Assembly: GCA_021325295.1 (NCBI GenBank)
Contig: JAJPHM010000018.1
Location: 1 to 64,000, forward strand
Source of the DNA: Nitrososphaeraceae archaeon
GTDB lineage: Archaea > Thermoproteota > Nitrososphaeria > Nitrososphaerales > Nitrososphaeraceae
Direction of reading: 5' to 3'
DNA length: 64,000 nucleotides
Shown here: piece by piece, positions 1 to 64,000 of the stretch
Numbering within the stretch: position 1 is the stretch's first letter
Layout: the number at the start of each line of letters is the position of its first letter
Notes under the pieces: model-generated
Seen by the model: only the letters and a program-made list of their open reading frames with translations
Database searches by the model: none
What the model was told of the DNA's origin: nothing
Translations under genes and position numbers: made by a program

Positions 1-726
1 CATGCCTGCCTGCTGTCTCTTTTCTTTGAACTTGGCATCTATTGGTCCTTCGGCTTTTGAATAGGATGTTCCAGTGCCTGTCAGGGATATGGTGGTGTTG
101 CCGCCTGAAACTGATGGTGCTACCATTGCCGGTTGAGGTGCAGGCTTGGGTGCTGCTGATGGTGCGGTGGGCGGTGGAGGAGCAGTGGCACTGCGAGCTT
201 TGGGGTTCTTTGCCAGAGGGGTCATCTGTGCAAGTTTTTCTATTGCGGCGGCAAGTGAGAGCTTTTCAGCCTTTTGGAAATAGGCAATCATCTTGTCTCC
301 AATCTTTGTATTTCGAATAATGGTATCAATGACCATCTTGGCATTTTGGTCAGCCTTTTGCCGGTAATTTTTTACCCAGTAAGGATCACCAAAGTATTCT
401 ATCTGTTTGATCTGGTAGATAAGATCCACTACTTCTCCAGTTACAATCTCTACAGTGATGCTCATATCAACAGAAAGGTCCTCATGGGTCAGCGGATCCT
501 CGCCTTTCTCTGTCCATGTATAGGTAACATAAATCCTGTCAGCATGAGTATCTAGTTTAAAACCCGACGGCCTCAAGTCATTCATAATTGAAGAAAAATC
601 TGCCTTGTCGGTAATTTCTATGGGCATTCTGAAAATGCCCAGCTTATTTCCATGCAAAGGATAAACGCCTCTCTTCGCAACTTCAGATAGCATGGTCCAG
701 ACACGATCCTTGAGCAGGACAGACAT
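1..726 (-). CDS. Hypothetical protein, C-terminus cut by window edge
   Basis: An open frame runs from an ATG at 726-724 to the left edge without a stop, so at least 242 residues are present and the C-terminus is missing. The N-terminal ~170 residues look like a compact mixed alpha/beta domain (start MSVLLKDRVW). They are followed by an Ala/Pro-rich linker (a run of APPPP and APKPAPQP type sequence) and the start of a second segment rich in Gly, Thr and Ser. No catalytic motif is recognisable. The linker suggests two domains joined by a flexible tether. I do not recognise the family; coding is supported by the long uninterrupted frame and regular codon use. Confidence 0.75.
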   Translation of the reverse strand, partial: MSVLLKDRVWTMLSEVAKRGVYPLHGNKLGIFRMPIEITDKADFSSIMNDLRPSGFKLDTHADRIYVTYTWTEKGEDPLTHEDLSVDMSITVEIVTGEVVDLIYQIKQIEYFGDPYWVKNYRQKADQNAKMVIDTIIRNTKIGDKMIAYFQKAEKLSLAAAIEKLAQMTPLAKNPKARSATAPPPPTAPSAAPKPAPQPAMVAPSVSGGNTTISLTGTGTSYSKAEGPIDAKFKEKRQQAGM

Positions 727-933
727 GTTTTTTCCTAAAGTACGTAAATTGGTATCGCCTAAAAGGCTTTCGTTCAGGTAAGGTCGATAGGGTTTGTCTG
801 TAGTATGTTTGTATGCATGTGTATTCTGCCTGCCGATAGTAGGCATATTATATCATATCATATTTTTACAACTGTTCCAAGATGCAAGTTGATAGCCGGA
901 TAGACCAAGAAACAAATGGGATGAAAAGGCGGA

Positions 934-1239
934 TCAATCATCATCGGGGCATGTCATTTCCCTTATTGCCCTGTATTTCCGTTCTATCTCTTCTGCAATC
1001 TTTGAAACTTGGTCAAGTGTATGGTCTGACTTTGGAAAGTACCATCTGATCCCAACCCTGTGCCCTATTCCATCCATATCGTATATCATCCCTTTCTCTG
1101 CCTCAACTCCGTACTTTTCGTCCAAGCCCCGCTCCTGTACCTCCAGGCCGCGCTTGGTCTTGTCTTCAAGTACCAGGTTAGACATATCATCATAAATGAA
1201 ATAAAATTGACCTTTTCTTATAGGCTGCTGTCCCTGCAT
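934..1239 (-). CDS. Small hypothetical protein (101 aa)
   Basis: The product is a charged, soluble protein with beta-strand-like N-terminal half (GQFYFIYDDMSNLVLED) and a helical C-terminal tail ending in acidic residues (CPDDD). It has no membrane segment and no recognised motif. It lies 26 nt downstream of the rhodanese gene on the same strand, so the two are probably co-transcribed. Function unknown. Confidence 0.6.
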   Translation of the reverse strand: MQGQQPIRKGQFYFIYDDMSNLVLEDKTKRGLEVQERGLDEKYGVEAEKGMIYDMDGIGHRVGIRWYFPKSDHTLDQVSKIAEEIERKYRAIREMTCPDDD

Positions 1240-1265
1240 ACCAACTATAAACTACACTTGGTGAC

Positions 1266-2117
1266 CTATTTTTCTATCGGGTTGCCTATCATATTGCCCC
1301 ACTCTGTCCAAGATCCATCATAGTTCCTTACTGACGGATAACCGAGGAGGTATTTCAGCACGAACCAAGTATGCGAAGACCTCTCGCCGATTCTGCAGTA
1401 GCAAATTACATGCTTGTCAGGTGTCACGCCCTTACCCTCGTAGAGCGCCCTTAGCTCCTCTGGGCTTTTGAAAGTGCCATCCTCCCGAACTGCTTGCGCC
1501 CAGGGGATATTCTTGGCGCCCGGGATATGCCCTCCCCGCTGCGCATGTTCCATTGGATACTCCGGCGGGGCAGTAATCTCTCCACTGAATTCCTTCGGCG
1601 ACCTGACATCTACCAGAACTGTCTGTTCTGCTTTTTCAATGGCCCGCCTTACGTCTGGCATGTATGCACGCAGCCCTTCATTTGCAGGCTGTGCTATGTA
1701 CTTTGTCGGCTGCACAACAGGCTCTTCCTTTGTGTAATCCCTCTTTTCGGCCTCCCATTTTTTCCGTCCTCCATTCATGATTGTAACCTTGTTATGGCCA
1801 TAGTACTGGAACACCCATAAAGCAAAGGCTGCAAACCAGTTGTTAAAATCGCCGTAAAGAACAAGTTCAGTGTCAGGCAATGCTCCGACCCGGGACATCA
1901 GAGATTCAAACTGCTGTTTGTTAATAATATCCCTTCTTACAGGGTCGTTGATGTCTTTTTTCCACCATACGAGATGTGCGCCGGGAATATGTCCCTGCCT
2001 GTACGCGTTTTCCGGATCATAATCAACTTCAAGTATTCTTATTGCAGGATTCTTGAGGTTGTTTGCGACCCAGTCTGTCTCCCTGAGAACTTCTGGATGG
2101 GCATATGAACTTGTCAT
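1266..2117 (-). CDS. Two-domain rhodanese (thiosulfate/3-mercaptopyruvate sulfurtransferase)
   Basis: Sulfurtransferase that moves a sulfane sulfur from thiosulfate or mercaptopyruvate to cyanide or a thiol acceptor. The 283 residues match the tandem-rhodanese length. An inactive N-terminal rhodanese fold (about 15-125, with the [11 protein letters not shown] signature) is followed by a catalytic domain (about 150-275) containing a second [11 protein letters not shown] signature and the active-site loop [10 protein letters not shown] with the likely persulfide Cys at residue 241. The loop CRIGERS resembles thiosulfate sulfurtransferases more than mercaptopyruvate enzymes (CGSGVTA), but substrate cannot be fixed from sequence. 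It is followed by a small unknown gene in the same direction. Confidence 0.9.
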
Positions 2118-2308
2118 ACAGATAGATGCTATTGTGGTCTAATACTAAAGCCTTTCTTGGTAAACTGCATTTGCTCCCTTTCTCATCTACAGCAGAAACG
2201 ATGGATAGCAGGTCTGACCTGAGTGCGGAATGAAGGCCAGCTGAGCGGACTACTGCCAAATGCATTTAAGAGATGGTCATTGCATAACCTATACAGCTGT
2301 CCAAGCAA

Positions 2309-3139
2309 ATGACACCACCACAAGCAAAACCCATACAAACAGCAGTAATTGTTGCCAAGCTCAACAGCAAGGAAGCAGAAGACGCTGCGGCAAAAATCTC
2401 CGGCTTGCTTGCGGCAGGCAAAGTCAAGACATACACTCTTCTTCCTCTAAAGGTAGAGCATGGTATTGCCCTTGCTCAGGATGATTTGAAAAAAATCAAA
2501 ACCGACCTTATCTTTGCAATAGGAGGAGACGGTACCACCCTGAGAGCTTTTAGAAGCTTTTCAGGCGATGCCCCTGTAGTCAGCATGAATATCGGTGGTC
2601 ACAAGGGCATCTTGTCCGAGGTGCAGATATCTTCACTCCATACCGCTATTGATGCAATACTTGCTGGCAAGTATTTCTTTGATTCTCGCATAATGATACA
2701 GGCAACAATTGGCAGAAAGGTACTGCCGCCAGCCCTGAATGATATCCTGATAACAAGGGCCAATTTGACAAGGACGCCAGTATTGTCTATAAAATTGCTG
2801 GACGATGAAATAAGCCAGAGAATGGATGGCATTGTAATCTCTACGCCCACAGGTTCGACAGGTCACTCTTTTTCCATAGGTGGACCGGTACTGCACGAAG
2901 GCCTTGGTTGCCTTATTCTGACTCCTGTTGCATCAGTCAACAGGATGCCTCCGCTTGTAATTCCCATAGAAGAGATCTATATCAAAAGCAACATGGATAT
3001 GAACTTGGTAATTGATGGTCAAGAGGCCTTCAAGTCAGAGCCTGACCAGATAGTCAGGATTTCACGTTTTCCACACGATGCCCATTTTCTCCGGCTCAGG
3101 AAAAGTGGAATGAGGCAGCTTACAAAACTTGGATTCTAG
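2309..3139 (+). CDS. nadK: NAD kinase (ATP/polyphosphate-NAD kinase)
   Basis: Phosphorylates NAD to NADP. Family hallmarks are visible: the GGDGT motif in IGGDGTTLRAF around residue 73, the IGG(H)KGILSE loop near residue 100, and the substrate-binding STPTGSTGHSFS segment near residue 185. The length (276 aa) is normal for archaeal enzymes. A TATA-like element (GCATTTAAGA, about 2264-2273) lies upstream of the ATG, and the gene is divergent from the rhodanese. The 3' end overlaps nob1 by 11 nt, so the two form an operon. Confidence 0.93.
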   Translation: MTPPQAKPIQTAVIVAKLNSKEAEDAAAKISGLLAAGKVKTYTLLPLKVEHGIALAQDDLKKIKTDLIFAIGGDGTTLRAFRSFSGDAPVVSMNIGGHKGILSEVQISSLHTAIDAILAGKYFFDSRIMIQATIGRKVLPPALNDILITRANLTRTPVLSIKLLDDEISQRMDGIVISTPTGSTGHSFSIGGPVLHEGLGCLILTPVASVNRMPPLVIPIEEIYIKSNMDMNLVIDGQEAFKSEPDQIVRISRFPHDAHFLRLRKSGMRQLTKLGF

Positions 3140-3653
3140 TCGCAAAAAGGGCTATGTACTGGATGCCAGTGCATTCTATTCAGGAGTACCATTTCTGTCG
3201 TCTTCTGACCATGAATATTATACTACCGATCATGTATTTGACGAAATAAGGCATATCAAAAGATCATTTTCATTTCTGGATGCCCTCATGGATTCGGGCA
3301 ACCTGCGTATTCTAAACCCAGCAGAGAATTTTACGAATGCTGCTCTTGAGGCTGCGAAAAAGACAGGCGACAGTGCCAAGCTTTCTGCAGCAGACATTTC
3401 GATACTTGCGCTTGCAATGCAGCTGGAAATGACATTAATCTCGGACGACTATGCCATCGGAAACGTCGCGCCTTTACTGCATGTGGATGTAAAGTCGATA
3501 GGCAACAGAGGCGCTACGCAGGCAAGAAAATGGACTAGTTATTGCAGCGCATGTGGAAGAGCGTTTGATAGCAAGATAGTTGAATGCCCTCTCTGCGGAA
3601 ATAGGCTCAAGCGCAGATACAGGAAGAGAAAGCAGCCCCAGAACAACAAGTGA
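3129..3653 (+). CDS. nob1: rRNA maturation endonuclease Nob1 (PIN domain plus zinc ribbon)
   Basis: Nob1 cleaves the 3' end of pre-16S/18S rRNA during late small-subunit assembly. The protein opens with a PIN-domain strand (YVLDASAF, catalytic Asp at about residue 12), has further PIN acidic residues (ADISILALA, LISDDYAIG) and ends in a rubredoxin-like zinc ribbon with two CxxC knuckles (CSACG and CPLCG, about 139-157) and a basic RNA-binding tail. The start is TTG, overlapping the end of nadK by 11 nt; no ATG exists before the conserved first strand. Confidence 0.9.
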   Translation: MDSSRKKGYVLDASAFYSGVPFLSSSDHEYYTTDHVFDEIRHIKRSFSFLDALMDSGNLRILNPAENFTNAALEAAKKTGDSAKLSAADISILALAMQLEMTLISDDYAIGNVAPLLHVDVKSIGNRGATQARKWTSYCSACGRAFDSKIVECPLCGNRLKRRYRKRKQPQNNK

Positions 3654-3664
3654 CTTGACCTTCA

Positions 3665-3694
3665 CTTTTTTTATTTTATTTTATTTTATTTTAT
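3665..3694 (+). terminator. T-rich pentamer repeat, likely terminator of nadK-nob1
   Basis: A run of T residues followed by tandem TTTTA pentamers begins 12 nt after the nob1 stop. Archaeal RNA polymerase terminates at oligo-T tracts on the non-template strand, so this is a plausible intrinsic terminator; the exact end point is inferred. Confidence 0.55.
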
Positions 3695-3842
3695 CTTGAA
3701 TGCTTTTCCTGTTTCAGACTCAGGCATGCAGCACTTGCAACAATAACAATAACAACAGCAGTATTTTCTTTGGTATCTGTTCCTGCCTCTATCCATGCTT
3801 GCATATTTTCTTGACAGCACACATGCATCCGTTCTGTTCCAC

Positions 3843-4601
3843 CTATTCTGCCGCACTCGGCTGACCCTTGTTTTCTTCCTTTTCAGCTTCAAAGAGTGTT
3901 TTCTGTGCGATGATGGACTCATTGTCATTGCAGCGCACATCTAGAACCTTGCGTACCTTTTCCGCTCTGGAGGTTCCAAACCCGGGAATCTTGGCCAGTT
4001 CTGCTGCAGAAGCGTTCAGGGCATTTTTTGGCGTGCCGAATTTTGCCAGCATTCTTACTGCAAGCTTATCGCCTATGCCCGGCACTGAGGAAAGCACAGA
4101 CAGTTGCTGGATATATAATGGGTTGACTTTTCTTATCTTTTTAAGAAGAGGGCCCGCGGCCTTTCCTTCCCGGAGGCTTTTATTCACTATGATAGCCAAG
4201 AGCTGGGCTGTATGCTCTGCTGATGGCGTGTGCAGAACAGGAATGCGAAATTCAAGAGCCACCGTTGCCAAAGCATCAAAAGCAAGTGGCAACCTTTCTT
4301 TCTGTCGACGATCTGCACTTTCTGGTAGTTCTGCCAAATCTTCAATATCACCCTCAATCACGACCAATGGCTTTTGATAGTGACTGACCAAGTCGCCGCA
4401 CTGGACAAACAATCTTCCATCGTATACAGAGTTTACCAGATCACTGATAGTTTTTCTCTCCACCGCAGTCTCTGGAGACACGACATAGTCGCCGACCTTC
4501 AGCTGGGCAAAATCTATTGTGGCTCCTGCCTGCCGCAAAAGTTCAGGAATTCCGCTGTTTCTTTCGCGTTCGTCGACTACAATCCTTATTCTAGGCTGCA
4601 C
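3843..4601 (-). CDS. XPF/ERCC4-family 3'-flap endonuclease (short form)
   Basis: Structure-specific nuclease for branched DNA in repair and recombination. The N-terminal ERCC4 nuclease core shows the metal-binding residues: VVDERE (Asp10), VGDYVV (Asp38) and the hallmark VERKTISD (about 47-54). The C-terminal third contains two helix-hairpin-helix motifs (SVPGIGDKLAVRML and IPGFGTSRAEKV). The helicase domain of full-length XPF/Hef is absent, as in crenarchaeal short XPF, which works with PCNA. A degenerate PCNA-binding-like sequence (AQKTLFEAE) follows the HhH region, but I would not call it a PIP box. The start is GTG (4601). Confidence 0.9.
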   Translation of the reverse strand: MQPRIRIVVDERERNSGIPELLRQAGATIDFAQLKVGDYVVSPETAVERKTISDLVNSVYDGRLFVQCGDLVSHYQKPLVVIEGDIEDLAELPESADRRQKERLPLAFDALATVALEFRIPVLHTPSAEHTAQLLAIIVNKSLREGKAAGPLLKKIRKVNPLYIQQLSVLSSVPGIGDKLAVRMLAKFGTPKNALNASAAELAKIPGFGTSRAEKVRKVLDVRCNDNESIIAQKTLFEAEKEENKGQPSAAE

Positions 4602-4630
4602 AGACTACAGAACATGCTAATAATCATCAC

Positions 4631-4654
4631 ATAATATAATATAATATAATATAA
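4631..4654. repeat. Short tandem ATAAT repeat
   Basis: About 4.6 copies of the pentamer ATAAT/AATAT lie in the 200-nt gap between the XPF-like gene and pfdB. The tract sits about 30-55 nt upstream of the XPF GTG start on the minus strand, so it may double as an AT-rich promoter (TATA/BRE region). The rest of the gap shows nothing recognisable. Confidence 0.5.
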
Positions 4655-4804
4655 CTCATGTAATGCAGTTTTGTTTTTTTGCACAGTTGTTATTCAATTG
4701 CAGTTATAAGTATGAAACTTCACAGATATGCAGATCGTGGACGTCTAGCTGTTTAGAATATTTTTCTGCGGCATATCAATCAGCGACCCAGACTGGTTGC
4801 CAGC

Positions 4805-5209
4805 CTATTCTGCTCTTGGCTTTGGACCCGGCCCAGCAGATGGTCCGCTAGCTCCTCCCTGAGCACCCCGGATCATTTCATTTATCTTATTTTCCACTTC
4901 CTTGAGGTTTTCCTTTACCCGGGTTTCCTGCTTTGAAAGCACCATGAGCCGCGTATTTGAAAGCTCTTTTTTCTCCTCCAGTTCTTTGGTGACATCTTCT
5001 TTTTTGGCCTTTATCAGCACAGAACCGGCGCTCTTGTAGACTGTATCTTCAGGTCCTGCCTTTTTCAGTTCCTCAAGTGCTCTTTCCGTTTCCACGGACT
5101 CTACTTCAAGCTGCTGCTTTTGCATCATTATTGCCTGAAGGTTCTGTTGTAGTTGCTGCAAGCGCGCAACCTGCTCTCTCAGCCATGGTGGAAGCTCTTG
5201 GTCGCTCAT
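4805..5209 (-). CDS. pfdB: Prefoldin subunit beta
   Basis: Subunit of the hexameric prefoldin chaperone that captures unfolded proteins for the thermosome. The sequence is two long coiled-coil helices (about 8-50 and 75-125) separated by the beta-hairpin region (DTVYKSAGSVLIKA), as in beta prefoldins. The ATG at 5209 (MSDQELPPW) is preferred over an upstream alternative at 5239 because the coiled coil begins directly after it. A Gly/Pro-rich tail (GPSAGPGPKP) extends beyond the usual end. It is the last gene of the exosome/L37Ae operon. Confidence 0.9.
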   Translation of the reverse strand: MSDQELPPWLREQVARLQQLQQNLQAIMMQKQQLEVESVETERALEELKKAGPEDTVYKSAGSVLIKAKKEDVTKELEEKKELSNTRLMVLSKQETRVKENLKEVENKINEMIRGAQGGASGPSAGPGPKPRAE

Positions 5210-5303
5210 ACGAATACATCTGTTTGAAGGCACCAACATAAAATCTAAACGTTATATCCCGCTTGGCCTGACCTGCGCTGTCCTGTCTTGGCCTATCAGA
5301 GGC

Positions 5304-5609
5304 TCATCCTGCTATGCACTTGTAGGAAGCATCTGCAAGTCGCAGATATGAGTTGAGTGATGCCCTTAGCGTGGCAATATCCTTGCTCCTTATATTAAAA
5401 ATCATGGTTTTTTGCTCAAGCGAAATCTTGGCTTTGGTGCCAGGTTCTGCAAGTTTTCCCTTTGCTCCCATGTCTGGCTTTAGTGCGGCATATACCGAGG
5501 CCAAGACAGCAGAAGTGTGTTTGTATTCGAATGCAGACAGACCTTTATTTGCTCTAGGCTCCTCTGTCTTTCCTATTCTTATTCTAACGTCAGCCCTGCA
5601 GCTTTTCAA
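5304..5609 (-). CDS. pcc1: KEOPS complex subunit Pcc1-like protein
   Basis: Pcc1 is the small dimerising subunit of KEOPS, which makes t6A37 in tRNAs reading ANN codons. The 101-residue product has the family's alpha/beta layout: an N-terminal strand (ADVRIRIG), a helix (AVLASVYAALKPD), two strands (AKISLEQKTMIFNIRSKD) and a C-terminal helix (IATLRASLNSYLRLADA). The position between eL43 and prefoldin beta is the conserved archaeal one. The start must be TTG at 5609, inside the last 20 nt of the eL43 gene; the longer open frame upstream is the eL43 region read in another frame. Confidence 0.8.
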   Translation of the reverse strand: MKSCRADVRIRIGKTEEPRANKGLSAFEYKHTSAVLASVYAALKPDMGAKGKLAEPGTKAKISLEQKTMIFNIRSKDIATLRASLNSYLRLADASYKCIAG

Positions 5610-5829
5610 GGTCAATATCGTATGCACCAGCCGCCACCTTGTAGCTGCATTTGCCGCAGTGCCATATCCCGGATGCAACCCTGCCAAACCGTTGTGAGCC
5701 ACATGACGGGCATCTGCGCTTGCGCTTGAGCGTCTGGTAAACCTTGCCGTATCTTTTGCGTACTGTTGCCCCGAATTTTACACCAAGCCCCGGAAGGCTT
5801 GTAGATCCCTGTTTTCTCTTACTTACCAT
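5590..5829 (-). CDS. rpl37ae: 50S ribosomal protein L37Ae (eL43)
   Basis: Zinc-ribbon ribosomal protein of the large subunit. The 79 residues contain the two CxxC knuckles (CPSCG and CGKCSYK) flanking the sequence WH, preceded by a basic segment (RYGKVYQTLKRKRRC). Its start overlaps the end of rrp42 by 11 nt and its end overlaps pcc1 by 20 nt, so it lies inside a tightly packed operon. Confidence 0.95.
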   Translation of the reverse strand: MVSKRKQGSTSLPGLGVKFGATVRKRYGKVYQTLKRKRRCPSCGSQRFGRVASGIWHCGKCSYKVAAGAYDIDLEKLQG

Positions 5830-6646
5830 ATCCAGTCAACTCTACTATTTTTGCTCTGATCTCCTCTCCTTTAACTCTTGAGGCTTCTGCGGCTTTTTTT
5901 ATCTGGTCAATCGTAAAAGATCCTGTATGACCCTTCTGCAATGCACAAAATTCACCTTTTGAGTTTGTCGTTATCGTGATTCTGGCGTCCATACAGGCTT
6001 CCTCTTCAGCAGTTGGGTCCACAAGCACTACATCGCCGATTCTTACAGCTGTCAGCGAAACCGGTATGGTCGTTATCGGCGTTTCTTGTGTTCTGCCAGT
6101 GTCTGTCACCTTGCCATCCTGCATTTCAAAGACTGGAAGCTTGCTGCTGAGCAGCGCAGAGACGACGGCATATGATGTGGCATCAAAGAGGTTCCCGTCT
6201 GCATTGATCACGCTGCAATCGACAAAGACTGTATAGACTACCTTGCCCGGGACAAGGACGAGCTTTTCAAGGTCAATCATCTCCGATTCTCTTATGCCTC
6301 TGTCCACCACCCTTGCAAGTTCTACGGTCTCTTCATCTGGTGGACCAGGCTCGACATGGGGCGACGCTACAGGAAGAACCTCTGCAGAGACTATCAGAGC
6401 ACCTTTATTTTCCAGGCCTTCAAATGGCTCGCCTGTCTCTACCTTGACACCTGCGATAACCTCTGTGTCTCCCAGCTTGACTCTTGCAGAGCCGTTGGCT
6501 TTTTTAATTATATCAAGCTCGATTTCAAGAGGCCGCAGCTCCCCAAAATCTCTGCCATCTAGTCTTTTGCTCTTGGAGATTGCGTCCCACATTTGCTGCT
6601 TGCGCAAATGTTCTACAATTATTGCAGAACGTCTAGATGAGCTCAT
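5819..6646 (-). CDS. rrp42: Exosome complex subunit Rrp42
   Basis: Non-catalytic RNase PH-fold subunit that alternates with Rrp41 in the hexameric exosome ring degrading RNA 3' to 5'. The sequence shows the family start ([18 protein letters not shown]), the conserved [17 protein letters not shown] strands, and the second RNase PH half ([17 protein letters not shown]). It overlaps rrp41 by 4 nt (ATG/TGA type coupling), which implies translational coupling in equal amounts. Length 275 aa is typical. Confidence 0.95.
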
Positions 6647-7383
6647 TGTTCCTCTTTCAACTCCAGTTCATTCCCAAAATATTTTTGCATCAATGCCTGC
6701 TTTTGGATCTCATAGACCATCCTGCACCCTTTTATTGCTTTGTCTAGGCATTCGCTAAACTGCTCCGGCGTCAGCACGCCATCAAGCTGCATCAAGGTTA
6801 CCTGATCCAGATGAGGCATGTAAGCTACTGGCATATCCGCGCCTCCCTCCTTATCCTCGGTATCGTTGATGTCAAGCACCACTTTGTCATCTACCTTGCC
6901 TGCGGCACATGCTGCCACAATGTCGCGCATGTTTATTCCTGCGTCTGCCAAGGCCACTGATGCAGCAGTTATTCCTGCGCACCTAGATCCGCCATCCGAT
7001 TGTAGAACCTCTACAAAAACATCTATTGCGGCTCGTGGGTAATCTTCAAGAATAAGAGCAGGCTCGAGAGCCTCTCTCATAACTTTAGAGATTTCAATCT
7101 CACGCCTTGAAGGAGCGGGATTTTTGCGTGTATCGGTAGAAAACGGCGACATGTGGTACCTGCACCTAAGGACGCACCTATCTGGTAGTGCCATATGTTT
7201 TGGATGTACTTCTCTTGGGCCATAGACTGCCGCCAGGATCTTGTTTCTCCCAAATTCTATAAAGGCTGAACCATCAGCATTCTTTACCACGCCTACCTTT
7301 ATCTTGACAGGACGCAGCTCATCTATGGTCCGGCCGTCAGTTCTTTTTCCATTTTCGTCTATCAGATTTCTTGTCTGTGTCAT
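6643..7383 (-). CDS. rrp41: Exosome complex exonuclease Rrp41
   Basis: Catalytic phosphorolytic subunit of the archaeal exosome. It carries RNase PH hallmarks: [10 protein letters not shown] near the N-terminus, [10 protein letters not shown] with the phosphate-binding Arg-rich region ([14 protein letters not shown]), the [17 protein letters not shown] segment, and the active-site region [15 protein letters not shown] in which the catalytic Asp lies. The 246 residues are normal. The gene abuts rrp4 (stop/start adjacent at 7383/7384). Confidence 0.96.
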
Positions 7384-8169
7384 TTACAATTTTTCACCTT
7401 TCTCAACTTCAAGTTCTTCTTCTACCTCTTCGATGGCAGTTTCAACCTCTTGTGATTTTGGAGGAGCAGTGTTTGGAGCCTGTTCCTGAGTCGTTTCCGG
7501 CACGTTCAATAGAGCCCGTATCTTTTGCGTCAGGTTGGCAGTATGTGCTTCTTCCTCCACCATCCTTATTGCCCTTACGGCCAGCTTTGTTCCTTCAGAA
7601 TTCCTTCCAGTAACCACAACTATGCCGTTCTGCCCAATAAGCACCCTTGTCTGAGTAGCCTGCTCTATGGTCTGTATCATCGAACCTCGCTTTCCAATGA
7701 GTCTGGGCACACGCGTTGCAGAAATCTTTAACAGTTCACCCCTTGGAATTTTGCCCAGGTCTTTTTCCTGCAGAGTGAGCATAGGATCCCTGGTTCTGTC
7801 AAAGGCAAGAATTCTTGCTGTAATCATGTCGCCTATCGCCAAGTGTTTGCTCATATCGTCCCTTGCAGGTGAGAAATCTCTACCAAAAACGTCTTGTGCC
7901 GGCAGGTGCGCCGAGAAACAAGAATTGATATCCACTTCCCATGAAAGCGACGAGTGGTCAATTATCTTGCCAATTACCAGATCGTTGACCCGTGGGATGT
8001 AGACTCCTGACAGGGGTATAACCTTGGCGCCGTCCCTCCCCACTTCAGCAATCCCTATCCGGGTAGCAATAAGCATATTGCCAGACCTGATTACGTTTGA
8101 CAGCGGCCTAAAGTTTCCTTCAATGATTTTATCGCCAGGAATAACATATTTTCTCCTTATTTCTTGCAT
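7384..8169 (-). CDS. rrp4: Exosome RNA-binding subunit Rrp4
   Basis: Cap protein that recruits RNA to the Rrp41/42 ring. It has an N-terminal domain (VIPGDKIIEG), an S1 domain (about 65-145, DLVIGKIIDHSSLSWEVDI) and a KH domain (IPRLIGKRGSMIQTIEQATQ with the IGKRG loop). A Glu-rich tail follows. I prefer the ATG at 8169 (MQEIRRKY) because a GGTGA ribosome-binding-like sequence sits 10 nt upstream; a TTG at 8190 would add seven residues. It heads the rrp4-rrp41-rrp42 cluster. Confidence 0.94.
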   Translation of the reverse strand: MQEIRRKYVIPGDKIIEGNFRPLSNVIRSGNMLIATRIGIAEVGRDGAKVIPLSGVYIPRVNDLVIGKIIDHSSLSWEVDINSCFSAHLPAQDVFGRDFSPARDDMSKHLAIGDMITARILAFDRTRDPMLTLQEKDLGKIPRGELLKISATRVPRLIGKRGSMIQTIEQATQTRVLIGQNGIVVVTGRNSEGTKLAVRAIRMVEEEAHTANLTQKIRALLNVPETTQEQAPNTAPPKSQEVETAIEEVEEELEVEKGEKL

Positions 8170-8264
8170 TGGTAACTGTTCACCATCCAATCAGAGCCAA
8201 AAGCTCCACCAAATAATGAGTACATTTTTTCCACTTCTAGTTCCATGTTTGTCAGTAAGAGCTG

Positions 8265-8280
8265 ACTTATATTTTAAGTG
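8265..8280 (-). promoter_or_regulatory. rrp4: Putative TATA promoter of the exosome operon
   Basis: On the minus strand the sequence reads ACTTAAAATATAAGTC, a good archaeal TATA-like element about 75-95 nt upstream of the rrp4 start. It suggests transcription separately from SBDS, which is 212 nt away. The predicted start site near 8240 is inference from the usual 25-nt spacing. Confidence 0.45.
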
Positions 8281-8402
8281 TCGATCGTCAAATTTGGACA
8301 TTTCAGAACAATCTTTCTATTTCTTTCTAACTTGGTCCTTTTTCCTTCTCTCCAAGATATAGGGAGTGAGCCGGGCTGAAAAACAAAAACAGCACCATCA
8401 GC

Positions 8403-9089
8403 TCAGCTCTCCTTTACGTCAGCAGAGCCTCTTGTGACAGAGCCGAGCCTATCTAGAAATGCAGCCTTTGCCCCAGCGTTCATTTCAATCGTAACACGAA
8501 GTGAGCCGTCAGAAAGCCACTGCTCGTCTTTGAGGTCGCCAGTCGTCTTGAGTGCGCTATAAGACTGGGCAGAAAATTGTGGTGGGACGGTAACTACAAG
8601 TCGAACTGTCTCTGACTTTAGTGGCAATATTTTCCGCAGGGCATCAATCACAGCCTTTGCCTGATCTTCGGCCCTCTTGAACGGATCCAAAGAGACTCTT
8701 GCTTCATCCATTGCAGCTTCTATTCTCTGCACAGGGTGAGGAAGGTGGGTTCTTGGATCTACAAAGCTTTTGTTGATATACTGTACAATCTGTCTGCGCT
8801 TTTCTTCAACCATCTTTCTCCGTTGATCGGTTGTGAGGTTAAGCTCGCCACGGGCTAGTATCTGCCTTGCGATCTCTGACTGGTCTGTTGTCTTGAAATG
8901 CTTCATCAATTTCTCGCCCGAGGCGCGGGAGCCTTTGTTTGCATCAGAATAGATTTCATCCGATACAAGTACGCTTGAAAGATCTGACCTTTTTCCAAGC
9001 TTGTACTCCAGCGCAGGGTCCGGCTTGACAAGAAGCTCAAACCTGTCGCCGTCTAGCGTCAGGCGGACAACTGTAAATTTGTCAGTCAT
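8403..9089 (-). CDS. sbds: Ribosome maturation protein SBDS
   Basis: Archaeal homologue of the Shwachman-Bodian-Diamond protein, which helps release aIF6 from the large subunit. Three domains are visible: the FYSH N-domain (start MTDKFTVVRLTLDG to about residue 90), a helical middle domain (TTDQRRKMVEEKRRQIVQYI, HPVQRIEAAMDEARV) and a ferredoxin-like C-domain (VRLVVTVPPQFSAQSY). Length 228 aa is normal. The position upstream of the exosome genes is the conserved archaeal arrangement; it is divergent from rpo3. Confidence 0.95.
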   Translation of the reverse strand: MTDKFTVVRLTLDGDRFELLVKPDPALEYKLGKRSDLSSVLVSDEIYSDANKGSRASGEKLMKHFKTTDQSEIARQILARGELNLTTDQRRKMVEEKRRQIVQYINKSFVDPRTHLPHPVQRIEAAMDEARVSLDPFKRAEDQAKAVIDALRKILPLKSETVRLVVTVPPQFSAQSYSALKTTGDLKDEQWLSDGSLRVTIEMNAGAKAAFLDRLGSVTRGSADVKES

Positions 9090-9207
9090 TGGAGCATCCG
9101 TACAGGAGTCTCTTGAGCTATATATGCATGCATTTCAGGCCAAGACTTGCCATCGTGCATGTGCAAATAATAAAAGAGCCCTTTTTCGAAAATTTTCAAA
9201 TTTCGGT

Positions 9208-9219
9208 ACATTTTTAAAT
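9208..9219 (+). promoter_or_regulatory. rpo3: TATA box of the rpo3-ribosomal protein operon
   Basis: The element ATTTTTAAATAT lies about 30-40 nt upstream of the TTG start at 9248, which predicts a very short 5' leader. The neighbouring AT-rich run upstream may serve the divergent SBDS gene. Confidence 0.55.
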
Positions 9220-9247
9220 ATCTTTTGCCGACTTTAAAAACGAAGTA

Positions 9248-9886
9248 TTGGTCTCCCCTTCTATCGAAGTTATCGAAAAATCAAGCAATCGGATCACTGT
9301 CAAGTTTGACAATATTCCAAGGCAATATGTAAATGCCCTCCGGAGGCTTTCAATCAGCGAGGTCCCAACTCTTGCCATAGACGATGTCGTCATGCTGGAA
9401 AATTCCTCAGTTATGCATGACGAGGCGTTGGCGCACAGGCTTGGCCTTATCCCTCTGCGGACTGATCCAGGAAGATTTGTAATGCCCCACGAGTGTGACT
9501 GCAAAAGCACACTTGGCTGCTCAAAATGTCGCGTTCTGCTTGTTCTTGACTCTGAAGCAAGCGAAAAGACAAAAGTAGTAACTTCAGGCGAGCTTGTGTC
9601 CGAAGATGAGCTTGTCAAGCCAGTGAGCAAAGATATCCCTATAATTGTCTTGGCTCCAAGCCAAAAGCTGAAATTTGAAGCGTATGCAAGGCTTGGAATC
9701 GGCAAGGACCATGCAAAATGGCAGCCGACGTCTGCAAGCATCGTCAAAGACGGCAAGGACGAAAATGAATCTATTCTGATAATAGAGTCAAACGGCGCAC
9801 TTGCTCCGGAAGAGATATTGACGTTAGCAATGGACAAGATGTCATCAAAGATAAAGAATTTCAAGCAATCTATCCAAACTAAGTAA
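9248..9886 (+). CDS. rpo3: DNA-directed RNA polymerase subunit D (Rpo3)
   Basis: Rpo3 pairs with Rpo11 as the assembly platform of archaeal RNA polymerase, like bacterial alpha. It shows the dimerisation motif (YVNALRRLSISEVPTLAIDDV), the conserved AHRLGLIPLRTD, and an insertion domain with four cysteines (Cys83, Cys85, Cys91, Cys94; pattern CxCx5CxxC) resembling the zinc site of eukaryotic Rpb3. The ferredoxin-like Fe-S cysteines of some crenarchaeal Rpo3 proteins are not seen, and at 212 aa the protein is on the short side. The start codon is TTG. First gene of an operon with eL18, uL13 and uS9. Confidence 0.95.
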   Translation: MVSPSIEVIEKSSNRITVKFDNIPRQYVNALRRLSISEVPTLAIDDVVMLENSSVMHDEALAHRLGLIPLRTDPGRFVMPHECDCKSTLGCSKCRVLLVLDSEASEKTKVVTSGELVSEDELVKPVSKDIPIIVLAPSQKLKFEAYARLGIGKDHAKWQPTSASIVKDGKDENESILIIESNGALAPEEILTLAMDKMSSKIKNFKQSIQTK

Positions 9887-9971
9887 GGAATGCTGCTAGT
9901 GGTCAGGTACATTTATTTGGGGAGCCAGAATAACGAACGGCCGTAAAGGGAGAAAGAAAAGGTAGCGGCGC

Positions 9972-10322
9972 ATGTTTACCAATACTCTTGTCAGCGAGAC
10001 AGGCTGGATTTTACGAAAAGCTAGTAAAGAAAGCAAGGCCCCGATCTGGAAGGCAATCGAGAGAAAGATCACAGGCAGAAGAGCTAATAGAAGCGAGATC
10101 AATGTCGGCATGCTGGCAAAAGTAACAGAAAATGGGCAGACTGTAATTGTTCCCGGAAAGATTCTGGGCACAGGCTCAATTGGCCACAAGTTGACTGTTT
10201 GTTCTTTTTCAATTTCAGAGGCGGCTGCTGCGAAAATTATCCAGGCCGGCGGAAGTGTAATGAATCTAAAAGACTTTATCAAAAATTACCCTGATGGAAG
10301 AGGAGTGCGCATAATTGGCTAA
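9972..10322 (+). CDS. rpl18e: 50S ribosomal protein L18e (eL18)
   Basis: Large-subunit protein of the uL15/eL18 family. The 116 residues contain the characteristic KAPIWKAIERK and the VPGKILGTGSIGHKLTV block. It lies in the conserved archaeal order rpo3-eL18-uL13-uS9, and its end overlaps uL13 by 8 nt. Confidence 0.94.
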   Translation: MFTNTLVSETGWILRKASKESKAPIWKAIERKITGRRANRSEINVGMLAKVTENGQTVIVPGKILGTGSIGHKLTVCSFSISEAAAAKIIQAGGSVMNLKDFIKNYPDGRGVRIIG

Positions 10323-10797
10323 GGAAAAATCTCAGGCTCAGCCCCAGCAACCCAAGACAGTAGTAGTTGATGCGACAAACTGCATCGCAGGTAGGATGTG
10401 TTCGCACGTCTCGAAACTTTTACTCCAAGGAAATAGAGTTACCATAGTAAATGCCGAGAAGGCAATGCTTTCAGGCAACAGATACAAAACTATAGAGCTA
10501 TACAAAGAACACTTGGAGATTAATTCAGTAACAAACCCAATTCACGGCCCGTTTCACCCAAGGAGGCCTGATACCCTCATCTCAAAGATGGTCAGAGGCA
10601 TGGTTCCAAAGCAAAAGACCAGCGGGATAGAAGCGTTCAAGAGGCTCAGAGTGTATATCGGTGTGCCTGAGAATGTCAAATCAGCAAGCATGAAGTCGTT
10701 TGAAGATTCAAAGATAACAAGACCTGAATCGTACTATATCTCTGTTGGAGATGTTTCAAAGCAGATAGGCTGGAAAGGAAGGACTATTGGAGGATAG
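10315..10797 (+). CDS. rpl13: 50S ribosomal protein L13 (uL13)
   Basis: Large-subunit protein; signatures are VVVDATNCIAGRMCSHVSKLL, the NAEKAMLSG turn and HPRRPDTLISKMVRGMVP. The start is TTG (10315), 8 nt before the end of eL18, giving a 160-aa protein with a short Gln-rich N-terminal extension. Translationally coupled to its neighbours. Confidence 0.95.
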   Translation: MAKEKSQAQPQQPKTVVVDATNCIAGRMCSHVSKLLLQGNRVTIVNAEKAMLSGNRYKTIELYKEHLEINSVTNPIHGPFHPRRPDTLISKMVRGMVPKQKTSGIEAFKRLRVYIGVPENVKSASMKSFEDSKITRPESYYISVGDVSKQIGWKGRTIGG

Positions 10798-10803
10798 GAT
10801 GAA

Positions 10804-11247
10804 ATGAACAAAATAGACTTGTATCCAGGTCAGCGCAAATCAAGCCGCGCAGTAGCCACAATTTCAAAGGGAGCAGGCAGGATAAGAATCAACAATGTTC
10901 CGGCAGAAATGGTTATGCCTGAGGTAGCCAAGGAGCTTGTGTTAACACCTGTCAGCCTTATCGGAGAGATAAGGAACAAGGTCGACATCGATGTACAAGT
11001 GCAGGGAGGAGGATTTATGGGACAGGCATTTGCTAGCGCAGTTGCCATTTCGAGAGCTCTGGTAGGCGAGGGAAAAGGCGGCAGGGATCCAAAGGATCAT
11101 CCTCTCACAAAAGGCGTGCGCGAAGAGATCAGGAAAAAAATCATCGAGCATGACAGACATTTCCTATCAGGAGACCCAAGGCAGAGCGAATCAAAGAAAT
11201 TCGGCGGACCTGGCGCCAGGCGCAGAAAGCAAAAATCATACCGTTAG
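10804..11247 (+). CDS. rps9: 30S ribosomal protein S9 (uS9)
   Basis: Small-subunit protein contacting P-site tRNA with its C-terminal tail. The 147 residues have the motif GQRKSSRAVATISKG, the GGFMGQAFASAVAISRAL region and the conserved terminal tail ending KKQKSYR-like (RRKQKSYR). It starts 6 nt after uL13. The usual next archaeal genes (rpoN/rpo10, rpoK) are not present here; 143 nt of non-coding sequence follow. Confidence 0.95.
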   Translation: MNKIDLYPGQRKSSRAVATISKGAGRIRINNVPAEMVMPEVAKELVLTPVSLIGEIRNKVDIDVQVQGGGFMGQAFASAVAISRALVGEGKGGRDPKDHPLTKGVREEIRKKIIEHDRHFLSGDPRQSESKKFGGPGARRRKQKSYR

Positions 11248-11390
11248 CCCGCATTTTATTTGCTCTGCTTTTTTATCTACCTGCATTATCATTAGCACAA
11301 GTAGATAGGCAGGTAAAAGACAGGAAATCCCCCTACTGCCGGCCCGACAACAGCTAGCCTGGATGGGCCCATCATATTGTATATGGTAAA

Positions 11391-11588
11391 TCACTTATTC
11401 TGGGAAGAGCGGCGCTCTGGCGAAAGATAGTGTTCCGCAAGTTTGTTGCTATAACACTGACTGCAAAGGTATCCTGATATGTTCCACTCCGGCATCGGCT
11501 TGTACCGGAACGTGATACTATTGCCGCACGTCGCACACTTGAGGCTGGCTTTGTCTCCCATGCTTTCTGCGGTGGATACTGGATTCAA
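11391..11588 (-). CDS. Small zinc-ribbon protein (65 aa)
   Basis: Two CxxC knuckles (CATCG near residue 18 and CSQC near residue 43) are spaced like a treble-clef/zinc-ribbon and no other domain fits in 65 residues. It is adjacent (21 nt) to a second small zinc protein on the same strand, so the pair is probably co-expressed. Molecular role unknown; nucleic-acid or protein binding is a guess. Confidence 0.65.
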   Translation of the reverse strand: MNPVSTAESMGDKASLKCATCGNSITFRYKPMPEWNISGYLCSQCYSNKLAEHYLSPERRSSQNK

Positions 11589-11609
11589 GACATGATAAAA
11601 GCATTGCAG

Positions 11610-11813
11610 TCAAAGAGGCACCAAGTCTTTTGCAGAGTACAGCGAACGCTCCATGCAGAATGGACATATGAAAGCAAAGACCGCATCTTTATTAAAATCC
11701 CCTGCAAGTGCTATTTCCTGCCTTTCGGTGTCCACTGCAGGAATCAGGAACTTTTTGCTGCAGTTCTTGCACTGGACTGCAGCTTGTTTGCTATCTGATC
11801 CATTAGGCGTCAA
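11610..11813 (-). CDS. Small zinc-ribbon protein (67 aa)
   Basis: Contains CKNC and CPFC knuckles separated by about 35 residues with beta-strand-like sequence between (KKFLIPAVD, EIALAGDF), a classical one-zinc ribbon. Upstream member of a two-gene zinc-ribbon unit. No enzyme motif is seen. Confidence 0.65.
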   Translation of the reverse strand: MTPNGSDSKQAAVQCKNCSKKFLIPAVDTERQEIALAGDFNKDAVFAFICPFCMERSLYSAKDLVPL

Positions 11814-11947
11814 CCCAACCTAACCCACCAAGCATGAAGCAAAATGGTAAATAAAAGTGGCTTTTGCAGCACAGCCGGCGACAGTGCTTCTTAAATGTAT
11901 GAAGAGATTATTTATTGTCACAGGATACCTGGTGCAGAAGAAGCGCA

Positions 11948-12337
11948 ATGTCCCCTAATTCCATATTACTGGTAGATGACGAGCAAGACATTGTTGCGAT
12001 TTTCAGGAAATCTCTTCAGAACCAAGGGTTTGATGCATACGGCTTTACAGACCCGATTCTGGCGCTTGAACATTTCAAAGCAAATCATCCAAACTATGGC
12101 TTGGTAATCTCTGACATAAGGATGCCGCAAATGAACGGAATTGAACTTGCCAGACGCATCAGAGAGATAAAGCCTGAGGTAAAACTGCTGCTCATGACTG
12201 CGTTTGAATTGAGTGATTTTGATTCAGACCTGCTTGATTCTTTAAAGGCCAATGAATTTCTGAGAAAGCCCATTTCGCCAGCAGAGCTTGCAAACAGAGT
12301 AGCAGTATATCTCAGAGTAGCAAGCCATCAGGCATAG
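11948..12337 (+). CDS. Stand-alone response regulator receiver protein
   Basis: A single CheY-like receiver domain: acidic pocket in LLVDDEQD, phospho-acceptor Asp in LVISDIRMPQMNG, conserved Thr in LLLMTAFE and Lys in FLRKPISP. There is no output domain, so it signals by protein contact. The ATG at 11948 is chosen because a TATA-like element (CTTAAATGTA, about 11890-11899) predicts an RNA start near 11920, inside the longer alternative beginning with TTG at 11915. No histidine kinase is encoded nearby. Confidence 0.88.
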   Translation: MSPNSILLVDDEQDIVAIFRKSLQNQGFDAYGFTDPILALEHFKANHPNYGLVISDIRMPQMNGIELARRIREIKPEVKLLLMTAFELSDFDSDLLDSLKANEFLRKPISPAELANRVAVYLRVASHQA

Positions 12338-12409
12338 CAGGCACTATTCAGCACAATAACGCCAAGCATAGCCTCTGTCAACACTGCATCATCTGCATTT
12401 ATTCTGTTG

Positions 12410-12485
12410 CTCCTTTTCCGTTCCTTTTCTTTCAATTCCTTTCCTCCTTCCTTTACTTTTTCTTTTCATTTTTCTTTTACATTTC
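12410..12485 (+). other. Polypyrimidine tract in a 200-nt intergenic region
   Basis: The gap between the response regulator and the cupredoxin gene holds about 75 nt that are almost purely C/T with several T runs. It probably terminates the upstream transcript; the AT-rich end (TTAAAGAATTAATATG, about 12500) may be the promoter of the next gene. Confidence 0.4.
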
Positions 12486-12538
12486 ACCAATATTGCTGCT
12501 TAAAGAATTAATATGGGAGCAGTCGAATAGGCCATAAA

Positions 12539-13045
12539 ATGGGCTCTGTTGGAAAAGCTGCTTTTTCTACTATACTTGTCCTCGGGGCAATCACAGGAGT
12601 GCTTGTCTATTACCTATTTACAGAAGCCACACCTGTAGCTGGCAAGGTAATATCACCATTTAGGGAGAACATTACTGCGTCATCTGGTTCCAGTTCTGGT
12701 TCAGGTTCAACAGCCAAAGTGCCTATTGACGAATCAAAGTACGCAACCAAGGTAGCAATCCAGATCCTGAAAGGCGCTGCAGTTCAGGGTAACCCAAACT
12801 TTGATCCAAATCCCGCCCAAGCAAGCTCAGATGCGTTAATAACTTGGACAAATAACGATGAGGTGCCTCATACAGCGACCAGTGGCACTGGATCATCTGA
12901 TACAGCCTCTGGCAAGCTCTTTGACTCAGGCATCATATCGCCCGGCGATAAATTCAGTGTGCCGGCAAGCCAGCTGGGTCCGGGAGAGCATGACTATTAC
13001 TGCCAAGTCCATCCATATATGAAAGGCAAGATAACCATTCAATAG
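12539..13045 (+). CDS. Membrane-anchored plastocyanin-like blue copper protein
   Basis: Extracytoplasmic electron carrier. Residues 7-27 form a signal-anchor helix (AAFSTILVLGAITGVLVYY). A Ser/Gly linker (45-58) leads to a cupredoxin domain in which all four type-1 copper ligands are visible: His111 (VPHTA), Cys155, His158 and Met161 (CQVHPYM). Ammonia-oxidising archaea encode many such proteins and are thought to use them in place of cytochromes c for electron transfer; that role here is inference. It is single-domain and monocistronic in appearance. Confidence 0.92.
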   Translation: MGSVGKAAFSTILVLGAITGVLVYYLFTEATPVAGKVISPFRENITASSGSSSGSGSTAKVPIDESKYATKVAIQILKGAAVQGNPNFDPNPAQASSDALITWTNNDEVPHTATSGTGSSDTASGKLFDSGIISPGDKFSVPASQLGPGEHDYYCQVHPYMKGKITIQ

Positions 13046-13089
13046 TCGCCCTGCCATCTTGGCCTTACACTTTTCGTTACGATTTGTCT

Positions 13090-13161
13090 TGGAGGGCGGG
13101 CGGACAGATACATTGCGCTTGGCTAACTGGCAAAGCCAAGCTACTGTACTGCAGCCCTCCA
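13090..13161. other. Nested inverted repeats, candidate structured RNA
   Basis: An 8-bp outer stem (TGGAGGGC at 13090-13097 with GCCCTCCA at 13154-13161) encloses a perfect 8-bp inner hairpin (GCTTGGCT at 13117-13124 with AGCCAAGC at 13134-13141, 9-nt loop). It lies between the cupredoxin stop and sufC. Since sufC has its own TATA box and looks leaderless, this could be the 3' UTR/terminator of the cupredoxin mRNA or a small RNA. No tRNA or known RNA family fits. Confidence 0.4.
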
Positions 13162-13210
13162 TCAATTTCACATATCCTTTACTTTATATTATGTGCGATA
13201 GAAAAAATCT

Positions 13211-13987
13211 ATGATGGCATTTCTAGATATAAAGGATTTACATGTTAGCATAGACGGTAAAGAGATACTCTCCGGTCTTGACCTTAGTATTGACAGGGGC
13301 CAGGTGCATGCCATAATGGGCCCAAACGGTTCGGGCAAGAGCACTCTGGCAAATGCTGTTCTGGGCCACCCGAAATACACTATTACTTCAGGCGATATCC
13401 TTGTCAAGGGCGAGAGCATTATTGATATGCCCACTTCAGAGAGGGCAAAGAAGGGAATCTTCCTCGGTTTTCAATACCCGACAGAAATACCAGGAGTAGG
13501 CTATAGCCATTTTTTGAGAAACGCATACAATAATCTGAACAAGTCCCTGAGCCAGGAGCAGGACAGGGAGGTATTTTTGACCGTGAGGGAATTCCACGAG
13601 TATGTAAAGAAAAACCTTGACTCGGTAGGCCTTGACCCATCATTTCTCGGAAGGTACCTCAATGAAGGATTTTCTGGTGGAGAAAAAAAGAGATCCGAGG
13701 TAATGCAGATGCTGGTACTCAAGCCGATTGTTGCTATCTTGGATGAGCCGGATTCCGGGCTTGACATTGACGCAGTAAAGGCAGTCGCAGAGGCAATAAA
13801 CCGGCTTATCGATACAGGCGCAGGCGTTGTAGTGATAACTCACTATGCAAGAATACTCAGGTATCTTAAAAAGCTGGACCATGTCCATGTCGTGGCCAAA
13901 GGCAAGATAATCAAGTCCGGAGGGAAGGAACTTTCCGAGGAACTTGAGGCAAAGGGATATGGATGGCTTGGCCTTCAGGACAAGTAG
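13211..13987 (+). CDS. sufC: Fe-S cluster assembly ATPase SufC
   Basis: ABC-type ATPase of the SufBCD scaffold complex. The Walker A motif (GPNGSGKST, residues 37-45), the signature FSGGEKKR, and the Walker B region ILDEPDSGLDID with the SufC-specific D-loop are all intact, and the length (258 aa) fits. A TATA-like TTTATATTA (13182-13190) lies about 25 nt upstream, so the mRNA is probably leaderless. SufB and SufD are not adjacent in this window, unlike in many genomes. Confidence 0.94.
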   Translation: MMAFLDIKDLHVSIDGKEILSGLDLSIDRGQVHAIMGPNGSGKSTLANAVLGHPKYTITSGDILVKGESIIDMPTSERAKKGIFLGFQYPTEIPGVGYSHFLRNAYNNLNKSLSQEQDREVFLTVREFHEYVKKNLDSVGLDPSFLGRYLNEGFSGGEKKRSEVMQMLVLKPIVAILDEPDSGLDIDAVKAVAEAINRLIDTGAGVVVITHYARILRYLKKLDHVHVVAKGKIIKSGGKELSEELEAKGYGWLGLQDK

Positions 13988-14079
13988 GAAATCAGGACAG
14001 GGTATTGTGGCAAAGGCCCCAGATCACTTGGGCTTCTGGTTTTGATTTAAATAAGGTTGGTTCTGTTCCACACTAGCAG

Positions 14080-14883
14080 ATGACAGTTCAGGGAAGTGAA
14101 GAGTTCGAATCTGCACAAAAGTCACGCTCTAACACATTTCTCAACTTTTCCTTCTTTAAAGTAGACTCAAAGTGGCGCTGGCTCAATGAAATAGGCAAAG
14201 AAGAGGCAGCCAGAGAATTTGCGAGCTTGATAGAGGTTGCAAATACAAAGATGAAAGTCCGGACCTATTCGACCCTCGGGTTAAGAGAAGATGCTGATTT
14301 TATGCTCTGGATGATCTCTGACTCGGTTGAAAAGATGCAAATACTGGCCTCAAAGATCTATTCAACAGTTCTTGGCAAGTATATCGAAGCCACGTATGTT
14401 TACCTGTCCGCCGCACGCCAGTCAGTATATTCCAAACCTGCAAACGTAGCTTCAGGGGAGACTCCAAAACATGATGGAGGTACAGCGACAAGCACTGAAT
14501 ATACAGTATACCAGCGCAACAAAGAAGGCACAATCGTGCCCGGCTTTATGACAGACCTGCCACCACTGAAATATGCCATTGTTTACCCGTTTGTCAAGTC
14601 AAGAGAATGGTACCTTCTGCCATTTGGCGAGCGCAGAAAAATGATGGAAGAGCACATCCAGGTGGGAAGACAATTCCCGCAGGTGAGGCTCAACACCAGC
14701 TACTCGTTTGGCCTAGACGACCAGGACTTTATGCTGGCTTTTGAAACAGAAGACCTGATGGCATTCCAGGAGCTTTTGATGCGCCTGCGCGAAACGCAGG
14801 TAAGCAGGTTTGTAATTACCGACACTCCAATGATTGTCTGCGTTTATAAGGGAGTCGAGGAAATCATAAAAAGTCTGGGATAG
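14080..14883 (+). CDS. Chlorite dismutase/HemQ-family heme protein
   Basis: Member of the dimeric alpha/beta-barrel family that includes chlorite dismutase and coproheme decarboxylase (HemQ/ChdC). Two ferredoxin-like halves are visible (about 20-110 and 160-265). The signature YPFVKSREWY (about 169-178) corresponds to the HemQ-type YPM(S)KxRxWY region, where a Tyr is the catalytic radical site in coproheme decarboxylases. The segment between the halves (about 118-150) is a low-complexity insertion. A leaderless promoter (GATTTAAATAAGG, 14043-14055) precedes the ATG. It is followed after 4 nt by a DUF1802 gene. Chlorite degradation is unlikely; heme synthesis or peroxidase roles are inference. 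Confidence 0.85.
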   Translation: MTVQGSEEFESAQKSRSNTFLNFSFFKVDSKWRWLNEIGKEEAAREFASLIEVANTKMKVRTYSTLGLREDADFMLWMISDSVEKMQILASKIYSTVLGKYIEATYVYLSAARQSVYSKPANVASGETPKHDGGTATSTEYTVYQRNKEGTIVPGFMTDLPPLKYAIVYPFVKSREWYLLPFGERRKMMEEHIQVGRQFPQVRLNTSYSFGLDDQDFMLAFETEDLMAFQELLMRLRETQVSRFVITDTPMIVCVYKGVEEIIKSLG

Positions 14884-14887
14884 TGCA

Positions 14888-15457
14888 ATGCAGGCACTAA
14901 AGGAATGGGCTATTGTTTGCGCCGCCCTTGAGGAAGGAAGGCAGACAATACTTTTGCGCAAGGGAGGCATCTTGGAATACAGAAAGGGCTTTGAAGTAAA
15001 GCATGAGAAATTCCTCCTATTTCCAACTTTTGAACACCAGGCCAGAGAATCAATCAAGCCAGAATATGCAGACAGGCTTGAACAGATCCAGAGAGCAAAG
15101 CCGCAAGATACAACAGCAATAGTGAGCAGTTTTGCTGAAGTAAAATATGTCAATGAGATATCAGACAGGGCCCTTCTGGCAAGGCTTGGCAGATACCACA
15201 TATGGAGCGACCAGTACGTTAATACGAGAATGGATTATAATCCAAGCAAACCCATGAGTGTTATGATTCTTAGGGTCTTCCGCTTGGCCAAGCCACTGCA
15301 CATAGATGTCAGGCCAGAGTGGGCTGGCTGCAAATCATGGATCCCTTTGGATTCAATTGAATCAGAAGCTCTTCTGCCGCAGAGGGCCGAGCCGGCTCTT
15401 GATGAACCGCAGTTTAGTGAAGCGCAACAACGCATAATGGGAGTACTCCAAAATTGA
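14888..15457 (+). CDS. DUF1802 family protein
   Basis: A soluble 189-aa protein matching my recollection of DUF1802 proteins: N-terminal KEWAIVCAALEEGRQTILLRKGGI, then FLLFPTFEHQ and a C-terminal WIPL segment. The family has no established function. It lies 4 nt after the Cld-family gene and overlaps the aldo/keto reductase by 4 nt, so all three are one operon. Confidence 0.75.
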   Translation: MQALKEWAIVCAALEEGRQTILLRKGGILEYRKGFEVKHEKFLLFPTFEHQARESIKPEYADRLEQIQRAKPQDTTAIVSSFAEVKYVNEISDRALLARLGRYHIWSDQYVNTRMDYNPSKPMSVMILRVFRLAKPLHIDVRPEWAGCKSWIPLDSIESEALLPQRAEPALDEPQFSEAQQRIMGVLQN

Positions 15458-16440
15458 AATACAGAAGACTTGGAAAAAGCGACATAATGGCAAGCGAGAT
15501 CGGCTTTGGAGCGTGGACCATCGGTCTTGACTGGTGGGGAAAAAAGATTGACGATGACGAAGCCGTAAGGATGCTCAAGCGCGCCTATGACCTTGGGATA
15601 AATTTCTATGAAACGGCGGACATGTATGGGAAAGGCAAGAGCGAAAAGCTGATCGCAAGGGCCTTTGGCAGCATGCGCGATAGCGTAGTGTATTCAACAA
15701 AATGGGGTTATGATATGTACAATGCAGAACAGGTCGGGCATAGCGAACTTCCGCAAAAACATGATCCAGAGTTTCTGCGATTTGCCCTGCGACAGAGCCT
15801 TGAGCGATTGCAGACGGATTATCTGGATGTCTACAGCTTGCATAATCCCAAGATGGATGCAATAAGAAATGACCGGCTTTTTGACGCTCTGGATGACCTG
15901 CAAAGAAACAAGGTTCTGAGAGGCCACGGAGTTGCGCTGGGGCCGGCGATAGGCTGGAAGGAAGAAGGTATCAGTGCAATAGAGAACAGGAATATCTGCT
16001 GCCTTCAGACAGTATACAACATCCTTGAGCAGGATCCGGGAAGGGAATTTCTAAAAACCTCAGAAAATCACGATGTAGCGATTATGGTAAGGGTTCCTGA
16101 TGCCTCAGGTTTGCTTACAGGCAAGGTCACTGCAGAGACGACGTTTGACAAAAACGACCACAGGAGCTTCAGGAAAAGGGAATTTATCATTGAAGCCGTG
16201 AAAAAAATTGAAAACATGAAGCCGTTTGCTGATGCCCGCGGATGGAGCATAACAGAGCTTGCCATCAAGTTCATACTCTCTCAGCGCCAAGTCTCGGTAG
16301 TCCTTCCCACAGTGATCAGCATAGAAGAGCTGGAATCATTTGCAAGCCTGTCTGATGGAAAATACCTTAACCCTTCTGAAATAGCCGAGATTGAGCGCAT
16401 GTATGAAAATAACTTTTTCGTCAGCCCTGTAGCCCGCTGA
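15454..16440 (+). CDS. Aldo/keto reductase
   Basis: NAD(P)H-dependent TIM-barrel oxidoreductase of the AKR superfamily. Motifs: GFGAWTIGLDWWG at the N-terminus, catalytic tetrad residues Asp in NFYETADMYGKGKSE (Asp-Tyr) and Lys in VYSTKWG, and the YLDVYSLHNP strand. Length 328 aa is normal. The start is TTG overlapping the DUF1802 stop by 4 nt. The physiological carbonyl substrate is unknown; the context with a heme-family protein does not identify it. Confidence 0.9.
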   Translation: MKYRRLGKSDIMASEIGFGAWTIGLDWWGKKIDDDEAVRMLKRAYDLGINFYETADMYGKGKSEKLIARAFGSMRDSVVYSTKWGYDMYNAEQVGHSELPQKHDPEFLRFALRQSLERLQTDYLDVYSLHNPKMDAIRNDRLFDALDDLQRNKVLRGHGVALGPAIGWKEEGISAIENRNICCLQTVYNILEQDPGREFLKTSENHDVAIMVRVPDASGLLTGKVTAETTFDKNDHRSFRKREFIIEAVKKIENMKPFADARGWSITELAIKFILSQRQVSVVLPTVISIEELESFASLSDGKYLNPSEIAEIERMYENNFFVSPVAR

Positions 16441-16621
16441 CTTCCTTTTCTTTCCTTCTTTTCTCTTTTTTTATTATTTTGTTTTGTCTTATCTTGCCTT
16501 TTTCCTTTTTCTACCAAACCAGACTTGGCAATAGAGCAGAAGATGTAGGATGGGATAGGATCAGAACTTGTAGCAGGTTTAACTATCTATCAATTACTGG
16601 CCATAAGGCAAACAAGCCAAG

Positions 16622-16906
16622 TTATAGTTTCAGTCCAAAAGAATCCGCCATTTCTGCGAATTGCTGGTATCTTTGAAGATACTCCCGTCCCTTGGACGTG
16701 ATAACATATATCCTCTGTCCTTCCAGTGTCTGCTCATTTATCAATCCAGCCTGCATCAGCGTAGTGGATACCTTGACTAGCCGGTCGTATGACAGGTTGG
16801 CTTTTCTAAGAAGAGATGTCAGGTTGATCCCCCCTGTACCAGAATCGCTGGCTATGCGCAACACATCGCCCACAATCTTGACGCTGTTGCGATACGAGAT
16901 GACCAT
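16622..16906 (-). CDS. Winged-helix DNA-binding protein (ArnR1-like/HTH_45 type)
   Basis: A 94-aa single winged helix: three helices (IVGDVLRIASDS, NLTSLLRKANLSYDRLVKVSTTLMQAGLI) and a beta wing (INEQTLEGQRIYVIT) followed by a helix. This form is common in Thaumarchaeota as small regulators. A TATA-like CTTATTATACAC on the minus strand (about 16932-16943) implies a leaderless mRNA. Targets unknown. A second protein of the same type is at 41431-41703. Confidence 0.85.
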   Translation of the reverse strand: MVISYRNSVKIVGDVLRIASDSGTGGINLTSLLRKANLSYDRLVKVSTTLMQAGLINEQTLEGQRIYVITSKGREYLQRYQQFAEMADSFGLKL

Positions 16907-17063
16907 CCTACTCTAAAGCAGGCAAGCTGTGTATAATAAGCATTGTGTTATTGAAGCTACACACACAACCTATAGAGCCATCTTCTAGAAAATTCTTACT
17001 AGCCGAGCAATGCTGATTGTAGTCTGAACAAATCTTATATTCAAAATTATCCGACTAGGTGCC

Positions 17064-17711
17064 ATGGCTAACAATAAGCCAACAAATGGTAGCAGACTAA
17101 AAATAGTATTAATTTCAACATCAATACTATTAGTAGTCCTAGCTGCGATGGCAGCATTAACAATATCAAATAACCAACAGACTGCAGCTGCAGTTCAAGT
17201 CAACCAGGCGATTGAGACTGATACTGTTAAGCAGAAATTTAATGAGGGATTTATTTCACATTTTGTCAGCTCTTATGCCAATATACAAACAGTTGAAATG
17301 AAACGTGGAGAAACGTTAGTGGTTCCGATAACAATACAACATCTCAGCAAGAATTTGAATGAATCAGTAACTGTGGGCAACTTCCACAATGAGGTAAGGA
17401 ATTTTATGCCTTCTGCGTACAAAGGGATGACAAGCCAGCAATTTTTAGATTATATCGAAAACGCGAACAATGCCGGCAGCATATTGCCAGGTGAGATCAA
17501 TGTTAATAATTTCATCACATTCTCTCAGCCTAGTGTAACTCTAATTCCCAATTCAACTGGGACAGTACTCTTGACAATTTCTCTTCCTGCTAATCTGCCC
17601 GATGAGACTGTGGGAAGATCGCTTGAAATAGGACTTGGATATGATATCCAATCACATAATCTAAGCATTGCTGGTAGTGCAGGAATTGTTACAGTCAAGG
17701 TGATATCCTAA
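17064..17711 (+). CDS. Membrane-anchored exported protein, unknown function
   Basis: An N-terminal signal-anchor (about 13-35, IVLISTSILLVVLAAMAALTI) is followed by an extracytoplasmic region of about 180 residues rich in beta-strand-like sequence and N-glycosylation-type NxS/T sites, resembling an Ig-like or CARDB-type domain (LVVPITIQHLSKNLNESV). It overlaps the next gene by 1 nt (TAATG), so the two secreted proteins are translated together. Base composition is more AT-rich than the housekeeping genes around it. No catalytic motif. Confidence 0.8.
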   Translation: MANNKPTNGSRLKIVLISTSILLVVLAAMAALTISNNQQTAAAVQVNQAIETDTVKQKFNEGFISHFVSSYANIQTVEMKRGETLVVPITIQHLSKNLNESVTVGNFHNEVRNFMPSAYKGMTSQQFLDYIENANNAGSILPGEINVNNFITFSQPSVTLIPNSTGTVLLTISLPANLPDETVGRSLEIGLGYDIQSHNLSIAGSAGIVTVKVIS

Positions 17712-19888
17712 TGACATCCAGGATATCTCGTTCGACCCAAATATTCCTTCTGACAGCTATTGTTGCAATCCTAATCTTGCCAACTACTTCACTGCAGTTC
17801 ATGGCTGCTCATGCCGAGAACCCATATGTAGGAGGATATGCAGATCCTGGCACGTCTTATCATATAGACAGGGCTAGCATGTTTACACAATTTAGCGCCA
17901 TAGGTACAGGCCCGGGAAATGATTTACTTTCAGTATTGACTGTAGCAGGGACATCTAATGCTAACGGTGTTAGCGGAGTAAATGGCTTCTTCTACCAATC
18001 TGTAGCGCAATGGGAACATAGTGATGGAAATATATACAATGTTGGTCAAGTTTGGGGACCCTCATGTCTACAGAATCAATGTTCGCCAGAGGAAGTTTGG
18101 CCCTCCAACAATAACCTTAGTCCGAGCCAAGCAATTTGTCTTGAGAGTAATAGCATTAGAGTGGCTGGCAGTATAACATGGATAAATGGAAGAACACAAG
18201 TAAGCTTTGGGCATGAATGTCTAAAGACGGATGGTTCTGTATCTTACCATTCAGTAACATACACCCCAGTAACTTCGCCAGTAGCAGATAACAGTAAATA
18301 TTTTATGGCTGGTACATATGGCCCTTGTACTGATCAATCCTGCAGTCCACAGGTAGCTGCAAAGGTAAAATTCTATCAATTTGCCGTAGAATCTCCTGCG
18401 CCTGTCGCAACGAAGTTTAATGCCCTTCACTCTCAGTTGACCTTCTATGATACGGCAGATGGATTATCTAAGAGATTGGTAGATGTCGAAAGCGAAAAAG
18501 CTAGTTACATAAACCTTGACTCAGAAGCTGGATGGTACATAAGCTCGACTGGAACTGCTAACATAGTAACAGTAGGAGGATCAAATAGTTATCCGAACGT
18601 TCATGTTAATTCTCAAGGAACCGATAATACATTGCCACCAGGCTATGCAAATTGGTATAATGATGGTCAATCTACATGCTCAGGATCTGGCGGAGCATGC
18701 TACAGCGATGGTCAGTTACTCTGGAACGGAAATACTGGAGCAGTTTCAACAATAGGAACTACATCGGATCCACTTGCACCAGCACGCAGCGGATCGTTTG
18801 AAGGTGAAAAGCGTGTAGTCCTTAGTCATGATGGATCAACCATATTTGCATTCTATTACGATACTGGCAACGGCGGGATAGTTGAAAAGACCTCTACGAA
18901 TGGAGGAAGCTCATGGGGCTCTCTCGTGTCTTTGAATACAGGAACATTGGTATCTGACAATAACAGATGGTCAGTCTCCTATACCTCATACCAAGGTACA
19001 CAATACATCTATGTATTCTACTGGATTCAGGGGAATCCCGATACAGGAAATACTCATTTTAAGTTTCTACGAGGAACAGTGAGCTCAGATGGAAAGAGTA
19101 TATCTTGGAGTTCACCAGTTGAACTTGGTTACACGTCTGCAAATACTTCGGCATGCGGAACGGGAGGAGCATGTGCAGCTGTAGTTTCAACGACCGATTC
19201 AAATGGAAATCTTTATGCAGCATTTAGATTCATGCCCGGCGGACAGAGCGACTTTTACTACCAAGTAAAGGTATCGACCGACGGTGGATTCGATTGGTCA
19301 GACTCTATAGGTGGAACAGATACAGGCAATACTGTAAGACCTGTTATGGTGCTTGCCTCTTTAAGTTCAGGAGGTATGCTTTTTGGAGCAGCCTATTATA
19401 ATAACAATATATTTTACTATAGGGTCTACACATCTGGTTCTGGCTGGAGTGGTGTTAACACCCAAACCATCTCTGATTGGACTTCCTCAGAGGACAAACA
19501 ACTTTCGGCCGATACTGACCCTACCACAGGGAATGCCTATGTTGCATACCTTAGTAGAGGAACTTCTGGCACTCTGAAAATTATGGATTTCACAAATACA
19601 GGAGGTTGGAACGGAATTGAGACTGCAGACAGTAGCATGTCAACTCATCAGTTACCTTCTATTGATATAACTGCTGACGGCACGATACATGTCTATACTC
19701 TAGCAGGATCACCTCTTACAGTATACGAAACTGATAAGGCCGCAGGATCTTGGGCACCGCCAGCTACACCTTACGGGACTTCATTTACATCTCCTGACCA
19801 GCTGACTTCAACAATATGGTATCCTAATGGAATATGGCAAGAAGGATCCACTGCCCCCTACAATGTAAGATTCCCATATGGCTATTAA
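17711..19888 (+). CDS. Secreted protein with Asp-box (BNR/sialidase-like) repeats, 725 aa
   Basis: A clear signal peptide (FLLTAIVAILILPTTSL, cleavage likely after HAE/AHA near residue 36) leads to a large beta-rich extracellular protein. Asp-box-like turns (STNGGSSWGS near residue 400, STDGGFDWSD near residue 525) suggest a beta-propeller like sialidase or sortilin folds. Several cysteine pairs in the N-terminal third could be disulfides. There is no C-terminal membrane anchor. Its partner is the preceding membrane-anchored protein (1-nt overlap). Glycosidase activity is not shown; a surface-binding or structural role is equally possible. Confidence 0.8.
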   Translation: MTSRISRSTQIFLLTAIVAILILPTTSLQFMAAHAENPYVGGYADPGTSYHIDRASMFTQFSAIGTGPGNDLLSVLTVAGTSNANGVSGVNGFFYQSVAQWEHSDGNIYNVGQVWGPSCLQNQCSPEEVWPSNNNLSPSQAICLESNSIRVAGSITWINGRTQVSFGHECLKTDGSVSYHSVTYTPVTSPVADNSKYFMAGTYGPCTDQSCSPQVAAKVKFYQFAVESPAPVATKFNALHSQLTFYDTADGLSKRLVDVESEKASYINLDSEAGWYISSTGTANIVTVGGSNSYPNVHVNSQGTDNTLPPGYANWYNDGQSTCSGSGGACYSDGQLLWNGNTGAVSTIGTTSDPLAPARSGSFEGEKRVVLSHDGSTIFAFYYDTGNGGIVEKTSTNGGSSWGSLVSLNTGTLVSDNNRWSVSYTSYQGTQYIYVFYWIQGNPDTGNTHFKFLRGTVSSDGKSISWSSPVELGYTSANTSACGTGGACAAVVSTTDSNGNLYAAFRFMPGGQSDFYYQVKVSTDGGFDWSDSIGGTDTGNTVRPVMVLASLSSGGMLFGAAYYNNNIFYYRVYTSGSGWSGVNTQTISDWTSSEDKQLSADTDPTTGNAYVAYLSRGTSGTLKIMDFTNTGGWNGIETADSSMSTHQLPSIDITADGTIHVYTLAGSPLTVYETDKAAGSWAPPATPYGTSFTSPDQLTSTIWYPNGIWQEGSTAPYNVRFPYGY

Positions 19889-19934
19889 AATCCTCTTCTT
19901 TTTTTATTATTATTTCTATAGTATCATTTAGATT

Positions 19935-21527
19935 CTACTTGTAGCTAATTTTGGATCGCTTGTCAGATATTAACATCAAAAGGATAATTAGAACCATAAC
20001 AGATGCAACTAAGGGAAGTGATGATGAGGAGAATTCAGGCATGGTATATCGTTGTTGAATCATATTGTGAACTGGAACTACTGCAAATAAGACATCAAGA
20101 TGACTAAAATTACTTGGGCTATTGTCTGTCCAGACTACATATACGCGATTTCCAACTATCAATTCTTGAGCAAGATTTGAATTACCAAGATTGTTGCTTA
20201 TATTTAAGGGCTTGACAAGGCTAGTGCCGTTATCATAACTTGTGGTCATTAAAATATCTGCACTTCCATTTGATAAGTCGCTCCATACAACGTTTACAAT
20301 ATTACCCTGTTGCCATGTTGCAATTTGTGCATCGACACTCTCATTACTTAATATTCTAGCTCTATCAAAAGTAGCTCCGTCATCTGTGCTTCTCACGAAG
20401 ATAAGTTGGTTGGATGTAGAATCTCTAGGTCTATGTTCATCCCAAATTAAATAGATATAATTGTGCACAGCATTCATCTGTGGTTTAGATGCAATAAATT
20501 CCGAGCCAGATAGTTTATCAGCATTATAAAATGAACGTCCTTCATCTATACTCCTTCTGAATAGTATCTGATTATTGTTGCTTTGCCAAAGGGCGTATAC
20601 ATCTTTACCGGAGGCAGCAATAGACGGATAACTGCATGGACACGAATTACTTTGATTTTCATCTATACTTAGAATTGTATTATTTCCAAAAGTCTCTCCA
20701 TTGTCTATGCTCTTGGTGAAATATACCATATTTCCACCGGCATCAGACATAGGCTTTGCTAGCCAAACAACAAAGATACTATTGTCCTGCGCGAATATCT
20801 GAGCCGCTCCTGCGCCGCCTACTCCATGGCTCAAGTTAATTGGTTTGCTAAAAGTTGTCCCATTATCTAAGCTACGAGTAAAGAAGAGTTCATTGCAATC
20901 TGGATATGCTCCCTTAATGCATTCTGTCCATATCAAGTAAATCTGGTTGTTAGATATGACGAGCTGTGGGAATTGGGCTAAAATTGTATTGTTTGTAAGC
21001 TTAATTGGTTTGCTAAAAGTGATCCCTCCGTCTGTACTCTTGGTGAAAAGGATGCTAAAATTGCCATAGCTTGCATCTTGCCATGCTACATAAACATCAT
21101 TGCCATTTGCAGCTATATTTGCCAAATCTGACCTTCCACTGTTTGAACTCAGGTTAATGGTCTTTCCAAATGTAGATCCATTATCCTGACTTTTCGCAAA
21201 GGAAATATCGCCATTTCCTACGGACATATCTGTCCAGACCGCGTATAGATTGGCGTCTTCCACTGCAATACGTGGATGAAAAGCAGAAATGATGCTGTTG
21301 CTAAGATTCGTTGATCTGATAGGTGTGGCAGATAGATCTTTGACAGACGCAGAGCTAATTTGGCTGCTACAAGAAAATATAAGTAACCAGAAAATAAGAG
21401 TGGTTAGCAGAATTGAGAGGGAACGGTTTTGAAAGATTGGAATGGTATATCTGTGAAAAATAACCCTCACTAACGTGATCACTTTCACAAGACATATAGC
21501 AATTATTCTATATGATAATATCAACAA
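19935..21527 (-). CDS. Surface propeller protein with seven Asp-box repeats and PEF-CTERM-like tail
   Basis: Exported protein: an N-terminal hydrophobic segment (about 37-55, LLTTLIFWLLIFSC), then a regular array of about seven Asp-box repeats of ~60 residues (SQDNGSTF, STDGGITF, SLDNGTTF, SIDNGETF, SIDEGRSF, STDDGATF, SYDNGTS), which fits a sialidase-like beta-propeller. The C-terminus is tripartite: a PEF motif (MPEFSSSS), a transmembrane helix (LPLVASVMVLIILLMLI) and a basic tail (SDKRSK), the layout of archaeosortase-processed PEF/PEFG-CTERM proteins. No archaeosortase is in this window. The true start may be nearer residue 25-30. Convergent with the preceding gene. Confidence 0.85.
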   Translation of the reverse strand: MLILSYRIIAICLVKVITLVRVIFHRYTIPIFQNRSLSILLTTLIFWLLIFSCSSQISSASVKDLSATPIRSTNLSNSIISAFHPRIAVEDANLYAVWTDMSVGNGDISFAKSQDNGSTFGKTINLSSNSGRSDLANIAANGNDVYVAWQDASYGNFSILFTKSTDGGITFSKPIKLTNNTILAQFPQLVISNNQIYLIWTECIKGAYPDCNELFFTRSLDNGTTFSKPINLSHGVGGAGAAQIFAQDNSIFVVWLAKPMSDAGGNMVYFTKSIDNGETFGNNTILSIDENQSNSCPCSYPSIAASGKDVYALWQSNNNQILFRRSIDEGRSFYNADKLSGSEFIASKPQMNAVHNYIYLIWDEHRPRDSTSNQLIFVRSTDDGATFDRARILSNESVDAQIATWQQGNIVNVVWSDLSNGSADILMTTSYDNGTSLVKPLNISNNLGNSNLAQELIVGNRVYVVWTDNSPSNFSHLDVLFAVVPVHNMIQQRYTMPEFSSSSLPLVASVMVLIILLMLISDKRSKISYK

Positions 21528-21624
21528 TAACTAAAACTATGAAGACTATTATCATAATGGAACGATAGCTACTTGTTAGATACATGGCAGTGCACCATCA
21601 AAATTGGCAGCTTGCCAAGATATG

Positions 21625-21753
21625 GTTTGCCCATCTAGATAATACCTCCATAGGCTGCATAAAAGTCCTTCAGTGTCATGTACTTCAATTATGAGTGTGG
21701 TCTGTTCCAGTTGTAGTCATGTAATAGCTGGGCAATTACATTGTCATCTTCCT
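21625..21753 (-). pseudogene. Degenerate integrase/transposase C-terminal fragment (IS481/IS3-like)
   Basis: Translated on the minus strand, the frame ending at 21753 reads ...LLHDYNWNRPHS, a stop, then LKYMTLKDFYAAYGG. The YNWxRPHSxLxYxTPxDFY pattern is the hallmark end of rve-type integrases of IS3/IS481 elements. An in-frame TAA interrupts HS-LK and nothing upstream remains, since the IS5-like element begins 3 nt away. It is a dead remnant. Confidence 0.7.
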
Positions 21754-21755
21754 AG

Positions 21756-22047
21756 TAAGAGCCTATCCCAAAATTATTGACAAGCTGGTCTCATTTGCAT
21801 GACAGGTACAGATTTAGCTTGCCATCGCCTCCATATCGTGTGTCCATCAAGAAGAGGTACCACACAGAAAGAAGAAGCGACACAAAAGAAGAAGATAGGT
21901 TGTTGAGCGTACCAATTCATGGCATAATCAACAGATTCAGAAAGCTGCTTGTCAGGTATGAAAAGAAGTCGCAGAACTACTTGGCGTTAGTACAGCTGGC
22001 ATGCTGTATTATAGTGTACAGAAGGTTGATTTTGGGATGGGCTCTTA
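21756..22047 (+). mobile_element. IS5-like deletion derivative (MITE-sized), 292 bp
   Basis: Bounded by 18-bp terminal inverted repeats: TAAGAGCCTATCCCAAAA at 21756-21773 and its complement at 22030-22047 with one mismatch. Inside, a plus-strand frame encodes the typical C-terminal end of IS5-group transposases (FRKLLVRYEKKSQNYLALVQ, about 21939-22000), while the catalytic middle is missing. The single mismatch between the repeats falls in GGATAG versus GGATGG, so the expected transposase stop TAG in the right end has become TGG and the frame runs out to 22121. No clear target duplication. It could be moved only by a transposase in trans. Confidence 0.75.
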
Positions 22048-22076
22048 ATTATTGCATGCCTGCTGTTTCCAAATGC

Positions 22077-22906
22077 TCAAAACCTCCTAGCCAGCATAAA
22101 GAAGGCAACCAATATGCTTGAAATCTCACCGAAAGCCAAGATACTTTGCGGAAATTCTGGAGCAGTTACAATTCCGTTTTTATCTATACTCCACTTTATA
22201 TCATACTTTGGTGCTTCGTATGGATAAAAGGCAATTTTTGGATTGTCAATTGTAAAAATAGTGATACGGGTTTGATATACTCCCTTCTCCAAAAGTTCAG
22301 AACTATTGATTGAAATAGTGTCATTATTGGAATTATGAGAAGCTACCTAAGCATCAAAATACGGTTCTTGAGTAGCATTTACTATGGTAACAGGAAGATT
22401 TCCTTGTTGAATATCCAGCACAAGTGGACCATCTTTCGATTGAAACAGATCAGTTAAAATAGTCGTTGTTTTTCCATCGCTTTCAACTCTTGTGATATTT
22501 AGCTCGTACGTAACCCAAACAAATGTTCCGTAATCTTTAGAGTCAAAAAAATCAAAATATAGTTTGATACCTGTAGTATTCAAGTTTTTTGTTTAATGTA
22601 TTAGAACTCATAAACAAATCCATTTCAGAATAATGTCATAGCATATCGCCATGTTGAACTCAGTTTTACCCAGCAATTATAGAGCTATTGCTTTGTTATG
22701 CCATTTATGAGATGGCTTCTAGGAACTAAATAACTGGTTGCATTAAATCTCAGAGCAGCTGTCCTATCTCCAAGTGATGCATGAGGTCCACAAATTTCAC
22801 ATACTTGCCCTAATGCTTTGTGGTCATATGCAGACGAGGCTACAGAGAATGCAGCCATCAGACACAATGCAATAGTGAAACCAACAATTCTTCTAGTTAG
22901 CAGTAT
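22077..22906 (-). pseudogene. Decayed PEF-CTERM surface protein gene
   Basis: Pieces of one exported protein survive in different frames. At 22906 an ATA sits where a start would be, followed by a perfect signal peptide (TRRIVGFTIALCLMAAFSVA) and a short segment ending in a stop at 22685. A second segment from 22583 (YFDFFDSKDYGTFVWVTYEL) ends at an amber codon (22347-22349), after which the same frame continues to 22077 and ends with APEFPQSI, a hydrophobic helix (SSILVAFFML) and ARRF, a PEF-CTERM-like sorting tail. A run of six T (22585-22590) marks a likely frameshift. Start loss, frameshift and nonsense together indicate a pseudogene next to mobile-element debris. Confidence 0.65.
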
Positions 22907-23397
22907 CTCAAAATAGGTGCTTTGAGCCTAAAATATCTATTCTCAACTGAGTGAGTTGTTCATCTTTATCCAGCATGGGTCCTTGTCATTCAATATCCAT
23001 TTGAACCCTTCTTTCCTTCCTTCCATCGTCCATGGAGGGGGGATAAATGTCAACCTGTAAGAAAAGCAACTTGACTGAAAAATCCGTTATACTGATTCAA
23101 AGCAGTAAAGGAGATAGATTATGCAGGCGTGAAGTTTAAGGTTCAAGCTATCGTGGAGTGCATTATTTTTTGAATTTTTGATAGTCTAGGAACTTAATGA
23201 GGAATATTCAACAGAAGCGCTTCTGGAGCCGAAAAGATAATACTGTATAATTACGCTTGGTTAATCGAAAATTCAAATTCGTTGAATTCAAAGTTAAAGA
23301 GAATGAATGTTTATTAACATAGTAGAATCTATAGTAGAAAGTTTCAGTAATATCTCTTCATATATCTTAAATATTGCAGGAACCAAAGTTTGAGAAA
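22907..23397. other. AT-rich intergenic region of about 490 nt
   Basis: No supported gene. The left end carries a minus-strand TATA-like element (AGATATTTTAGGC, about 22927-22938) that probably belonged to the decayed surface-protein gene. The right end carries ATATCTTAAATATT (about 23360-23373), placed 25-30 nt before the ATG at 23398. The middle is unexplained AT-rich sequence with short homopurine runs. Confidence 0.5.
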
Positions 23398-23736
23398 ATG
23401 GTTGAAGTTAATTGTAAAAGTTCAACCAAAAAAGCAGATGCCTTGAGAGTGGTGAGTATTCAACGTTTGAAATCTGAGAATGCTATTCCAAGCCTTTGTG
23501 AAAACTTTCATGGTAACATTAACTGGGATGTAGCAAAACGATTCCTGTATATTCTGTACGTGGAAGGAAAAATGAAAAAGACAAATTTGGCAATGAAAAT
23601 GGGTGTTAACTATGACACTTGTATGAGGTATATCTTGTGGACCAAAGAAATTGGTTGGGTTGAAGAGGAGAATAGGTTGGTTGTCCTTTCTGATATTGGA
23701 TTGTTCCTGTGTTCCCGAATTTTCAAAAGCTTATAG
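23398..23736 (+). CDS. Small helix-turn-helix-like protein
   Basis: 112 residues from the ATG at 23398, chosen because a TATA box lies just upstream (a TTG at 23374 would lie within the promoter). The C-terminal two thirds look like a winged helix (INWDVAKRFLYILYVEGKMKKTNLA then MGVNYDTCMRYILWTKEIGWV and a short wing VVLSDIG). It stands alone next to the accessory segment. Regulator function is inferred. Confidence 0.6.
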   Translation: MVEVNCKSSTKKADALRVVSIQRLKSENAIPSLCENFHGNINWDVAKRFLYILYVEGKMKKTNLAMKMGVNYDTCMRYILWTKEIGWVEEENRLVVLSDIGLFLCSRIFKSL

Positions 23737-23767
23737 TTCTAGAAGAAAAATCCAGAGTTTCATGAAT

Positions 23768-23995
23768 TCATGATCTGCGCAATGTAGATTTGCGGTACAG
23801 TTCCTCTTGCCCTCTTCTTACGAGGATAATTCTGCTTGCAGGTATCACACTGAGATTTTCTGACACTTTAATAAATTCTGGCAGCGGCAACTCGATTATA
23901 TTTTCAAAGTCTCTGTAGCTTATATAATAAAGGCATGGGTTGTCAGCATACAGCGCCCTGCTGAAAATTTCCTCAAGCTTGCCTTTTCTTGCCAA
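23768..23995 (-). CDS. UPF0248/DUF504 family protein (MJ1316-like)
   Basis: A 75-aa protein with the UPF0248 layout: N-terminal helix (KLEEIFSRALY), YYISYRDFENIIELPLPEF, and the conserved IPASRIILVRRG. The family resembles the MJ1316 RNA cyclic-group end-recognition domain, so an RNA-repair role is possible but unproven. The start is TTG. It lies between a small HTH gene and leuD, with no clear operon. Confidence 0.7.
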   Translation of the reverse strand: MARKGKLEEIFSRALYADNPCLYYISYRDFENIIELPLPEFIKVSENLSVIPASRIILVRRGQEELYRKSTLRRS

Positions 23996-24062
23996 CGAGC
24001 ATCGATTCTAATTCTAATTATTCTGTTGTTTATTCTATAACCGATTGTCGCTGGCTTTTATT

Positions 24063-24569
24063 CTATTCTTCGTGCTTGTAATTCAGCAATCCGCCAGCTT
24101 CTATTATTTTTGCAACAAGTTCAGGGAACGGCTTCATGGGATACGACTCGCTTTTTGTCAGGTTGGTTATTTCGTTTCGCTCGAGGTCTATTTCCAGCTC
24201 GTCGCCATCAGATATCCTGGTCACAGCAGATTTTTCAACTTCTATCGGGAGGAGATATCCGCCGTCCACAGCATTTCTATAAAAAATTCTTGCAAACGAA
24301 GTAGCAAGGATCGCCCGTATACCTGTCTGCGAAAGGGCAATTGGAGCATGCTCTCTGCTAGAGCCGCAGCCAAAGTTGCTGCCAACTACTAGAAAGTCTC
24401 CCTTCGACACTTTTTGGGCAAATTTTGGATCGAGCCCTTCCATCGCATGTTTGGCCAGTTCTGCATGATCGTGTATCTTCAAGTAGGGTCCTGGTATTAT
24501 TACGTCGGTGTCTATATTGTCCCTGTCGTATTTGTGAACTCGGCCCTTTAGTTTCTCTTTGGATTTCAA
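24063..24569 (-). CDS. leuD: 3-isopropylmalate dehydratase small subunit
   Basis: Swivel-domain subunit of the leucine-pathway isomerase (2-isopropylmalate to 3-isopropylmalate). It shows DNIDTDVIIPGPYL, the GSNFGCGSSREHAP signature and ARIFYRNAVDGGYLLP. Length 168 aa matches. It overlaps leuC by 4 nt. Some archaeal paralogues act in other pathways (homoaconitase, citramalate route); sequence alone does not settle the substrate. Confidence 0.92.
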   Translation of the reverse strand: MKSKEKLKGRVHKYDRDNIDTDVIIPGPYLKIHDHAELAKHAMEGLDPKFAQKVSKGDFLVVGSNFGCGSSREHAPIALSQTGIRAILATSFARIFYRNAVDGGYLLPIEVEKSAVTRISDGDELEIDLERNEITNLTKSESYPMKPFPELVAKIIEAGGLLNYKHEE

Positions 24570-25843
24570 TTTGCCTTTGCATCCCTCGGATCAGTTATCT
24601 TGCCTGCCACAGCAGAGGCAGCAACTACTATGGGCGACGCCAGATAGGTCTGCGATTCCACATGCCCCATCCTTCCAGGAAAGTTCCTGTTTGTGGTGCT
24701 GATGCACACTTCACCTTTTGCCAGAACACCCATGTGGGCGCCGCAGCATGCTCCACAGGTGGGAGGTCCAACAACAGCTCCGGCTTCCATAAAGATATTG
24801 ATAAGACCTTCCTTCATTGCCTTCATGTAAATAGACTGCGCAGCCGGGAGTACCTCTGTGCGCACTTTGACTTTTCTTCCCTTGAGGAACCTGGCCGCCT
24901 GGCGCAGGTCTTCGATCTTGGCCCCGGTGCAGGAACCGATGTAGGCTTTGTCGATCTCTGTGCCGGCAAGCTCGCGGGCAGCTGCAATGTTTCCCGGAGA
25001 AAATGGCTTGGCCACAATTGGCTCAAGCCTGTTTATTTCGTAAGTAAATACTTCTGAATATGCCGCGTCCTGGTCTCCCATAACAGGCGTGTATGCTGCA
25101 TCAGTTCTTTCTGCAAGGTAGTTGTAGGTAGTCTCGTCCGGCTCTATGATGCCATTCTTGGCACCTGCCTCCGTAGTCATATTTGTGAGCGTGAGCCTTT
25201 CCTCCATAGAGAGGGATTTTGTTACACTTCCCGTAAACTGCATGGCCTTGTAGTTTGCACCATCTGTCCCGATATCACCTATGATTTTCAGTATAATGTC
25301 TTTGGCCATGACATAATCTGGCTTTGTGCCTTCCAGCCTGAACAGCATAGTCTCAGGCACCCTGAACCATATCTTGCCATTCATCAACACGTATGCCACG
25401 TCTGTATGGCCAAGGCCTGCTGCAAATGCACCCATCGCGCCGGTGGTGTTTGTATGCGAGTCGCCGCCGACGTAGACTTCGCCAGGAAGCACCATGGCCT
25501 CCTCATGGGATAGCGTATGACATATCCCATACTGACCCATTCCATACTTGAAATGTCTTGTTATGCCGTATTTTTTGGTAAAGTTTGAAAGCGTGATTAC
25601 ATTTTCCGCAGAGACTCTGTCTGCTGCGGGAACAAAGTGATCTTCGGTAACCCAGACCCTGTCAGGATTCCAGATGCGCTCTAGCCTCTTGCCTTTTTTC
25701 TCCCATTCGCTAAACACCTTGATAACCCCTGGGCCTGAAACGTCGTGCATCATGACCTTGTCAACCTTGGCAAATATCACATCTCCGGGAGAGACTGATG
25801 TCTTGGCAGATGCCCGGGCAAGTATCTTTTCAGTTATAGTCAT
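24566..25843 (-). CDS. leuC: 3-isopropylmalate dehydratase large subunit
   Basis: Aconitase-superfamily catalytic subunit with a 4Fe-4S cluster. Cluster ligands are visible in IGSCTGAK and PPTCGACCGAHMG; substrate motifs include GGDSHTNTTGAMGAF. The start is the ATG at 25843 (MTITEKILARASAK), which matches the family; an upstream frame to 26038 reads as non-coding. 425 aa is typical of archaeal LeuC. Forms a LeuCD dehydratase with the overlapping leuD. Confidence 0.93.
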   Translation of the reverse strand: MTITEKILARASAKTSVSPGDVIFAKVDKVMMHDVSGPGVIKVFSEWEKKGKRLERIWNPDRVWVTEDHFVPAADRVSAENVITLSNFTKKYGITRHFKYGMGQYGICHTLSHEEAMVLPGEVYVGGDSHTNTTGAMGAFAAGLGHTDVAYVLMNGKIWFRVPETMLFRLEGTKPDYVMAKDIILKIIGDIGTDGANYKAMQFTGSVTKSLSMEERLTLTNMTTEAGAKNGIIEPDETTYNYLAERTDAAYTPVMGDQDAAYSEVFTYEINRLEPIVAKPFSPGNIAAARELAGTEIDKAYIGSCTGAKIEDLRQAARFLKGRKVKVRTEVLPAAQSIYMKAMKEGLINIFMEAGAVVGPPTCGACCGAHMGVLAKGEVCISTTNRNFPGRMGHVESQTYLASPIVVAASAVAGKITDPRDAKAN

Positions 25844-26101
25844 TCCCAAAATAGAATCAGCTCGCTCTCTTGTTCTTGATTGTTTGCAGATTGGCAGATT
25901 AAAACCTTTAGCAAATGAGCTGTTCCTGAAGGGAGGCAATGTAAAGGACGCCAAGGAAAGAAAGGGATGGATGGATGAAGCAAGAGGCAAATCGGCAAGA
26001 AAGTAAAGCAAGAAATCATCAAAGGTGGATAGATACACATCCTGCTACCCGCACATCAATGGCAGAAAACCAAAAAAATGACTCTACATTAACCACCGGG
26101 T

Positions 26102-26893
26102 GTGGAGGTTACTGCCATACGCCTGCCCCGAGAATCTGGTCAGTTCGATCTATTCAAGCATCTGCAATTGTCTGCAGAGTTCAAGGACGGCGACATACTG
26201 GTTCTCTCCAGCAAGTACGTCTCGGTCAGTGAAGGCGCACTGGTCAGGCTATCATCTGTGAGACCGAGTGCCGAGGCAAAGCTTGCAGCCTCCAGGTACC
26301 ACATGGATCCGAGGCTTGCCGAGCTTGTGCTCAGGGAGTCTGACTATGTGTTTAAAGGCGTAGCAGGGTTTCTTCTCACGATCAGGGACGGCATGATAGC
26401 TCCCAATGCAGGAATTGACAAATCCAATGCTCCACATGGCTTTGTAATTCTCTACCCCGGCGATCCGTTCAGGTCTGCCAGCAACATCAGGTTAAAGTTT
26501 CTTGCAGAACTTGGAGTAAGGCTCGGTGTTGTCATAGCAGATAGCCGGCTGATGCCGACAAGGATAGGAACAACTGGTGTGGCCATAGCATGTTCCGGCT
26601 TTGAGCCTGTTGAAGACCAGAGAGGAAGAAAGGATCTCTTTGGCAGTGTCCTGCGTGTCACCTTCAAAGCTGTGGCAGACAGTCTGGCTACCATGGGCGT
26701 TGCTGTAATGGGCGAGAGCAACGAATCTACTCCTGCAGCCCTTGTACGAGGAGCAGATGTCACTTTCTCAGACAGAGAGATAGGCTGGCAAGACATGGCG
26801 GTGGATGCATCTCAGGACATTTACATGAGATACGAGAAACCAGACAAAAGTAAAGGTAAAAGTAAGAGTAAAAGTAGAATGAAAACTATTTAA
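26102..26893 (+). CDS. cofE: Coenzyme F420-0:L-glutamate ligase
   Basis: GTP-dependent enzyme adding glutamate to F420-0. Family features: an N-terminal block (DGDILVLSSKYVSVSEGALV), the metal/nucleotide region (PNAGIDKSNAPHGFVILYPGDP) and the ADSRLMPTRIGTTGVAIACSG segment. The start is GTG at 26102. The last 15 residues are a Lys/Ser-repeat tail from a GTAAAA/GTAAGA-type DNA repeat (about 26847-26878), unlike the core and probably disordered. F420 is produced by ammonia-oxidising archaea. Confidence 0.92.
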   Translation: MEVTAIRLPRESGQFDLFKHLQLSAEFKDGDILVLSSKYVSVSEGALVRLSSVRPSAEAKLAASRYHMDPRLAELVLRESDYVFKGVAGFLLTIRDGMIAPNAGIDKSNAPHGFVILYPGDPFRSASNIRLKFLAELGVRLGVVIADSRLMPTRIGTTGVAIACSGFEPVEDQRGRKDLFGSVLRVTFKAVADSLATMGVAVMGESNESTPAALVRGADVTFSDREIGWQDMAVDASQDIYMRYEKPDKSKGKSKSKSRMKTI

Positions 26894-26939
26894 CCAATAT
26901 GCGATCCGGTACAGGCAGAGGGTTTTAATATTCCACAAT

Positions 26940-27518
26940 ATGGAACAGGGATACAGAAAACAAATGTCGGAATTCTTGACCAGATACCCAAGGCGTGTCA
27001 GTGCAGTTCAGGGCCTGCAGGATTTTATACGTCGAGAAGAGATAGACTTTGATCACCTCAGCCTGATGGTCAAGATAAAAAAAGACGAGATAATCAATAC
27101 ACTGATCTCGGAAGGGTTCAAAAGAGTCAAGCTTGAGAATAGAAAGCCCACCCAGATAGGGAGTGGCTTTTCAAAAATACTCAGCAAGCCGTGGGAACTT
27201 CATGTAAGGCTTCTTGATATGCAACAGGGCCTGATAGCGATACAGGCAGAAGTAGAGATCTCCCGCAGATACATCCAGCATATCAGGTCAGTGAGAGCGC
27301 CTGTCATTTACGAAATAGAGTCGATTCTAAAGAAACACAGCATAGAGTATCGGATATGGAACGCAAAGATCAGGGACTATATCACCAGCGTGATCGACAA
27401 CCACCAGATAAGACTTGATGCTCCCAGAGTGCCGCCGATTCCATGGAAGCATATGGTAGGATATGCAACCAGCATGTCGATAATCTATGCTCTAAAGTTC
27501 ATCGGGATCTTACAGTAA
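26940..27518 (+). CDS. Hypothetical protein (192 aa)
   Basis: A mainly helical, basic protein. The N-terminal ~60 residues could be a helix-turn-helix-like unit (FDHLSLMVKIKKDEIINTLI); the remainder has charged helices and a Tyr-rich end (WKHMVGYATSMSIIYALKFI). No catalytic motif. A TATA-like TTTTAATATT (26923-26932) lies so close that the second Met (26964) may be the true start. Confidence 0.65.
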   Translation: MEQGYRKQMSEFLTRYPRRVSAVQGLQDFIRREEIDFDHLSLMVKIKKDEIINTLISEGFKRVKLENRKPTQIGSGFSKILSKPWELHVRLLDMQQGLIAIQAEVEISRRYIQHIRSVRAPVIYEIESILKKHSIEYRIWNAKIRDYITSVIDNHQIRLDAPRVPPIPWKHMVGYATSMSIIYALKFIGILQ

Positions 27519-27730
27519 CCTAGAACTATTCAGCTTTGCACAAGTATGCTGGCGATAGCTCGGTTTCTTGACCTTAAAATCCAGTATTTTGAAAGAAAAC
27601 TTGTTCTACATGGTATAGATTTATCTACTATTGTAGTATCACATTTTTTGCCCGGCTCTCGGGGTCAATCAGCAATGCCTGTTTGTTTAGCGAAAGAAGA
27701 GTAAAGCCAAGCTAGGTAAGGTGAAGCGGA

Positions 27731-28345
27731 GTGGTAAAGCTAAAGGACAAAACTGCAGCATTTCGTCATTTTGGCCTGTCGCCTGCCGAGATAGAGATAG
27801 TTTACGACACCCTCAACAGAACATTCACTGTGCAGGAAACAATGGTGGAGAGAGAAGATGAGAAGCAAGATGCCGGTACGGCGGAACCCGGAAAGAACCA
27901 GTACATAAGCCTGCTTGAGATAGAATTTCCGATGCCATACAAAGAGTCTTTTTTTGAAGCCTTTACCATAGAAAGCTGGTTCAAGATAAAGGGAATAATC
28001 AAGGAAATGAAGCGCCGGAGAGGAAGAAAGGGGCTGAGGGCACTTTTGATATTCGAGCAGGCTGCGGCCAGCTCTGCGCAGGAGAGTTTTCCTTCAGTTG
28101 TATTTGAGCTTGCAGCAAGTGGAAACAGGCAGTTTGAAATGGGAATTGAAAAAATAGAATACATTGTCGACATTGTACCTGTCCAGCTTGCCTCCATCCC
28201 TGCCAGAACAGAGCGGGTATGGTACTCCTTTGACGAGGTAACTTACAAGTGGGCTCCTGCTTTGGCGCTGGCAGATGGTGTGGAATATATGCTGAAAAAT
28301 AACGAATGGAAAACATCAATCAAAAAGAACCAAGAAAGCAAGTAG
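27731..28345 (+). CDS. Hypothetical protein (204 aa)
   Basis: Soluble alpha/beta protein starting at GTG (27731). Two features stand out: a Lys/Arg-rich helix (IKEMKRRRGRKGLRALLIF) and beta strands typical of a globular domain (FPSVVFELAASGNRQFEMGI). I do not recognise the family. The 212-nt gap before it contains no obvious gene; a 50-codon frame there (27549) lacks support. Confidence 0.65.
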   Translation: MVKLKDKTAAFRHFGLSPAEIEIVYDTLNRTFTVQETMVEREDEKQDAGTAEPGKNQYISLLEIEFPMPYKESFFEAFTIESWFKIKGIIKEMKRRRGRKGLRALLIFEQAAASSAQESFPSVVFELAASGNRQFEMGIEKIEYIVDIVPVQLASIPARTERVWYSFDEVTYKWAPALALADGVEYMLKNNEWKTSIKKNQESK

Positions 28346-28432
28346 CACTGGTTGGTTTCAGATTTTGGCTTGGTGACGACTTGTTCGCTTTGCTTTTTCT
28401 TTTTCTTTTGTTCCGCCCTTTTTCCTCAGGCT

Positions 28433-28873
28433 TTACTTTAGCTGATCTACCACAGAAGACTCGTGAAGGGCCTTTGAAAGCTCGCGGTATTTTTTGTCAA
28501 TAAATTCAAGTGACTCTGCCAGTTTTTTTGACTTGCCATACTTGAAGCGGATAAGCTCCCTGTGGCGCCAGAAATGCTTTCCATCAGGAATAGCGATCGT
28601 CGTAAAATAATCTGGTCCTTTCAGGGAATCAGGAAGCTTGATGCTGTGAGGAAAGAGGTACTCGGCAGTAAACCATTCATCGCCGTCAGGATAATCGTTT
28701 CCTGTCGTAACGTCAAAGTAGAGGTGGAGGATGTCTTCAACAGTCAGCCCGTCTTCCGATACTACAGGGTGCTTGATCGAAGATTTGCGATAATCCATCT
28801 TGAGCAGTCCGGGCTCAAAGAAGCCCTTGATAATCGCCCTCCGAAAGATCTCGTTTGACTCTTTAAGGTTCAA
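28433..28873 (-). CDS. Hypothetical protein (about 146 aa)
   Basis: The TTG at 28873 is chosen as start because a TATA-like GGTTATAAAATGG on the minus strand (centre about 28903) lies 25-30 nt upstream, which would make the mRNA leaderless; the longer frame to 28999 contains this promoter. The protein has a WFTAEYLFPHSI motif, acidic turns (DYPDGDEW) and a helical C-terminus. Family unknown. Confidence 0.6.
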   Translation of the reverse strand: MNLKESNEIFRRAIIKGFFEPGLLKMDYRKSSIKHPVVSEDGLTVEDILHLYFDVTTGNDYPDGDEWFTAEYLFPHSIKLPDSLKGPDYFTTIAIPDGKHFWRHRELIRFKYGKSKKLAESLEFIDKKYRELSKALHESSVVDQLK

Positions 28874-29087
28874 AGATACTATACCGGTGTATGTCCATTT
28901 TATAACCTTTTTAATGAAAAGGCTGTAAATTTTACAAGGTGTCTCATACAGGCTATTCACTAGCAGTGAGCAGCAATTGGCAGGCAGTAGCTGGATCACA
29001 TGCTGTAGAATTTGTTGGGTTCAAAGGAATCAGATGGGGTATGGTGGCAGATTTTTCTCTCCCAGTTTTGATCTGTAAATTCCGAGC

Positions 29088-29097
29088 AATTAATATT
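29088..29097 (+). promoter_or_regulatory. TATA-like promoter of tRNA-Ser
   Basis: The TTAATATTAT element lies about 30-38 nt upstream of the mature 5' end of tRNA-Ser, the usual placement for archaeal tRNA genes. A T-rich CTTTTAG just after the tRNA may terminate it. Confidence 0.5.
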
Positions 29098-29125
29098 ATG
29101 TGGCGAGAGCAAGAACAGCTGCAGT

Positions 29126-29230
29126 GCGGGGGTCGCCTAGCCTGGTAGGGCGTGGGATTGCTAATCCCATGTCCGCAAGGACCCGTGGGTTCGAAACCTC
29201 AAAGCAGGGGCGAAGGTCCCACTCCCCGCG
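29126..29230 (+). tRNA. tRNA-Ser(GCU) with an intron in the T-loop
   Basis: Acceptor stem GCGGGGG (29126-29132) pairs with TCCCCGC (29223-29229), discriminator G. The anticodon arm TGGGA-TTGCTAA-TCCCA gives GCU. The long variable arm (GTCC-GCAA-GGAC) is the class II form expected for Ser. The T-stem GTGGG (29185-29189) pairs with CCCAC (29218-29222), but 28 nt separate them. Removing about 21 nt (29196-29216) leaves a normal 7-nt T-loop, TTCGAAT. Within the insert, ACCT (29196-29199) can pair with AGGT (29214-29217), compatible with a relaxed bulge-helix splice site. The exact splice points are inferred. CCA is not encoded. Confidence 0.88.
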
Positions 29231-29392
29231 CTCTTTTAGCAAATGCCTGCATTCGTTGTAGCTGTTAATCACTCGACAGAAATGTTACCAGAAGAATGGC
29301 ATTGCAGCAGCCTTCAACAAGAATCAGATCATAACACACCTAGCAAAACAAAACAATCTTTTATGTTACCCTGATACTAAGCAGACGGGCTC

Positions 29393-30649
29393 ATGGTTCA
29401 ATCCGCTCCAAAAATAGACATGCTTGCAGGCATAGAATGCTATTGCACAGATTTTTCCGGAATTGGCGGATCAATAAAGCAGAGCAGTTCAGATTTTGAG
29501 GTATCAGAGATGGTACAGGAATCGCTCCTGCAAGGCATATCGCCTGTTTATGATGAGCGGCACCGCTATCCTCTCTATATCCTAGAAAAAGAAAATATCG
29601 ACTCAAACCATGCTTTGATTGAAATCCAAAGAAAGCTTGGCATAACCCTGAAAGTAATGGGTATAAAAGATGCAAAAGCAGTAACAAGACAGTATGCCAG
29701 CCTGACCAAGGCAGCAAGATATGCACCAAGGCAGGCCACGACAGACCATGCAAGAATAGAGCTTGTCGGGTTTACCACAAGACCCATTGACAAAATGCAT
29801 CTGGCAGGAAATCAATTCAGGATTGCCATCCATGACCCTGTGTCGACAGACATCGCTTCCTTTGTTCCGCAGATTAACAACATAGGCAACTTTTATGGCC
29901 TGCAGCGATTTGGAAGTGAGCGGCTCGTAACCCATTTGGTTGGCAGGGAAATTGTCAAAAGAAATTTTGACATGGCAGTTGAGCTGCTGCTTTCATACAC
30001 CACAGAATATGACACGCCGGCAAGCAAAGAGATAAGAAACAAAAGTGCCGACCCAAAAAACTATCCATATCTTGTCCGCAGGCTGCCAAAAGGTATGGAT
30101 ATAGAATATCATGTTATGTCAGCCCTTGCAGCCGGCAGGGATGCTATATCTGCCCTGCGGGCTATTCCCATCACGATCAGGCGGCTATTTGTTCAGGCAT
30201 ATCAGGCATACATCTTTAATCGCTGCCTCAGTATTGCCATCGAGGCCGGCGAGAACTTGGTCAAGGCGCAACCCAATGATCTATGCTTTGAGATGGAAGG
30301 CCCTGTGACTTTTGGGAGGATAATAAAGTTTGATCCTGCTTCCAAACACGACATGGTTCCAGCTGTCCGTATGGCAGGTTATACTTTCCAGCCCGGAAAG
30401 GGAAGATTTGAAACAATTACAAAAAAGATCCTTGATAAAGAGGGAGTAGTGGCAAAGGATTTTTACATCAAGCAGATGCAAGAGCTGAGCCAGCAGGGTG
30501 GATTCAGGCAGGCACCATTGTGGTGTAGAGATTTTGCATTCAGTAGAACACCAGTAGTCGTGTCTTTCAGGCTCCCGAAGGGATCGTATGCAACCACTCT
30601 GCTACGTGAGTTGATGAAGCCCAGAGACCCAATAAGGAGCGGGTTCTAA
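29393..30649 (+). CDS. truD: tRNA pseudouridine(13) synthase TruD
   Basis: Pseudouridine synthase of the TruD/Pus7 family. Catalytic motif GIKDAKAVTRQ contains the nucleophilic Asp93; other family segments are DFEVSEM, the NNIGNFYGLQRFGSER block and VQAYQAYIFNRCLS. Length 418 aa is normal. A TATA-like element (CTTTTATGTT, about 29357) implies a leaderless transcript starting at the ATG. It sits 160 nt downstream of the tRNA-Ser gene. Confidence 0.93.
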   Translation: MVQSAPKIDMLAGIECYCTDFSGIGGSIKQSSSDFEVSEMVQESLLQGISPVYDERHRYPLYILEKENIDSNHALIEIQRKLGITLKVMGIKDAKAVTRQYASLTKAARYAPRQATTDHARIELVGFTTRPIDKMHLAGNQFRIAIHDPVSTDIASFVPQINNIGNFYGLQRFGSERLVTHLVGREIVKRNFDMAVELLLSYTTEYDTPASKEIRNKSADPKNYPYLVRRLPKGMDIEYHVMSALAAGRDAISALRAIPITIRRLFVQAYQAYIFNRCLSIAIEAGENLVKAQPNDLCFEMEGPVTFGRIIKFDPASKHDMVPAVRMAGYTFQPGKGRFETITKKILDKEGVVAKDFYIKQMQELSQQGGFRQAPLWCRDFAFSRTPVVVSFRLPKGSYATTLLRELMKPRDPIRSGF

Positions 30650-30696
30650 ATCAAATAGGCCGTCATCGTTAGACACAGGCAAGCTGCTGATTAGGC

Positions 30697-30738
30697 TGGA
30701 CTGAACTTGGAAGCAGTCCAAACAGATTTCTTTTTTTC
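30697..30738 (+). terminator. Hairpin plus T-run after truD
   Basis: A perfect 7-bp stem (TGGACTG at 30697-30703, CAGTCCA at 30714-30720, 10-nt loop) is followed by ATTTCTTTTTTTC. The pattern resembles an intrinsic terminator. Confidence 0.5.
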
Positions 30739-30833
30739 TCTCCGTTGCCGTCAACAAGACTAGAATTCCAAATAGCGCGAGTCAGCAGCGTGGAAAAGAA
30801 ATGGGAGTAGATAGAGGGGAGGAGGAGAGCACA

Positions 30834-31832
30834 TTATTCTTCAAAGTATTTTACGCGTTCTTTCTTAAACTCCCTTGAGCTGAACAGTATCTGATAGTCG
30901 TCAACTCCAATCTCCTTTGACATTTCTTGTGCCATCTTCTCTGCTGCCTGAAGCGTCCGCGCATGTACCATGCTAAACAGGTTGAACCGCCAGTCAGGAT
31001 ATACCGGCCTTCTGTAGCAGTGACTTACCTGAGGAAACGCAGCCAGCTTGTAGCCTGCTTCGTCAATCCTGTCTTCAGATACATTCCATACCACCATGCC
31101 GTTTGCCACAAATCCTGCGTCTCGGTGGCGCAATATTGCAGCAAATCTGCGCATCAGGCCTGCCTGCTCGTATTCTCTGGCCTTTGCAAAAAGCTCTGCC
31201 GTTGAGACTCCCAAGCTCGCTGCCGGCTCTTTGAATGGCTCTGGCACAACTTTTAGATCTTTTTGCAGCTCGCGGACAAACTGCTTGTCACGCTCTGTTA
31301 TTTCGTATCTTTCCGGATTCAGCTCCTTTACTTTGTCTGTTGGCGCTGGCTTTTCTGCATCCTCGTTTACCATGTCAAGCTTGACGCCAATCTTGTAGAG
31401 CTTGAGAGTAGGCAGGATGCGATACTTTATCACACCATCAAGGGTAGAGAATTTTTGTAGCTCATCCTTCATATTTACTCCAGGAGGCACAGCAAGAGTA
31501 AACCACATGTTAAACTCGTGGTTTCGTTCATAGTTGTGGCTTACTCCCGGATGCATATTTACCTGCTCTGCTACATAGTCCAGCCTGTCAGGCCTTATTG
31601 CAAAGGCGACAAGTGCGCTTTTGTATCCAAGCCTCCGGGTATCAAAAATTGCATTTATCTGTCTTATGAGGCCAAGTGAGCGCAGAGCATCAATCCTGTG
31701 CAAAACGTCCTGCTCTGAAATCCCATGCCTGTTTGCTATCTCCAGATATGGCCTGTCGACAAGAGGAAAGACCCACTGGATCTCGTTCAAAAGTTTCCTG
31801 TCTATTGCGTCAAGCTCCTGTCTTGCCTGCAT
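30834..31832 (-). CDS. ahbAB: Fused siroheme decarboxylase AhbA-AhbB
   Basis: Alternative heme-pathway enzyme that converts siroheme to 12,18-didecarboxysiroheme. Two Lrp/AsnC-like units are fused in one chain (about 1-165 and 180-332), each with an HTH-like domain and an AsnC-type ferredoxin fold. The characteristic active-site strands are present in both: GVSHNYERNHEFNMWFTL and VSHCYRRPVYPDWRFNLFS, whose His, Tyr and Arg residues are the hallmark of AhbA/NirD-type enzymes and separate it from plain Lrp regulators. AhbA and AhbB are separate subunits in many organisms. A TATA-like element just upstream suggests a leaderless mRNA. Confidence 0.88.
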   Translation of the reverse strand: MQARQELDAIDRKLLNEIQWVFPLVDRPYLEIANRHGISEQDVLHRIDALRSLGLIRQINAIFDTRRLGYKSALVAFAIRPDRLDYVAEQVNMHPGVSHNYERNHEFNMWFTLAVPPGVNMKDELQKFSTLDGVIKYRILPTLKLYKIGVKLDMVNEDAEKPAPTDKVKELNPERYEITERDKQFVRELQKDLKVVPEPFKEPAASLGVSTAELFAKAREYEQAGLMRRFAAILRHRDAGFVANGMVVWNVSEDRIDEAGYKLAAFPQVSHCYRRPVYPDWRFNLFSMVHARTLQAAEKMAQEMSKEIGVDDYQILFSSREFKKERVKYFEE

Positions 31833-31954
31833 TGTTTGGCTTGATAGTACGCCTTTTCTATTAAAAACCTATCCTGCTTTTTGAGCCGGTGCAGAAAGGC
31901 AAGACAATGTAGAGCTGAAAAGAAGAATATGCCTTTGTTTGTTCGGCTGTTTTC

Positions 31955-32236
31955 TTATCTTTTCTTCAAATACTTTTCGTCCGAGCTCTTGTTTCCGCTG
32001 ACCTGACCAAGAGCTGCAAGTGCTATTCCTCCGCCAAGCATCGCAGTGGAGGCTAATTCAATAGGCACTCCGGGCGTGTCAAGTCCAAAGTTCGGAGTCT
32101 TGGTCGAATCATATTTGGCAGCGGCCGGAGTGTGCGACATGATATAATCTACGACCACAGGCATTGAATATACGTATCCTGCTATGGCAGCAGCTATTAA
32201 CGCTCCACCGATTCCAAGCAAAACGCCACTAACCAT
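31955..32236 (-). CDS. Small membrane protein with two predicted TM helices
   Basis: From the ATG at 32236 the product has an N-terminal hydrophobic helix (VLLGIGGALIAAAIAGYVY), an extracytoplasmic-type loop of about 45 residues and a second helix (LASTAMLGGGIALAALGQV) with a basic end. A minus-strand TATA-like TTTTTATATTG (32279-32290) supports this start over an alternative at 32296. Function unknown; it lies downstream of the slipin gene, separated by a long hairpin. Confidence 0.7.
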   Translation of the reverse strand: MVSGVLLGIGGALIAAAIAGYVYSMPVVVDYIMSHTPAAAKYDSTKTPNFGLDTPGVPIELASTAMLGGGIALAALGQVSGNKSSDEKYLKKR

Positions 32237-32300
32237 GTCCTGCTTCCTATCCTCTTTTCTGTCAATATAAATGAAACTGCAATATAAAAATTTCACGTAT

Positions 32301-32346
32301 GCTTACTTTGCTTTACCTCCTGCGCGCTCGATAAAGCAAAGTAAGC
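32301..32346. repeat. Perfect 15-bp inverted repeat (hairpin)
   Basis: GCTTACTTTGCTTTA (32301-32315) and its exact complement (32332-32346) enclose a 16-nt GC-rich loop. It lies between the slipin stop and the promoter of the small membrane protein, both on the minus strand. It could terminate the slipin mRNA, bind a dimeric regulator, or be a remnant of an element. Nothing else in the gap. Confidence 0.65.
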
Positions 32347-32393
32347 TAAACCAGGGCACAATCGAATTGAGTCAAACTGATCTGCATCTGCTA

Positions 32394-33341
32394 TCATGTT
32401 GCGCTGGCATCAGGTTTTTTGGATTGCTTTGCCGCGCTTTTTGTCCCTTCCATATAAGCCATAGTGGTGGCAAGGTTTCCAAAACCCATCGAGTTTAGAG
32501 ATTCTGACGGAACCAAGACTACAGTATTCCCCTGTGACTTGATTGATTCATAGAGCATGTTTGACTGCCTTAATGCGTATGCCACAGGATTATCAGAATA
32601 CACTTTGGAAGCTTCCTCGAACTGCTTGGCTACCAGGACCTCCGACTCGCCGTATGTTACTCTGGCATTCTTCTCCCGCTCTGCCTGCGCCTGCATCGAC
32701 ATTGCAGCCTCAAGTTCTTTTGGTATAATTACCTGCCTTATTTCCACGCCTGTCACCTCTATTCCCCAACTGCTTGCTTCACTTGCGATTACAGATTTTA
32801 TGTGCTGGTTTATTTCTTCCCTTCTTGAAAGGACATCCTGGAACAGCGATGCGCCGATGTTATTTCTGAGGGTTGTCTGTGAAACCTGCTGGATCATCTC
32901 ATTAAAGTTTTCCACATTCAGTATCGCATCACGCGCTCTCTGTTCGATTATCCTGTAGCGCAATATTGCGTCTATCGTAACAGGGACATTGTCTTTTGTC
33001 AGCATCCTTTCAGCCTGAAACTCGCGCACCTTTTCCCTGATGTCTACTACCAAGATATTGTCGGCAAAAGGGAGCCTTGTTTGAACACCGGGGCCAACCT
33101 GCCTCTGGTACCTGCCAAGCCGAAGGATAATCCCCCTTTCATACTGCCTTATTATCATCAGAAATGAAGATGCAATTATCGCGATGCCAAGAACAAGGGC
33201 AAAATAGCTGATTGCATCGCTTCTTACCGCAGAGCCTATCGCTGTTCCTGCAACAAGCACTATTGCACCCACTATCACTTGGGCCCCCGAGCCTTTCTGG
33301 CTGACGAGCCTGTCTGCAAACCTGACTACACTTGAATCCAA
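32394..33341 (-). CDS. Slipin/stomatin-like SPFH (Band 7) membrane protein
   Basis: SPFH-family membrane scaffold. Two hydrophobic stretches (about 20-38 and 44-63) precede the SPFH domain (IIRQYERGIILRLGRYQRQVGPGVQTRLP), the conserved DIREKVREFQAERMLTKDNVPVTIDAILRYRI region (residues about 100-130), and a coiled-coil C-terminus (AMSMQAQAEREKNARV). Slipins usually pair with NfeD and a membrane serine protease; here a membrane Lon-type protease lies divergently next door. The start is TTG. Confidence 0.9.
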   Translation of the reverse strand: MDSSVVRFADRLVSQKGSGAQVIVGAIVLVAGTAIGSAVRSDAISYFALVLGIAIIASSFLMIIRQYERGIILRLGRYQRQVGPGVQTRLPFADNILVVDIREKVREFQAERMLTKDNVPVTIDAILRYRIIEQRARDAILNVENFNEMIQQVSQTTLRNNIGASLFQDVLSRREEINQHIKSVIASEASSWGIEVTGVEIRQVIIPKELEAAMSMQAQAEREKNARVTYGESEVLVAKQFEEASKVYSDNPVAYALRQSNMLYESIKSQGNTVVLVPSESLNSMGFGNLATTMAYMEGTKSAAKQSKKPDASAT

Positions 33342-33516
33342 CCAGTATTTTATACAAAGAACACATTGATTAGCTTTATTGTCGCTGGATGGAATCAGTG
33401 TACTACCACCAGCAGGTCAAGCAAGTCGGCAGAGGTGCCAATTCCGGTGCTATCAGAAAATAGATTAAAATTAATTAGGCCTCTGGTCAAGACAGCTACG
33501 GAAGGAGGCGGATCGA

Positions 33517-34452
33517 TTGGTCAGTACCTTGGCAATCGTAGCTCTCGCCGTTGCTATTGCAATATCTGTCGGTGTCAATTACATACAATACCAAAAATCA
33601 GCTTCGCTTGAGCAGGCGATCTCTGACCTGCAGACAAAAAATGTAAACCTAGCAGAGGAGCTTAACAGGACTCGCCTTTCAATTGTCAGTACTCAAGCAG
33701 GAGAAAGTGTAAGCAATAATAACAGTAACAGCAGTAGTAATAGCAGCCACATTCAGCAGCTTGCTGGTGCGACAAACAATAACAGCACAGCAGGCAAATC
33801 CACAAGCCAGTCAATAACTGCTGTTGCGGTCAAGACAATAGTAGTAAACGACGGATTTTTCCAGACAACAAGTTACGAGGGTGCCCTGATGGGAATTACG
33901 GTCGATATCAGACCCGGCGGTGGCCTTATCTTGGTGGACACGCAGGTCCCTACAGGGGTTGACTTTCAGACTTCTGCAAGGACTGCAGTCAAAGTGGCCC
34001 AATCAATCACAGGCGCCGACCTGTCTTCAAAGGATGTAATCTTTTCTATAACTTCAAAGGGCAATGCAACCGACCTGCAGGCAGCAGACGGTCCAAGTGC
34101 AGGAGCTGCAATGACGGTTTTGCTGGTGTCAGAGCTTGAAGGAAAAAAGCTGAACCAGAAGGTACTCATGACAGGCACAGTCGAGCCTGACGGCTCTGTA
34201 GGTCCTGTCGGAGGCGTTGCAGAAAAGGCCCAGGCGGCCGGCAAATACGGAGCCAGCATATTCCTTGTCCCCGCCGGCGAAGCAACCTATCAAGCCGAGT
34301 CCTGCCAGCAGAGGCAGGAAGGCCTGATAATATACAAGACATGCCAGTACGAAGACAAGCCGCTTTCTCCCCTTACAGAGCAGCTTTACAAGATGAAAAC
34401 AATCGAAGTCCACACAATCAAGGAGGCGCTCGGTTATTTTGAAGCACCCTGA
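33517..34452 (+). CDS. Membrane-anchored Lon-like (S16) protease without AAA domain
   Basis: An N-terminal membrane helix (residues 2-20) and short coiled coil lead to an Asn/Ser-rich spacer (66-98) and a Lon proteolytic domain (about 105-300). The catalytic dyad is visible: Ser194 in DGPSAGAAM and Lys237 in GGVAEKAQA, spaced 43 residues apart as in E. coli Lon (Ser679/Lys722). No ATPase domain is present, so it must act ATP-independently or use a partner. The TTG start has a good GGAGG ribosome-binding site. Divergent from the slipin gene (175 nt apart). Confidence 0.9.
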   Translation: MVSTLAIVALAVAIAISVGVNYIQYQKSASLEQAISDLQTKNVNLAEELNRTRLSIVSTQAGESVSNNNSNSSSNSSHIQQLAGATNNNSTAGKSTSQSITAVAVKTIVVNDGFFQTTSYEGALMGITVDIRPGGGLILVDTQVPTGVDFQTSARTAVKVAQSITGADLSSKDVIFSITSKGNATDLQAADGPSAGAAMTVLLVSELEGKKLNQKVLMTGTVEPDGSVGPVGGVAEKAQAAGKYGASIFLVPAGEATYQAESCQQRQEGLIIYKTCQYEDKPLSPLTEQLYKMKTIEVHTIKEALGYFEAP

Positions 34453-34600
34453 TTATATACTGACATGGCGGCATGCCAAAATCTAGGAAACAGGATGCTT
34501 CATAGGTTGTCCTGTTTCACCTCAATTTCTTTTTGTTTCTTTTCGTTGCTTTCTTGCCTTGGCGTGGTTTTCCATTCTTTTGCTTTCCTTCTTGTGCTGT

Positions 34601-35533
34601 CTAGACACCAGCTATTCTGCTTGCAGTCCTTTCATGAGCAATATGATTATCCTTTCCAAACGGGTGGCCGCCAAAGCCATGGCGCATAAGTGCTATTGAC
34701 CTGTAAACATCACTTCCATCCATTCTTGATTTGAAAAGCTCCATCACCGACTGTGTGATCACAGGTATTGGAATCTCTTTATCTACAGCGTCCTGGACCA
34801 GCCAGTTTACCTCTCCTGTATCTTCAACATAGCTTGGCACGTTGTCTATTCCTTGTTCCCTTAGCCCTTTTTCCATAAGCTCAACAAGCCATCCCCGTAT
34901 TACAGAGCCATGTGACCAGTTTTTGAAGACGGCTGCAAGGTCAAGTGAGAACTCGCTTGCGCGCAAAAGAGCAACTCCTTCTCCTATAGACTGGAGCATA
35001 CCAAACTCTATTCCGTTATGCACTAGTTTTGTAAAGTGCCCGCTACCGGGCTGGCCGGTGTACAAAAAGCCATCCTCGACTGCCAGCGCCTTCAGCACAG
35101 GAGCCGCTATCCTGACTCCCTCTTCTTTGCCTCCGACCATAAAGCAGGCACCATTCCGCGCTCCGTCAAGGCCTCCGCTTGTGCCGCAATCAAGAAAATA
35201 GATCCCTTTCTCCCACATCTTTTTCTCTCGCCTGATCGAGTCTATGTAAAAAGAGTTGCCGCCATCCATGACCACATCTCCCTTCTCTAAATATGGGACA
35301 AGCTCATCCAGAACCTGATCTACAGTCTTTCCCGCAGGCAGTGACAGGTATATTGTTCGCGGATACTCAAGAGCCGATGTAAAGCTGTCATAGTCGGTTA
35401 CAACTTGTACACCTTCCTTCACAAGGTCCGGTTTTTCGGATCTTGACTTGCCTACAACTTTGATGTCTTTATCCCGCGCTTGCAGGGCAAGGTTTCCACC
35501 CATCTTGCCAAGACCAATTATTCCAAGTTGCAT
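34601..35533 (-). CDS. gnd: 6-phosphogluconate dehydrogenase, decarboxylating (short form)
   Basis: NAD(P)-dependent dehydrogenase giving ribulose 5-phosphate. N-terminal Rossmann motif GLGKMGGNLA, substrate-binding DGGNSFYIDS, the DCGTSGGLDGARNG signature and GHFTKLVHNGIEFGML with the catalytic Lys are present. 310 aa fits the short GndA-type form. The ATG at 35533 (MQLGIIGLGKMG) places the Rossmann strand at the N-terminus. Upstream, 31 nt away, is a cupin gene, and rpiA follows further upstream, suggesting a pentose-phosphate group. Confidence 0.92.
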   Translation of the reverse strand: MQLGIIGLGKMGGNLALQARDKDIKVVGKSRSEKPDLVKEGVQVVTDYDSFTSALEYPRTIYLSLPAGKTVDQVLDELVPYLEKGDVVMDGGNSFYIDSIRREKKMWEKGIYFLDCGTSGGLDGARNGACFMVGGKEEGVRIAAPVLKALAVEDGFLYTGQPGSGHFTKLVHNGIEFGMLQSIGEGVALLRASEFSLDLAAVFKNWSHGSVIRGWLVELMEKGLREQGIDNVPSYVEDTGEVNWLVQDAVDKEIPIPVITQSVMELFKSRMDGSDVYRSIALMRHGFGGHPFGKDNHIAHERTASRIAGV

Positions 35534-35564
35534 TCCTGTTCTCCTCCTTTCCATATAATCCCAA

Positions 35565-35966
35565 TCAACCCACTTGGTCTTCCTTTCCGGTGTAGCCACC
35601 AAAAGCAAGAAATTCAATCATTTCAGTTCCGTCGTTTGTTATCGAGTGCTGTTTCTTTTCTGGAATGTAGATTATGTCGCCATCGCGGAACCTTGCATTC
35701 TCGCTTCCTATCTGAATATGACCCGAGCCGTTTATGATATAATATACTTCTTCATGGTCCGGGTGGCTGTGTTTCTCGTAAGACAGGCTGGGCTGCAGCT
35801 TTGCAAGTGAAACATAAGTTATAGCCTTCAGACACTGAAACTTTGGATCGGTCTCGGCATCTATATCGCCCTGAGTCTTTGTAGCCATCGAAAGAAGCCT
35901 CCAATCAAGCCCGCTTTTGTGGGCAATGACAGGCTGAACGCTCCGCCAGTTTCTTACAATTGCCAA
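35565..35966 (-). CDS. Cupin-domain protein
   Basis: Single conserved cupin (about 60-125). Cupin motif 1 is SHPDHEEVYYIINGSG with metal-ligand-type His residues and Glu; motif 2 is DIIYIPEKKQHSIT. TTG start. Same strand and 31 nt from gnd, so likely co-transcribed; it could be an isomerase or sugar-acid binding protein, unproven. Confidence 0.85.
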   Translation of the reverse strand: MAIVRNWRSVQPVIAHKSGLDWRLLSMATKTQGDIDAETDPKFQCLKAITYVSLAKLQPSLSYEKHSHPDHEEVYYIINGSGHIQIGSENARFRDGDIIYIPEKKQHSITNDGTEMIEFLAFGGYTGKEDQVG

Positions 35967-36114
35967 TACATATACGTACGCAGCAAATTATTTGATGATT
36001 GTACTATATTGGTATCACGCGTTGGCCTGTTTGTTTGATTGATTGACTATTTGCCATTGCAACACCTTGCAACCTTCTGCATGACCTTTCCGATGTTCTG
36101 ACTATTACCTACGA

Positions 36115-36852
36115 CTATAATCCAATTGTCTCAAACGAGCCATCCTCTTTTGCTTTATAATATATGTACGAGCTGGCGTCAGCTGGCGTAAAGATCCCGA
36201 CCTCTGCCACCCCCGGTATGTTCTTGAGCCTTTTTTGGTGCTGCGGGATGTCAAGCTCATTGGATGCAAAGTCAAATGAGGTATCAAGAATAAAGTTGCC
36301 GTTCTGCGTAACGTAAGGGTAGCCTTCCTTTAGCATCCTCATCTTTGGTCTTCCGCCGGCATCTTCCAGTTTTTTTCTTACAATGTGCACAGCAAAAGGA
36401 TTCACCTCGATCGGCACAGGCCATGTAAATGTCCTGACAAACTTGTTAGATTCCGCCGCAATAACTACAACCCGCTTTGTCCCGGAATGGATTACTTTTT
36501 CCCGCAAGAGCGCGCCGCCTCCGCCTTTTATCATGTTGAGTGTTTTGTCAACTTCATCAGCCCCGTCAAATGATACGTCAATCTCCGGTATCTCGCTTTC
36601 ATTTACCACCTTGAGTCCGCTGCACATGGCTTCTAGCTTGATCTGAAATGAACTCGGGATGCACTCAAGGGTTTCCTTGCCATCAAAATCTGCCAGCGCC
36701 CTTACAATGCAGGCTGCCATGGGTCCGCTTCCCAGTCCGATAACCTGCCTTTTCTTTACAAATCGCTTTACTACGTCCTGGGCCAAGTTATCAGCAGCGT
36801 GCTGAAATTTTTCAGGAACCCAGTTTTGCCTTGATTCTGTCTGACTCATCAT
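36115..36852 (-). CDS. rpiA: Ribose 5-phosphate isomerase A
   Basis: Interconverts ribose 5-phosphate and ribulose 5-phosphate. Motifs: IGLGSGPMAACIVRAL (phosphate loop), the DVSFDGADEVDKTLNMIKGGGGALLREKV region (residues about 95-125) with catalytic Asp, Glu and Lys residues, and a C-terminal GVAEVGIF strand. Length 245 aa is slightly longer than E. coli RpiA (219) but typical of archaea. Upstream member of the cupin/gnd group, with a 148-nt gap. Confidence 0.93.
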   Translation of the reverse strand: MMSQTESRQNWVPEKFQHAADNLAQDVVKRFVKKRQVIGLGSGPMAACIVRALADFDGKETLECIPSSFQIKLEAMCSGLKVVNESEIPEIDVSFDGADEVDKTLNMIKGGGGALLREKVIHSGTKRVVVIAAESNKFVRTFTWPVPIEVNPFAVHIVRKKLEDAGGRPKMRMLKEGYPYVTQNGNFILDTSFDFASNELDIPQHQKRLKNIPGVAEVGIFTPADASSYIYYKAKEDGSFETIGL

Positions 36853-36976
36853 AGCCCGGTGTTAAACATTGGTCAACCGCCGATTAAAAGATTCCAGCGA
36901 TTCTGACAGAAGGACAGATGACAGCCTTTTTTACCATTCTAACTGATTGAAGATAGGATAGGATAAGGCAAGATTA

Positions 36977-37966
36977 ATGCGTAAAGACAAGAACAAGAAT
37001 GCAGGCACAGGCAACGCAAATGGCTCCAAAGCAGGGAGCAAATCTGGCAGGCGTGTTAGCGTAGCAATAATTGGCTCGGGTTTTGCCGGCATGTCAGCAG
37101 CGCTTCTGCTTGGAAGGTACCTTGTTGATACAATAGTCTTTGATGGCGGGCGCACAAGAAATTCAGCCACCAAGCATATCCATGGATACCTCGGTCTTGA
37201 AAATATTTCGCCAAAAAAATTTATCGAAATGGCAAGGCACGACGTGTCACAGTACAGGTCTGTCAGGTTTGCGAGGGCTCGAATTGTACGAGTCAAGAAT
37301 CATGGCGAATTTTTTTCTGCCACGACAGCAGACGGCAGGACATTCAGATCAAGATATGTAATAATTGCAACTGGAGTCAAAGACCACAAGCCTGACATTG
37401 AAGGATTCTCAAGGTTTGAAGGCAACGGCGCATGGCACTGCCCTCACTGCGATGGATTTGAAAGCAAAGGCAAGAGGCTTGCGATAATCGCCTCCATGAG
37501 TGGCAGTATATCTTATGCCAAGGAATTTCTTGGGTGGACAAGAGACATTACGGTTATTGATGTTGGCGGCCACCTGCCGCCTGACCAGAAAAAAGAAGCA
37601 GAGAGCCTTGGAATCAGGACTATAGAGAACGACAGTCCTGTCAGAATTACTGGCCGGAGGGGCAGGCCTTCTGCAATCATATGCAAAAGCGGTTTGAAGT
37701 GCAATGCAGATGTTATCTTTTATCATCTTGGATACGAGATACAAAACAATATCGCACGCCAGCTTGGATGCGAGCTTGACAAAGATGGGTATGTAAAGGT
37801 CGACAAGGGACAGCAGACCACCATTCAAAGAGTACATGCCGTAGGCGATATCGACACCGACAGACATTATGTAGCTCTTGCCTGCGCAAGCGGTGCCCTT
37901 GCGGCTATATCTATTTACGAGGATATGTTAAAAGAAAAAATTAAAGTTTTGAAAAGCAATAGTTAA
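36977..37966 (+). CDS. Thioredoxin reductase-like FAD oxidoreductase
   Basis: Two-dinucleotide-fold flavoprotein. The FAD motif is AIIGSGFAGMSAALLL, followed by the redox-active CPHC centre (HCPHCDGFE, about residue 155), a second Rossmann segment (RLAIIASMSGSISYAKEF) and the C-terminal FAD-binding AVGDIDTDRHYVALACASGA. The NAD(P)H motif is less standard (no GxGxxA), so the electron donor may differ from classical TrxB. A Lys/Gly-rich N-terminal leader of about 25 residues precedes the domain. Substrate unknown. Confidence 0.88.
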   Translation: MRKDKNKNAGTGNANGSKAGSKSGRRVSVAIIGSGFAGMSAALLLGRYLVDTIVFDGGRTRNSATKHIHGYLGLENISPKKFIEMARHDVSQYRSVRFARARIVRVKNHGEFFSATTADGRTFRSRYVIIATGVKDHKPDIEGFSRFEGNGAWHCPHCDGFESKGKRLAIIASMSGSISYAKEFLGWTRDITVIDVGGHLPPDQKKEAESLGIRTIENDSPVRITGRRGRPSAIICKSGLKCNADVIFYHLGYEIQNNIARQLGCELDKDGYVKVDKGQQTTIQRVHAVGDIDTDRHYVALACASGALAAISIYEDMLKEKIKVLKSNS

Positions 37967-38116
37967 TCAGCTGGTTGGCTGCCGGATGAATTGAATAGAT
38001 ATAGGAGACGTCTGACAGCAAAGCGAAACAAATGGGAAACAAATGCATCGCATCAGACAGCATCAACTAAAAAAAGAAAATGGTAAGTGATCCAATGGTT
38101 TTTGCTTCAATAGTTG

Positions 38117-38368
38117 TCAGTGAAACTCAAGCTCTACTCCCCGCGCTGGGCTGTAATTGAAGAGGTAGATCTCTTCCTTTGCCAAGGGAATTCTGGACAG
38201 TAGTCTGCTACATCTGGGGCATTCCATAATGTCAGACCTGCGTATGCTGAGTGCAGATGCAGACCAGAAGCAGAAATCGCAGATAAGGAATTGTTTGGGA
38301 AGCGCCGGCCTGCCAATGACAACAGACTGTGCATCGGGTTCATTATTGTAAGCCAGCATAGATGGCAC
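38117..38368 (-). CDS. Small zinc-ribbon protein (83 aa)
   Basis: Contains CDFCF and CPRCSRLL knuckles about 20 residues apart, characteristic of a zinc ribbon, in a protein with no other domain. Function unknown. It stands alone between two plus-strand genes. Confidence 0.65.
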   Translation of the reverse strand: MPSMLAYNNEPDAQSVVIGRPALPKQFLICDFCFWSASALSIRRSDIMECPRCSRLLSRIPLAKEEIYLFNYSPARGVELEFH

Positions 38369-38585
38369 TGCTTTTTAACCTGCCTTCTTTTCTTCGTATC
38401 AAAATCACCAATTAAAAGTTGTTGGGGCTATCTACTAAGAAATTATTATAGTGTTTTCATGCAGAAGAGATAGAGAATTGCCTTCAAGTACATAAGCAGC
38501 CTTTATGCCGGCAGGATTGAAAGCGACGAAAAGGTATGACAGGAAGATGGCAAGGCTTTTTATCAAGCAGCCCTGAGATGACGCC

Positions 38586-39044
38586 ATGTCCCAATCATAC
38601 TGGCTGTTCAAACAGGAACCCGCAACATACAGCTACTGGCAGCTGGAAAAAGATGGCAAGACAATATGGGACGGAGTGGCAAATAACTTGGCTCAAAAGC
38701 ACCTCCGGAATGTCAGGAAAGGTGATAAGGTTTTGTTTTACCACACAGGAGGTGAGAAGCAGGCAGTAGGGATTATGGAGGCAATATCTGATCCGTACCC
38801 CCAACCCGATGGATCAAAAGTAGGAGCTAGGTCGCACAGCGAAAAAGATTCCAATTGGCCTGTGGTCGTTCAGGTTAAGCCTGTTGCCAAGCTTCCAGAG
38901 CCTGTTGGTCTTCAGAAGATAAAAAGCGATCCTGCGTTTGCAAGCTGGGAACTTGTACGGATTCCCCGGCTCTCTGTCATGCCTGTGCCTCCAGCGATGT
39001 GGAAAAGGCTGATGGAAATGGCGCATGCAGGGTCTCCGACCTGA
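38586..39044 (+). CDS. EVE domain protein
   Basis: EVE domains (PUA-related) bind modified nucleic acids. The family start YWLFKQEPATYSYWQLEKDG, the DGVANNLAQKHLRNV helix, VLFYHTGGEKQAVGI and the DSNWPVVVQVKPVAKL segment are recognisable. 152 aa equals a single EVE domain. The bound base modification is not known for this protein. Confidence 0.9.
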   Translation: MSQSYWLFKQEPATYSYWQLEKDGKTIWDGVANNLAQKHLRNVRKGDKVLFYHTGGEKQAVGIMEAISDPYPQPDGSKVGARSHSEKDSNWPVVVQVKPVAKLPEPVGLQKIKSDPAFASWELVRIPRLSVMPVPPAMWKRLMEMAHAGSPT

Positions 39045-39161
39045 CATGACCAGATCTTGTTTGATTTCTCAGAGCGGGCAAATCAAGTGAGCAAGTTATG
39101 GTCTATTCTTCAAGTAGATTTTGACTGTCACTCAATTAACCTGAAGGTATACTCTGAATCG

Positions 39162-39671
39162 TTGGTTGCTGAAAGGCTTAAAGACATAAAGCAAACTGCT
39201 TCAGACGCTGTAGAGATAATCAGAGAGCTTGGGTCACCCGATGTTCAGGACTCTCTGGATAAAATAAGAGACACTGCTCAGACTGCCAGAGAGATAATCG
39301 AGTCACTCAAGACACCCGAGATGGTCAGAAATATTGAAAATATTCGTTTGATGTCAGAAGCTGTAGAGAGCACAGCTGCCAAGATAGAAAATATTACACT
39401 TGAACTCAAACGGTCCGGCGTAGTTGATGCTGCTGGCAGCGCAGTCAAATCTGTCAGTGGAGGAGCAAGTTCAGGCACTTCTACCCAGAACTCTATTGCT
39501 GAAACTGCTGCCGCTATAAGAGATATGCTTCGGTCAATCGCAGAGCTTGCCAACGAATTGAGAGCAACTGTCTCCGTTTCAAGAAAGTCAGAATCAGGGA
39601 TTATTCGCAACACAGAGGAAGCATTCAGGGAAGCGTCTGGTGCGTACCGCAGTATTGCTGACAGTGAGTAA
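39162..39671 (+). CDS. Helical coiled-coil protein, paralogue of the next gene
   Basis: An almost entirely helical protein with repeated charged heptad/hendecad-like sequence (VAERLKDIKQTASDAVEII, IRDTAQTAREIIESL) and the motif KRSGVVDAAGSAVKS shared with its neighbour. I prefer the TTG at 39162 because CAATTAACC (about 39131-39139) forms a TATA-like element 25-30 nt upstream, while the frame back to 39057 reads like non-coding. The form resembles phasins or membrane-associated helical proteins (DUF948-like); role unknown. Confidence 0.65.
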   Translation: MVAERLKDIKQTASDAVEIIRELGSPDVQDSLDKIRDTAQTAREIIESLKTPEMVRNIENIRLMSEAVESTAAKIENITLELKRSGVVDAAGSAVKSVSGGASSGTSTQNSIAETAAAIRDMLRSIAELANELRATVSVSRKSESGIIRNTEEAFREASGAYRSIADSE

Positions 39672-39720
39672 GAAATGGGAATGGGTCTTCTTTTATACAA
39701 TGACAACGTAATATCTGTAC

Positions 39721-40161
39721 ATGCCAGCCAGTGATAATAATACTAATCTAGCCAACAATAAAAATTCCAGACAGACAAACCCCACTCCACAGCAGACAGC
39801 TGAAACGATCAGAACCATTGCAAATAGGATCCGCGAAGAGTCAACCAGAATGAAGGAGACTATCAGAGTTATACGCGAAAGCGGTGCAATAGAGGAGCTG
39901 ACCGAGGCTATCAAGGAAGCAAGTCTTGCGGCCCGTGACACGGCAAAAGAAATCCACGAAGCCGCAAGAGATCTCAAAGAGCGTGGAGTGATAAAGGATA
40001 CGGCGGCTGCGGTAGAAGAGACGACTATGGCCGCAAAGGAAACTGCAGAGGTTGTGAGAAATACTGCACGCGAGACTGCAGATGCAGCTCCCAATACTGC
40101 AGATACTCTGAGAAAGGCCGCTGGGAGGTTGAAATCCCAGAACGAACAGGGCAGTAGCTGA
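39721..40161 (+). CDS. Helical coiled-coil protein, paralogue of preceding gene
   Basis: 146 residues, with charged amphipathic helices of repeating AA(x)xT(A)K pattern (DTAKEIHEAARDLKERGV, TAAAVEETTMAAKETAEVV). Shares the ERGVIKDTAAAV element with KRSGVVDAAGSAV in the protein upstream, so the two arose by duplication. TATA-like TTTTATACAA (39689-39698) sits 25-30 nt before the ATG. LEA-like stress proteins look similar; no proof. Confidence 0.7.
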   Translation: MPASDNNTNLANNKNSRQTNPTPQQTAETIRTIANRIREESTRMKETIRVIRESGAIEELTEAIKEASLAARDTAKEIHEAARDLKERGVIKDTAAAVEETTMAAKETAEVVRNTARETADAAPNTADTLRKAAGRLKSQNEQGSS

Positions 40162-40202
40162 AGATAATCCATTATCTCCTTTTTGTGGTGCTGCTCTTCA
40201 GG

Positions 40203-40952
40203 TCAGCTGCTCTTTATATTGACTATTCCAATACTCGTCAATTCCGATCCTATACCGTATCCCACCAAGGCTATGCCGGTCCCAAGCCCTGCCATTTCTA
40301 TGCCTCCCCTTATCCAGTTCTTGCTGGCCATTCTGGCCTTTATTGCCCCGATAATAAATGAAGAGAAAACAGAGACACCAATGGCTATCCCGATTGCTAT
40401 CGGGGAAGATATCAACCCTGCCTTGACTATGAAATACGGGATGATAGGAAGTATCCCGCCCAAGAGAAACGAGCCAAACATCACCAGAGCGCTTCTCAGT
40501 GGCGAGCCCACTATATCCAGATTGAGTCCAAGCTCTTCTGTTAGCATGGTCTTGAGCCAGACATCTTTGTTTGATGTTATCTTGTCAACCACCTTCGCTA
40601 GCTCCTCGCCCTGGAACCCCTTGGCTCTGTAAATATCCTCTATTTCCTGCTTTTCCTTATCCGGCAGATTCTCAATTTCAAACTCTTCCCTCTTTATCTC
40701 CGACTCCAAGATCTCTCTCTGGGACTTGACAGCAAGGTAGTTCTGGACAGCCATTGCCTTGGCTCCGGTAAACATGCCTACAAGGGCTGCAAGTATTATG
40801 ACATCTGCTGCTGCGAATGCTCCGCCCACGCCAGCCACAATTCCAAGCGATGTATTGACGCCATCTCCAAAACCAAATACCAAGTCTCGAATGTAGCTGC
40901 TCTCCTTGATGTGTGGCTCGACATGTGTGGAGCTGGTCAATTCAAAACTCAC
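40203..40952 (-). CDS. VIT1/CCC1-family Fe2+/Mn2+ transporter
   Basis: Integral membrane transporter with five predicted helices. The first helix carries the family signature (RDLVFGFGDGVNTSLGIVAGV), followed by the TGAKAMAVQNYLAVKSQREI turn and the metal-binding cytoplasmic region (LESEIKREEFEIENLPDKE, with repeated Glu). Later helices (LVMFGSFLLGGILPIIPYFI, SVFSSFIIGAIKARM) complete the fold. Metal identity and direction are inferred from the family. Confidence 0.88.
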   Translation of the reverse strand: MSFELTSSTHVEPHIKESSYIRDLVFGFGDGVNTSLGIVAGVGGAFAAADVIILAALVGMFTGAKAMAVQNYLAVKSQREILESEIKREEFEIENLPDKEKQEIEDIYRAKGFQGEELAKVVDKITSNKDVWLKTMLTEELGLNLDIVGSPLRSALVMFGSFLLGGILPIIPYFIVKAGLISSPIAIGIAIGVSVFSSFIIGAIKARMASKNWIRGGIEMAGLGTGIALVGYGIGSELTSIGIVNIKSS

Positions 40953-41087
40953 TCACAGACAAGCTCACGTTCAACCATATCAAGATAACTGATATTTTGC
41001 ATGCGATTCTTCCAGACCATAGGCTGCCAGAGTGCAACGAAATATCGATGGATACTGTATTAAACTATGTAGCAGAAAAGAAGCCGC

Positions 41088-41228
41088 ATGAGCGAACACG
41101 GCAGGCCAAAAGCAAGTTCAAGACCAAAATACTATTGCAGCATGTGTGACATGTCCTTCTCCAGCGTCCTTGACTTTGAAGAGCATAACAGAACGGATCA
41201 CAAAGTAGCTGATGCTCAAGCCGCATAG
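41088..41228 (+). CDS. Tiny C2H2 zinc-finger protein (46 aa)
   Basis: An ATG-initiated 46-codon frame encodes one classical C2H2 finger: CSMC, then 12 residues with the hydrophobic core pattern FSSVLDF, then HNRTDH. Little else is encoded: a 16-residue basic N-terminal arm and a short tail. It is too short for usual gene calling but the finger pattern is exact. Two similar miniature fingers occur at 55651-55824 and 61634-61828. Confidence 0.7.
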   Translation: MSEHGRPKASSRPKYYCSMCDMSFSSVLDFEEHNRTDHKVADAQAA

Positions 41229-41430
41229 TGGATAAGTCAAGGTTCTGAACCTGACCCATTCCAGCTCAATTTAATCAACACAATTCGAATCAGGTGTCAC
41301 TGCCAGCGGCTATGCGAGCCGCCTCTTTTCCTTTCTCTTGATCTTTCCAGAGCTGAAGCTAGGCACCTACCTTATCTAATTTGACAACCTAGCCTAGCCC
41401 GGTCCAGCTACCTGCCGATTTAATGCAGCA

Positions 41431-41703
41431 TTAGACTTTTTCCATTATGCTATCGGAAGTCACGAATTCGCCTATCTGGTTGTATATCTTTAGAAAGCGG
41501 TTGCCCTTGTCTGTTGTCTTGTACACTCTTTCTCCTTCATGGTACTCAAGCAGGTTATTTTCTATCAACACTGTAAGGTATTCCTTTAGCTGCGCATACG
41601 ACAGGAAGGCTTTGTACATTATCTTTGTCTTTGTAGCTCCACCATTGGCAGCTTCTAGGATTTGAGCAGTTATGTCAGTTCTGCTTCTATATTTCATATT
41701 CAT
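41431..41703 (-). CDS. Winged-helix DNA-binding protein (HTH_45 type)
   Basis: A 90-aa single winged helix: SRTDITAQILEAANGGATKTKIMYK, the recognition helix region (SYAQLKEYLTVLIENNLL) and a wing (YHEGERVYKTTDKGNRF). Same family layout as the protein at 16622-16906. Likely autonomous regulator of unknown targets. The IS6-like element lies about 100 nt upstream. Confidence 0.85.
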   Translation of the reverse strand: MNMKYRSRTDITAQILEAANGGATKTKIMYKAFLSYAQLKEYLTVLIENNLLEYHEGERVYKTTDKGNRFLKIYNQIGEFVTSDSIMEKV

Positions 41704-41794
41704 ACATAATTACTAGCAACCATAAAAGCTTCTCGATGGAATCTGATAGGAGATTTATCTGTCCTTTACTTCCCCATTTATTGCCTTTTCGATT

Positions 41795-41803
41795 CAACTT
41801 CCA
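41795..41803. repeat. Target-site duplication, left copy
   Basis: CAACTTCCA immediately left of the insertion sequence; the identical 9 nt occur at 42527-42535 on the right. Confidence 0.75.
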
Positions 41804-42526
41804 GTCGTGTTAAGTTAAGCACAGAACCATAGATGTGGTTGTTCTTCCACATTGTACATTGGCATGAACAAACGTGAAAGAACACCCACTGAGGTAGTAA
41901 TGTACTCACTGTATTTGTACTTTCTAGGATTATCATTCAGGAGTACAGCCAAGGCAATAGAACCATTTGTTGATGGCGGCAGAAGCTACGTCGCAGTCTG
42001 GTACTGGGTACAGGATATACAACCAAAGCAGCTATACCCATGCAGAAGAGTAACCGCCTTTCTGATAGACGAAACTCAAGTACAGATTGGAGGTAGCGAA
42101 GCCTGGGTGTGGATAGCGACAGAACCAGTACACAGAACAGTGCTTGCTATCTACGTCTCAAGACATAGGAACATAATGGTCGCTGAAGTATTCCTTCGGT
42201 CTCTGGTACGGAAATACGGCAGGCATCCGGTATATTCTGATGGCGGCACTTGGTATCCAGATGCCTGCCGAACAACGGGGTTGGAACATAGGCTGTATTC
42301 GTCATATGGAAAGAGCCTGCTGGAAAGGGTGATTCAGTATTTCAAGGACAGAACAGAAGGGTTTGACGATTACTATCCATGTACTAGGAATGAATGCAGT
42401 CTGTCGCATGTATGGAACTGGATTGGTCTGTTTGTGTTTATGCACAATGCCAGGAGAGCTCGTCTGAAATTCAGATTGTTAGCTAGGTTGTTGGGAGGTG
42501 ATAGTATGGCTTAACTTAACACGACC
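41804..42526 (+). mobile_element. Complete IS6-like insertion sequence, about 723 bp
   Basis: Perfect 17-bp terminal inverted repeats (GTCGTGTTAAGTTAAGC at 41804-41820; complement at 42509-42525) surround one transposase gene whose stop lies in the right repeat. A 9-bp direct repeat (CAACTTCCA) flanks it, with one extra C at the right junction. Perfect ends, an intact gene and an intact target duplication point to a recent insertion. The right end lies about 36 nt upstream of the TATA box of the next gene, so that promoter is spared. Confidence 0.9.
41852..42514 (+). CDS. IS6-like DDE transposase (IS240-type domain)
   Basis: 220-aa transposase. Catalytic residue candidates are Asp73 (LIDETQV), Asp130 (VYSDGGTW) and Glu158 (SLLERVIQYFKDR). 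An N-terminal HTH-like region (LYLYFLGLSFRSTAKAIEPF) precedes it. The D130-E158 spacing (28) is shorter than the 34 usual in IS6, so the subgroup is uncertain. The ATG at 41864 (MNKRER) is an alternative start. The frame is intact. Confidence 0.88.
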   Translation: MYIGMNKRERTPTEVVMYSLYLYFLGLSFRSTAKAIEPFVDGGRSYVAVWYWVQDIQPKQLYPCRRVTAFLIDETQVQIGGSEAWVWIATEPVHRTVLAIYVSRHRNIMVAEVFLRSLVRKYGRHPVYSDGGTWYPDACRTTGLEHRLYSSYGKSLLERVIQYFKDRTEGFDDYYPCTRNECSLSHVWNWIGLFVFMHNARRARLKFRLLARLLGGDSMA

Positions 42527-42535
42527 CAACTTCCA
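42527..42535. repeat. Target-site duplication, right copy
   Basis: CAACTTCCA, identical to 41795-41803, separated by one C from the right inverted repeat. Confidence 0.75.
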
Positions 42536-42599
42536 TACTTCAAGTATTTTTCCGTTCGCAGAGGTTAAATACCGCAGCCCTGCGAAACAGGTCAGATAG

Positions 42600-43298
42600 A
42601 TGTCGCCAAAAAGGCGTGTTCTTTTGATGGCCGTAATTTTTGGCATGGTAGGAGTAGGCGTAAGTATCGTCATCATAGCTATAGGCGGCGGATTCTCCGG
42701 GCCTGGAGCGTCAATTATCAACCCACCAACCTCAAAAGACATTTGGACTATAGGCGATAACATCCACAATGGAATGGTACTGAACTACTCACTTAGCAGC
42801 ATCGGGCCGGCCAGTTCACTCCAGTCTGCGACGGTCTCGATCGATTTTGTGCAAAAGGTGGGCGAGGATTGGAATACAACCTTCACCATCATAAACGGCA
42901 CAGGTGCAAAGGCACAGGACACACTGGTCATGTCAAACCAGCTTACAAGGAAAGGTGAGATAAGCGAGCAATTCCGGCCTTTCTTTGAGCCAGTCCAGTC
43001 TTCGGTTCTTGCAATAAGTGACATTGCCATCGGGCCAAAGTACCTTGTGATAGGGGCACCTTGGAACACGATACTGACAGGCTCTGTCTCTGTTCCTATC
43101 AGGGTGACTGACAGGGAGAACCTCCAGACACCAGCAGGTACCTTTGACTCGTACGTCCTTAGCTACAAGTTGAGCTCAAATACAAGCAAGATCTGGATTG
43201 CACACGGTATCCCGACACCTATCAAGGCCGAGGTCTATGACGCACAGGATCACCTTCAATACAGGTACGAGCTGACAGGTCTGCAGAATGGCTCATAA
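42600..43298 (+). CDS. Membrane-anchored exported hypothetical protein (232 aa)
   Basis: N-terminal signal-anchor (about 7-27, LLMAVIFGMVGVGVSIVII) followed by an extracytoplasmic beta-rich domain with many N-glycosylation-type sites (NYS, NTT, NGT, NTS). TATA-like GTTAAATA (about 42564-42571) lies 30 nt upstream of the ATG. No known domain. The nearby IS insertion does not touch the predicted promoter. Confidence 0.75.
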   Translation: MSPKRRVLLMAVIFGMVGVGVSIVIIAIGGGFSGPGASIINPPTSKDIWTIGDNIHNGMVLNYSLSSIGPASSLQSATVSIDFVQKVGEDWNTTFTIINGTGAKAQDTLVMSNQLTRKGEISEQFRPFFEPVQSSVLAISDIAIGPKYLVIGAPWNTILTGSVSVPIRVTDRENLQTPAGTFDSYVLSYKLSSNTSKIWIAHGIPTPIKAEVYDAQDHLQYRYELTGLQNGS

Positions 43299-43411
43299 CA
43301 ATCAGGCGATGTCTCTAATCAGCCATGCAAGGCAGGACCTATCGTGATTAAACACAATAATAAACAAGCCCTTTTTTCCTGCAGCGGCAGGTAAAGCAAT
43401 TTTACTGCCTT

Positions 43412-43897
43412 TTACTTTACAAGGTAGACGTTCTGCATCAGCCAGTCAGCGTATCTTGTAACGGGCTCGTCTATTCTGCACCACAGATGAATTGATCCTG
43501 GAAGGACTTCTATTCTGCCGTTTTGCAGCAATACCTTGACACCTTCTTTTCCCTCGTACATGTAGGCATCCTGAGCCTTTGATCCTGGCACAAGCTCAAC
43601 TGCCTTGTTCTTTATGGCTTCCCTCGGGACGGGAAATGTCTTGCGGAACTTGTCGACCACTATTCCTATATTTTCAGTTCCATATTCGTCTAGGCTTGCT
43701 ATCTTGCGGGAATCAGGAAAATGCAGCTGCAGGTTGACCCCGAACCTCGAGCCGGTAAAGAAGGCAATTTCGTTTACCTTCTGGTAAGCCAGATTGGGAC
43801 TTTTTTTCAGCACTGCCTGAAGGGCATCTCCGTTATAGGCAATATTGGCTCGAAGCTCGCCAATGATTCTTGAAAAGAAATTGCAATCTGAATTCAT
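43412..43897 (-). CDS. Hypothetical protein (161 aa)
   Basis: Soluble alpha/beta protein with FFTGSRFGVNLQLHFPDS, a basic helix (IGIVVDKFRKTFPVP) and a C-terminal region rich in Tyr and Trp (HLWCRIDEPVTRYADWL). Family unknown. Its promoter region contains a palindrome centred on the TATA box. Confidence 0.65.
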   Translation of the reverse strand: MNSDCNFFSRIIGELRANIAYNGDALQAVLKKSPNLAYQKVNEIAFFTGSRFGVNLQLHFPDSRKIASLDEYGTENIGIVVDKFRKTFPVPREAIKNKAVELVPGSKAQDAYMYEGKEGVKVLLQNGRIEVLPGSIHLWCRIDEPVTRYADWLMQNVYLVK

Positions 43898-43917
43898 GCG
43901 ACTAAAGCTAGTTGCGC

Positions 43918-43943
43918 AAGCAGGATAATAAAATAACCTGCTT
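43918..43943 (-). promoter_or_regulatory. Palindrome flanking a TATA box (candidate operator)
   Basis: AAGCAGG (43918-43924) and its complement CCTGCTT (43937-43943) bracket the AT-rich ATAATAAAATAA, which on the minus strand is a TATA-like element 25-30 nt from the gene start at 43897. A dimeric repressor binding here would block TBP. Confidence 0.5.
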
Positions 43944-44003
43944 TCGATCAGCAGTGCAAATTATTCACATTTTTAAGACGGGTAGCAGCGATATAATGGT
44001 GCG

Positions 44004-44633
44004 ATGTTTGCCTCGGATTCAGGGTCTGAGCGGGCGACAAGCATAGAGGATTACCAGAATACCTGCAGCGAATTCATAATTGACATAAGCAGAGACTATA
44101 AAGATTGGGTGGATAAATATCGGCTTGAAAGCAGCGAGGCGGCATCCAGAAAATCTGCAATAGACTTTATCGTCAAGACTACAAACCAATGGATCCTTCA
44201 GTATGCAGATACGATAAAAAAAGTCGACATTGTCATGAACGACGGCATAAACAAAATGGCCGAGAGCACTGCAGGATATCCGTTTCAACTTGAAGTATTT
44301 GTGAATAATTCAAGTAGATATACTACGCACCGATCAGGAAAGATAAAGCTCAACCTAAAAGCCACACCAAGAGAAGGCAGAGTCGTCAGGGTCGGCAAGT
44401 ATCACAAGGACCAGATTCTGCTGATAAGTTCAAGCTCGCCGGTCGGCTTTACACTAAGTCAGGAAAGCATGAAGGGCGCAGACATACTTGACGATTACAT
44501 TGTACTTGATGCATCTGCATGCAAGGGCCGGGACCTGATTTCGCTGACAGCAGTGGTTGAAGAAGTTGAAAGAGGGCAAGGAGAATACGTGACAGAAAGC
44601 AGAGGATTCACTACCTTGATACTTGTCACTTGA
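44004..44633 (+). CDS. Hypothetical protein (209 aa)
   Basis: N-terminal half helical (CSEFIIDISRDYKDWVDKY, then AIDFIVKTTNQWILQYADTI); C-terminal half strand-rich. No motif recognised. TATA-like CATTTTTAAG (about 43968-43977) 30 nt upstream of the ATG suggests a leaderless mRNA. Confidence 0.65.
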   Translation: MFASDSGSERATSIEDYQNTCSEFIIDISRDYKDWVDKYRLESSEAASRKSAIDFIVKTTNQWILQYADTIKKVDIVMNDGINKMAESTAGYPFQLEVFVNNSSRYTTHRSGKIKLNLKATPREGRVVRVGKYHKDQILLISSSSPVGFTLSQESMKGADILDDYIVLDASACKGRDLISLTAVVEEVERGQGEYVTESRGFTTLILVT

Positions 44634-44741
44634 ATAGATAGTATCAGGTTCTTTCTGGCAGAAAAAAAGGTTAAACAATAAGATCAGACGCATGAGAGAT
44701 AGAATGCTTTATTTTATGAGCATTTCCAACCACTCAACCAG

Positions 44742-45059
44742 ATGCAATACCACAAGGCTGCAATAATCGGCCAAGAGAGGGCAAGAAAAGCACAGATGAA
44801 GTTGTTTGACTATACTGGCTTTGCCATGCTCACATATACCATAAAGCAGGGCAAAAACGGATTTGAGCCTGTAGGTGAAGAGAACCTGGCTGCCCGTCTA
44901 GTACGAGGAGACGAAGCCATGCTGTTCATTTGTGATGCTGACGGCTATGCTAAGGCCCAGTCAAAACCACTTCCGTCGCAAAAATGCGACGAGATATACA
45001 GGAAAATGCTTGCAGATGGCATGGCCGAGTTTAGCGGACAGGTCAAGACTGTATCCTGA
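44742..45059 (+). CDS. Hypothetical protein (105 aa)
   Basis: Small soluble protein with alternating helices and strands (AMLTYTIKQGKNGFEPV, EAMLFICDADGYAKA). ATG 44742 is 25-30 nt downstream of a TATA-like TTTATTTTATG. Convergent with pyrH. Function unknown. Confidence 0.6.
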   Translation: MQYHKAAIIGQERARKAQMKLFDYTGFAMLTYTIKQGKNGFEPVGEENLAARLVRGDEAMLFICDADGYAKAQSKPLPSQKCDEIYRKMLADGMAEFSGQVKTVS

Positions 45060-45077
45060 CCTACTTTTTGCTCTGTT

Positions 45078-45812
45078 CTATCTGCCATCTGGCACAATTC
45101 TGGTTCCTACAAATGGCTTTCCAATCACAGCTTTTCTTATGTTTTCTGGAGTTGACCTGAGGACAAATGTAGCAAGTTTGGACCGCTCGATGACTTTGAG
45201 GGCGACTAGGTCCATAAGGTCGTAGGTGCCAGCCGTCGAGCTACCATTTTGCAGAATTTCAAGACATTGCCTGATTGAAATTTCACTGAACAGTTTTGCG
45301 TTTGGGTTTGTGTTCGGGTCAGAGTCATAGATTCCGTCGACATCTGTTGCATTCAAAAACTTCAACGCATGTACCTTCTCTGCTATCAGCGCAGATGTCG
45401 CATTTGTGCTCTGTCCTGGATGAAGTCCTCCGCATATCACAATCCGTCCAGAGGCTGCAGCTGCAGCCACCTGCTCCAGATCCTGTGGCACAGACGTATG
45501 CGCTTTCTCACCGAGCGCAGCGACCATTAGCTCTGCGTTAAGCCTCGAGACTGCTATTCCCATTATGTCAAGGCTGGCTTCATCAGAGCCAAGTTCTCTG
45601 GCAAGACGGATATAGTGACGCGCTACCTTGCCACCCCCGGCTATGACTATTGGCTGAACCTCGCCGGATATATCGTCCAGCATTGCAGCATATGCTTTTA
45701 GAGTAGTGCTGCTTGCATCAAAGCCGAATATGCCTCCTGTGAGCTTGATGACAACCCTTTTGCGACCGTTTCTGTCATCTTCTATCCTGCTTCCAGTTCT
45801 CTTGAATGTCAT
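45078..45812 (-). CDS. pyrH: Uridylate (UMP) kinase
   Basis: Amino-acid-kinase family enzyme phosphorylating UMP to UDP. Motifs: VVIKLTGGIFG, PIVIAGGGKVARHYI, GLHPGQSTNATSALIA (UMP site) and LKFLNATDVDGIYDSDP. Length 244 aa is a little above typical archaeal PyrH owing to an N-terminal basic leader. Part of a nucleotide cluster with an HD hydrolase and dTMP kinase. Confidence 0.9.
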   Translation of the reverse strand: MTFKRTGSRIEDDRNGRKRVVIKLTGGIFGFDASSTTLKAYAAMLDDISGEVQPIVIAGGGKVARHYIRLARELGSDEASLDIMGIAVSRLNAELMVAALGEKAHTSVPQDLEQVAAAAASGRIVICGGLHPGQSTNATSALIAEKVHALKFLNATDVDGIYDSDPNTNPNAKLFSEISIRQCLEILQNGSSTAGTYDLMDLVALKVIERSKLATFVLRSTPENIRKAVIGKPFVGTRIVPDGR

Positions 45813-45881
45813 TATTGAAAACTCCTGATTTTTACCGCTGGCACTTTCTTTGTTTTCATTTCCTGCATCATTCTACTCTAC

Positions 45882-47162
45882 CTAATCCTCAACATACAAA
45901 GCATCATGGCTTCCAAGCACCTTTTTAACAGATCGTCGAACTGTATCTCTATTCTTTGCTGTGGTATACACTCTGAGCGTGTCAAAAAAACCTGAAATCG
46001 AGTCGATAAGCGGGATTTCCGAAATCGGCATCTCCTGCGCCCTGCCCTTGTCCACAAGCAGAACAGAATACATTTCCTCCTTTGTCGGAGTAAGTGGCAT
46101 GGATGGAGTTCTGGAGGCATCAACAAAGACAGAGTTATCATCGGTCCCTGCCATGTCTGCAATGCGGGATTCTAGGTCGCTCAGAACTTGTCTGCTATAC
46201 ATCTTTTTGTACATCTTGTCACGCTTGTAGACCAGCTTTTCGTATACACACTTGAGCAGCTTTCTTGACCTGTAGTCAGAAGCAAGCTTTGCGGCTGCTT
46301 TTTCTCTTGCGCCACCATTTCTTTCCTTTCCATCTGCTACTAGGCAGAGCTTTTCAAGTGTCACCTCGTCTGTGAGTCCAAGATAATTTTCAAGCGATGT
46401 ATCTGTGAGATTGAGCTTGTCGTCAGCCAGAATCATCGAGCGCAAAAGCATCACCTCTGCAGATCTAACTGTCTTGTGGAAATACACCGCCTTGAACATT
46501 TCATATCTTGATATGAGCATCGATTCAAGCGAGTTGAGCGACGAGCGGTTTATCCCGAGCCGGCCGCCAGCAACTTCAAACGACCCAATCAACCGATTGT
46601 AGTCTATCTTGCCGTATTCTGTCCCGGTGAAAAAGCTATCCCTTGGAAGGTAGTCCATCAGATCCACCGCAAGTCCCCCAGCAATCACTTCGTTGAGGAA
46701 TTTTACTTTTGACTGGCCAAATGAAAGCCGGCATATCTCTGCAGGATCGTATCCACAGGCATTCAGGATATCACCTATTTCGCTCTCCATGATTATCCTT
46801 CTGCCCATATCCTCGTGGCTTTTTCTGCATCTTGTTTCAAGAACCTCTTCAAAAAGATGAGAGAACGGTCCGTGACCTATGTCGTGCAGAAGAGCTGCTA
46901 GCCGAAGTTGCTTTACTATTTCACAGTCATCTATTAAGCCCTTAGCAAGCAATGTCTCTCCGGCAAACCCGGCAAGGTGCATCACTCCAAGCGAGTGCTC
47001 AAACCTAGAGTGCTGGGCGCTTGGATAAACAAGATGTGCTCCGGCAAGCTGCCTGATGCTCCGGAGCCGCTGGAATACTCTGGTGTCAATTATGCGCCTT
47101 TCATCTTCGGAGAACAGGATGTAGCGGTGGACAGGATCTGTGATTTCGCCAACAAACTTCAA
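45882..47162 (-). CDS. HD-domain phosphohydrolase
   Basis: HD-superfamily metal-dependent phosphohydrolase related to dNTP triphosphohydrolases (dGTPase/SAMHD1-like). Metal ligands: His51 or neighbours in HSRFEHSLGVMHLAG, His93-Asp94 in LLHDIGHGPFSH, and Asp in LAVDLMDYLPRDS. 426 residues from a TTG start. Between pyrH and tmk, so dNTP homeostasis is a reasonable role; substrate not shown. Confidence 0.9.
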   Translation of the reverse strand: MKFVGEITDPVHRYILFSEDERRIIDTRVFQRLRSIRQLAGAHLVYPSAQHSRFEHSLGVMHLAGFAGETLLAKGLIDDCEIVKQLRLAALLHDIGHGPFSHLFEEVLETRCRKSHEDMGRRIIMESEIGDILNACGYDPAEICRLSFGQSKVKFLNEVIAGGLAVDLMDYLPRDSFFTGTEYGKIDYNRLIGSFEVAGGRLGINRSSLNSLESMLISRYEMFKAVYFHKTVRSAEVMLLRSMILADDKLNLTDTSLENYLGLTDEVTLEKLCLVADGKERNGGAREKAAAKLASDYRSRKLLKCVYEKLVYKRDKMYKKMYSRQVLSDLESRIADMAGTDDNSVFVDASRTPSMPLTPTKEEMYSVLLVDKGRAQEMPISEIPLIDSISGFFDTLRVYTTAKNRDTVRRSVKKVLGSHDALYVED

Positions 47163-47253
47163 TTTGGATCAGCTAGATGATTGATTGATTGACAGACAGA
47201 TAGTCAACTCTGGCACTGCATGATAAAAATCAAATTCAGAATCGGAACTAAAG

Positions 47254-47847
47254 CTAAAACTTGACGACCTTTCTGACAAGCTTCATCACTTCCTGGTGGA
47301 CCTGTTCTTTGCTTTTCTCGCCATCTACCAACTTCCATCCAAACTGCTTGCCAAGCCTGCGGTATGCCTTGTGCACCTCGGCGACAAACTTTTGGTCTGA
47401 CTCAAAGCTGTCCGGCGTTTCCGATCCTCTCTTGGTCGAAACCTCGGGGCTGACAGTCAATACAATAACCAAGTCTTCTTTTGGAAGCCCCTTTTCGAGC
47501 CCAGTCAGCCAAGAAGCCGCAAGGCCATTTGAAATTCCATAGACCAGGTTTGACTGGTAATACCTGTTGAGTATGACTATTGTCCCGTTCTCTACCATGC
47601 TTTCAATTTCTTTCTTTTTCTCCCACCTGTTGGCCGAAAATAAAAGATGCTTGACCTCATTTGGGTAATCACGCTTCCCTTCGAGGAAAGCCTTGATCTC
47701 TGTACCAATAGGAGTAGTATAGTCCGGAAAGTCGATTACCGCGCAAACCTTGCCAGCTAACTTGATCGACTCCATAAGCATCCTTGACTGGGTTGTCTTG
47801 CCTGCTTTATCAGACCCTTCAATTACAATTATCTTGCCACGGGCCAA
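47254..47847 (-). CDS. tmk: Thymidylate (dTMP) kinase
   Basis: P-loop nucleoside monophosphate kinase. Walker A: EGSDKAGKTT (residues 10-19); DRY-like region is NRYYQSNLVYG instead of the usual DRY motif; LID-type and conserved LTVSPEVSTKRG follow. Length 197 aa is normal. TTG start. The same transcript direction as HD and pyrH. Confidence 0.9.
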   Translation of the reverse strand: MARGKIIVIEGSDKAGKTTQSRMLMESIKLAGKVCAVIDFPDYTTPIGTEIKAFLEGKRDYPNEVKHLLFSANRWEKKKEIESMVENGTIVILNRYYQSNLVYGISNGLAASWLTGLEKGLPKEDLVIVLTVSPEVSTKRGSETPDSFESDQKFVAEVHKAYRRLGKQFGWKLVDGEKSKEQVHQEVMKLVRKVVKF

Positions 47848-48026
47848 TGCTATTCTACCGCTCCCCTGACATCGTCACCAATATAGAACAATAAAAAGAT
47901 GTTGAGCGTCCATGGGAAACTGGTCTGGTAAGATATGCTAGATTTTTGTATTTTTCGCCTGATATTGACAATTCCAAGATTAGTTCTCTTCTATTGTAAC
48001 AAATTTTTTGCACAATTTGCAGCTCA

Positions 48027-48800
48027 ATGAATTTTATTGAAAACAACCAACAAATTAAAATATTATTCTTCCATAACGTTTTGAAGATTGATGGCGGCTC
48101 GCCAGGCGGTAAGCTAGCAGTGAAGGATGAAAAGTCCAATATTGCTATATTTGACACATTCAAGACAAGCAGGCACAAGTTCACAGGCGAGGCCAAAAGG
48201 CAGAGGGGGATAATAGCCCACCTTGCCACAGAGCAGAGTCCAGAGCTGAGGACAAGAACCTCAATTGCCCATGCAATTGCAAAAAAACACGGCATACTGT
48301 GGCAGAATATCTATTCCGGGATTTTTAGGGACCTTGATGAGGTGCTTATACCTGCAGGGGTCGTAAGGGAAGGCGGCAGATTGCCACTCAGACGCGGCCC
48401 AAAAGCACTCCAGCTTGAAGGGGTGCCATTTTATGAGTTGACTGCCGGCGGATTGCTTGTTGCAGCAGCCATAGAGGAGGTTGGCGAAAAGAGAATGAAG
48501 ATGCTTGAAGAATGCATATCCTCAATACCTACCAGCGACCAGAACGACCGAACCTTGCGAGAAGGAATACTTCTTCTTGTCAGGATCGCACCGCAATTTG
48601 TTTCCAAGATAATAAATGAATACATTTACGCGTACAGCACCGGCCTTATTAACAGCATCGCTCCAATAGACTATTCCAAGATGAGGTCCGTGATATCAAG
48701 CAGGGTTGCAGTAGAGAAGGAGCTTGTTGAAGCTTTTATTGGCCTGCAGAGCGACAAGGAAAGGGATCTTGTGCGGAATTTTTTCAAAGTCGTTACTTGA
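48027..48800 (+). CDS. Hypothetical protein (257 aa)
   Basis: Alpha-rich protein with no recognised motif. N-terminal region (KILFFHNVLKIDGGSPGGK) could be a P-loop-like glycine turn but lacks the GKT consensus. The C-terminal half contains hydrophobic helices (FYELTAGGLLVAAAIEEVGE, LLLVRIAPQFVSKIINEYI). Seen only as a thaumarchaeal-style unknown. Convergent with the zinc-finger gene next door. Confidence 0.7.
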   Translation: MNFIENNQQIKILFFHNVLKIDGGSPGGKLAVKDEKSNIAIFDTFKTSRHKFTGEAKRQRGIIAHLATEQSPELRTRTSIAHAIAKKHGILWQNIYSGIFRDLDEVLIPAGVVREGGRLPLRRGPKALQLEGVPFYELTAGGLLVAAAIEEVGEKRMKMLEECISSIPTSDQNDRTLREGILLLVRIAPQFVSKIINEYIYAYSTGLINSIAPIDYSKMRSVISSRVAVEKELVEAFIGLQSDKERDLVRNFFKVVT

Positions 48801-48803
48801 TGG

Positions 48804-48965
48804 CTAGTGACCCTCGTAGCCGCAGGCTGTGCACCTGTATTTTTTCGATTTACCCTTGCAGCCCTCGCAGCGCCAGATCCTTGCATTTTTGCATTTGGGG
48901 CAGCTAAAGTTTTCTGCCATCTCTCCCGGGTGGACTTCTCTTCCACAAGCGTTACACTTGGGCAT
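48804..48965 (-). CDS. HVO_2753-type small zinc-finger protein (RNA-binding-like)
   Basis: From the ATG at 48965 the protein is 53 residues with four CxxC/CxxCG knuckles (CNACG, CPKCK, CEGCK, CTACGYEG), the layout of archaeal HVO_2753-type double zinc fingers. An extended frame to 49007 adds 14 implausible residues. Probably nucleic-acid binding; function inferred from the family. Confidence 0.8.
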   Translation of the reverse strand: MPKCNACGREVHPGEMAENFSCPKCKNARIWRCEGCKGKSKKYRCTACGYEGH

Positions 48966-49147
48966 TTCATAGGAACCTGCGTACATGTAATGCATGCTAT
49001 CGCACAAGCTTACTTTTTAGTTTTGTTGTCAGGAAAAGAAAGATAGGCCTGCAATATTGTCGGATTTCTCGCAGGGGAAGACAGAGCTAAAAGGAAGGAA
49101 AGAAAGAAAGGATTTATACCATTTAGACAAAGAAAGAGTGAGTTAGC

Positions 49148-49534
49148 ATGGACATAGGTAGATACGTCACCAGAGAAGTATTGAGGGAGATCGGTACGAG
49201 ATCCCGAGAGTTTTACGAGTTTGTTCTACCTCCAATAGACATGGTAGAAGACGGAAATGATCTGGTTGTTACAATAGACTTGCCAGGATTTGCAAAAAAA
49301 GACATCAACCTCAGAATAGTGGGTAACCAGCTTCATGTTAATGCAAAGCGCCAGCAGGATGAAAATGTCGGCACAGTGTATTTTAGGCACAGACCGCTGA
49401 CGATAGATAAAAAGATATTTCTGCCCATATCTGCAAAAGATGATGAAAAAGTTATGGGCAAGGCCACATATGACAATGGAGTCCTCACTGTAAGGATCCC
49501 AATTCCAAAATCGACCAACATCACAATCACGTGA
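49148..49534 (+). CDS. hsp20: Small heat-shock protein Hsp20/alpha-crystallin family
   Basis: Holdase chaperone. The alpha-crystallin domain (about 28-115) begins PPIDMVEDGNDLVVTIDLPGF and ends with GVLTVRIPIPK (the conserved GVL motif and the I-x-I/V tail element). N-terminal arm is short (~27 aa). TATA-like ATTTATACC (about 49110) upstream. Length 128 aa is typical. Confidence 0.93.
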   Translation: MDIGRYVTREVLREIGTRSREFYEFVLPPIDMVEDGNDLVVTIDLPGFAKKDINLRIVGNQLHVNAKRQQDENVGTVYFRHRPLTIDKKIFLPISAKDDEKVMGKATYDNGVLTVRIPIPKSTNITIT

Positions 49535-49598
49535 CGACAAGTCAGACTTGCTGAAGAAAGCTGCAGGCAGAGCAGCCAAACTCTTCCTTGCTCTTGCC

Positions 49599-51212
49599 TT
49601 ACTTTTTTATCGCCGCTACAGCAATTGTGATGCCGGCTGCCGCAAATCCAAAATATGGCAGCGTAGAGTTGTATGGTATCATAATTGCAGATCCTACAAA
49701 CAGCGCCGACGCAAATATGCTTGCGGCCAAGAGCCTGCCACTTCTCCTCTCGCTTGCCTGCTGGTCCTGCCTTTCTAGAAATGTTTTCAGCATAGGCGCA
49801 ATGGTTGCTGATGCCTCCAGCCCCTTTGCAATCCTTGCGGCCGACATCTTGAGCTCTTCTATGTAGGCGTCCCGTACAAGCCCTTCCTCCTCAAGTAGCC
49901 TTGCGAGCACTTTGACGAACTGAAATTTGACCTTATGGTAGTGGTAAATCCCTTCTATAATCGAAGTCATTCTCATGTAGAGCGCAAGGTTCTTTGGCAG
50001 CTTGAAAGGAAATCTGGTCAGCGTCTTGTTTGCAAGATCCATCAGGGCCCTCACTTCCATCCTGTCTACTTGCCTGCCATGCATGGCCTGTATGCTAAGA
50101 CCTATGCCACGTTCGACTATGTACCTGTCAACAGCTGGGTCCAGAGTGCCAAGCTCAAACAGCACATTGACAGTTCTTTCTGGGTTCTTGTCAAGCAGGC
50201 TAAGATAGAGCCTTATCAGCCGCAATCGTGTCTCGTTGTCGAGCCGTCCTACCATCCCAAAGTCATAGAGTATTATCGAACCATCATCTGCCACTGAAAC
50301 GTTACCGGGATGAGGGTCAGCATGAAAGATGCTGTGATGCAAAAGCATCTTGAAAAATAGCCTATGCACAGAAGTCACCAGCTTTGCCCTGTCGATGCCC
50401 TTGGCTTCCAGCGCAGGTATGTCGGTTATCTTGATCCCCGGAATATACTGAAGCGTCAGCACATGCTTTGAAGTTCTTTCCATTACAACATCAGGGATAA
50501 TCACTGACGGGTCGTTGGCAAGATTTCGCTTTATCGTCAGGAGGTTCTCCGCCTCTATGCGGTAGTCCATCTCTTCGTGTATGGTCTCTATAAACTGGGC
50601 AAGCATCCCCTCTGCAGAGAACCGGAGGTTTGGATCAATAAATCTAGTCGCAAGCGGCAGGATCTTTTTGAGGACATGGATGTCTTGTTCGACTATTTGT
50701 TCAATGTTAGGCCGGCTTACTTTTACAATCACCTGCCTTCCGGCATATCTTGCCAGATATACCTGTCCCAGACTGGCCCCGGAAATGGCCGAGGTGTTAA
50801 AATCATCAAAAGCCTGCTCTACTGGCCCGATTTCGCTTTCAATCATACCCTTGACTGCTGCAAAAGGGGCTGGCGGCACGTCATCCTGCAGCTTTGCCAG
50901 AACCTCCAAGTAAGGCTGCGGAAGTATGTCTACCCTGGTCGATAGCCACTGGCCCAGTTTGATATATGACGGCCCTAGCTCGATAAATGCGCGTAGCGCC
51001 CTGTGGGCGTGTTTTTTGTATTTTTCTTCATCAACGTTCTTGCCCTCTTTTCTGACCCACTCTCTTCTATCTCTTCGCAGGCTCAGAACTATTGGAAGGA
51101 GCTTGACAGCGATTCTCACAACGTGCAGCCCGGAGGGCTTTTTGATAGCCGGAGGACTGTCAACTCTGGCGTGGATTCTAACCTGTGCTGTGTTTTCCAT
51201 CTGCTTGCCCAT
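49599..51212 (-). CDS. ABC1/UbiB/AarF-family atypical kinase
   Basis: UbiB family of atypical kinases/ATPases, linked to isoprenoid-quinone handling. Visible: KLGQWLSTRVDILP (KxGQ motif, about 85-88), ISGASLGQVYLARYAGRQVIVKV, HGDPHPGN-type loop HADPHPGNV, and DFGMVGRL (DFG). Two C-terminal membrane helices (about 500-535). 537 aa. Its start overlaps the preceding gene by up to 35 nt; ATG at 51200 is an alternative. Quinone-related in archaea by family knowledge; not shown here. Confidence 0.9.
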   Translation of the reverse strand: MGKQMENTAQVRIHARVDSPPAIKKPSGLHVVRIAVKLLPIVLSLRRDRREWVRKEGKNVDEEKYKKHAHRALRAFIELGPSYIKLGQWLSTRVDILPQPYLEVLAKLQDDVPPAPFAAVKGMIESEIGPVEQAFDDFNTSAISGASLGQVYLARYAGRQVIVKVSRPNIEQIVEQDIHVLKKILPLATRFIDPNLRFSAEGMLAQFIETIHEEMDYRIEAENLLTIKRNLANDPSVIIPDVVMERTSKHVLTLQYIPGIKITDIPALEAKGIDRAKLVTSVHRLFFKMLLHHSIFHADPHPGNVSVADDGSIILYDFGMVGRLDNETRLRLIRLYLSLLDKNPERTVNVLFELGTLDPAVDRYIVERGIGLSIQAMHGRQVDRMEVRALMDLANKTLTRFPFKLPKNLALYMRMTSIIEGIYHYHKVKFQFVKVLARLLEEEGLVRDAYIEELKMSAARIAKGLEASATIAPMLKTFLERQDQQASERRSGRLLAASIFASALFVGSAIMIPYNSTLPYFGFAAAGITIAVAAIKK

Positions 51213-51648
51213 CGACCTGCCTTTCTTGCGCTGCTTTTCTTCCCTTCTTTGCCATACTCGCTATTGTATAGGTTAATTTCCCAGCAGAGGATCCTGCCAG
51301 ATACCCGGCGATGACGGCATCAAGCAGAGCTGCCCTTTCATCTTTGCCCTCTGCTCGCTTTGCGTTGTATACCATAGATCCAACCTTTCTGCCTGCAAAT
51401 GCTGCAGCAATTCCTGCAGCAAGATATTCCGGGGCATCGACCAGCAGGTGTCCAAGAGGGTTCGCCCTTGGGTCGACCCGGTCTGTGTGAACTGTGTAAT
51501 AATCAGCATATTCCCGAATGTGCAGATTGCCGAACCTATACTGCTTTATTGCTCCTTTCCTGTCGCCAAGATGCGTCTCTTGAAGATCCATGACCGGCCT
51601 AACTGATTTTGGGACAATAATATTTCCGTCCTCGTCGGTATACTGCAC
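51178..51648 (-). CDS. Hypothetical protein (156 aa)
   Basis: Soluble-to-peripheral protein whose middle (LGHLLVDAPEYLAAGIAAAFAGR) and C-terminal region (LLDAVIAGYLAGSSAGKLTYTI) contain amphipathic or weakly hydrophobic helices. The gene overlaps the UbiB-like gene, implying coupled translation, so it may assist at the membrane. A minus-strand TATA-like element (TTTTATATTCC, 51672-51682) sits 25-30 nt before the ATG. Confidence 0.7.
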   Translation of the reverse strand: MQYTDEDGNIIVPKSVRPVMDLQETHLGDRKGAIKQYRFGNLHIREYADYYTVHTDRVDPRANPLGHLLVDAPEYLAAGIAAAFAGRKVGSMVYNAKRAEGKDERAALLDAVIAGYLAGSSAGKLTYTIASMAKKGRKAAQERQVDGQADGKHSTG

Positions 51649-51919
51649 GCATCTGAAATGGGTGAAGATGGAATATAAAATTAGCGTGCAAACAATTTGT
51701 TTGCACCCATGTGACGATAACTATTTTTGCGGCTCAGAGAAAGAGGTCGAGAACGCAGTCAGCAGCGCGCTTTTTTGCCGCTTACTTTTGATTGGCGATA
51801 ATAATGAGAATGCGAGCCTCACCTGCATCTGTGATATATGCACTGGTGAAAGAGATAGAGGTCGAATCAAGGCACACGAAATGAAATGAAATACTTTATC
51901 AACCCAAGTAGATCGATAG

Positions 51920-52489
51920 ATGAGTAGGCAGAGAGAGTGGCAGAAACAGATGGAATCAAACGTCGAGATAATCAAAAGTTCCAGAATCTATTCCGGCAAC
52001 ATTTCTCTCAGAAAGGACAAATTCAGAATTGGCGGCAGGGTAGTCGAAAAGGAAATTGTCGAGCACATGCCGTCTGTAGGTATGGTTCCTGTTATCGGCG
52101 ATGACTTGGTGCTTGTTATTCAATACCGCCATGCAGCCGGCCGTGCCCTTCTTGAAATACCTGCTGGAAAGATAGAACAAGGCGAAACTCCAGAGCAGGC
52201 GGCCTTTCGTGAAATGGAAGAAGAGACAGGTCATACTGTTGGCAAGCTCATACCGCTCATCGGCTGGTTTATGGTGCCTGGCTATGCTACGGAATTTATG
52301 CACCTTTTTGTCGCAACAGACCTAACCAAGAGCACAAAGCCCCAGAACATGGATGACGATGAAGATATCGCTATAAGAAAGGTCAGCTTGGATTCCGCCG
52401 TTGCCGATTGCATTGCCGGCAAAATTGCAGACTGCAAGACAGTGGCTGCTATACTTGCATACAATGCGCTGCGGGCAAAATTGCAGTAA
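51920..52489 (+). CDS. Nudix hydrolase, ADP-ribose pyrophosphatase-like
   Basis: The Nudix box is complete: Gx5Ex7REUxEExGU at residues 83-105 (GKIEQGE...REMEEETGH). The surrounding sequence (VLVIQYRHAAGRALLEIPAG, LIGWFMVPGYATEFMHLFVA) resembles ADP-ribose pyrophosphatases, including a Pro residue about 15 after the box. Substrate remains unproved. ATG 51920; TATA-like ACTTTATCA at about 51893. Confidence 0.9.
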   Translation: MSRQREWQKQMESNVEIIKSSRIYSGNISLRKDKFRIGGRVVEKEIVEHMPSVGMVPVIGDDLVLVIQYRHAAGRALLEIPAGKIEQGETPEQAAFREMEEETGHTVGKLIPLIGWFMVPGYATEFMHLFVATDLTKSTKPQNMDDDEDIAIRKVSLDSAVADCIAGKIADCKTVAAILAYNALRAKLQ

Positions 52490-52544
52490 AGGCATCGTTT
52501 AGTTTAGGTTCTGTCGCTATTTTGGTAGCCTGCCTGCCACCTAT

Positions 52545-54341
52545 TCACTCTGCCTCGGATTCATGCGAATGGAGTCTTCTCAACGCCTCATGCATCTGGT
52601 CCCGAAACAGAGTCAGCCCTATCCTTCCTGCATATGGCTGGCCTCTGGCCAGCGACTCTGCCATGTGGCTGACAAACTCCATGCTTACCTTTGGTGGCAT
52701 TGGTGGCTCAAACGGGTCAACATAGGCTTCAACCAGAACCGGCCTTTTCTTCTCCGCCATCGCCATGCGCATAATAGATTTGACCTCGTCAGGCTCCCTT
52801 ATTGAGTATCCTTTTCCGCCGCAGGCATCGGCAAACTTTGCATAATCTATTGGCGAGAACTCTATTGCATATTCCGGATTTCCCAGAAATGCCATCTGTT
52901 CCCACCGTATCATGCCAAGTGAATTGTTCTTGACTATTATCACCTTGATTGGCAGGCCATACTGTACTGCAGTTGAAAATTCTGCCATGAGCATGTTGAA
53001 TCCGCCGTCGCCGACAAATGCAACGCACTGTCTATCAGGGTATGCAATCTGCGCAGCTATGGCATATGGAAGGCCATTTGCCATGGTTGCAAGGGTCCCG
53101 GATAGCGAAAATTTCATGCCCTTTCTGAGGTTGATATGCTGAGCGGCCCAGACAGTATTCGTTCCTGAATCGGCAGAGATTATTGCATTATCTTCAAGCT
53201 CTTCCGAGACAGCGGCTGCTATGACCTGTGGTTTGATAGGCTTGTCTCTGCGTGTGCTCCGCTCCCTCATCAACTCAAGCCAGCCTTTCATCCCCTCCTG
53301 CTTTGATTTCAAAAAGCTATTGTCTCCCTTTCTCTGCAGCAGCGGAAGCAGGGCAGAGAGCGTAAGCCTTGCGTCTCCCACCAAGCCCACTTCAACAGGA
53401 TACCGCAGACCTATCTTGTCAGGCCGGATATCAATCTGTACGCCTCTTGCCTGACCTGGCCGCGGTAGGTATTCAATGTAAGGAAATGAAGTTCCTACCA
53501 TAAGCAGAGTGTCTGCATCGGCCATTGCATCAGTAGCTGGTGCCGTTCCAAGCAATCCCAGTCCGCCAATGCAATATGGATTGTCGTCCGGCACAACTGC
53601 CTTGCCCAGAAGTGCCTTTATAACTGGCGCCTGCAGGGCCTCGGCTGCTGCTACCACTTCATCTCCTGCACCTAATGCACCCTGCCCCACAAGCATCACG
53701 ACTTGGTGGCCAGAATTCAAGATATCAGCAGCCTTTTGCAGCATAGCTCCATCAGGAACCACTGCACTGGCAAAAACGTCCGACGTATGCCCGGCAACCT
53801 TGTGCCTCGAGTATCTGCCTTTCAACTTTTCCTCCTGTACATTTATGGGTATAGTCAGGTGACTAACTCCCCTTCTCGCAATAGCTGTCCTGCAGGCGAC
53901 ATCGACTGCCATCTCTGCCTGCTCCGGCTCGCTTATCATGCTATTGTATACTGCAACATCAGAATACAGCTGGAGCAGGTTGACGTCCTGCTGGTAATCA
54001 GAATTCATAAGGTCGGAATATGTAGTGCCGGTGATGGCAATTACTGGCGTATTGTCAAGCTTGGCATCGTATAGGCCATTTAAAAGATGAATCGCTCCCG
54101 GGCCTGATGTGGCGACACATGCACCCAGTTTGCCTGTGTATTTGGAGTAGGCTGTGGCCATAAAGGCCGCCGATTCTTCATGTCTTACCAGAACAAACCT
54201 GATCCTGTCCTTTCTTTTCCTGAGGGCCTCAATAAAACCATTGATACCGTCCCCCGGCAAGCCGAATATGCACTCTATCCCCCAGTCCAGAAGCGCTTCT
54301 GCAACTATATCAGCCGTCCTGAGGTTCTCGTATTCGTCCAT
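52545..54341 (-). CDS. Thiamine pyrophosphate-dependent enzyme (pyruvate oxidase/acetolactate synthase-like)
   Basis: TPP-enzyme with three domains: PYR (RTADIVAEALLDWGIECIFGLPGDG, with the cofactor-activating Glu in RHEESAAFMATAYSK), middle, and PP (VAFVGDGGFNMLMAEF with the GDG Mg-TPP motif, followed by VIIVKNNSLGMI). PoxB-like enzymes and acetolactate synthases are not separable here by motif; PoxB's C-terminal membrane helix is not evident. Start ATG 54341 preferred over 54386. Confidence 0.85.
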   Translation of the reverse strand: MDEYENLRTADIVAEALLDWGIECIFGLPGDGINGFIEALRKRKDRIRFVLVRHEESAAFMATAYSKYTGKLGACVATSGPGAIHLLNGLYDAKLDNTPVIAITGTTYSDLMNSDYQQDVNLLQLYSDVAVYNSMISEPEQAEMAVDVACRTAIARRGVSHLTIPINVQEEKLKGRYSRHKVAGHTSDVFASAVVPDGAMLQKAADILNSGHQVVMLVGQGALGAGDEVVAAAEALQAPVIKALLGKAVVPDDNPYCIGGLGLLGTAPATDAMADADTLLMVGTSFPYIEYLPRPGQARGVQIDIRPDKIGLRYPVEVGLVGDARLTLSALLPLLQRKGDNSFLKSKQEGMKGWLELMRERSTRRDKPIKPQVIAAAVSEELEDNAIISADSGTNTVWAAQHINLRKGMKFSLSGTLATMANGLPYAIAAQIAYPDRQCVAFVGDGGFNMLMAEFSTAVQYGLPIKVIIVKNNSLGMIRWEQMAFLGNPEYAIEFSPIDYAKFADACGGKGYSIREPDEVKSIMRMAMAEKKRPVLVEAYVDPFEPPMPPKVSMEFVSHMAESLARGQPYAGRIGLTLFRDQMHEALRRLHSHESEAE

Positions 54342-54498
54342 AAATGGAATACACACTGATAGCATAAGTGGGTTATAACTTGACATAGGTCAGGCTGTGG
54401 CCTATACAATATTCTACGTCATCAGCATGCAAGACAATTTTCTCCTCTCCACTGTCACAGCAGGAGCACTGCAATTAGCCAGTCGGTCAGTCAGTTAG

Positions 54499-54810
54499 TT
54501 ATCCTATCAACTTGTTTATTGTTCTGGCAAGCTTTACGTCGTAGTTACTTACTGCGCCACCAATATCATGTGTTACAAGATCTATTGTTACCTTGTTGTA
54601 AACGTTGCACCACTCCGGATGGTGGTTCATTTTCTCTGCTTCCATAGCTACTCTGGTCATAAAGCTAAATGCCTGAACAAAGTTGTCAAACTCAATTGTC
54701 CGGTTCAGTTTGCCCTTTACGATATGCCACCCTTTGAGTTTGGAAACCTCGTCTTCAATTTCTTTTTTTGACAGCTTGCGATATTCTTCCTCTTCTTCGT
54801 TGCTTCCCAT
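54499..54810 (-). CDS. Pterin-4a-carbinolamine dehydratase
   Basis: Dehydrates 4a-hydroxytetrahydropterins. The family signature is exact: [21 protein letters not shown] (His-His-Pro-Glu-Trp), with LKGWHI at the N-terminus. 103 aa. It occurs in archaea without phenylalanine hydroxylase, where it may serve molybdopterin chemistry; that is inference. Confidence 0.92.
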
Positions 54811-54937
54811 TCCTTTATTTCACTTCACTTATCTAATTTCACACCGTGTGATATAAGCTTGGTTGACCTGCGATGCATTTACATAAAAATTCGTCAATCA
54901 AATTATCCATTAGCATTCATTTATTCGAAGAATTACC

Positions 54938-54949
54938 TTTTAATTAAAG
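54938..54949 (+). promoter_or_regulatory. TATA-like promoter of tRNA-Val
   Basis: TTTTAATTAAAG lies about 25-35 nt upstream of the tRNA 5' end. Confidence 0.5.
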
Positions 54950-54971
54950 CGCTTCTACATGCTTGAATAAC

Positions 54972-55046
54972 GGGCCGCTGGTCTAGCTCGGTTATGACAC
55001 CGCTCTTACACAGCGGTAATCGTGAGTTCAAATCTCACGCGGCCCA
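54972..55046 (+). tRNA. tRNA-Val(UAC)
   Basis: Full cloverleaf: acceptor GGGCCGC (54972-54978) with GCGGCCC (55039-55045), discriminator A. Anticodon stem CCGCT/AGCGG, loop CTTACAC with anticodon UAC. T-arm GTGAG-TTCAAAT-CTCAC. No intron. CCA not encoded. Confidence 0.95.
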
Positions 55047-55402
55047 TCTTATCCAGAACAATAGGAAATACAGTACAACAAGTATAGTCATCTGGTATTA
55101 TGTTTGTTACATTATTTGGTCTTTGCAGTGTCGTAAATTGGCCTGCTTTCTACGTGATGCTAGACTTGAATCTTGCGGGACTAATGTAGTAGGCAGAATA
55201 TAATATAGATCGATGCATAGAGAGTATTAGTCTTAGCCCATATGGCCGTACATTCAAAATCTCTGCATTCGTTTATTTCACATTAGCTTTTTAGCCGCGC
55301 TAAGCACAATTGCATTTGCTTGCAAGCTAAATCAAGATAACCTATTTGCTACAAGAATTACCTAGAAAATGCTATAAGAAACTTGCATACCAATAAGATA
55401 TG

Positions 55403-55432
55403 TATGTCGCACTCGTACCACAATGCGACATA
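55403..55432. repeat. Inverted repeat TATGTCGCA (9 bp arms)
   Basis: TATGTCGCA (55403-55411) and its complement TGCGACATA (55424-55432) form a hairpin with a 12-nt loop in the otherwise empty 375 nt after tRNA-Val. It may be an operator or structured RNA; the ATG of the small frame at 55423 lies inside it. Confidence 0.45.
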
Positions 55433-55617
55433 AGCAAGCAAGTTCTGAACCAGTTGTTCGGCACGGCATGCTGGGGGCATCTGTAGTTGGGATTATAGCT
55501 CAATTACCATCTTTGCTAACTAAAATCAGTCAGCAATTTTCTTTTTCCATTCTAGTCATTGTGTCTTTAATCTCGGCTGTTCGACTTGGAATAATCTCGC
55601 TGGCTTTGAATTACTGA
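55423..55617 (+). CDS. Possible small membrane protein (64 aa)
   Basis: An ATG frame encoding two hydrophobic stretches (MLGASVVGIIAQL and FSILVIVSLISAVRLGIISLAL). Codon use is unremarkable and no family is recognised. It starts inside an inverted repeat, so the start may be wrong or the frame spurious. Confidence 0.3.
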   Translation: MRHKQASSEPVVRHGMLGASVVGIIAQLPSLLTKISQQFSFSILVIVSLISAVRLGIISLALNY

Positions 55618-55650
55618 GCAAAAAAGAACTGATTATCCGATCAGCCCAAG

Positions 55651-55824
55651 CTATTCCAGCTGCTGATCCTCTACCAGCGGCAAGATGACATAGTCAGAAT
55701 GACCAGACATCCTCCTGTGGTCCACAAGATCTCCCGTGAACAAATAGACAGACCTGCACTCCTTGCAGAGATATACTTTGTCGAGTTTCTCTACCTGCGT
55801 AGCGATTGGCATTCCTTTTTCCAC
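55651..55824 (-). CDS. Tiny C2H2 zinc-finger protein (53-57 aa)
   Basis: Minus-strand frame from GTG 55824 (or ATG 55812) to TAG 55653-55651. It contains a single finger: YLCKECRSV, twelve residues, then DHRRMSGH, i.e. C-x2-C-x12-H-x5-H. A short N-terminal arm (MPIATQVEKLDK) precedes it and an acidic tail (LVEDQQLE) follows. Same miniature style as 41088-41228 and 61634-61828. Confidence 0.7.
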   Translation of the reverse strand: MEKGMPIATQVEKLDKVYLCKECRSVYLFTGDLVDHRRMSGHSDYVILPLVEDQQLE

Positions 55825-56684
55825 ACAGGCAATTACTAATTAACTTGTTTGGTGTTATTTTCTATAGGTTTTTTTGTACTCTATTTCAACTGGACAAGGT
55901 TATTTCTCTATAGACTATGACGGATGCGGAATGTTACTTGGCCCGGATTATCTTTTCCGCCTGCGGACGTCTTGCTGACCAGATACTTGCCTACTCACTT
56001 GATACCGTGTGACGACATGTCTTAAAGGGTTGCTCCAGCTGCTACCTTGGGAAATGCAGCCAGACAACTCACTCATCAATCGCAGAATGCAGTGTGATGC
56101 AATCCAGTCCAGTCCAGTCCAACATCGGATCACTGACCTATATGCAGGCAAAACTCTGCCAGCATAACCAATGCCTAGGGCGCCGCCAGATAGCAGTGGC
56201 AACATAAAGTCGGTCAGATGCACAAGGAAACTGTCCGGATCTGCGCAAATTTCTGGTTATAATGCTGCAAGGTTTGCTCAAAATCCCATCGGCTGCCTGC
56301 GGCAGCTCTTTTTTCACGCTTGCAGCTGATTATCAGGCACGATAAAACTTGGCAAGTGCAGAGCCTTATTGCAATATACAAGGCCAAAAACGCTGAAACC
56401 AGGCGGATAATTCCCGTAAATTCTGTTAAAGAACAGTCGCGTCAGATAGACCGCGCTCAGGATATCTGCCTCCGCAACCAAGGCATGGCTCAATTTGAGC
56501 GTGCACTTGATGATATACAAATCTATGTTAGTTGACAGAGTTTTTGCCACCTGCACAGTCTACCTAGGCAATAATCTAGTCTAGACTTGTGGCAGCTCTT
56601 TTCCATTTCTACATGCTCGATTCTATTTTATTTTTTGATTTGATTTGATTTTGATCCAATTTCATTCAATTCAAAGAATCTGAA
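55825..56684. other. Gene-poor stretch of about 860 nt
   Basis: No gene is convincing. Minus frame 55948-56223 begins with a membrane-like LLSGGALGIGYAG and then degenerates. Plus frame 56320-56535 has coding-like sequence (AIYKAKNAETRRIIP) but starts at TTG with no promoter. A short TCCAG microsatellite (about 56100-56117) and an AGTCTA/TAGACT inverted pair (56559-56586) are the only structure seen. Decayed genes are possible. Confidence 0.5.
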
Positions 56685-57671
56685 TCATATCCACTCAAAC
56701 TGCACAGGAATGTAGACCTTTTTTCTGGCATCTTCCAGGCTGCTCCGCTCAATTATCAGGCCCTGGGACTTGAGCTCTTCTACGGCACTCTGTATGGTCC
56801 TCCTTGGCAGGTTGGTCAGGTTCATAAGCTCGACCTGATCTATCGGGTGCTTTGACTTCATGACAAAGTAGACAAACTTGGCCCCCGGGCTCCCCTCAGG
56901 ATTTTTGCTAAGATGAGAGACGCTAAAGGCCGCCTTTGTAGGAAAGCCTCTCCGCAGCGACTCAACTGACGATACAGCCTCAACCCTGACCTCGGCTAGG
57001 TTTGTCCGCTGGCCAAATTCTGCAATCAGTGCAGATTGTTGCGACTCTAGTGGCGCCTCAAAGATAAAAGTGCTGGGGGGAAACTTGGCTGTAAGGGCGC
57101 CGACAAAGTTCCATCGGACAGAGCCTTTCTCGTCATATATGCCGACATTTATCCCCTCATTTGCCTCCAGCACCACTTTGTCTGACCCTAGCTTGACACC
57201 CTCTTCAATCTTTGACAGGAGAGTATCGAGCTGCAGCTGATGCCTTGGGTCCTTTTTCCCTACCTTCCATTGAAAATCAAGTCTCTTTGCCAGTATACTT
57301 TCGGTAATCTTTTTCTTTTGCTCAAAGTTCAGGTCCGCGCTGTTTTCACCAACCTCAATTATGTCAAAGCCCACCTTTGCAGCTTCGCCAAGGAACTTGT
57401 CAAAGTCATCTTCAGCTATCATGTATTCAGAGATTGTGCTTCCGGTTGAGACTTTGATGTCAAAGTTATGATAGAACTTGATCTTTTTCTTGAGAGTATC
57501 CTCAGAGATAAGAAGCGGAAGAACGCCATATATTTTGACTACGTCAATAAATGGAGCAATGGTCTCAAAGTTTTCCCTGTCCAGGCCCTCAAGCTTGTCG
57601 ATTATGTATGTGCGCCCCTCGCTCCTTGGCTTTTTGACATCTACCCTGTTTTTGGCGTACTCCTCTAGCAA
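56685..57671 (-). CDS. ComA-like protein fused to a C-terminal winged helix (candidate sulfonate-sensing regulator)
   Basis: Residues 1-255 match phosphosulfolactate synthase (ComA; PEP plus sulfite, CoM pathway): an N-terminal strand region, VSTGSTISEY, WKVGKKDP (136-142) and IFEAPLESQQSALIAEFG (203-220). Residues about 265-328 form a winged helix (HPIDQVELMNLTNLPRRTIQ...SQGLIIERS). Relative to ComA as I remember it, the FVKFGWGTSAL loop reads VVKIYGVLPLL and EGRESG reads EANEGI, so catalytic or substrate residues differ. It is divergent from a sulfonate-type ABC transporter and the intervening DNA is full of palindromic motifs. Ammonia oxidisers do not make CoM. I infer a ligand-binding transcription factor. 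TTG start. Confidence 0.8.
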   Translation of the reverse strand: MLEEYAKNRVDVKKPRSEGRTYIIDKLEGLDRENFETIAPFIDVVKIYGVLPLLISEDTLKKKIKFYHNFDIKVSTGSTISEYMIAEDDFDKFLGEAAKVGFDIIEVGENSADLNFEQKKKITESILAKRLDFQWKVGKKDPRHQLQLDTLLSKIEEGVKLGSDKVVLEANEGINVGIYDEKGSVRWNFVGALTAKFPPSTFIFEAPLESQQSALIAEFGQRTNLAEVRVEAVSSVESLRRGFPTKAAFSVSHLSKNPEGSPGAKFVYFVMKSKHPIDQVELMNLTNLPRRTIQSAVEELKSQGLIIERSSLEDARKKVYIPVQFEWI

Positions 57672-57739
57672 TTTTAGATAGTTATATGCAGATTTGACGC
57701 ATATTTTGAACTTTCGGAAGATGCATAATCAGCCAAGGT

Positions 57740-57787
57740 GATGCAAAAATTGGTATATTTCTGCATGCAAAATGCATTTTTTGCATC
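57740..57787. promoter_or_regulatory. Repeated ATGCAAAA motifs (candidate operator)
   Basis: Between the divergent comA-like and ABC genes, GATGCAAAAA (57740-57749) and its exact complement TTTTTGCATC (57778-57787) form a 10-bp inverted repeat. A third ATGCAAAA lies between (57765-57772), 24 nt after the first, and an overlapping AAAATGCAT follows. The arrangement fits a cooperative dimer operator for the fused regulator. Confidence 0.6.
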
Positions 57788-57815
57788 TATCAGATAGATA
57801 TTATCTCTGCGGGCC

Positions 57816-58892
57816 ATGCAGATACATATGAATAACAAGATCAAGCTTGGAATTGCTGCAGCCATTATTGCCGCAGTCATTGCCTCGTCTATTGTCTCTC
57901 TTCAGACAAAAGCACCGCTACCTGCTGCCAGCAACGCTGCGGCAGGTGAACAAAAAGTGCTCAGGGTAGGCTACTTTCTTAACATAAACCATGCCCAGGC
58001 AGTCATCGGGCTTGGCAATGGAGACTTTCAAAAGGCTTTGGGAGGCGTGCAGGTCCAGACTCAGGTCTTCAACGCAGGACCATCTGCTATCGAAGCTTTG
58101 ATTGCGAACCAGATTGATGTAGCATATGTTGGACCAAATCCTGCAATCAACGGATACATCAAGTCAAATGGCGAAGCGCTGAGGATTATCTCCGGTGCAG
58201 CCAGCGGTGGTGCTGTGTTTGTTGTCAGAAACGATTCTGGAATCGCTTCGGTAAATGACTTTGCAGGCAAGACATTTGCCTCGCCTCAGCTTGGAAATAC
58301 TCAGGATGTAGCGCTGCGGCAATACTTGCTTGAAAACGGATACAAGACCAAAGAAAATGGAGGGACAGTTACAGTGCTGCCGGCGGCAAATCCGGATATA
58401 GTTACTTTGATGATAAAAAAGCAGATAGATGGTGCATGGGTTCCAGAGCCATGGGGTGCCAAACTGGTCAAGGAAGCAGGTGCAAGAATTTTTGTTGACG
58501 AGAGAACTTTGTGGCCCAACGGCGAGTTTACGACAGCTGTAATTGTTGCCAGGACTGACTATCTCAATAACAATCCGGACACCATAAAAAAGCTGATTGA
58601 GGCCCACGTCAACGAGACAGAGTGGATCAACAGCAACCCTTCAATGGCCAACAGTGAATTCAATACCCAGCTGAAAAATCTAAGCGGCAAGACAATCCCA
58701 GAAGATGAGTTGAGCGCAGGATTCTCAAGGCTAAAGCTTACCTATGATCCATCCAAAGATTCGCTGCTCAAAATGGCAGACAGTGCTTACAAGCTGGGGT
58801 ATCTTGACAAAGAGCCTGATTTGTCTGGAATATACGACCTCAGAATACTGAATCAGGTGCTTGCAGAGCGTGGCCTCCAAGAAATAAAGTAA
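57816..58892 (+). CDS. ABC transporter substrate-binding protein, sulfonate/taurine/nitrate type
   Basis: Periplasmic-type binding protein (SsuA/TauA/NrtA family, NMT1-like fold). N-terminal signal-anchor helix (LGIAAAIIAAVIASSIVSL); then VLRVGYFLNINHAQAVIGLG, ALIANQIDVAYVGPNPAI and the hinge DIVTLMIKKQIDGAWVPEPWG. The ligand is not fixed by sequence; aliphatic sulfonate or taurine fits the ComA-like neighbour. ATG 57828 is an alternative start. First gene of the transporter operon, after the candidate operator. Confidence 0.88.
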   Translation: MQIHMNNKIKLGIAAAIIAAVIASSIVSLQTKAPLPAASNAAAGEQKVLRVGYFLNINHAQAVIGLGNGDFQKALGGVQVQTQVFNAGPSAIEALIANQIDVAYVGPNPAINGYIKSNGEALRIISGAASGGAVFVVRNDSGIASVNDFAGKTFASPQLGNTQDVALRQYLLENGYKTKENGGTVTVLPAANPDIVTLMIKKQIDGAWVPEPWGAKLVKEAGARIFVDERTLWPNGEFTTAVIVARTDYLNNNPDTIKKLIEAHVNETEWINSNPSMANSEFNTQLKNLSGKTIPEDELSAGFSRLKLTYDPSKDSLLKMADSAYKLGYLDKEPDLSGIYDLRILNQVLAERGLQEIK

Positions 58893-58905
58893 TGTGTGCC
58901 AACCA

Positions 58906-59025
58906 ATGACAGGAATAGACACGAGGTGGGACGAGATCGGGTTCTCGGTCGAGGAGGTAGACAATATGCAAAAACTGCGCCAAAACTGCAAAACCTGCAT
59001 CTTTGAATCACATTATATCAGGTAA
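58906..59025 (+). CDS. 39-aa CxxC microprotein inside the transporter operon
   Basis: A 39-codon ATG frame lies 13 nt after the binding-protein stop and 24 nt before the ATPase start. It encodes an acidic N-terminal half (MTGIDTRWDEIGFSVEEVDN) and a C-terminal RQNCKTCIFESHYIR with one CxxC and a His. The tight spacing suggests a genuine cistron; a Zn-, metal- or thiol-binding regulatory subunit is possible. Not recognised as a known family. Confidence 0.5.
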   Translation: MTGIDTRWDEIGFSVEEVDNMQKLRQNCKTCIFESHYIR

Positions 59026-59049
59026 GCATCATAGCAACAAGGGATAGAT

Positions 59050-59940
59050 ATGGCTCTGACTGATTCTCAATACGAAGGTTATCAGGAAAAGGAGCATGAG
59101 CAGGATCTCGATAATGACAGTGATATAATCAGCAGCACTCCCATTGTTCAGGTCAAGCAAGTATTCAAGTCGTTTGGTTACAATAGCAATAGCAGCAGTA
59201 GCAGAAGCAGGTCAGGTTCCAAGCCATCCCATGAAGTGCTCTCAGGGGTAGATATAACAATAAACAGAGGCGAGTTCATAACCATTGTTGGCCCTTCAGG
59301 CTGCGGCAAGAGCACGCTTCTTAATATTATCGCCGGGCTTGACAAGCCTGATTCAGGGGACGTTTCTGCACGAGCAAATGATGGTCTATCGACTGTGCGC
59401 GGCATAATGATATTTCAGGAAGGCGCCTTATTTCCTTGGCTCAGTGTGCAGGAAAATGTTGAATTTGGGTTAAAGATTGCAAATATCCCAAAGCACGAGA
59501 GGACCAAAATAGCCAGCAGATATATCGAACTGGTTGGCCTGACCAAGTTTTCAAGATACTTTGTCCACCAGCTGTCAGGAGGTATGAAACAGAGGGTTGC
59601 CATAGCCCGCGCACTTGCAATGGAACCAGAGATCCTTCTCATGGACGAGCCATTTGCGGCACTTGACGTACATACAAGGGAGATGCTTTACGAAGAGCTT
59701 GTAGGAATTCACAAGACGACCAACAAGACAATACTGTTTGTCACTCACAACATCAACGAGGCATTACTGCTAGGCGACAGGGTACTGGTCATGTCTGCTG
59801 CGCTCAGGAACATAAGAAAGGAGTTTGCAATTGATCTTGCCCGCCCAAGAGATCTTGAAAGTCCAGAACTGTACGAGCTAAAGAGGCAGATTCTGGTCGA
59901 GCTGGAAGGAGATCTGCAACAAGTTGCTAGCAGAAGATGA
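59050..59940 (+). CDS. ABC transporter ATP-binding protein, SsuB/TauB type
   Basis: ATPase of the nitrate/sulfonate/taurine family. Walker A GPSGCGKST (81-89), signature LSGGMKQR, Walker B LLMDEPFAALD, and switch FVTHNINEALLLGDRV. A 20-residue Ser/Arg/Asn insertion (about 44-60, encoded by AGC/AGT repeats) splits the first strand region; a charged N-terminal extension precedes it. It ends overlapping the permease start by 17 nt. Confidence 0.92.
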   Translation: MALTDSQYEGYQEKEHEQDLDNDSDIISSTPIVQVKQVFKSFGYNSNSSSSRSRSGSKPSHEVLSGVDITINRGEFITIVGPSGCGKSTLLNIIAGLDKPDSGDVSARANDGLSTVRGIMIFQEGALFPWLSVQENVEFGLKIANIPKHERTKIASRYIELVGLTKFSRYFVHQLSGGMKQRVAIARALAMEPEILLMDEPFAALDVHTREMLYEELVGIHKTTNKTILFVTHNINEALLLGDRVLVMSAALRNIRKEFAIDLARPRDLESPELYELKRQILVELEGDLQQVASRR

Positions 59941-60772
59941 CCACAGGCAGGATTCTATACAGGCCGGCAGGACAGACACCCAGCACGGCCGCAGCATTGA
60001 CACCAATGACGCTGCAAATATTGTCCTGTTTCTGGCAGCGTTTCTTGGCCTGTGGCAGCTTGTAGTTGCACTACACATATTGCCAGATACTCTCTTCCCA
60101 TCCCCTGCATCTACTGCAGCCTCAATTGGCAAGCTTGTTGCCAATGGATCGCTTGTAATAGGAATTCTCACGACTTTGTGGAGGCTTGTTGCAGGGTTTG
60201 CAATTTCCATCGTTATTGGCGGCGCAGTTGGTTTGGCAATGGTAAAGTTCAGGGCGTTTGGCAAGACAATGAGCTCTTTTGCAGTGGGGCTCTTGACCTT
60301 CCCCAGCATAGCATGGGTTCCCTTTTCCATACTGTTGATTGGCTTTAACGACTTTGGGATACTGTTTGTAGTTGTAATGGCATCTGTATTTTCGGTAATG
60401 ATCTCCACATATAGTGCGATAAGAAATGTTCCGCCTATCTATTTTCTGGCTGCCAGGAACATGAACGCGAAAGGTATGGCTCTGTTCAGGCACGTAATGA
60501 TTCCTGCCGCTACGCCTTCGCTTATCGTTGGTATAAGGCAGGCATGGTCATTTGCCTGGCATGCGCTGATAGGGGCTGAGATGCTCATTACAACACTTTA
60601 TGGTCTGGGTCATATATTGAGTGTTGGACGTGAATTTATCGATATGAACCAGATTGTGGCTGTCATGATTACAATCTTTTGCATAGGCTTGCTTTTTGAC
60701 AGAATAATTTTCCTCAGGATGGAAGAAAAAGTGAGGACAAAGTGGGGCCTCAACCAGCACAGCGGCGAATAA
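59924..60772 (+). CDS. ABC transporter permease, SsuC/TauC type
   Basis: Inner-membrane permease with about six helices. The BPD_transp_1 signature (EAA-like loop) is visible in AARNMNAKGMALFRHVMIPAATPSLIVGIRQAWSF (a coupling helix, about residues 177-210). N-terminal 35 residues are a polar cytoplasmic tail. TTG start overlaps the ATPase gene. Operon: binding protein, microprotein, ATPase, permease. Confidence 0.9.
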   Translation: MLAEDDHRQDSIQAGRTDTQHGRSIDTNDAANIVLFLAAFLGLWQLVVALHILPDTLFPSPASTAASIGKLVANGSLVIGILTTLWRLVAGFAISIVIGGAVGLAMVKFRAFGKTMSSFAVGLLTFPSIAWVPFSILLIGFNDFGILFVVVMASVFSVMISTYSAIRNVPPIYFLAARNMNAKGMALFRHVMIPAATPSLIVGIRQAWSFAWHALIGAEMLITTLYGLGHILSVGREFIDMNQIVAVMITIFCIGLLFDRIIFLRMEEKVRTKWGLNQHSGE

Positions 60773-60871
60773 TTGGCGATTTGGGATGAGATGAGATAAG
60801 AGATGAAGATAAGCAAATCAAGGGAATGGTCAGGCAATAACCTTTTACGCTAGAACCACCATAGTTATACC

Positions 60872-61054
60872 ATGAGCTTCTGCTATCTATGCAACACAAA
60901 GACAATCACAAGGGCATGTCCTCTATGCAACAGACCAACTTGCAAAAGCTGTATGAAAGACTTCCCATTCTCGGAGAGCATGTGCCTTGATTGCGCGTCA
61001 GGAGTAAAGACAGGTCTTGGAGGCATAAGGAAGGATAGCGGAGAGATCTTTTAA
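60872..61054 (+). CDS. Small Cys-rich double zinc-finger protein (60 aa)
   Basis: Contains four CxxC pairs (CYLC, CPLC, CKSC, CLDC) in 40 residues, a two-zinc treble-clef/B-box- or ZnF-HIT-like pattern. A TATA-like ACCTTTTACG lies 25-30 nt upstream. Likely protein- or nucleic-acid-binding. Family unknown. Confidence 0.7.
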   Translation: MSFCYLCNTKTITRACPLCNRPTCKSCMKDFPFSESMCLDCASGVKTGLGGIRKDSGEIF

Positions 61055-61090
61055 TTTTCTTTTATTTTATTTTGTTTTATTTTCCCACCT
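61055..61090 (+). terminator. T-rich terminator after the zinc-finger gene
   Basis: TTTTCTTTTATTTTATTTTGTTTTATTTTC-type tract immediately after the stop codon, a typical archaeal oligo-T terminator. Confidence 0.5.
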
Positions 61091-61150
61091 ATTTTCTACA
61101 CATAATAAAATCTTGACTGGCCCAGTTAGTCAATTGCCATCCGAAAACCG

Positions 61151-61534
61151 GTGTGGAGACGGCTCGCTACAATCAAGCATTACACTTTTAACCCTGTATC
61201 GAGGATAACGTATCGGGTTTTTAACTTAGGCAAGAAGAAGGTACTCAGTGAATCAGAACTAAAGGAGCTGGTCATGCCCCAGCAAGGAGAGCTGCTTGGC
61301 AGAGTAGTCAAGCTGGTAGGCGGCGACAACATTATTGTAAAATGTACAGATGGCAAGGTCCGGACCTGCAGAATACGCGGCAAGATAAAGCGGAGGATGT
61401 GGATTCGTGATAATGACCTTGTGCTAATAGCTCCGTGGGATTTCCAATCTGACAAGGCAGATATTCTATGGAGGTATATTGCTGCCCATGCCGAAAAGCT
61501 AAAGCAGGACGGGTATCTGAACGGCCTTGATTGA
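61151..61534 (+). CDS. eif1a: Translation initiation factor aIF-1A
   Basis: OB-fold initiation factor stimulating ribosomal subunit dissociation and scanning. Conserved region: KKKVLSESELKELVMPQQGELLGRVVKLVGGDNIIVKCTDG... then RIRGKIKRRMWIRDNDLVLIAPWDFQ (residues about 28-105). The only plausible start is GTG at 61151, which gives 127 residues, about 25 more than usual; no ATG, GTG or TTG occurs between that point and the conserved part. A start site downstream would need a non-standard codon. Confidence 0.85.
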   Translation: MWRRLATIKHYTFNPVSRITYRVFNLGKKKVLSESELKELVMPQQGELLGRVVKLVGGDNIIVKCTDGKVRTCRIRGKIKRRMWIRDNDLVLIAPWDFQSDKADILWRYIAAHAEKLKQDGYLNGLD

Positions 61535-61633
61535 TGATTGATACCGTTGACTTTGTGTTTGTTTAGCTAAGAGTAAAGCAAGTCAAGCACACCGGATACC
61601 CTTATTATACGGTTGTTTGGAAAACCAATCCAT

Positions 61634-61828
61634 TTGGTAAGGGTTGCAAAGCGCCTTGTTCGCTATAACACAAAGGGCGATGGCGCTATCCCTGCAAGCA
61701 GCCAGTCAGAGTCTGCTGCAAAGACGGCCTACAGGAAGCGGATGCAATATAGCTGTGAGAAATGCGGACAGGTATTTCAGGCATGGAAATATCTTCACAA
61801 GCATAAAGTCGACAGGCATTCTTATTGA
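61634..61828 (+). CDS. Small C2H2 zinc-finger protein (64 aa)
   Basis: One C2H2 finger at the C-terminus: YSCEKCGQVFQAWKYLHKHKVDRH (C-x2-C, hydrophobic core, H-x5-H), with a basic N-terminal arm. TTG 61634 is favoured because a TATA-like TTATTATA (61602-61609) sits about 26 nt upstream; TTG 61613 is the longer alternative. One of three miniature fingers in the window. Confidence 0.7.
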   Translation: MVRVAKRLVRYNTKGDGAIPASSQSESAAKTAYRKRMQYSCEKCGQVFQAWKYLHKHKVDRHSY

Positions 61829-61918
61829 TTGATTTATTGACCGATTGACTGCTATGCAACCATCAACGCGACCAAGCTTAAAATAACTTGGCAAACACAG
61901 GGTGCCATAGAACATAAT

Positions 61919-62701
61919 ATGATGAGTAGCGAAAACATGGCCGAGAAGAAACTGCGCGGTTCTGGCGGTTATGTCATTGCCAGAGTTACTGACGAAGAGC
62001 AGAAGAAAGGCAACCTCGGCGGCCCTGAGCTATTCTTGGCTGGAGTAGGCAGGCTGGACGATGACAGATTTGTAAAATATTATTGCAACAGATGTGAAAA
62101 AGAATATCCGGGGCAGCCTGACATTGTTTATGATAATCCAAACGAAGACTTGGGTGAAGGCGTGATCCTTCTTGAAAAGGGCGAGTACAGGTGCAAGACA
62201 TGCAATTATACACTGGCCCAGTATCGCAAGTTTGACACCCCGGAAACTCAAACCGGAATGCAGGCAAACTCAGACAAGTCAGAGCCTGAAGAGAGACCTG
62301 CCATGCAAACACAAAACATAGAAATGCTTTCGGCTGCTGGCATCCCTAGCGCTCCTATTGAACAGGCTAAAACTGACAGCTTTTTGCCCATCGAGTCACT
62401 TGTAGGCATGTCAGCGTATGACTCTGATGCTATGTTGATAGGCATGGTTCAGAAGGTGGGATTGCGAAGATTGCCCGGGGGAAAAGTGCAGATATCTATC
62501 AAGCTGGAAGGCAAGGAAGAAGGAGATTCAAAGGAAGTCATATGGGAAAACATCTCAAAGATTGGGGATATCGTTTTGGTCGGGAGCAAAGCTCAGGAAG
62601 GAACCGCCAGTGCCAAGAGCGCGGGGTTATGTCCATCGTGCCGATACCAGAATGAGACTGATGCGGTCTTTTGCGGAGAATGCGGTACAAAGCTTGCCTG
62701 A
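61919..62701 (+). CDS. PRC-barrel-like protein with terminal zinc ribbon
   Basis: Three parts: an N-terminal domain with CNRC and CKTC knuckles (about 55-100), a middle PRC-barrel-like domain (about 162-220: LVGMSAYDSDAMLIGMVQKVGL, VIWENISKIGDIVLV), and a C-terminal zinc ribbon (CPSCRYQN...CGECGTKL). PRC-barrels and zinc ribbons suggest RNA or protein interaction; role unknown. Downstream gene is convergent. Confidence 0.75.
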   Translation: MMSSENMAEKKLRGSGGYVIARVTDEEQKKGNLGGPELFLAGVGRLDDDRFVKYYCNRCEKEYPGQPDIVYDNPNEDLGEGVILLEKGEYRCKTCNYTLAQYRKFDTPETQTGMQANSDKSEPEERPAMQTQNIEMLSAAGIPSAPIEQAKTDSFLPIESLVGMSAYDSDAMLIGMVQKVGLRRLPGGKVQISIKLEGKEEGDSKEVIWENISKIGDIVLVGSKAQEGTASAKSAGLCPSCRYQNETDAVFCGECGTKLA

Positions 62702-62791
62702 GTAGGTTGAATTAGATGAGTACTTTATTTTAGCCAAAAAGAGAAAGAAATTTTCTCTGTCTGGCCAGCCATAGCTTGTTTACTTGCTTGC

Positions 62792-64000
62792 TTAGCTCTT
62801 CCTCAGGACAATTCTTGCGTCAACCACTCTGGCTCCTTTTCCTTCTTCAAGCACCAGCAGAGGATTTATGTCAAATTCCTCAATTTCAGGAAAGTCAGTA
62901 ATCAGCTGCGAAAGTCTCTGCAGGCTATCTACTATAGCAGGGATATCTGATGGCTTTTCTCCTCTGGTTCCCCGCAGAAGCTTGATGGTCTTTATCGACT
63001 CGACCATCTTTTTTGCCTCTTCCCTGTCTATCGGAGCAAGTCTAAAGACCACGTCCTTTAACACCTCGACATATATGCCGCCAAGGCCAAACATTATGAG
63101 CGGTCCGAAAAGAGGGTCTTGCTTTGCGCCAAGGATCGTTTCTCTTGCTGATTTGACCATTTCCTGTACAAGGACCCCCTTTATTCTGGCACCTGACCGG
63201 TATTTTCTTGCACTTTCCGTTATGGCCCTAAATGCAGACTTGACCTCCTCGTCGCTTTTGATGCCTACCTTGACCCCGCCAGCATCTGACTTGTGCACTA
63301 TGTCCGGTGAAGCTATCTTCATCACAACAGGATAGCCAATCTTTTTTGCAGCATCTATACATTCCTGCTCGCTTGTGCCAAGTATGCTCTTTGGAGTCGG
63401 AAAGCCATACGCTGATAGCACTTCGTAGCCTTCTTCTTCAAGAAGGTTCAGCCGGCCTTGCTTTCTAACCTCTGCAAAAATATCCCTGACTGTGCTGGTG
63501 TTGACTGAAAATCGCTCCGGCTTGCTTGCAGGGCTTGCAAGCCAGGATCCAAAGTTGTACATCGCCTGCAGCGTCCGGATTGCCGGTTCAGCATACATGT
63601 AATGCGGGATGTTGCCGTCTGATAGGATCTTTTTGTTCTCGGTCCCTTCGGCCAGTCCCATCAGTGCTGCAAGCATTGTTTTGTTTGGGTGCGCCCTGGA
63701 CATGTTGACTATTACTTTTGCCAGACCGTTGTAATCAAGCGTGGCAGATGGAGTGCACATCGTCACGACAGAGCCTACGTTGGGATTGGACAGAACTTCA
63801 GTGAGGACTTTTTCAAATCTTCCAAAGTCAGCATCCCCAACAATGTCTACGGGGTTTCTTGGGGAGCCGTGTGGTGGAATTACCTTGGCTATGGCCTCCC
63901 TGGCAGCCGATATGTCGGCCATTTTCAGGCCATATTTTGAGCAGGCATCTGTTGATATGATGGCAGGCCCTCCTGCGTTGGATACTATCACTACGCCTCC
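62792..64000 (-). CDS. ADP-forming acyl-CoA synthetase (acetate-CoA ligase-like), N-terminus outside window
   Basis: NDP-forming acyl-CoA synthetase. The frame runs past the right edge, so the CoA-binding N-terminal half is missing. Visible: the ligase-CoA domain (STDACSKYGLKMADISAAREAIAKVIPPHGSPRNPVDIVGD region) and the C-terminal ATP-grasp domain (LLEEEGYEVLSAYGFPTPKSI; GYPVVMKIASPDIVHKSDAGGVKVGI; DINPLLVLEEG). Ammonia-oxidising archaea use such enzymes for 3-hydroxypropionyl- and 4-hydroxybutyryl-CoA in the 3HP/4HB cycle; which one this is cannot be told without the N-terminus. Confidence 0.88.
   Translation of the reverse strand, partial: GGVVIVSNAGGPAIISTDACSKYGLKMADISAAREAIAKVIPPHGSPRNPVDIVGDADFGRFEKVLTEVLSNPNVGSVVTMCTPSATLDYNGLAKVIVNMSRAHPNKTMLAALMGLAEGTENKKILSDGNIPHYMYAEPAIRTLQAMYNFGSWLASPASKPERFSVNTSTVRDIFAEVRKQGRLNLLEEEGYEVLSAYGFPTPKSILGTSEQECIDAAKKIGYPVVMKIASPDIVHKSDAGGVKVGIKSDEEVKSAFRAITESARKYRSGARIKGVLVQEMVKSARETILGAKQDPLFGPLIMFGLGGIYVEVLKDVVFRLAPIDREEAKKMVESIKTIKLLRGTRGEKPSDIPAIVDSLQRLSQLITDFPEIEEFDINPLLVLEEGKGARVVDARIVLRKS

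Follow-up and report, generated by a model that had tools for sequence, protein, structure and literature searches.

A ComA-like barrel fused to a winged helix: a candidate regulator of sulfur assimilation in archaea

A Fusion Gene Divergent from a Sulfonate-Type Transporter

The window analyzed here is a 64,000-nucleotide stretch of a Nitrososphaeraceae genome (contig JAJPHM010000018.1), in which a gene for a 328-aa protein diverges from three genes for a sulfonate-type (Ssu) ABC transporter. The protein joins a barrel related to ComA, the phosphosulfolactate synthase, to a C-terminal winged helix-turn-helix (wHTH) domain. The genes and domains are the following:

56685..57671, minus strand: ComA-wHTH fusion gene, 328 aa, proposed sulfur-assimilation regulator (open reading frame, Pfam and TIGR profile matches, AlphaFold)
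56943..57635, minus strand: ComA-like TIM-barrel domain (residues 13-243), proposed sensor (PF02679, 1.2e-65; Foldseek match to 1qwg)
56700..56888, minus strand: wHTH domain (residues 262-324; AlphaFold, and matches of the isolated domain to MarR-family structures)
56766..56804, minus strand: recognition helix (residues 290-302, in the LPRRTxQ motif; conservation in the fusion set)
57816..58892, plus strand: ssuA, sulfonate-type substrate-binding protein, the genome's only SsuA_fam match (TIGR01728)
59050..59940, plus strand: ssuB, ABC transporter ATPase (profile matches)
59924..60772, plus strand: ssuC, ABC transporter permease (profile matches)

The fusion reading frame comprises 328 codons on the minus strand, from a TTG start at 57671 to a stop codon ending at 56685, and its start position is kept in relatives. 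With a PF02679 score of 221.8 bits against a gathering score of 25.2, the protein belongs to the ComA superfamily; both strings by which the initial annotation had recognized a ComA homolog, WKVGKKDP and IFEAPLESQQ, are present. The transporter was also read correctly: SsuA exceeds the curated subfamily cut-off of TIGR01728 (214.9 versus 163.5 bits), and the ATPase and permease assignments are supported by profile matches. The genome holds a single PF02679 match and a single SsuA_fam match, and the two genes adjoin. The initial annotation's premise that ammonia-oxidizing archaea lack the CoM pathway was probed here only through this single PF02679 match. No TauD was found in the genome, and none of its luciferase-family proteins is clearly SsuD, which leaves it uncertain what becomes of an imported sulfonate. 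N. viennensis grew no better with taurine in the conditions tried (PMC4129164), and the compound transported is therefore uncertain as well. Elsewhere in the window, a ThDP-dependent enzyme (TPP_enzyme N/M/C) at 52545-54386 is followed by a pterin-4a-carbinolamine dehydratase at 54499-54810; a small gene of the latter type also adjoins the fusion locus in several relatives.

The winged helix, likewise proposed in the initial annotation, is supported by structure prediction. AlphaFold places three helices (262-273, 279-286, and 290-302) and a wing (strands 306-310 and 318-322) behind a confident barrel (mean pLDDT 85), and the best PDB matches of the isolated C-terminal domain in Foldseek are MarR-family regulators, some of them in DNA complexes. 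Residues 267-326, approximately, match the MarR_2, TrmB, and HTH models below the curated Pfam cut-offs, whereas the basal relatives L237 and L199 exceed those of HTH_11, HTH_24, HTH_IclR, TrmB, and HTH_5. If fold plus family match defines a MarR-type wHTH, the window protein qualifies through AlphaFold and Foldseek, with sub-threshold Pfam support. It is not a member of the MarR family proper, since the model shows a single wHTH behind the barrel without the MarR dimerization helices around it. Among 22 fusions compared, L288, R290, R291, T292, and Q294 are invariant, and the mean majority fraction is somewhat higher in the wHTH (0.70) than in the ComA domain (0.65), reaching 0.75 in the recognition helix.

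Distribution and Gene Neighborhood

The class was sampled with 400 genomes, 73 of which carry PF02679. The DNA around most of these matches yielded 75 fusion genes and, set apart from them, 14 shorter proteins that lack close similarity to the fusions; Thermoplasmata fusions were added by one profile search of genome contigs. Of the 75 fusions, 46 have an Ssu gene no more than two genes away; these span 13 genera, in arrangements that vary from divergent to downstream of ssuABC or inside the operon. Absence of a conserved association with the transporter had been set beforehand as a condition that would refute the regulatory proposal, and the check did not refute it. The 29 fusions without an Ssu gene at this distance include some on truncated contigs and others of a second paralog clade with different neighbors. 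This Nitrosocosmicus-type clade (L058, L066, L086, L089, L090, L093, L095, L097, and L100) has conserved neighbors that include, by appearance, glyoxalase-, SRPBCC-, and uracil-DNA-glycosylase-like genes.

Other sulfur genes take the place of ssu in more distant relatives. Seven MAGs of Thermoplasmata have the fusion in divergent orientation to genes for PAPS reductase (PF01507) and ATP sulfurylase (PF01747), that is, cysH-sat; exceptions in this group are L187, where it is not divergent from cysH-sat, and L205, where it is cut by its contig. In the Nitrososphaerales relative L088, the gene divergent from the fusion is sat, and the gene run that contains sat also includes cysC, for an APS kinase. 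In L096 the divergent gene belongs to PF03601 (YeiH-type), and in G679 a PF04143 (Sulf_transp) sulfur transport gene is found close to the fusion. The Thermoplasmata linkage to cysH-sat widens the likely role of the fusion from organosulfur uptake to sulfur assimilation.

Two further gene groups were encountered. Many fusions (L043, L048, L065, L073, L083, L098, L104, L109, and others) have rhodanese-type sulfurtransferase genes (PF00581) within several kb, and rhodanese/metallo-beta-lactamase proteins adjoin ssuA in L059, L063, L070, and L079; as operator-linked targets they were set aside, the site scores near fusions being too weak for such a claim. A separate ComA-like family of about 280-300 aa has no wHTH and carries the motif DGYKFAGGSMRL / EVSxMIGAGAGTH (L034, L036, L039, L042, L047, L049, L050, L052, L055, L057, and L075). 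In several lineages of the class it adjoins a gene for a protein of about 458 aa that resembles MmgE/PrpD by eye and was not scanned.

A Putative Operator at the Fusion and ssu Promoters

Alignment of the upstream DNA of relatives revealed a 23-bp palindrome with the consensus ATATATGCARA-N-TYTGCATATAT, which had escaped the initial annotation. In the window, the predicted sites, for which no binding data exist, are:

57682..57704, no strand assigned: operator 1 (predicted), TTATATGCAGATTTGACGCATAT, ending 10 bp before the fusion start codon (palindrome, alignment, matrix)
57762..57786, no strand assigned: cluster of TGCAT repeats, TGCATGCAAAATGCATTTTTTGCAT, before ssuA, a possible second recognition element (alignment of seven relatives, no statistics)
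58982..59004, no strand assigned: operator-like site 2, AAAACTGCAAAACCTGCATCTTT, 68 bp before the ssuB start (matrix score 13.9)

Operator 1 contains a perfect inverted repeat, ATATGC-N9-GCATAT (57684-57704), the sole perfect copy in the 2.69-Mb genome. The TGCAT cluster is partly conserved in the seven relatives aligned.

Upstream DNA was available for 71 fusion genes. A score of at least 16 of 22 on ATATATGCARANTYTGCATATAT is reached in 36 of these upstream regions, compared with about 2 after shuffling; of these 36 sites, 31 begin between -29 and -36 relative to the fusion gene. With a matrix built from 25 distinct sites, scores of at least 15 occur at 31/71 fusion genes and at 0/564 other genes of the same loci; the counts for the 71 loci include the training sites of the matrix, so that the fusion count is partly in-sample. 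An out-of-sample comparison is offered by those ssuA and ssuB genes that have a promoter separate from that of the fusion gene. At a matrix score of at least 10, sites precede 11/32 ssuA, 11/27 ssuB, and 1/39 ssuC genes, against 10/438 controls (Fisher p 5e-9 for ssuA), and many of the ssuA and ssuB sites sit near -80. The p-value is optimistic because the loci are related by descent; the hits nonetheless span several genera. Site 2, at 13.9, may be compared with the 4 of 438 control genes that reach at least 12. One criterion for a one-component sulfur regulator, a conserved operator at target promoters, is fulfilled by these sites.

These promoter data bear on an alternative in which the protein is an ordinary enzyme with a structural C-terminal winged helix and its gene stands beside the transporter through metabolic association only. 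Winged helices can be non-DNA-binding, and the ComA homology is strong. Such an enzyme is nevertheless hard to reconcile with the conserved recognition helix, the MarR-type fold matches, and a palindrome common to the fusion's own, ssuA, and ssuB promoters, and this alternative is considered very improbable.

The reach of the predicted operator appears limited. Relaxed searches of the window's own genome gave only weak sites elsewhere and no strong site before its cysH-sat cluster; a genome-wide regulon was rejected on these grounds, and the regulon of the window looks local because that cluster lacks a strong site. A luciferase-family gene about 5 kb downstream was not counted as a target: its only site is weak, lies 250 bp upstream, and falls within a short ORF. 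The Thermoplasmata cysH-fusion intergenic regions showed no operator in common. In the deep-clade loci L031, L032, and L033, a conserved TAACGCCGTTAT-type palindrome stands upstream of the fusion in place of the ATATGC operator.

Retention and Loss of the ComA Active Site

Scores against the ComA equivalog model TIGR03849 fall stepwise, from 310-316 bits in homologs without a wHTH to 228-241 in deep fusions, 166.5 in the window protein, and 70 in the L083 paralog. Measured by the motifs FGWGTS, YPGGT, VGKK, and EGRESG, the window protein does not qualify as a member of the phosphosulfolactate synthase equivalog: VGKK is kept and the other three are changed. Relative to M. jannaschii ComA, the replacements of FGWGT by IYGVL and EGRESG by EANEGI given in the initial annotation are both exact, and YPGGT has become STGST. 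Across the fusions, the conserved Lys/Glu positions of ComA are largely kept and the substrate-type loops are altered; FGWGTS and YPGGT are affected, and EGRESG in the Nitrososphaeraceae clade.

This pattern raises the question of a trigger enzyme, that is, a protein that retains PEP plus sulfite (or related PEP) catalysis in addition to regulation, its activity state setting DNA binding. Nine positions of M. jannaschii ComA (K43, E79, E103, K137, E168, E205, Q211, Q212, and R240) are kept in at least 93% of fusions, and the deep and Thermoplasmata fusions keep IGWG and EGRESG/EGRETG loops, which speaks for such a protein. However, every fusion tested, including the window protein, falls below the TIGR03849 cut-off of 280, which the homologs without an HTH exceed, and the window protein no longer has FGWGTS or EGRESG. 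Two paralogs (L083:10166-11155 and L115:2752-3744) have lost nearly all ComA motifs and still keep the wHTH, an ATATGC-N9-GCATAT-type site, and ssu neighbors. They represent natural cases of a sensor without an enzyme, sensing itself being inferred, and a trigger enzyme is accordingly judged unlikely. An unrooted ComA-domain tree places the fusions together on one side of a well-supported (100/97) branch, as a single fusion event would allow. With its active site lost by degrees, the family is a good case for studying the conversion of an enzyme to a sensor.

Proposed Mechanism and Significance

The 328-aa protein is probably a one-component regulator of sulfur assimilation, with the ComA barrel as its sensor and the wHTH binding the 23-bp palindrome. 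Its domain architecture, genome linkage, and operator are well supported; in vitro binding, the sign of regulation, and the ligand are inferred in the absence of binding, expression, or ligand data. The proposal in the initial annotation that an enzyme scaffold was recruited as a sensor-regulator of sulfonate uptake is supported by the conserved ssu linkage and the operator joining the fusion to the ssuA and ssuB promoters, and remains unsettled with respect to ligand, DNA binding, and loss of catalysis.

In the proposed mechanism, a ComA barrel, whose enzyme relatives bind PEP and sulfite, would have been fused once in archaea to a MarR-type winged helix and thereby become a sensor. A signal bound in the barrel would alter the grip of the wHTH on the palindrome. 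In front of the fusion gene itself, about 10 bp separate the site from the start codon, and the TATA box of a transcript with a short leader would be covered, which suggests autorepression; at ssuA and ssuB, a site near -80 would lie upstream of the likely TATA box, a placement that suits activation. Transcription starts are unmapped, and both signs are guesses. ComA is reportedly a trimer with active sites between subunits, according to the paper on the 1qwg structure, and it is left open how an oligomer of this kind could recognize a palindrome with two-fold symmetry.

The likeliest signal may be sulfite, possibly together with PEP or as the adduct of the two. Desulfonation of sulfonates and assimilation of sulfate would both produce sulfite, and it is a plausible common denominator because it is inferred to link the ssu, cysH-sat, and YeiH contexts and is a ComA substrate. 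A regulator that senses something else, such as PEP or another phosphorylated acid, an intact sulfonate, sulfate, or APS, would be found in the same genome context, and the altered Nitrososphaeraceae loops could mean changed specificity. Bacterial analogs use varied ligands, with Cbl responding to APS and CysB to N-acetylserine. No other single metabolite is inferred to unite the three contexts with the ComA reaction, however, and a different ligand is regarded as a real but lesser possibility. With sulfite retained as the preferred signal, the fusions can be described, tentatively and at somewhat below even confidence, as an undescribed, widespread archaeal transcription factor family in which ComA turned into a sulfite sensor. 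Such a family would govern sulfonate uptake in ammonia oxidizers and, in Thermoplasmata, the assimilation of sulfate, and its living members would span the range from a near-complete active site to a fully degenerate sensor.

To our knowledge, few sulfur-assimilation regulators are known in archaea. The fusion is a concrete candidate for one, present in Thermoplasmata and in ammonia oxidizers abundant in soil, and it comes with predictions of its operator, targets, and ligand class. It also calls for caution in annotation, as genes labeled phosphosulfolactate synthase in non-methanogens need not imply coenzyme M synthesis.

Comparison with Known Systems

No ComA-wHTH or other ComA-based regulator was found in the literature searched, the coverage of which was partial, and novelty is judged within that coverage. 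Regulators that combine an enzyme-related domain with an HTH and control a related pathway are known. For example, the archaeal ThiN-HTH regulators (ThiR) have this design, with a different enzyme scaffold and a different pathway from the ComA-wHTH fusion. The ROK-type CysR of Corynebacterium glutamicum follows the same principle on another scaffold than ComA (PMC2580772).

The bacterial regulators YeiE, CysB, and Cbl resemble the fusion in its proposed role in sulfonate uptake, sulfate assimilation, or sulfite resistance, and in its proposed autoregulation. Salmonella YeiE, for instance, binds sulfite, is autoregulated, and controls yeiH, whose product confers sulfite resistance in that organism (PMC12880088). 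These proteins are nonetheless unrelated to the fusion, having a LysR fold and an N-terminal HTH instead of a ComA barrel and a C-terminal wHTH. The MarR/SlyA family shares the wHTH fold and a palindromic operator, but the fusion lacks the dimerization helices of MarR and its sensor is a separate barrel. With ComA itself (PF02679; M. jannaschii, 1qwg), the window protein shares the TIM barrel (Foldseek E 5.8e-21, 33% identity over the Foldseek alignment, TM 0.85 when scaled to target length) and most of the conserved charged positions; it differs from ComA in the added C-terminal wHTH, the changed FGWGTS, EGRESG, and YPGGT motifs, and a score of 166.5 bits against the cut-off of 280.
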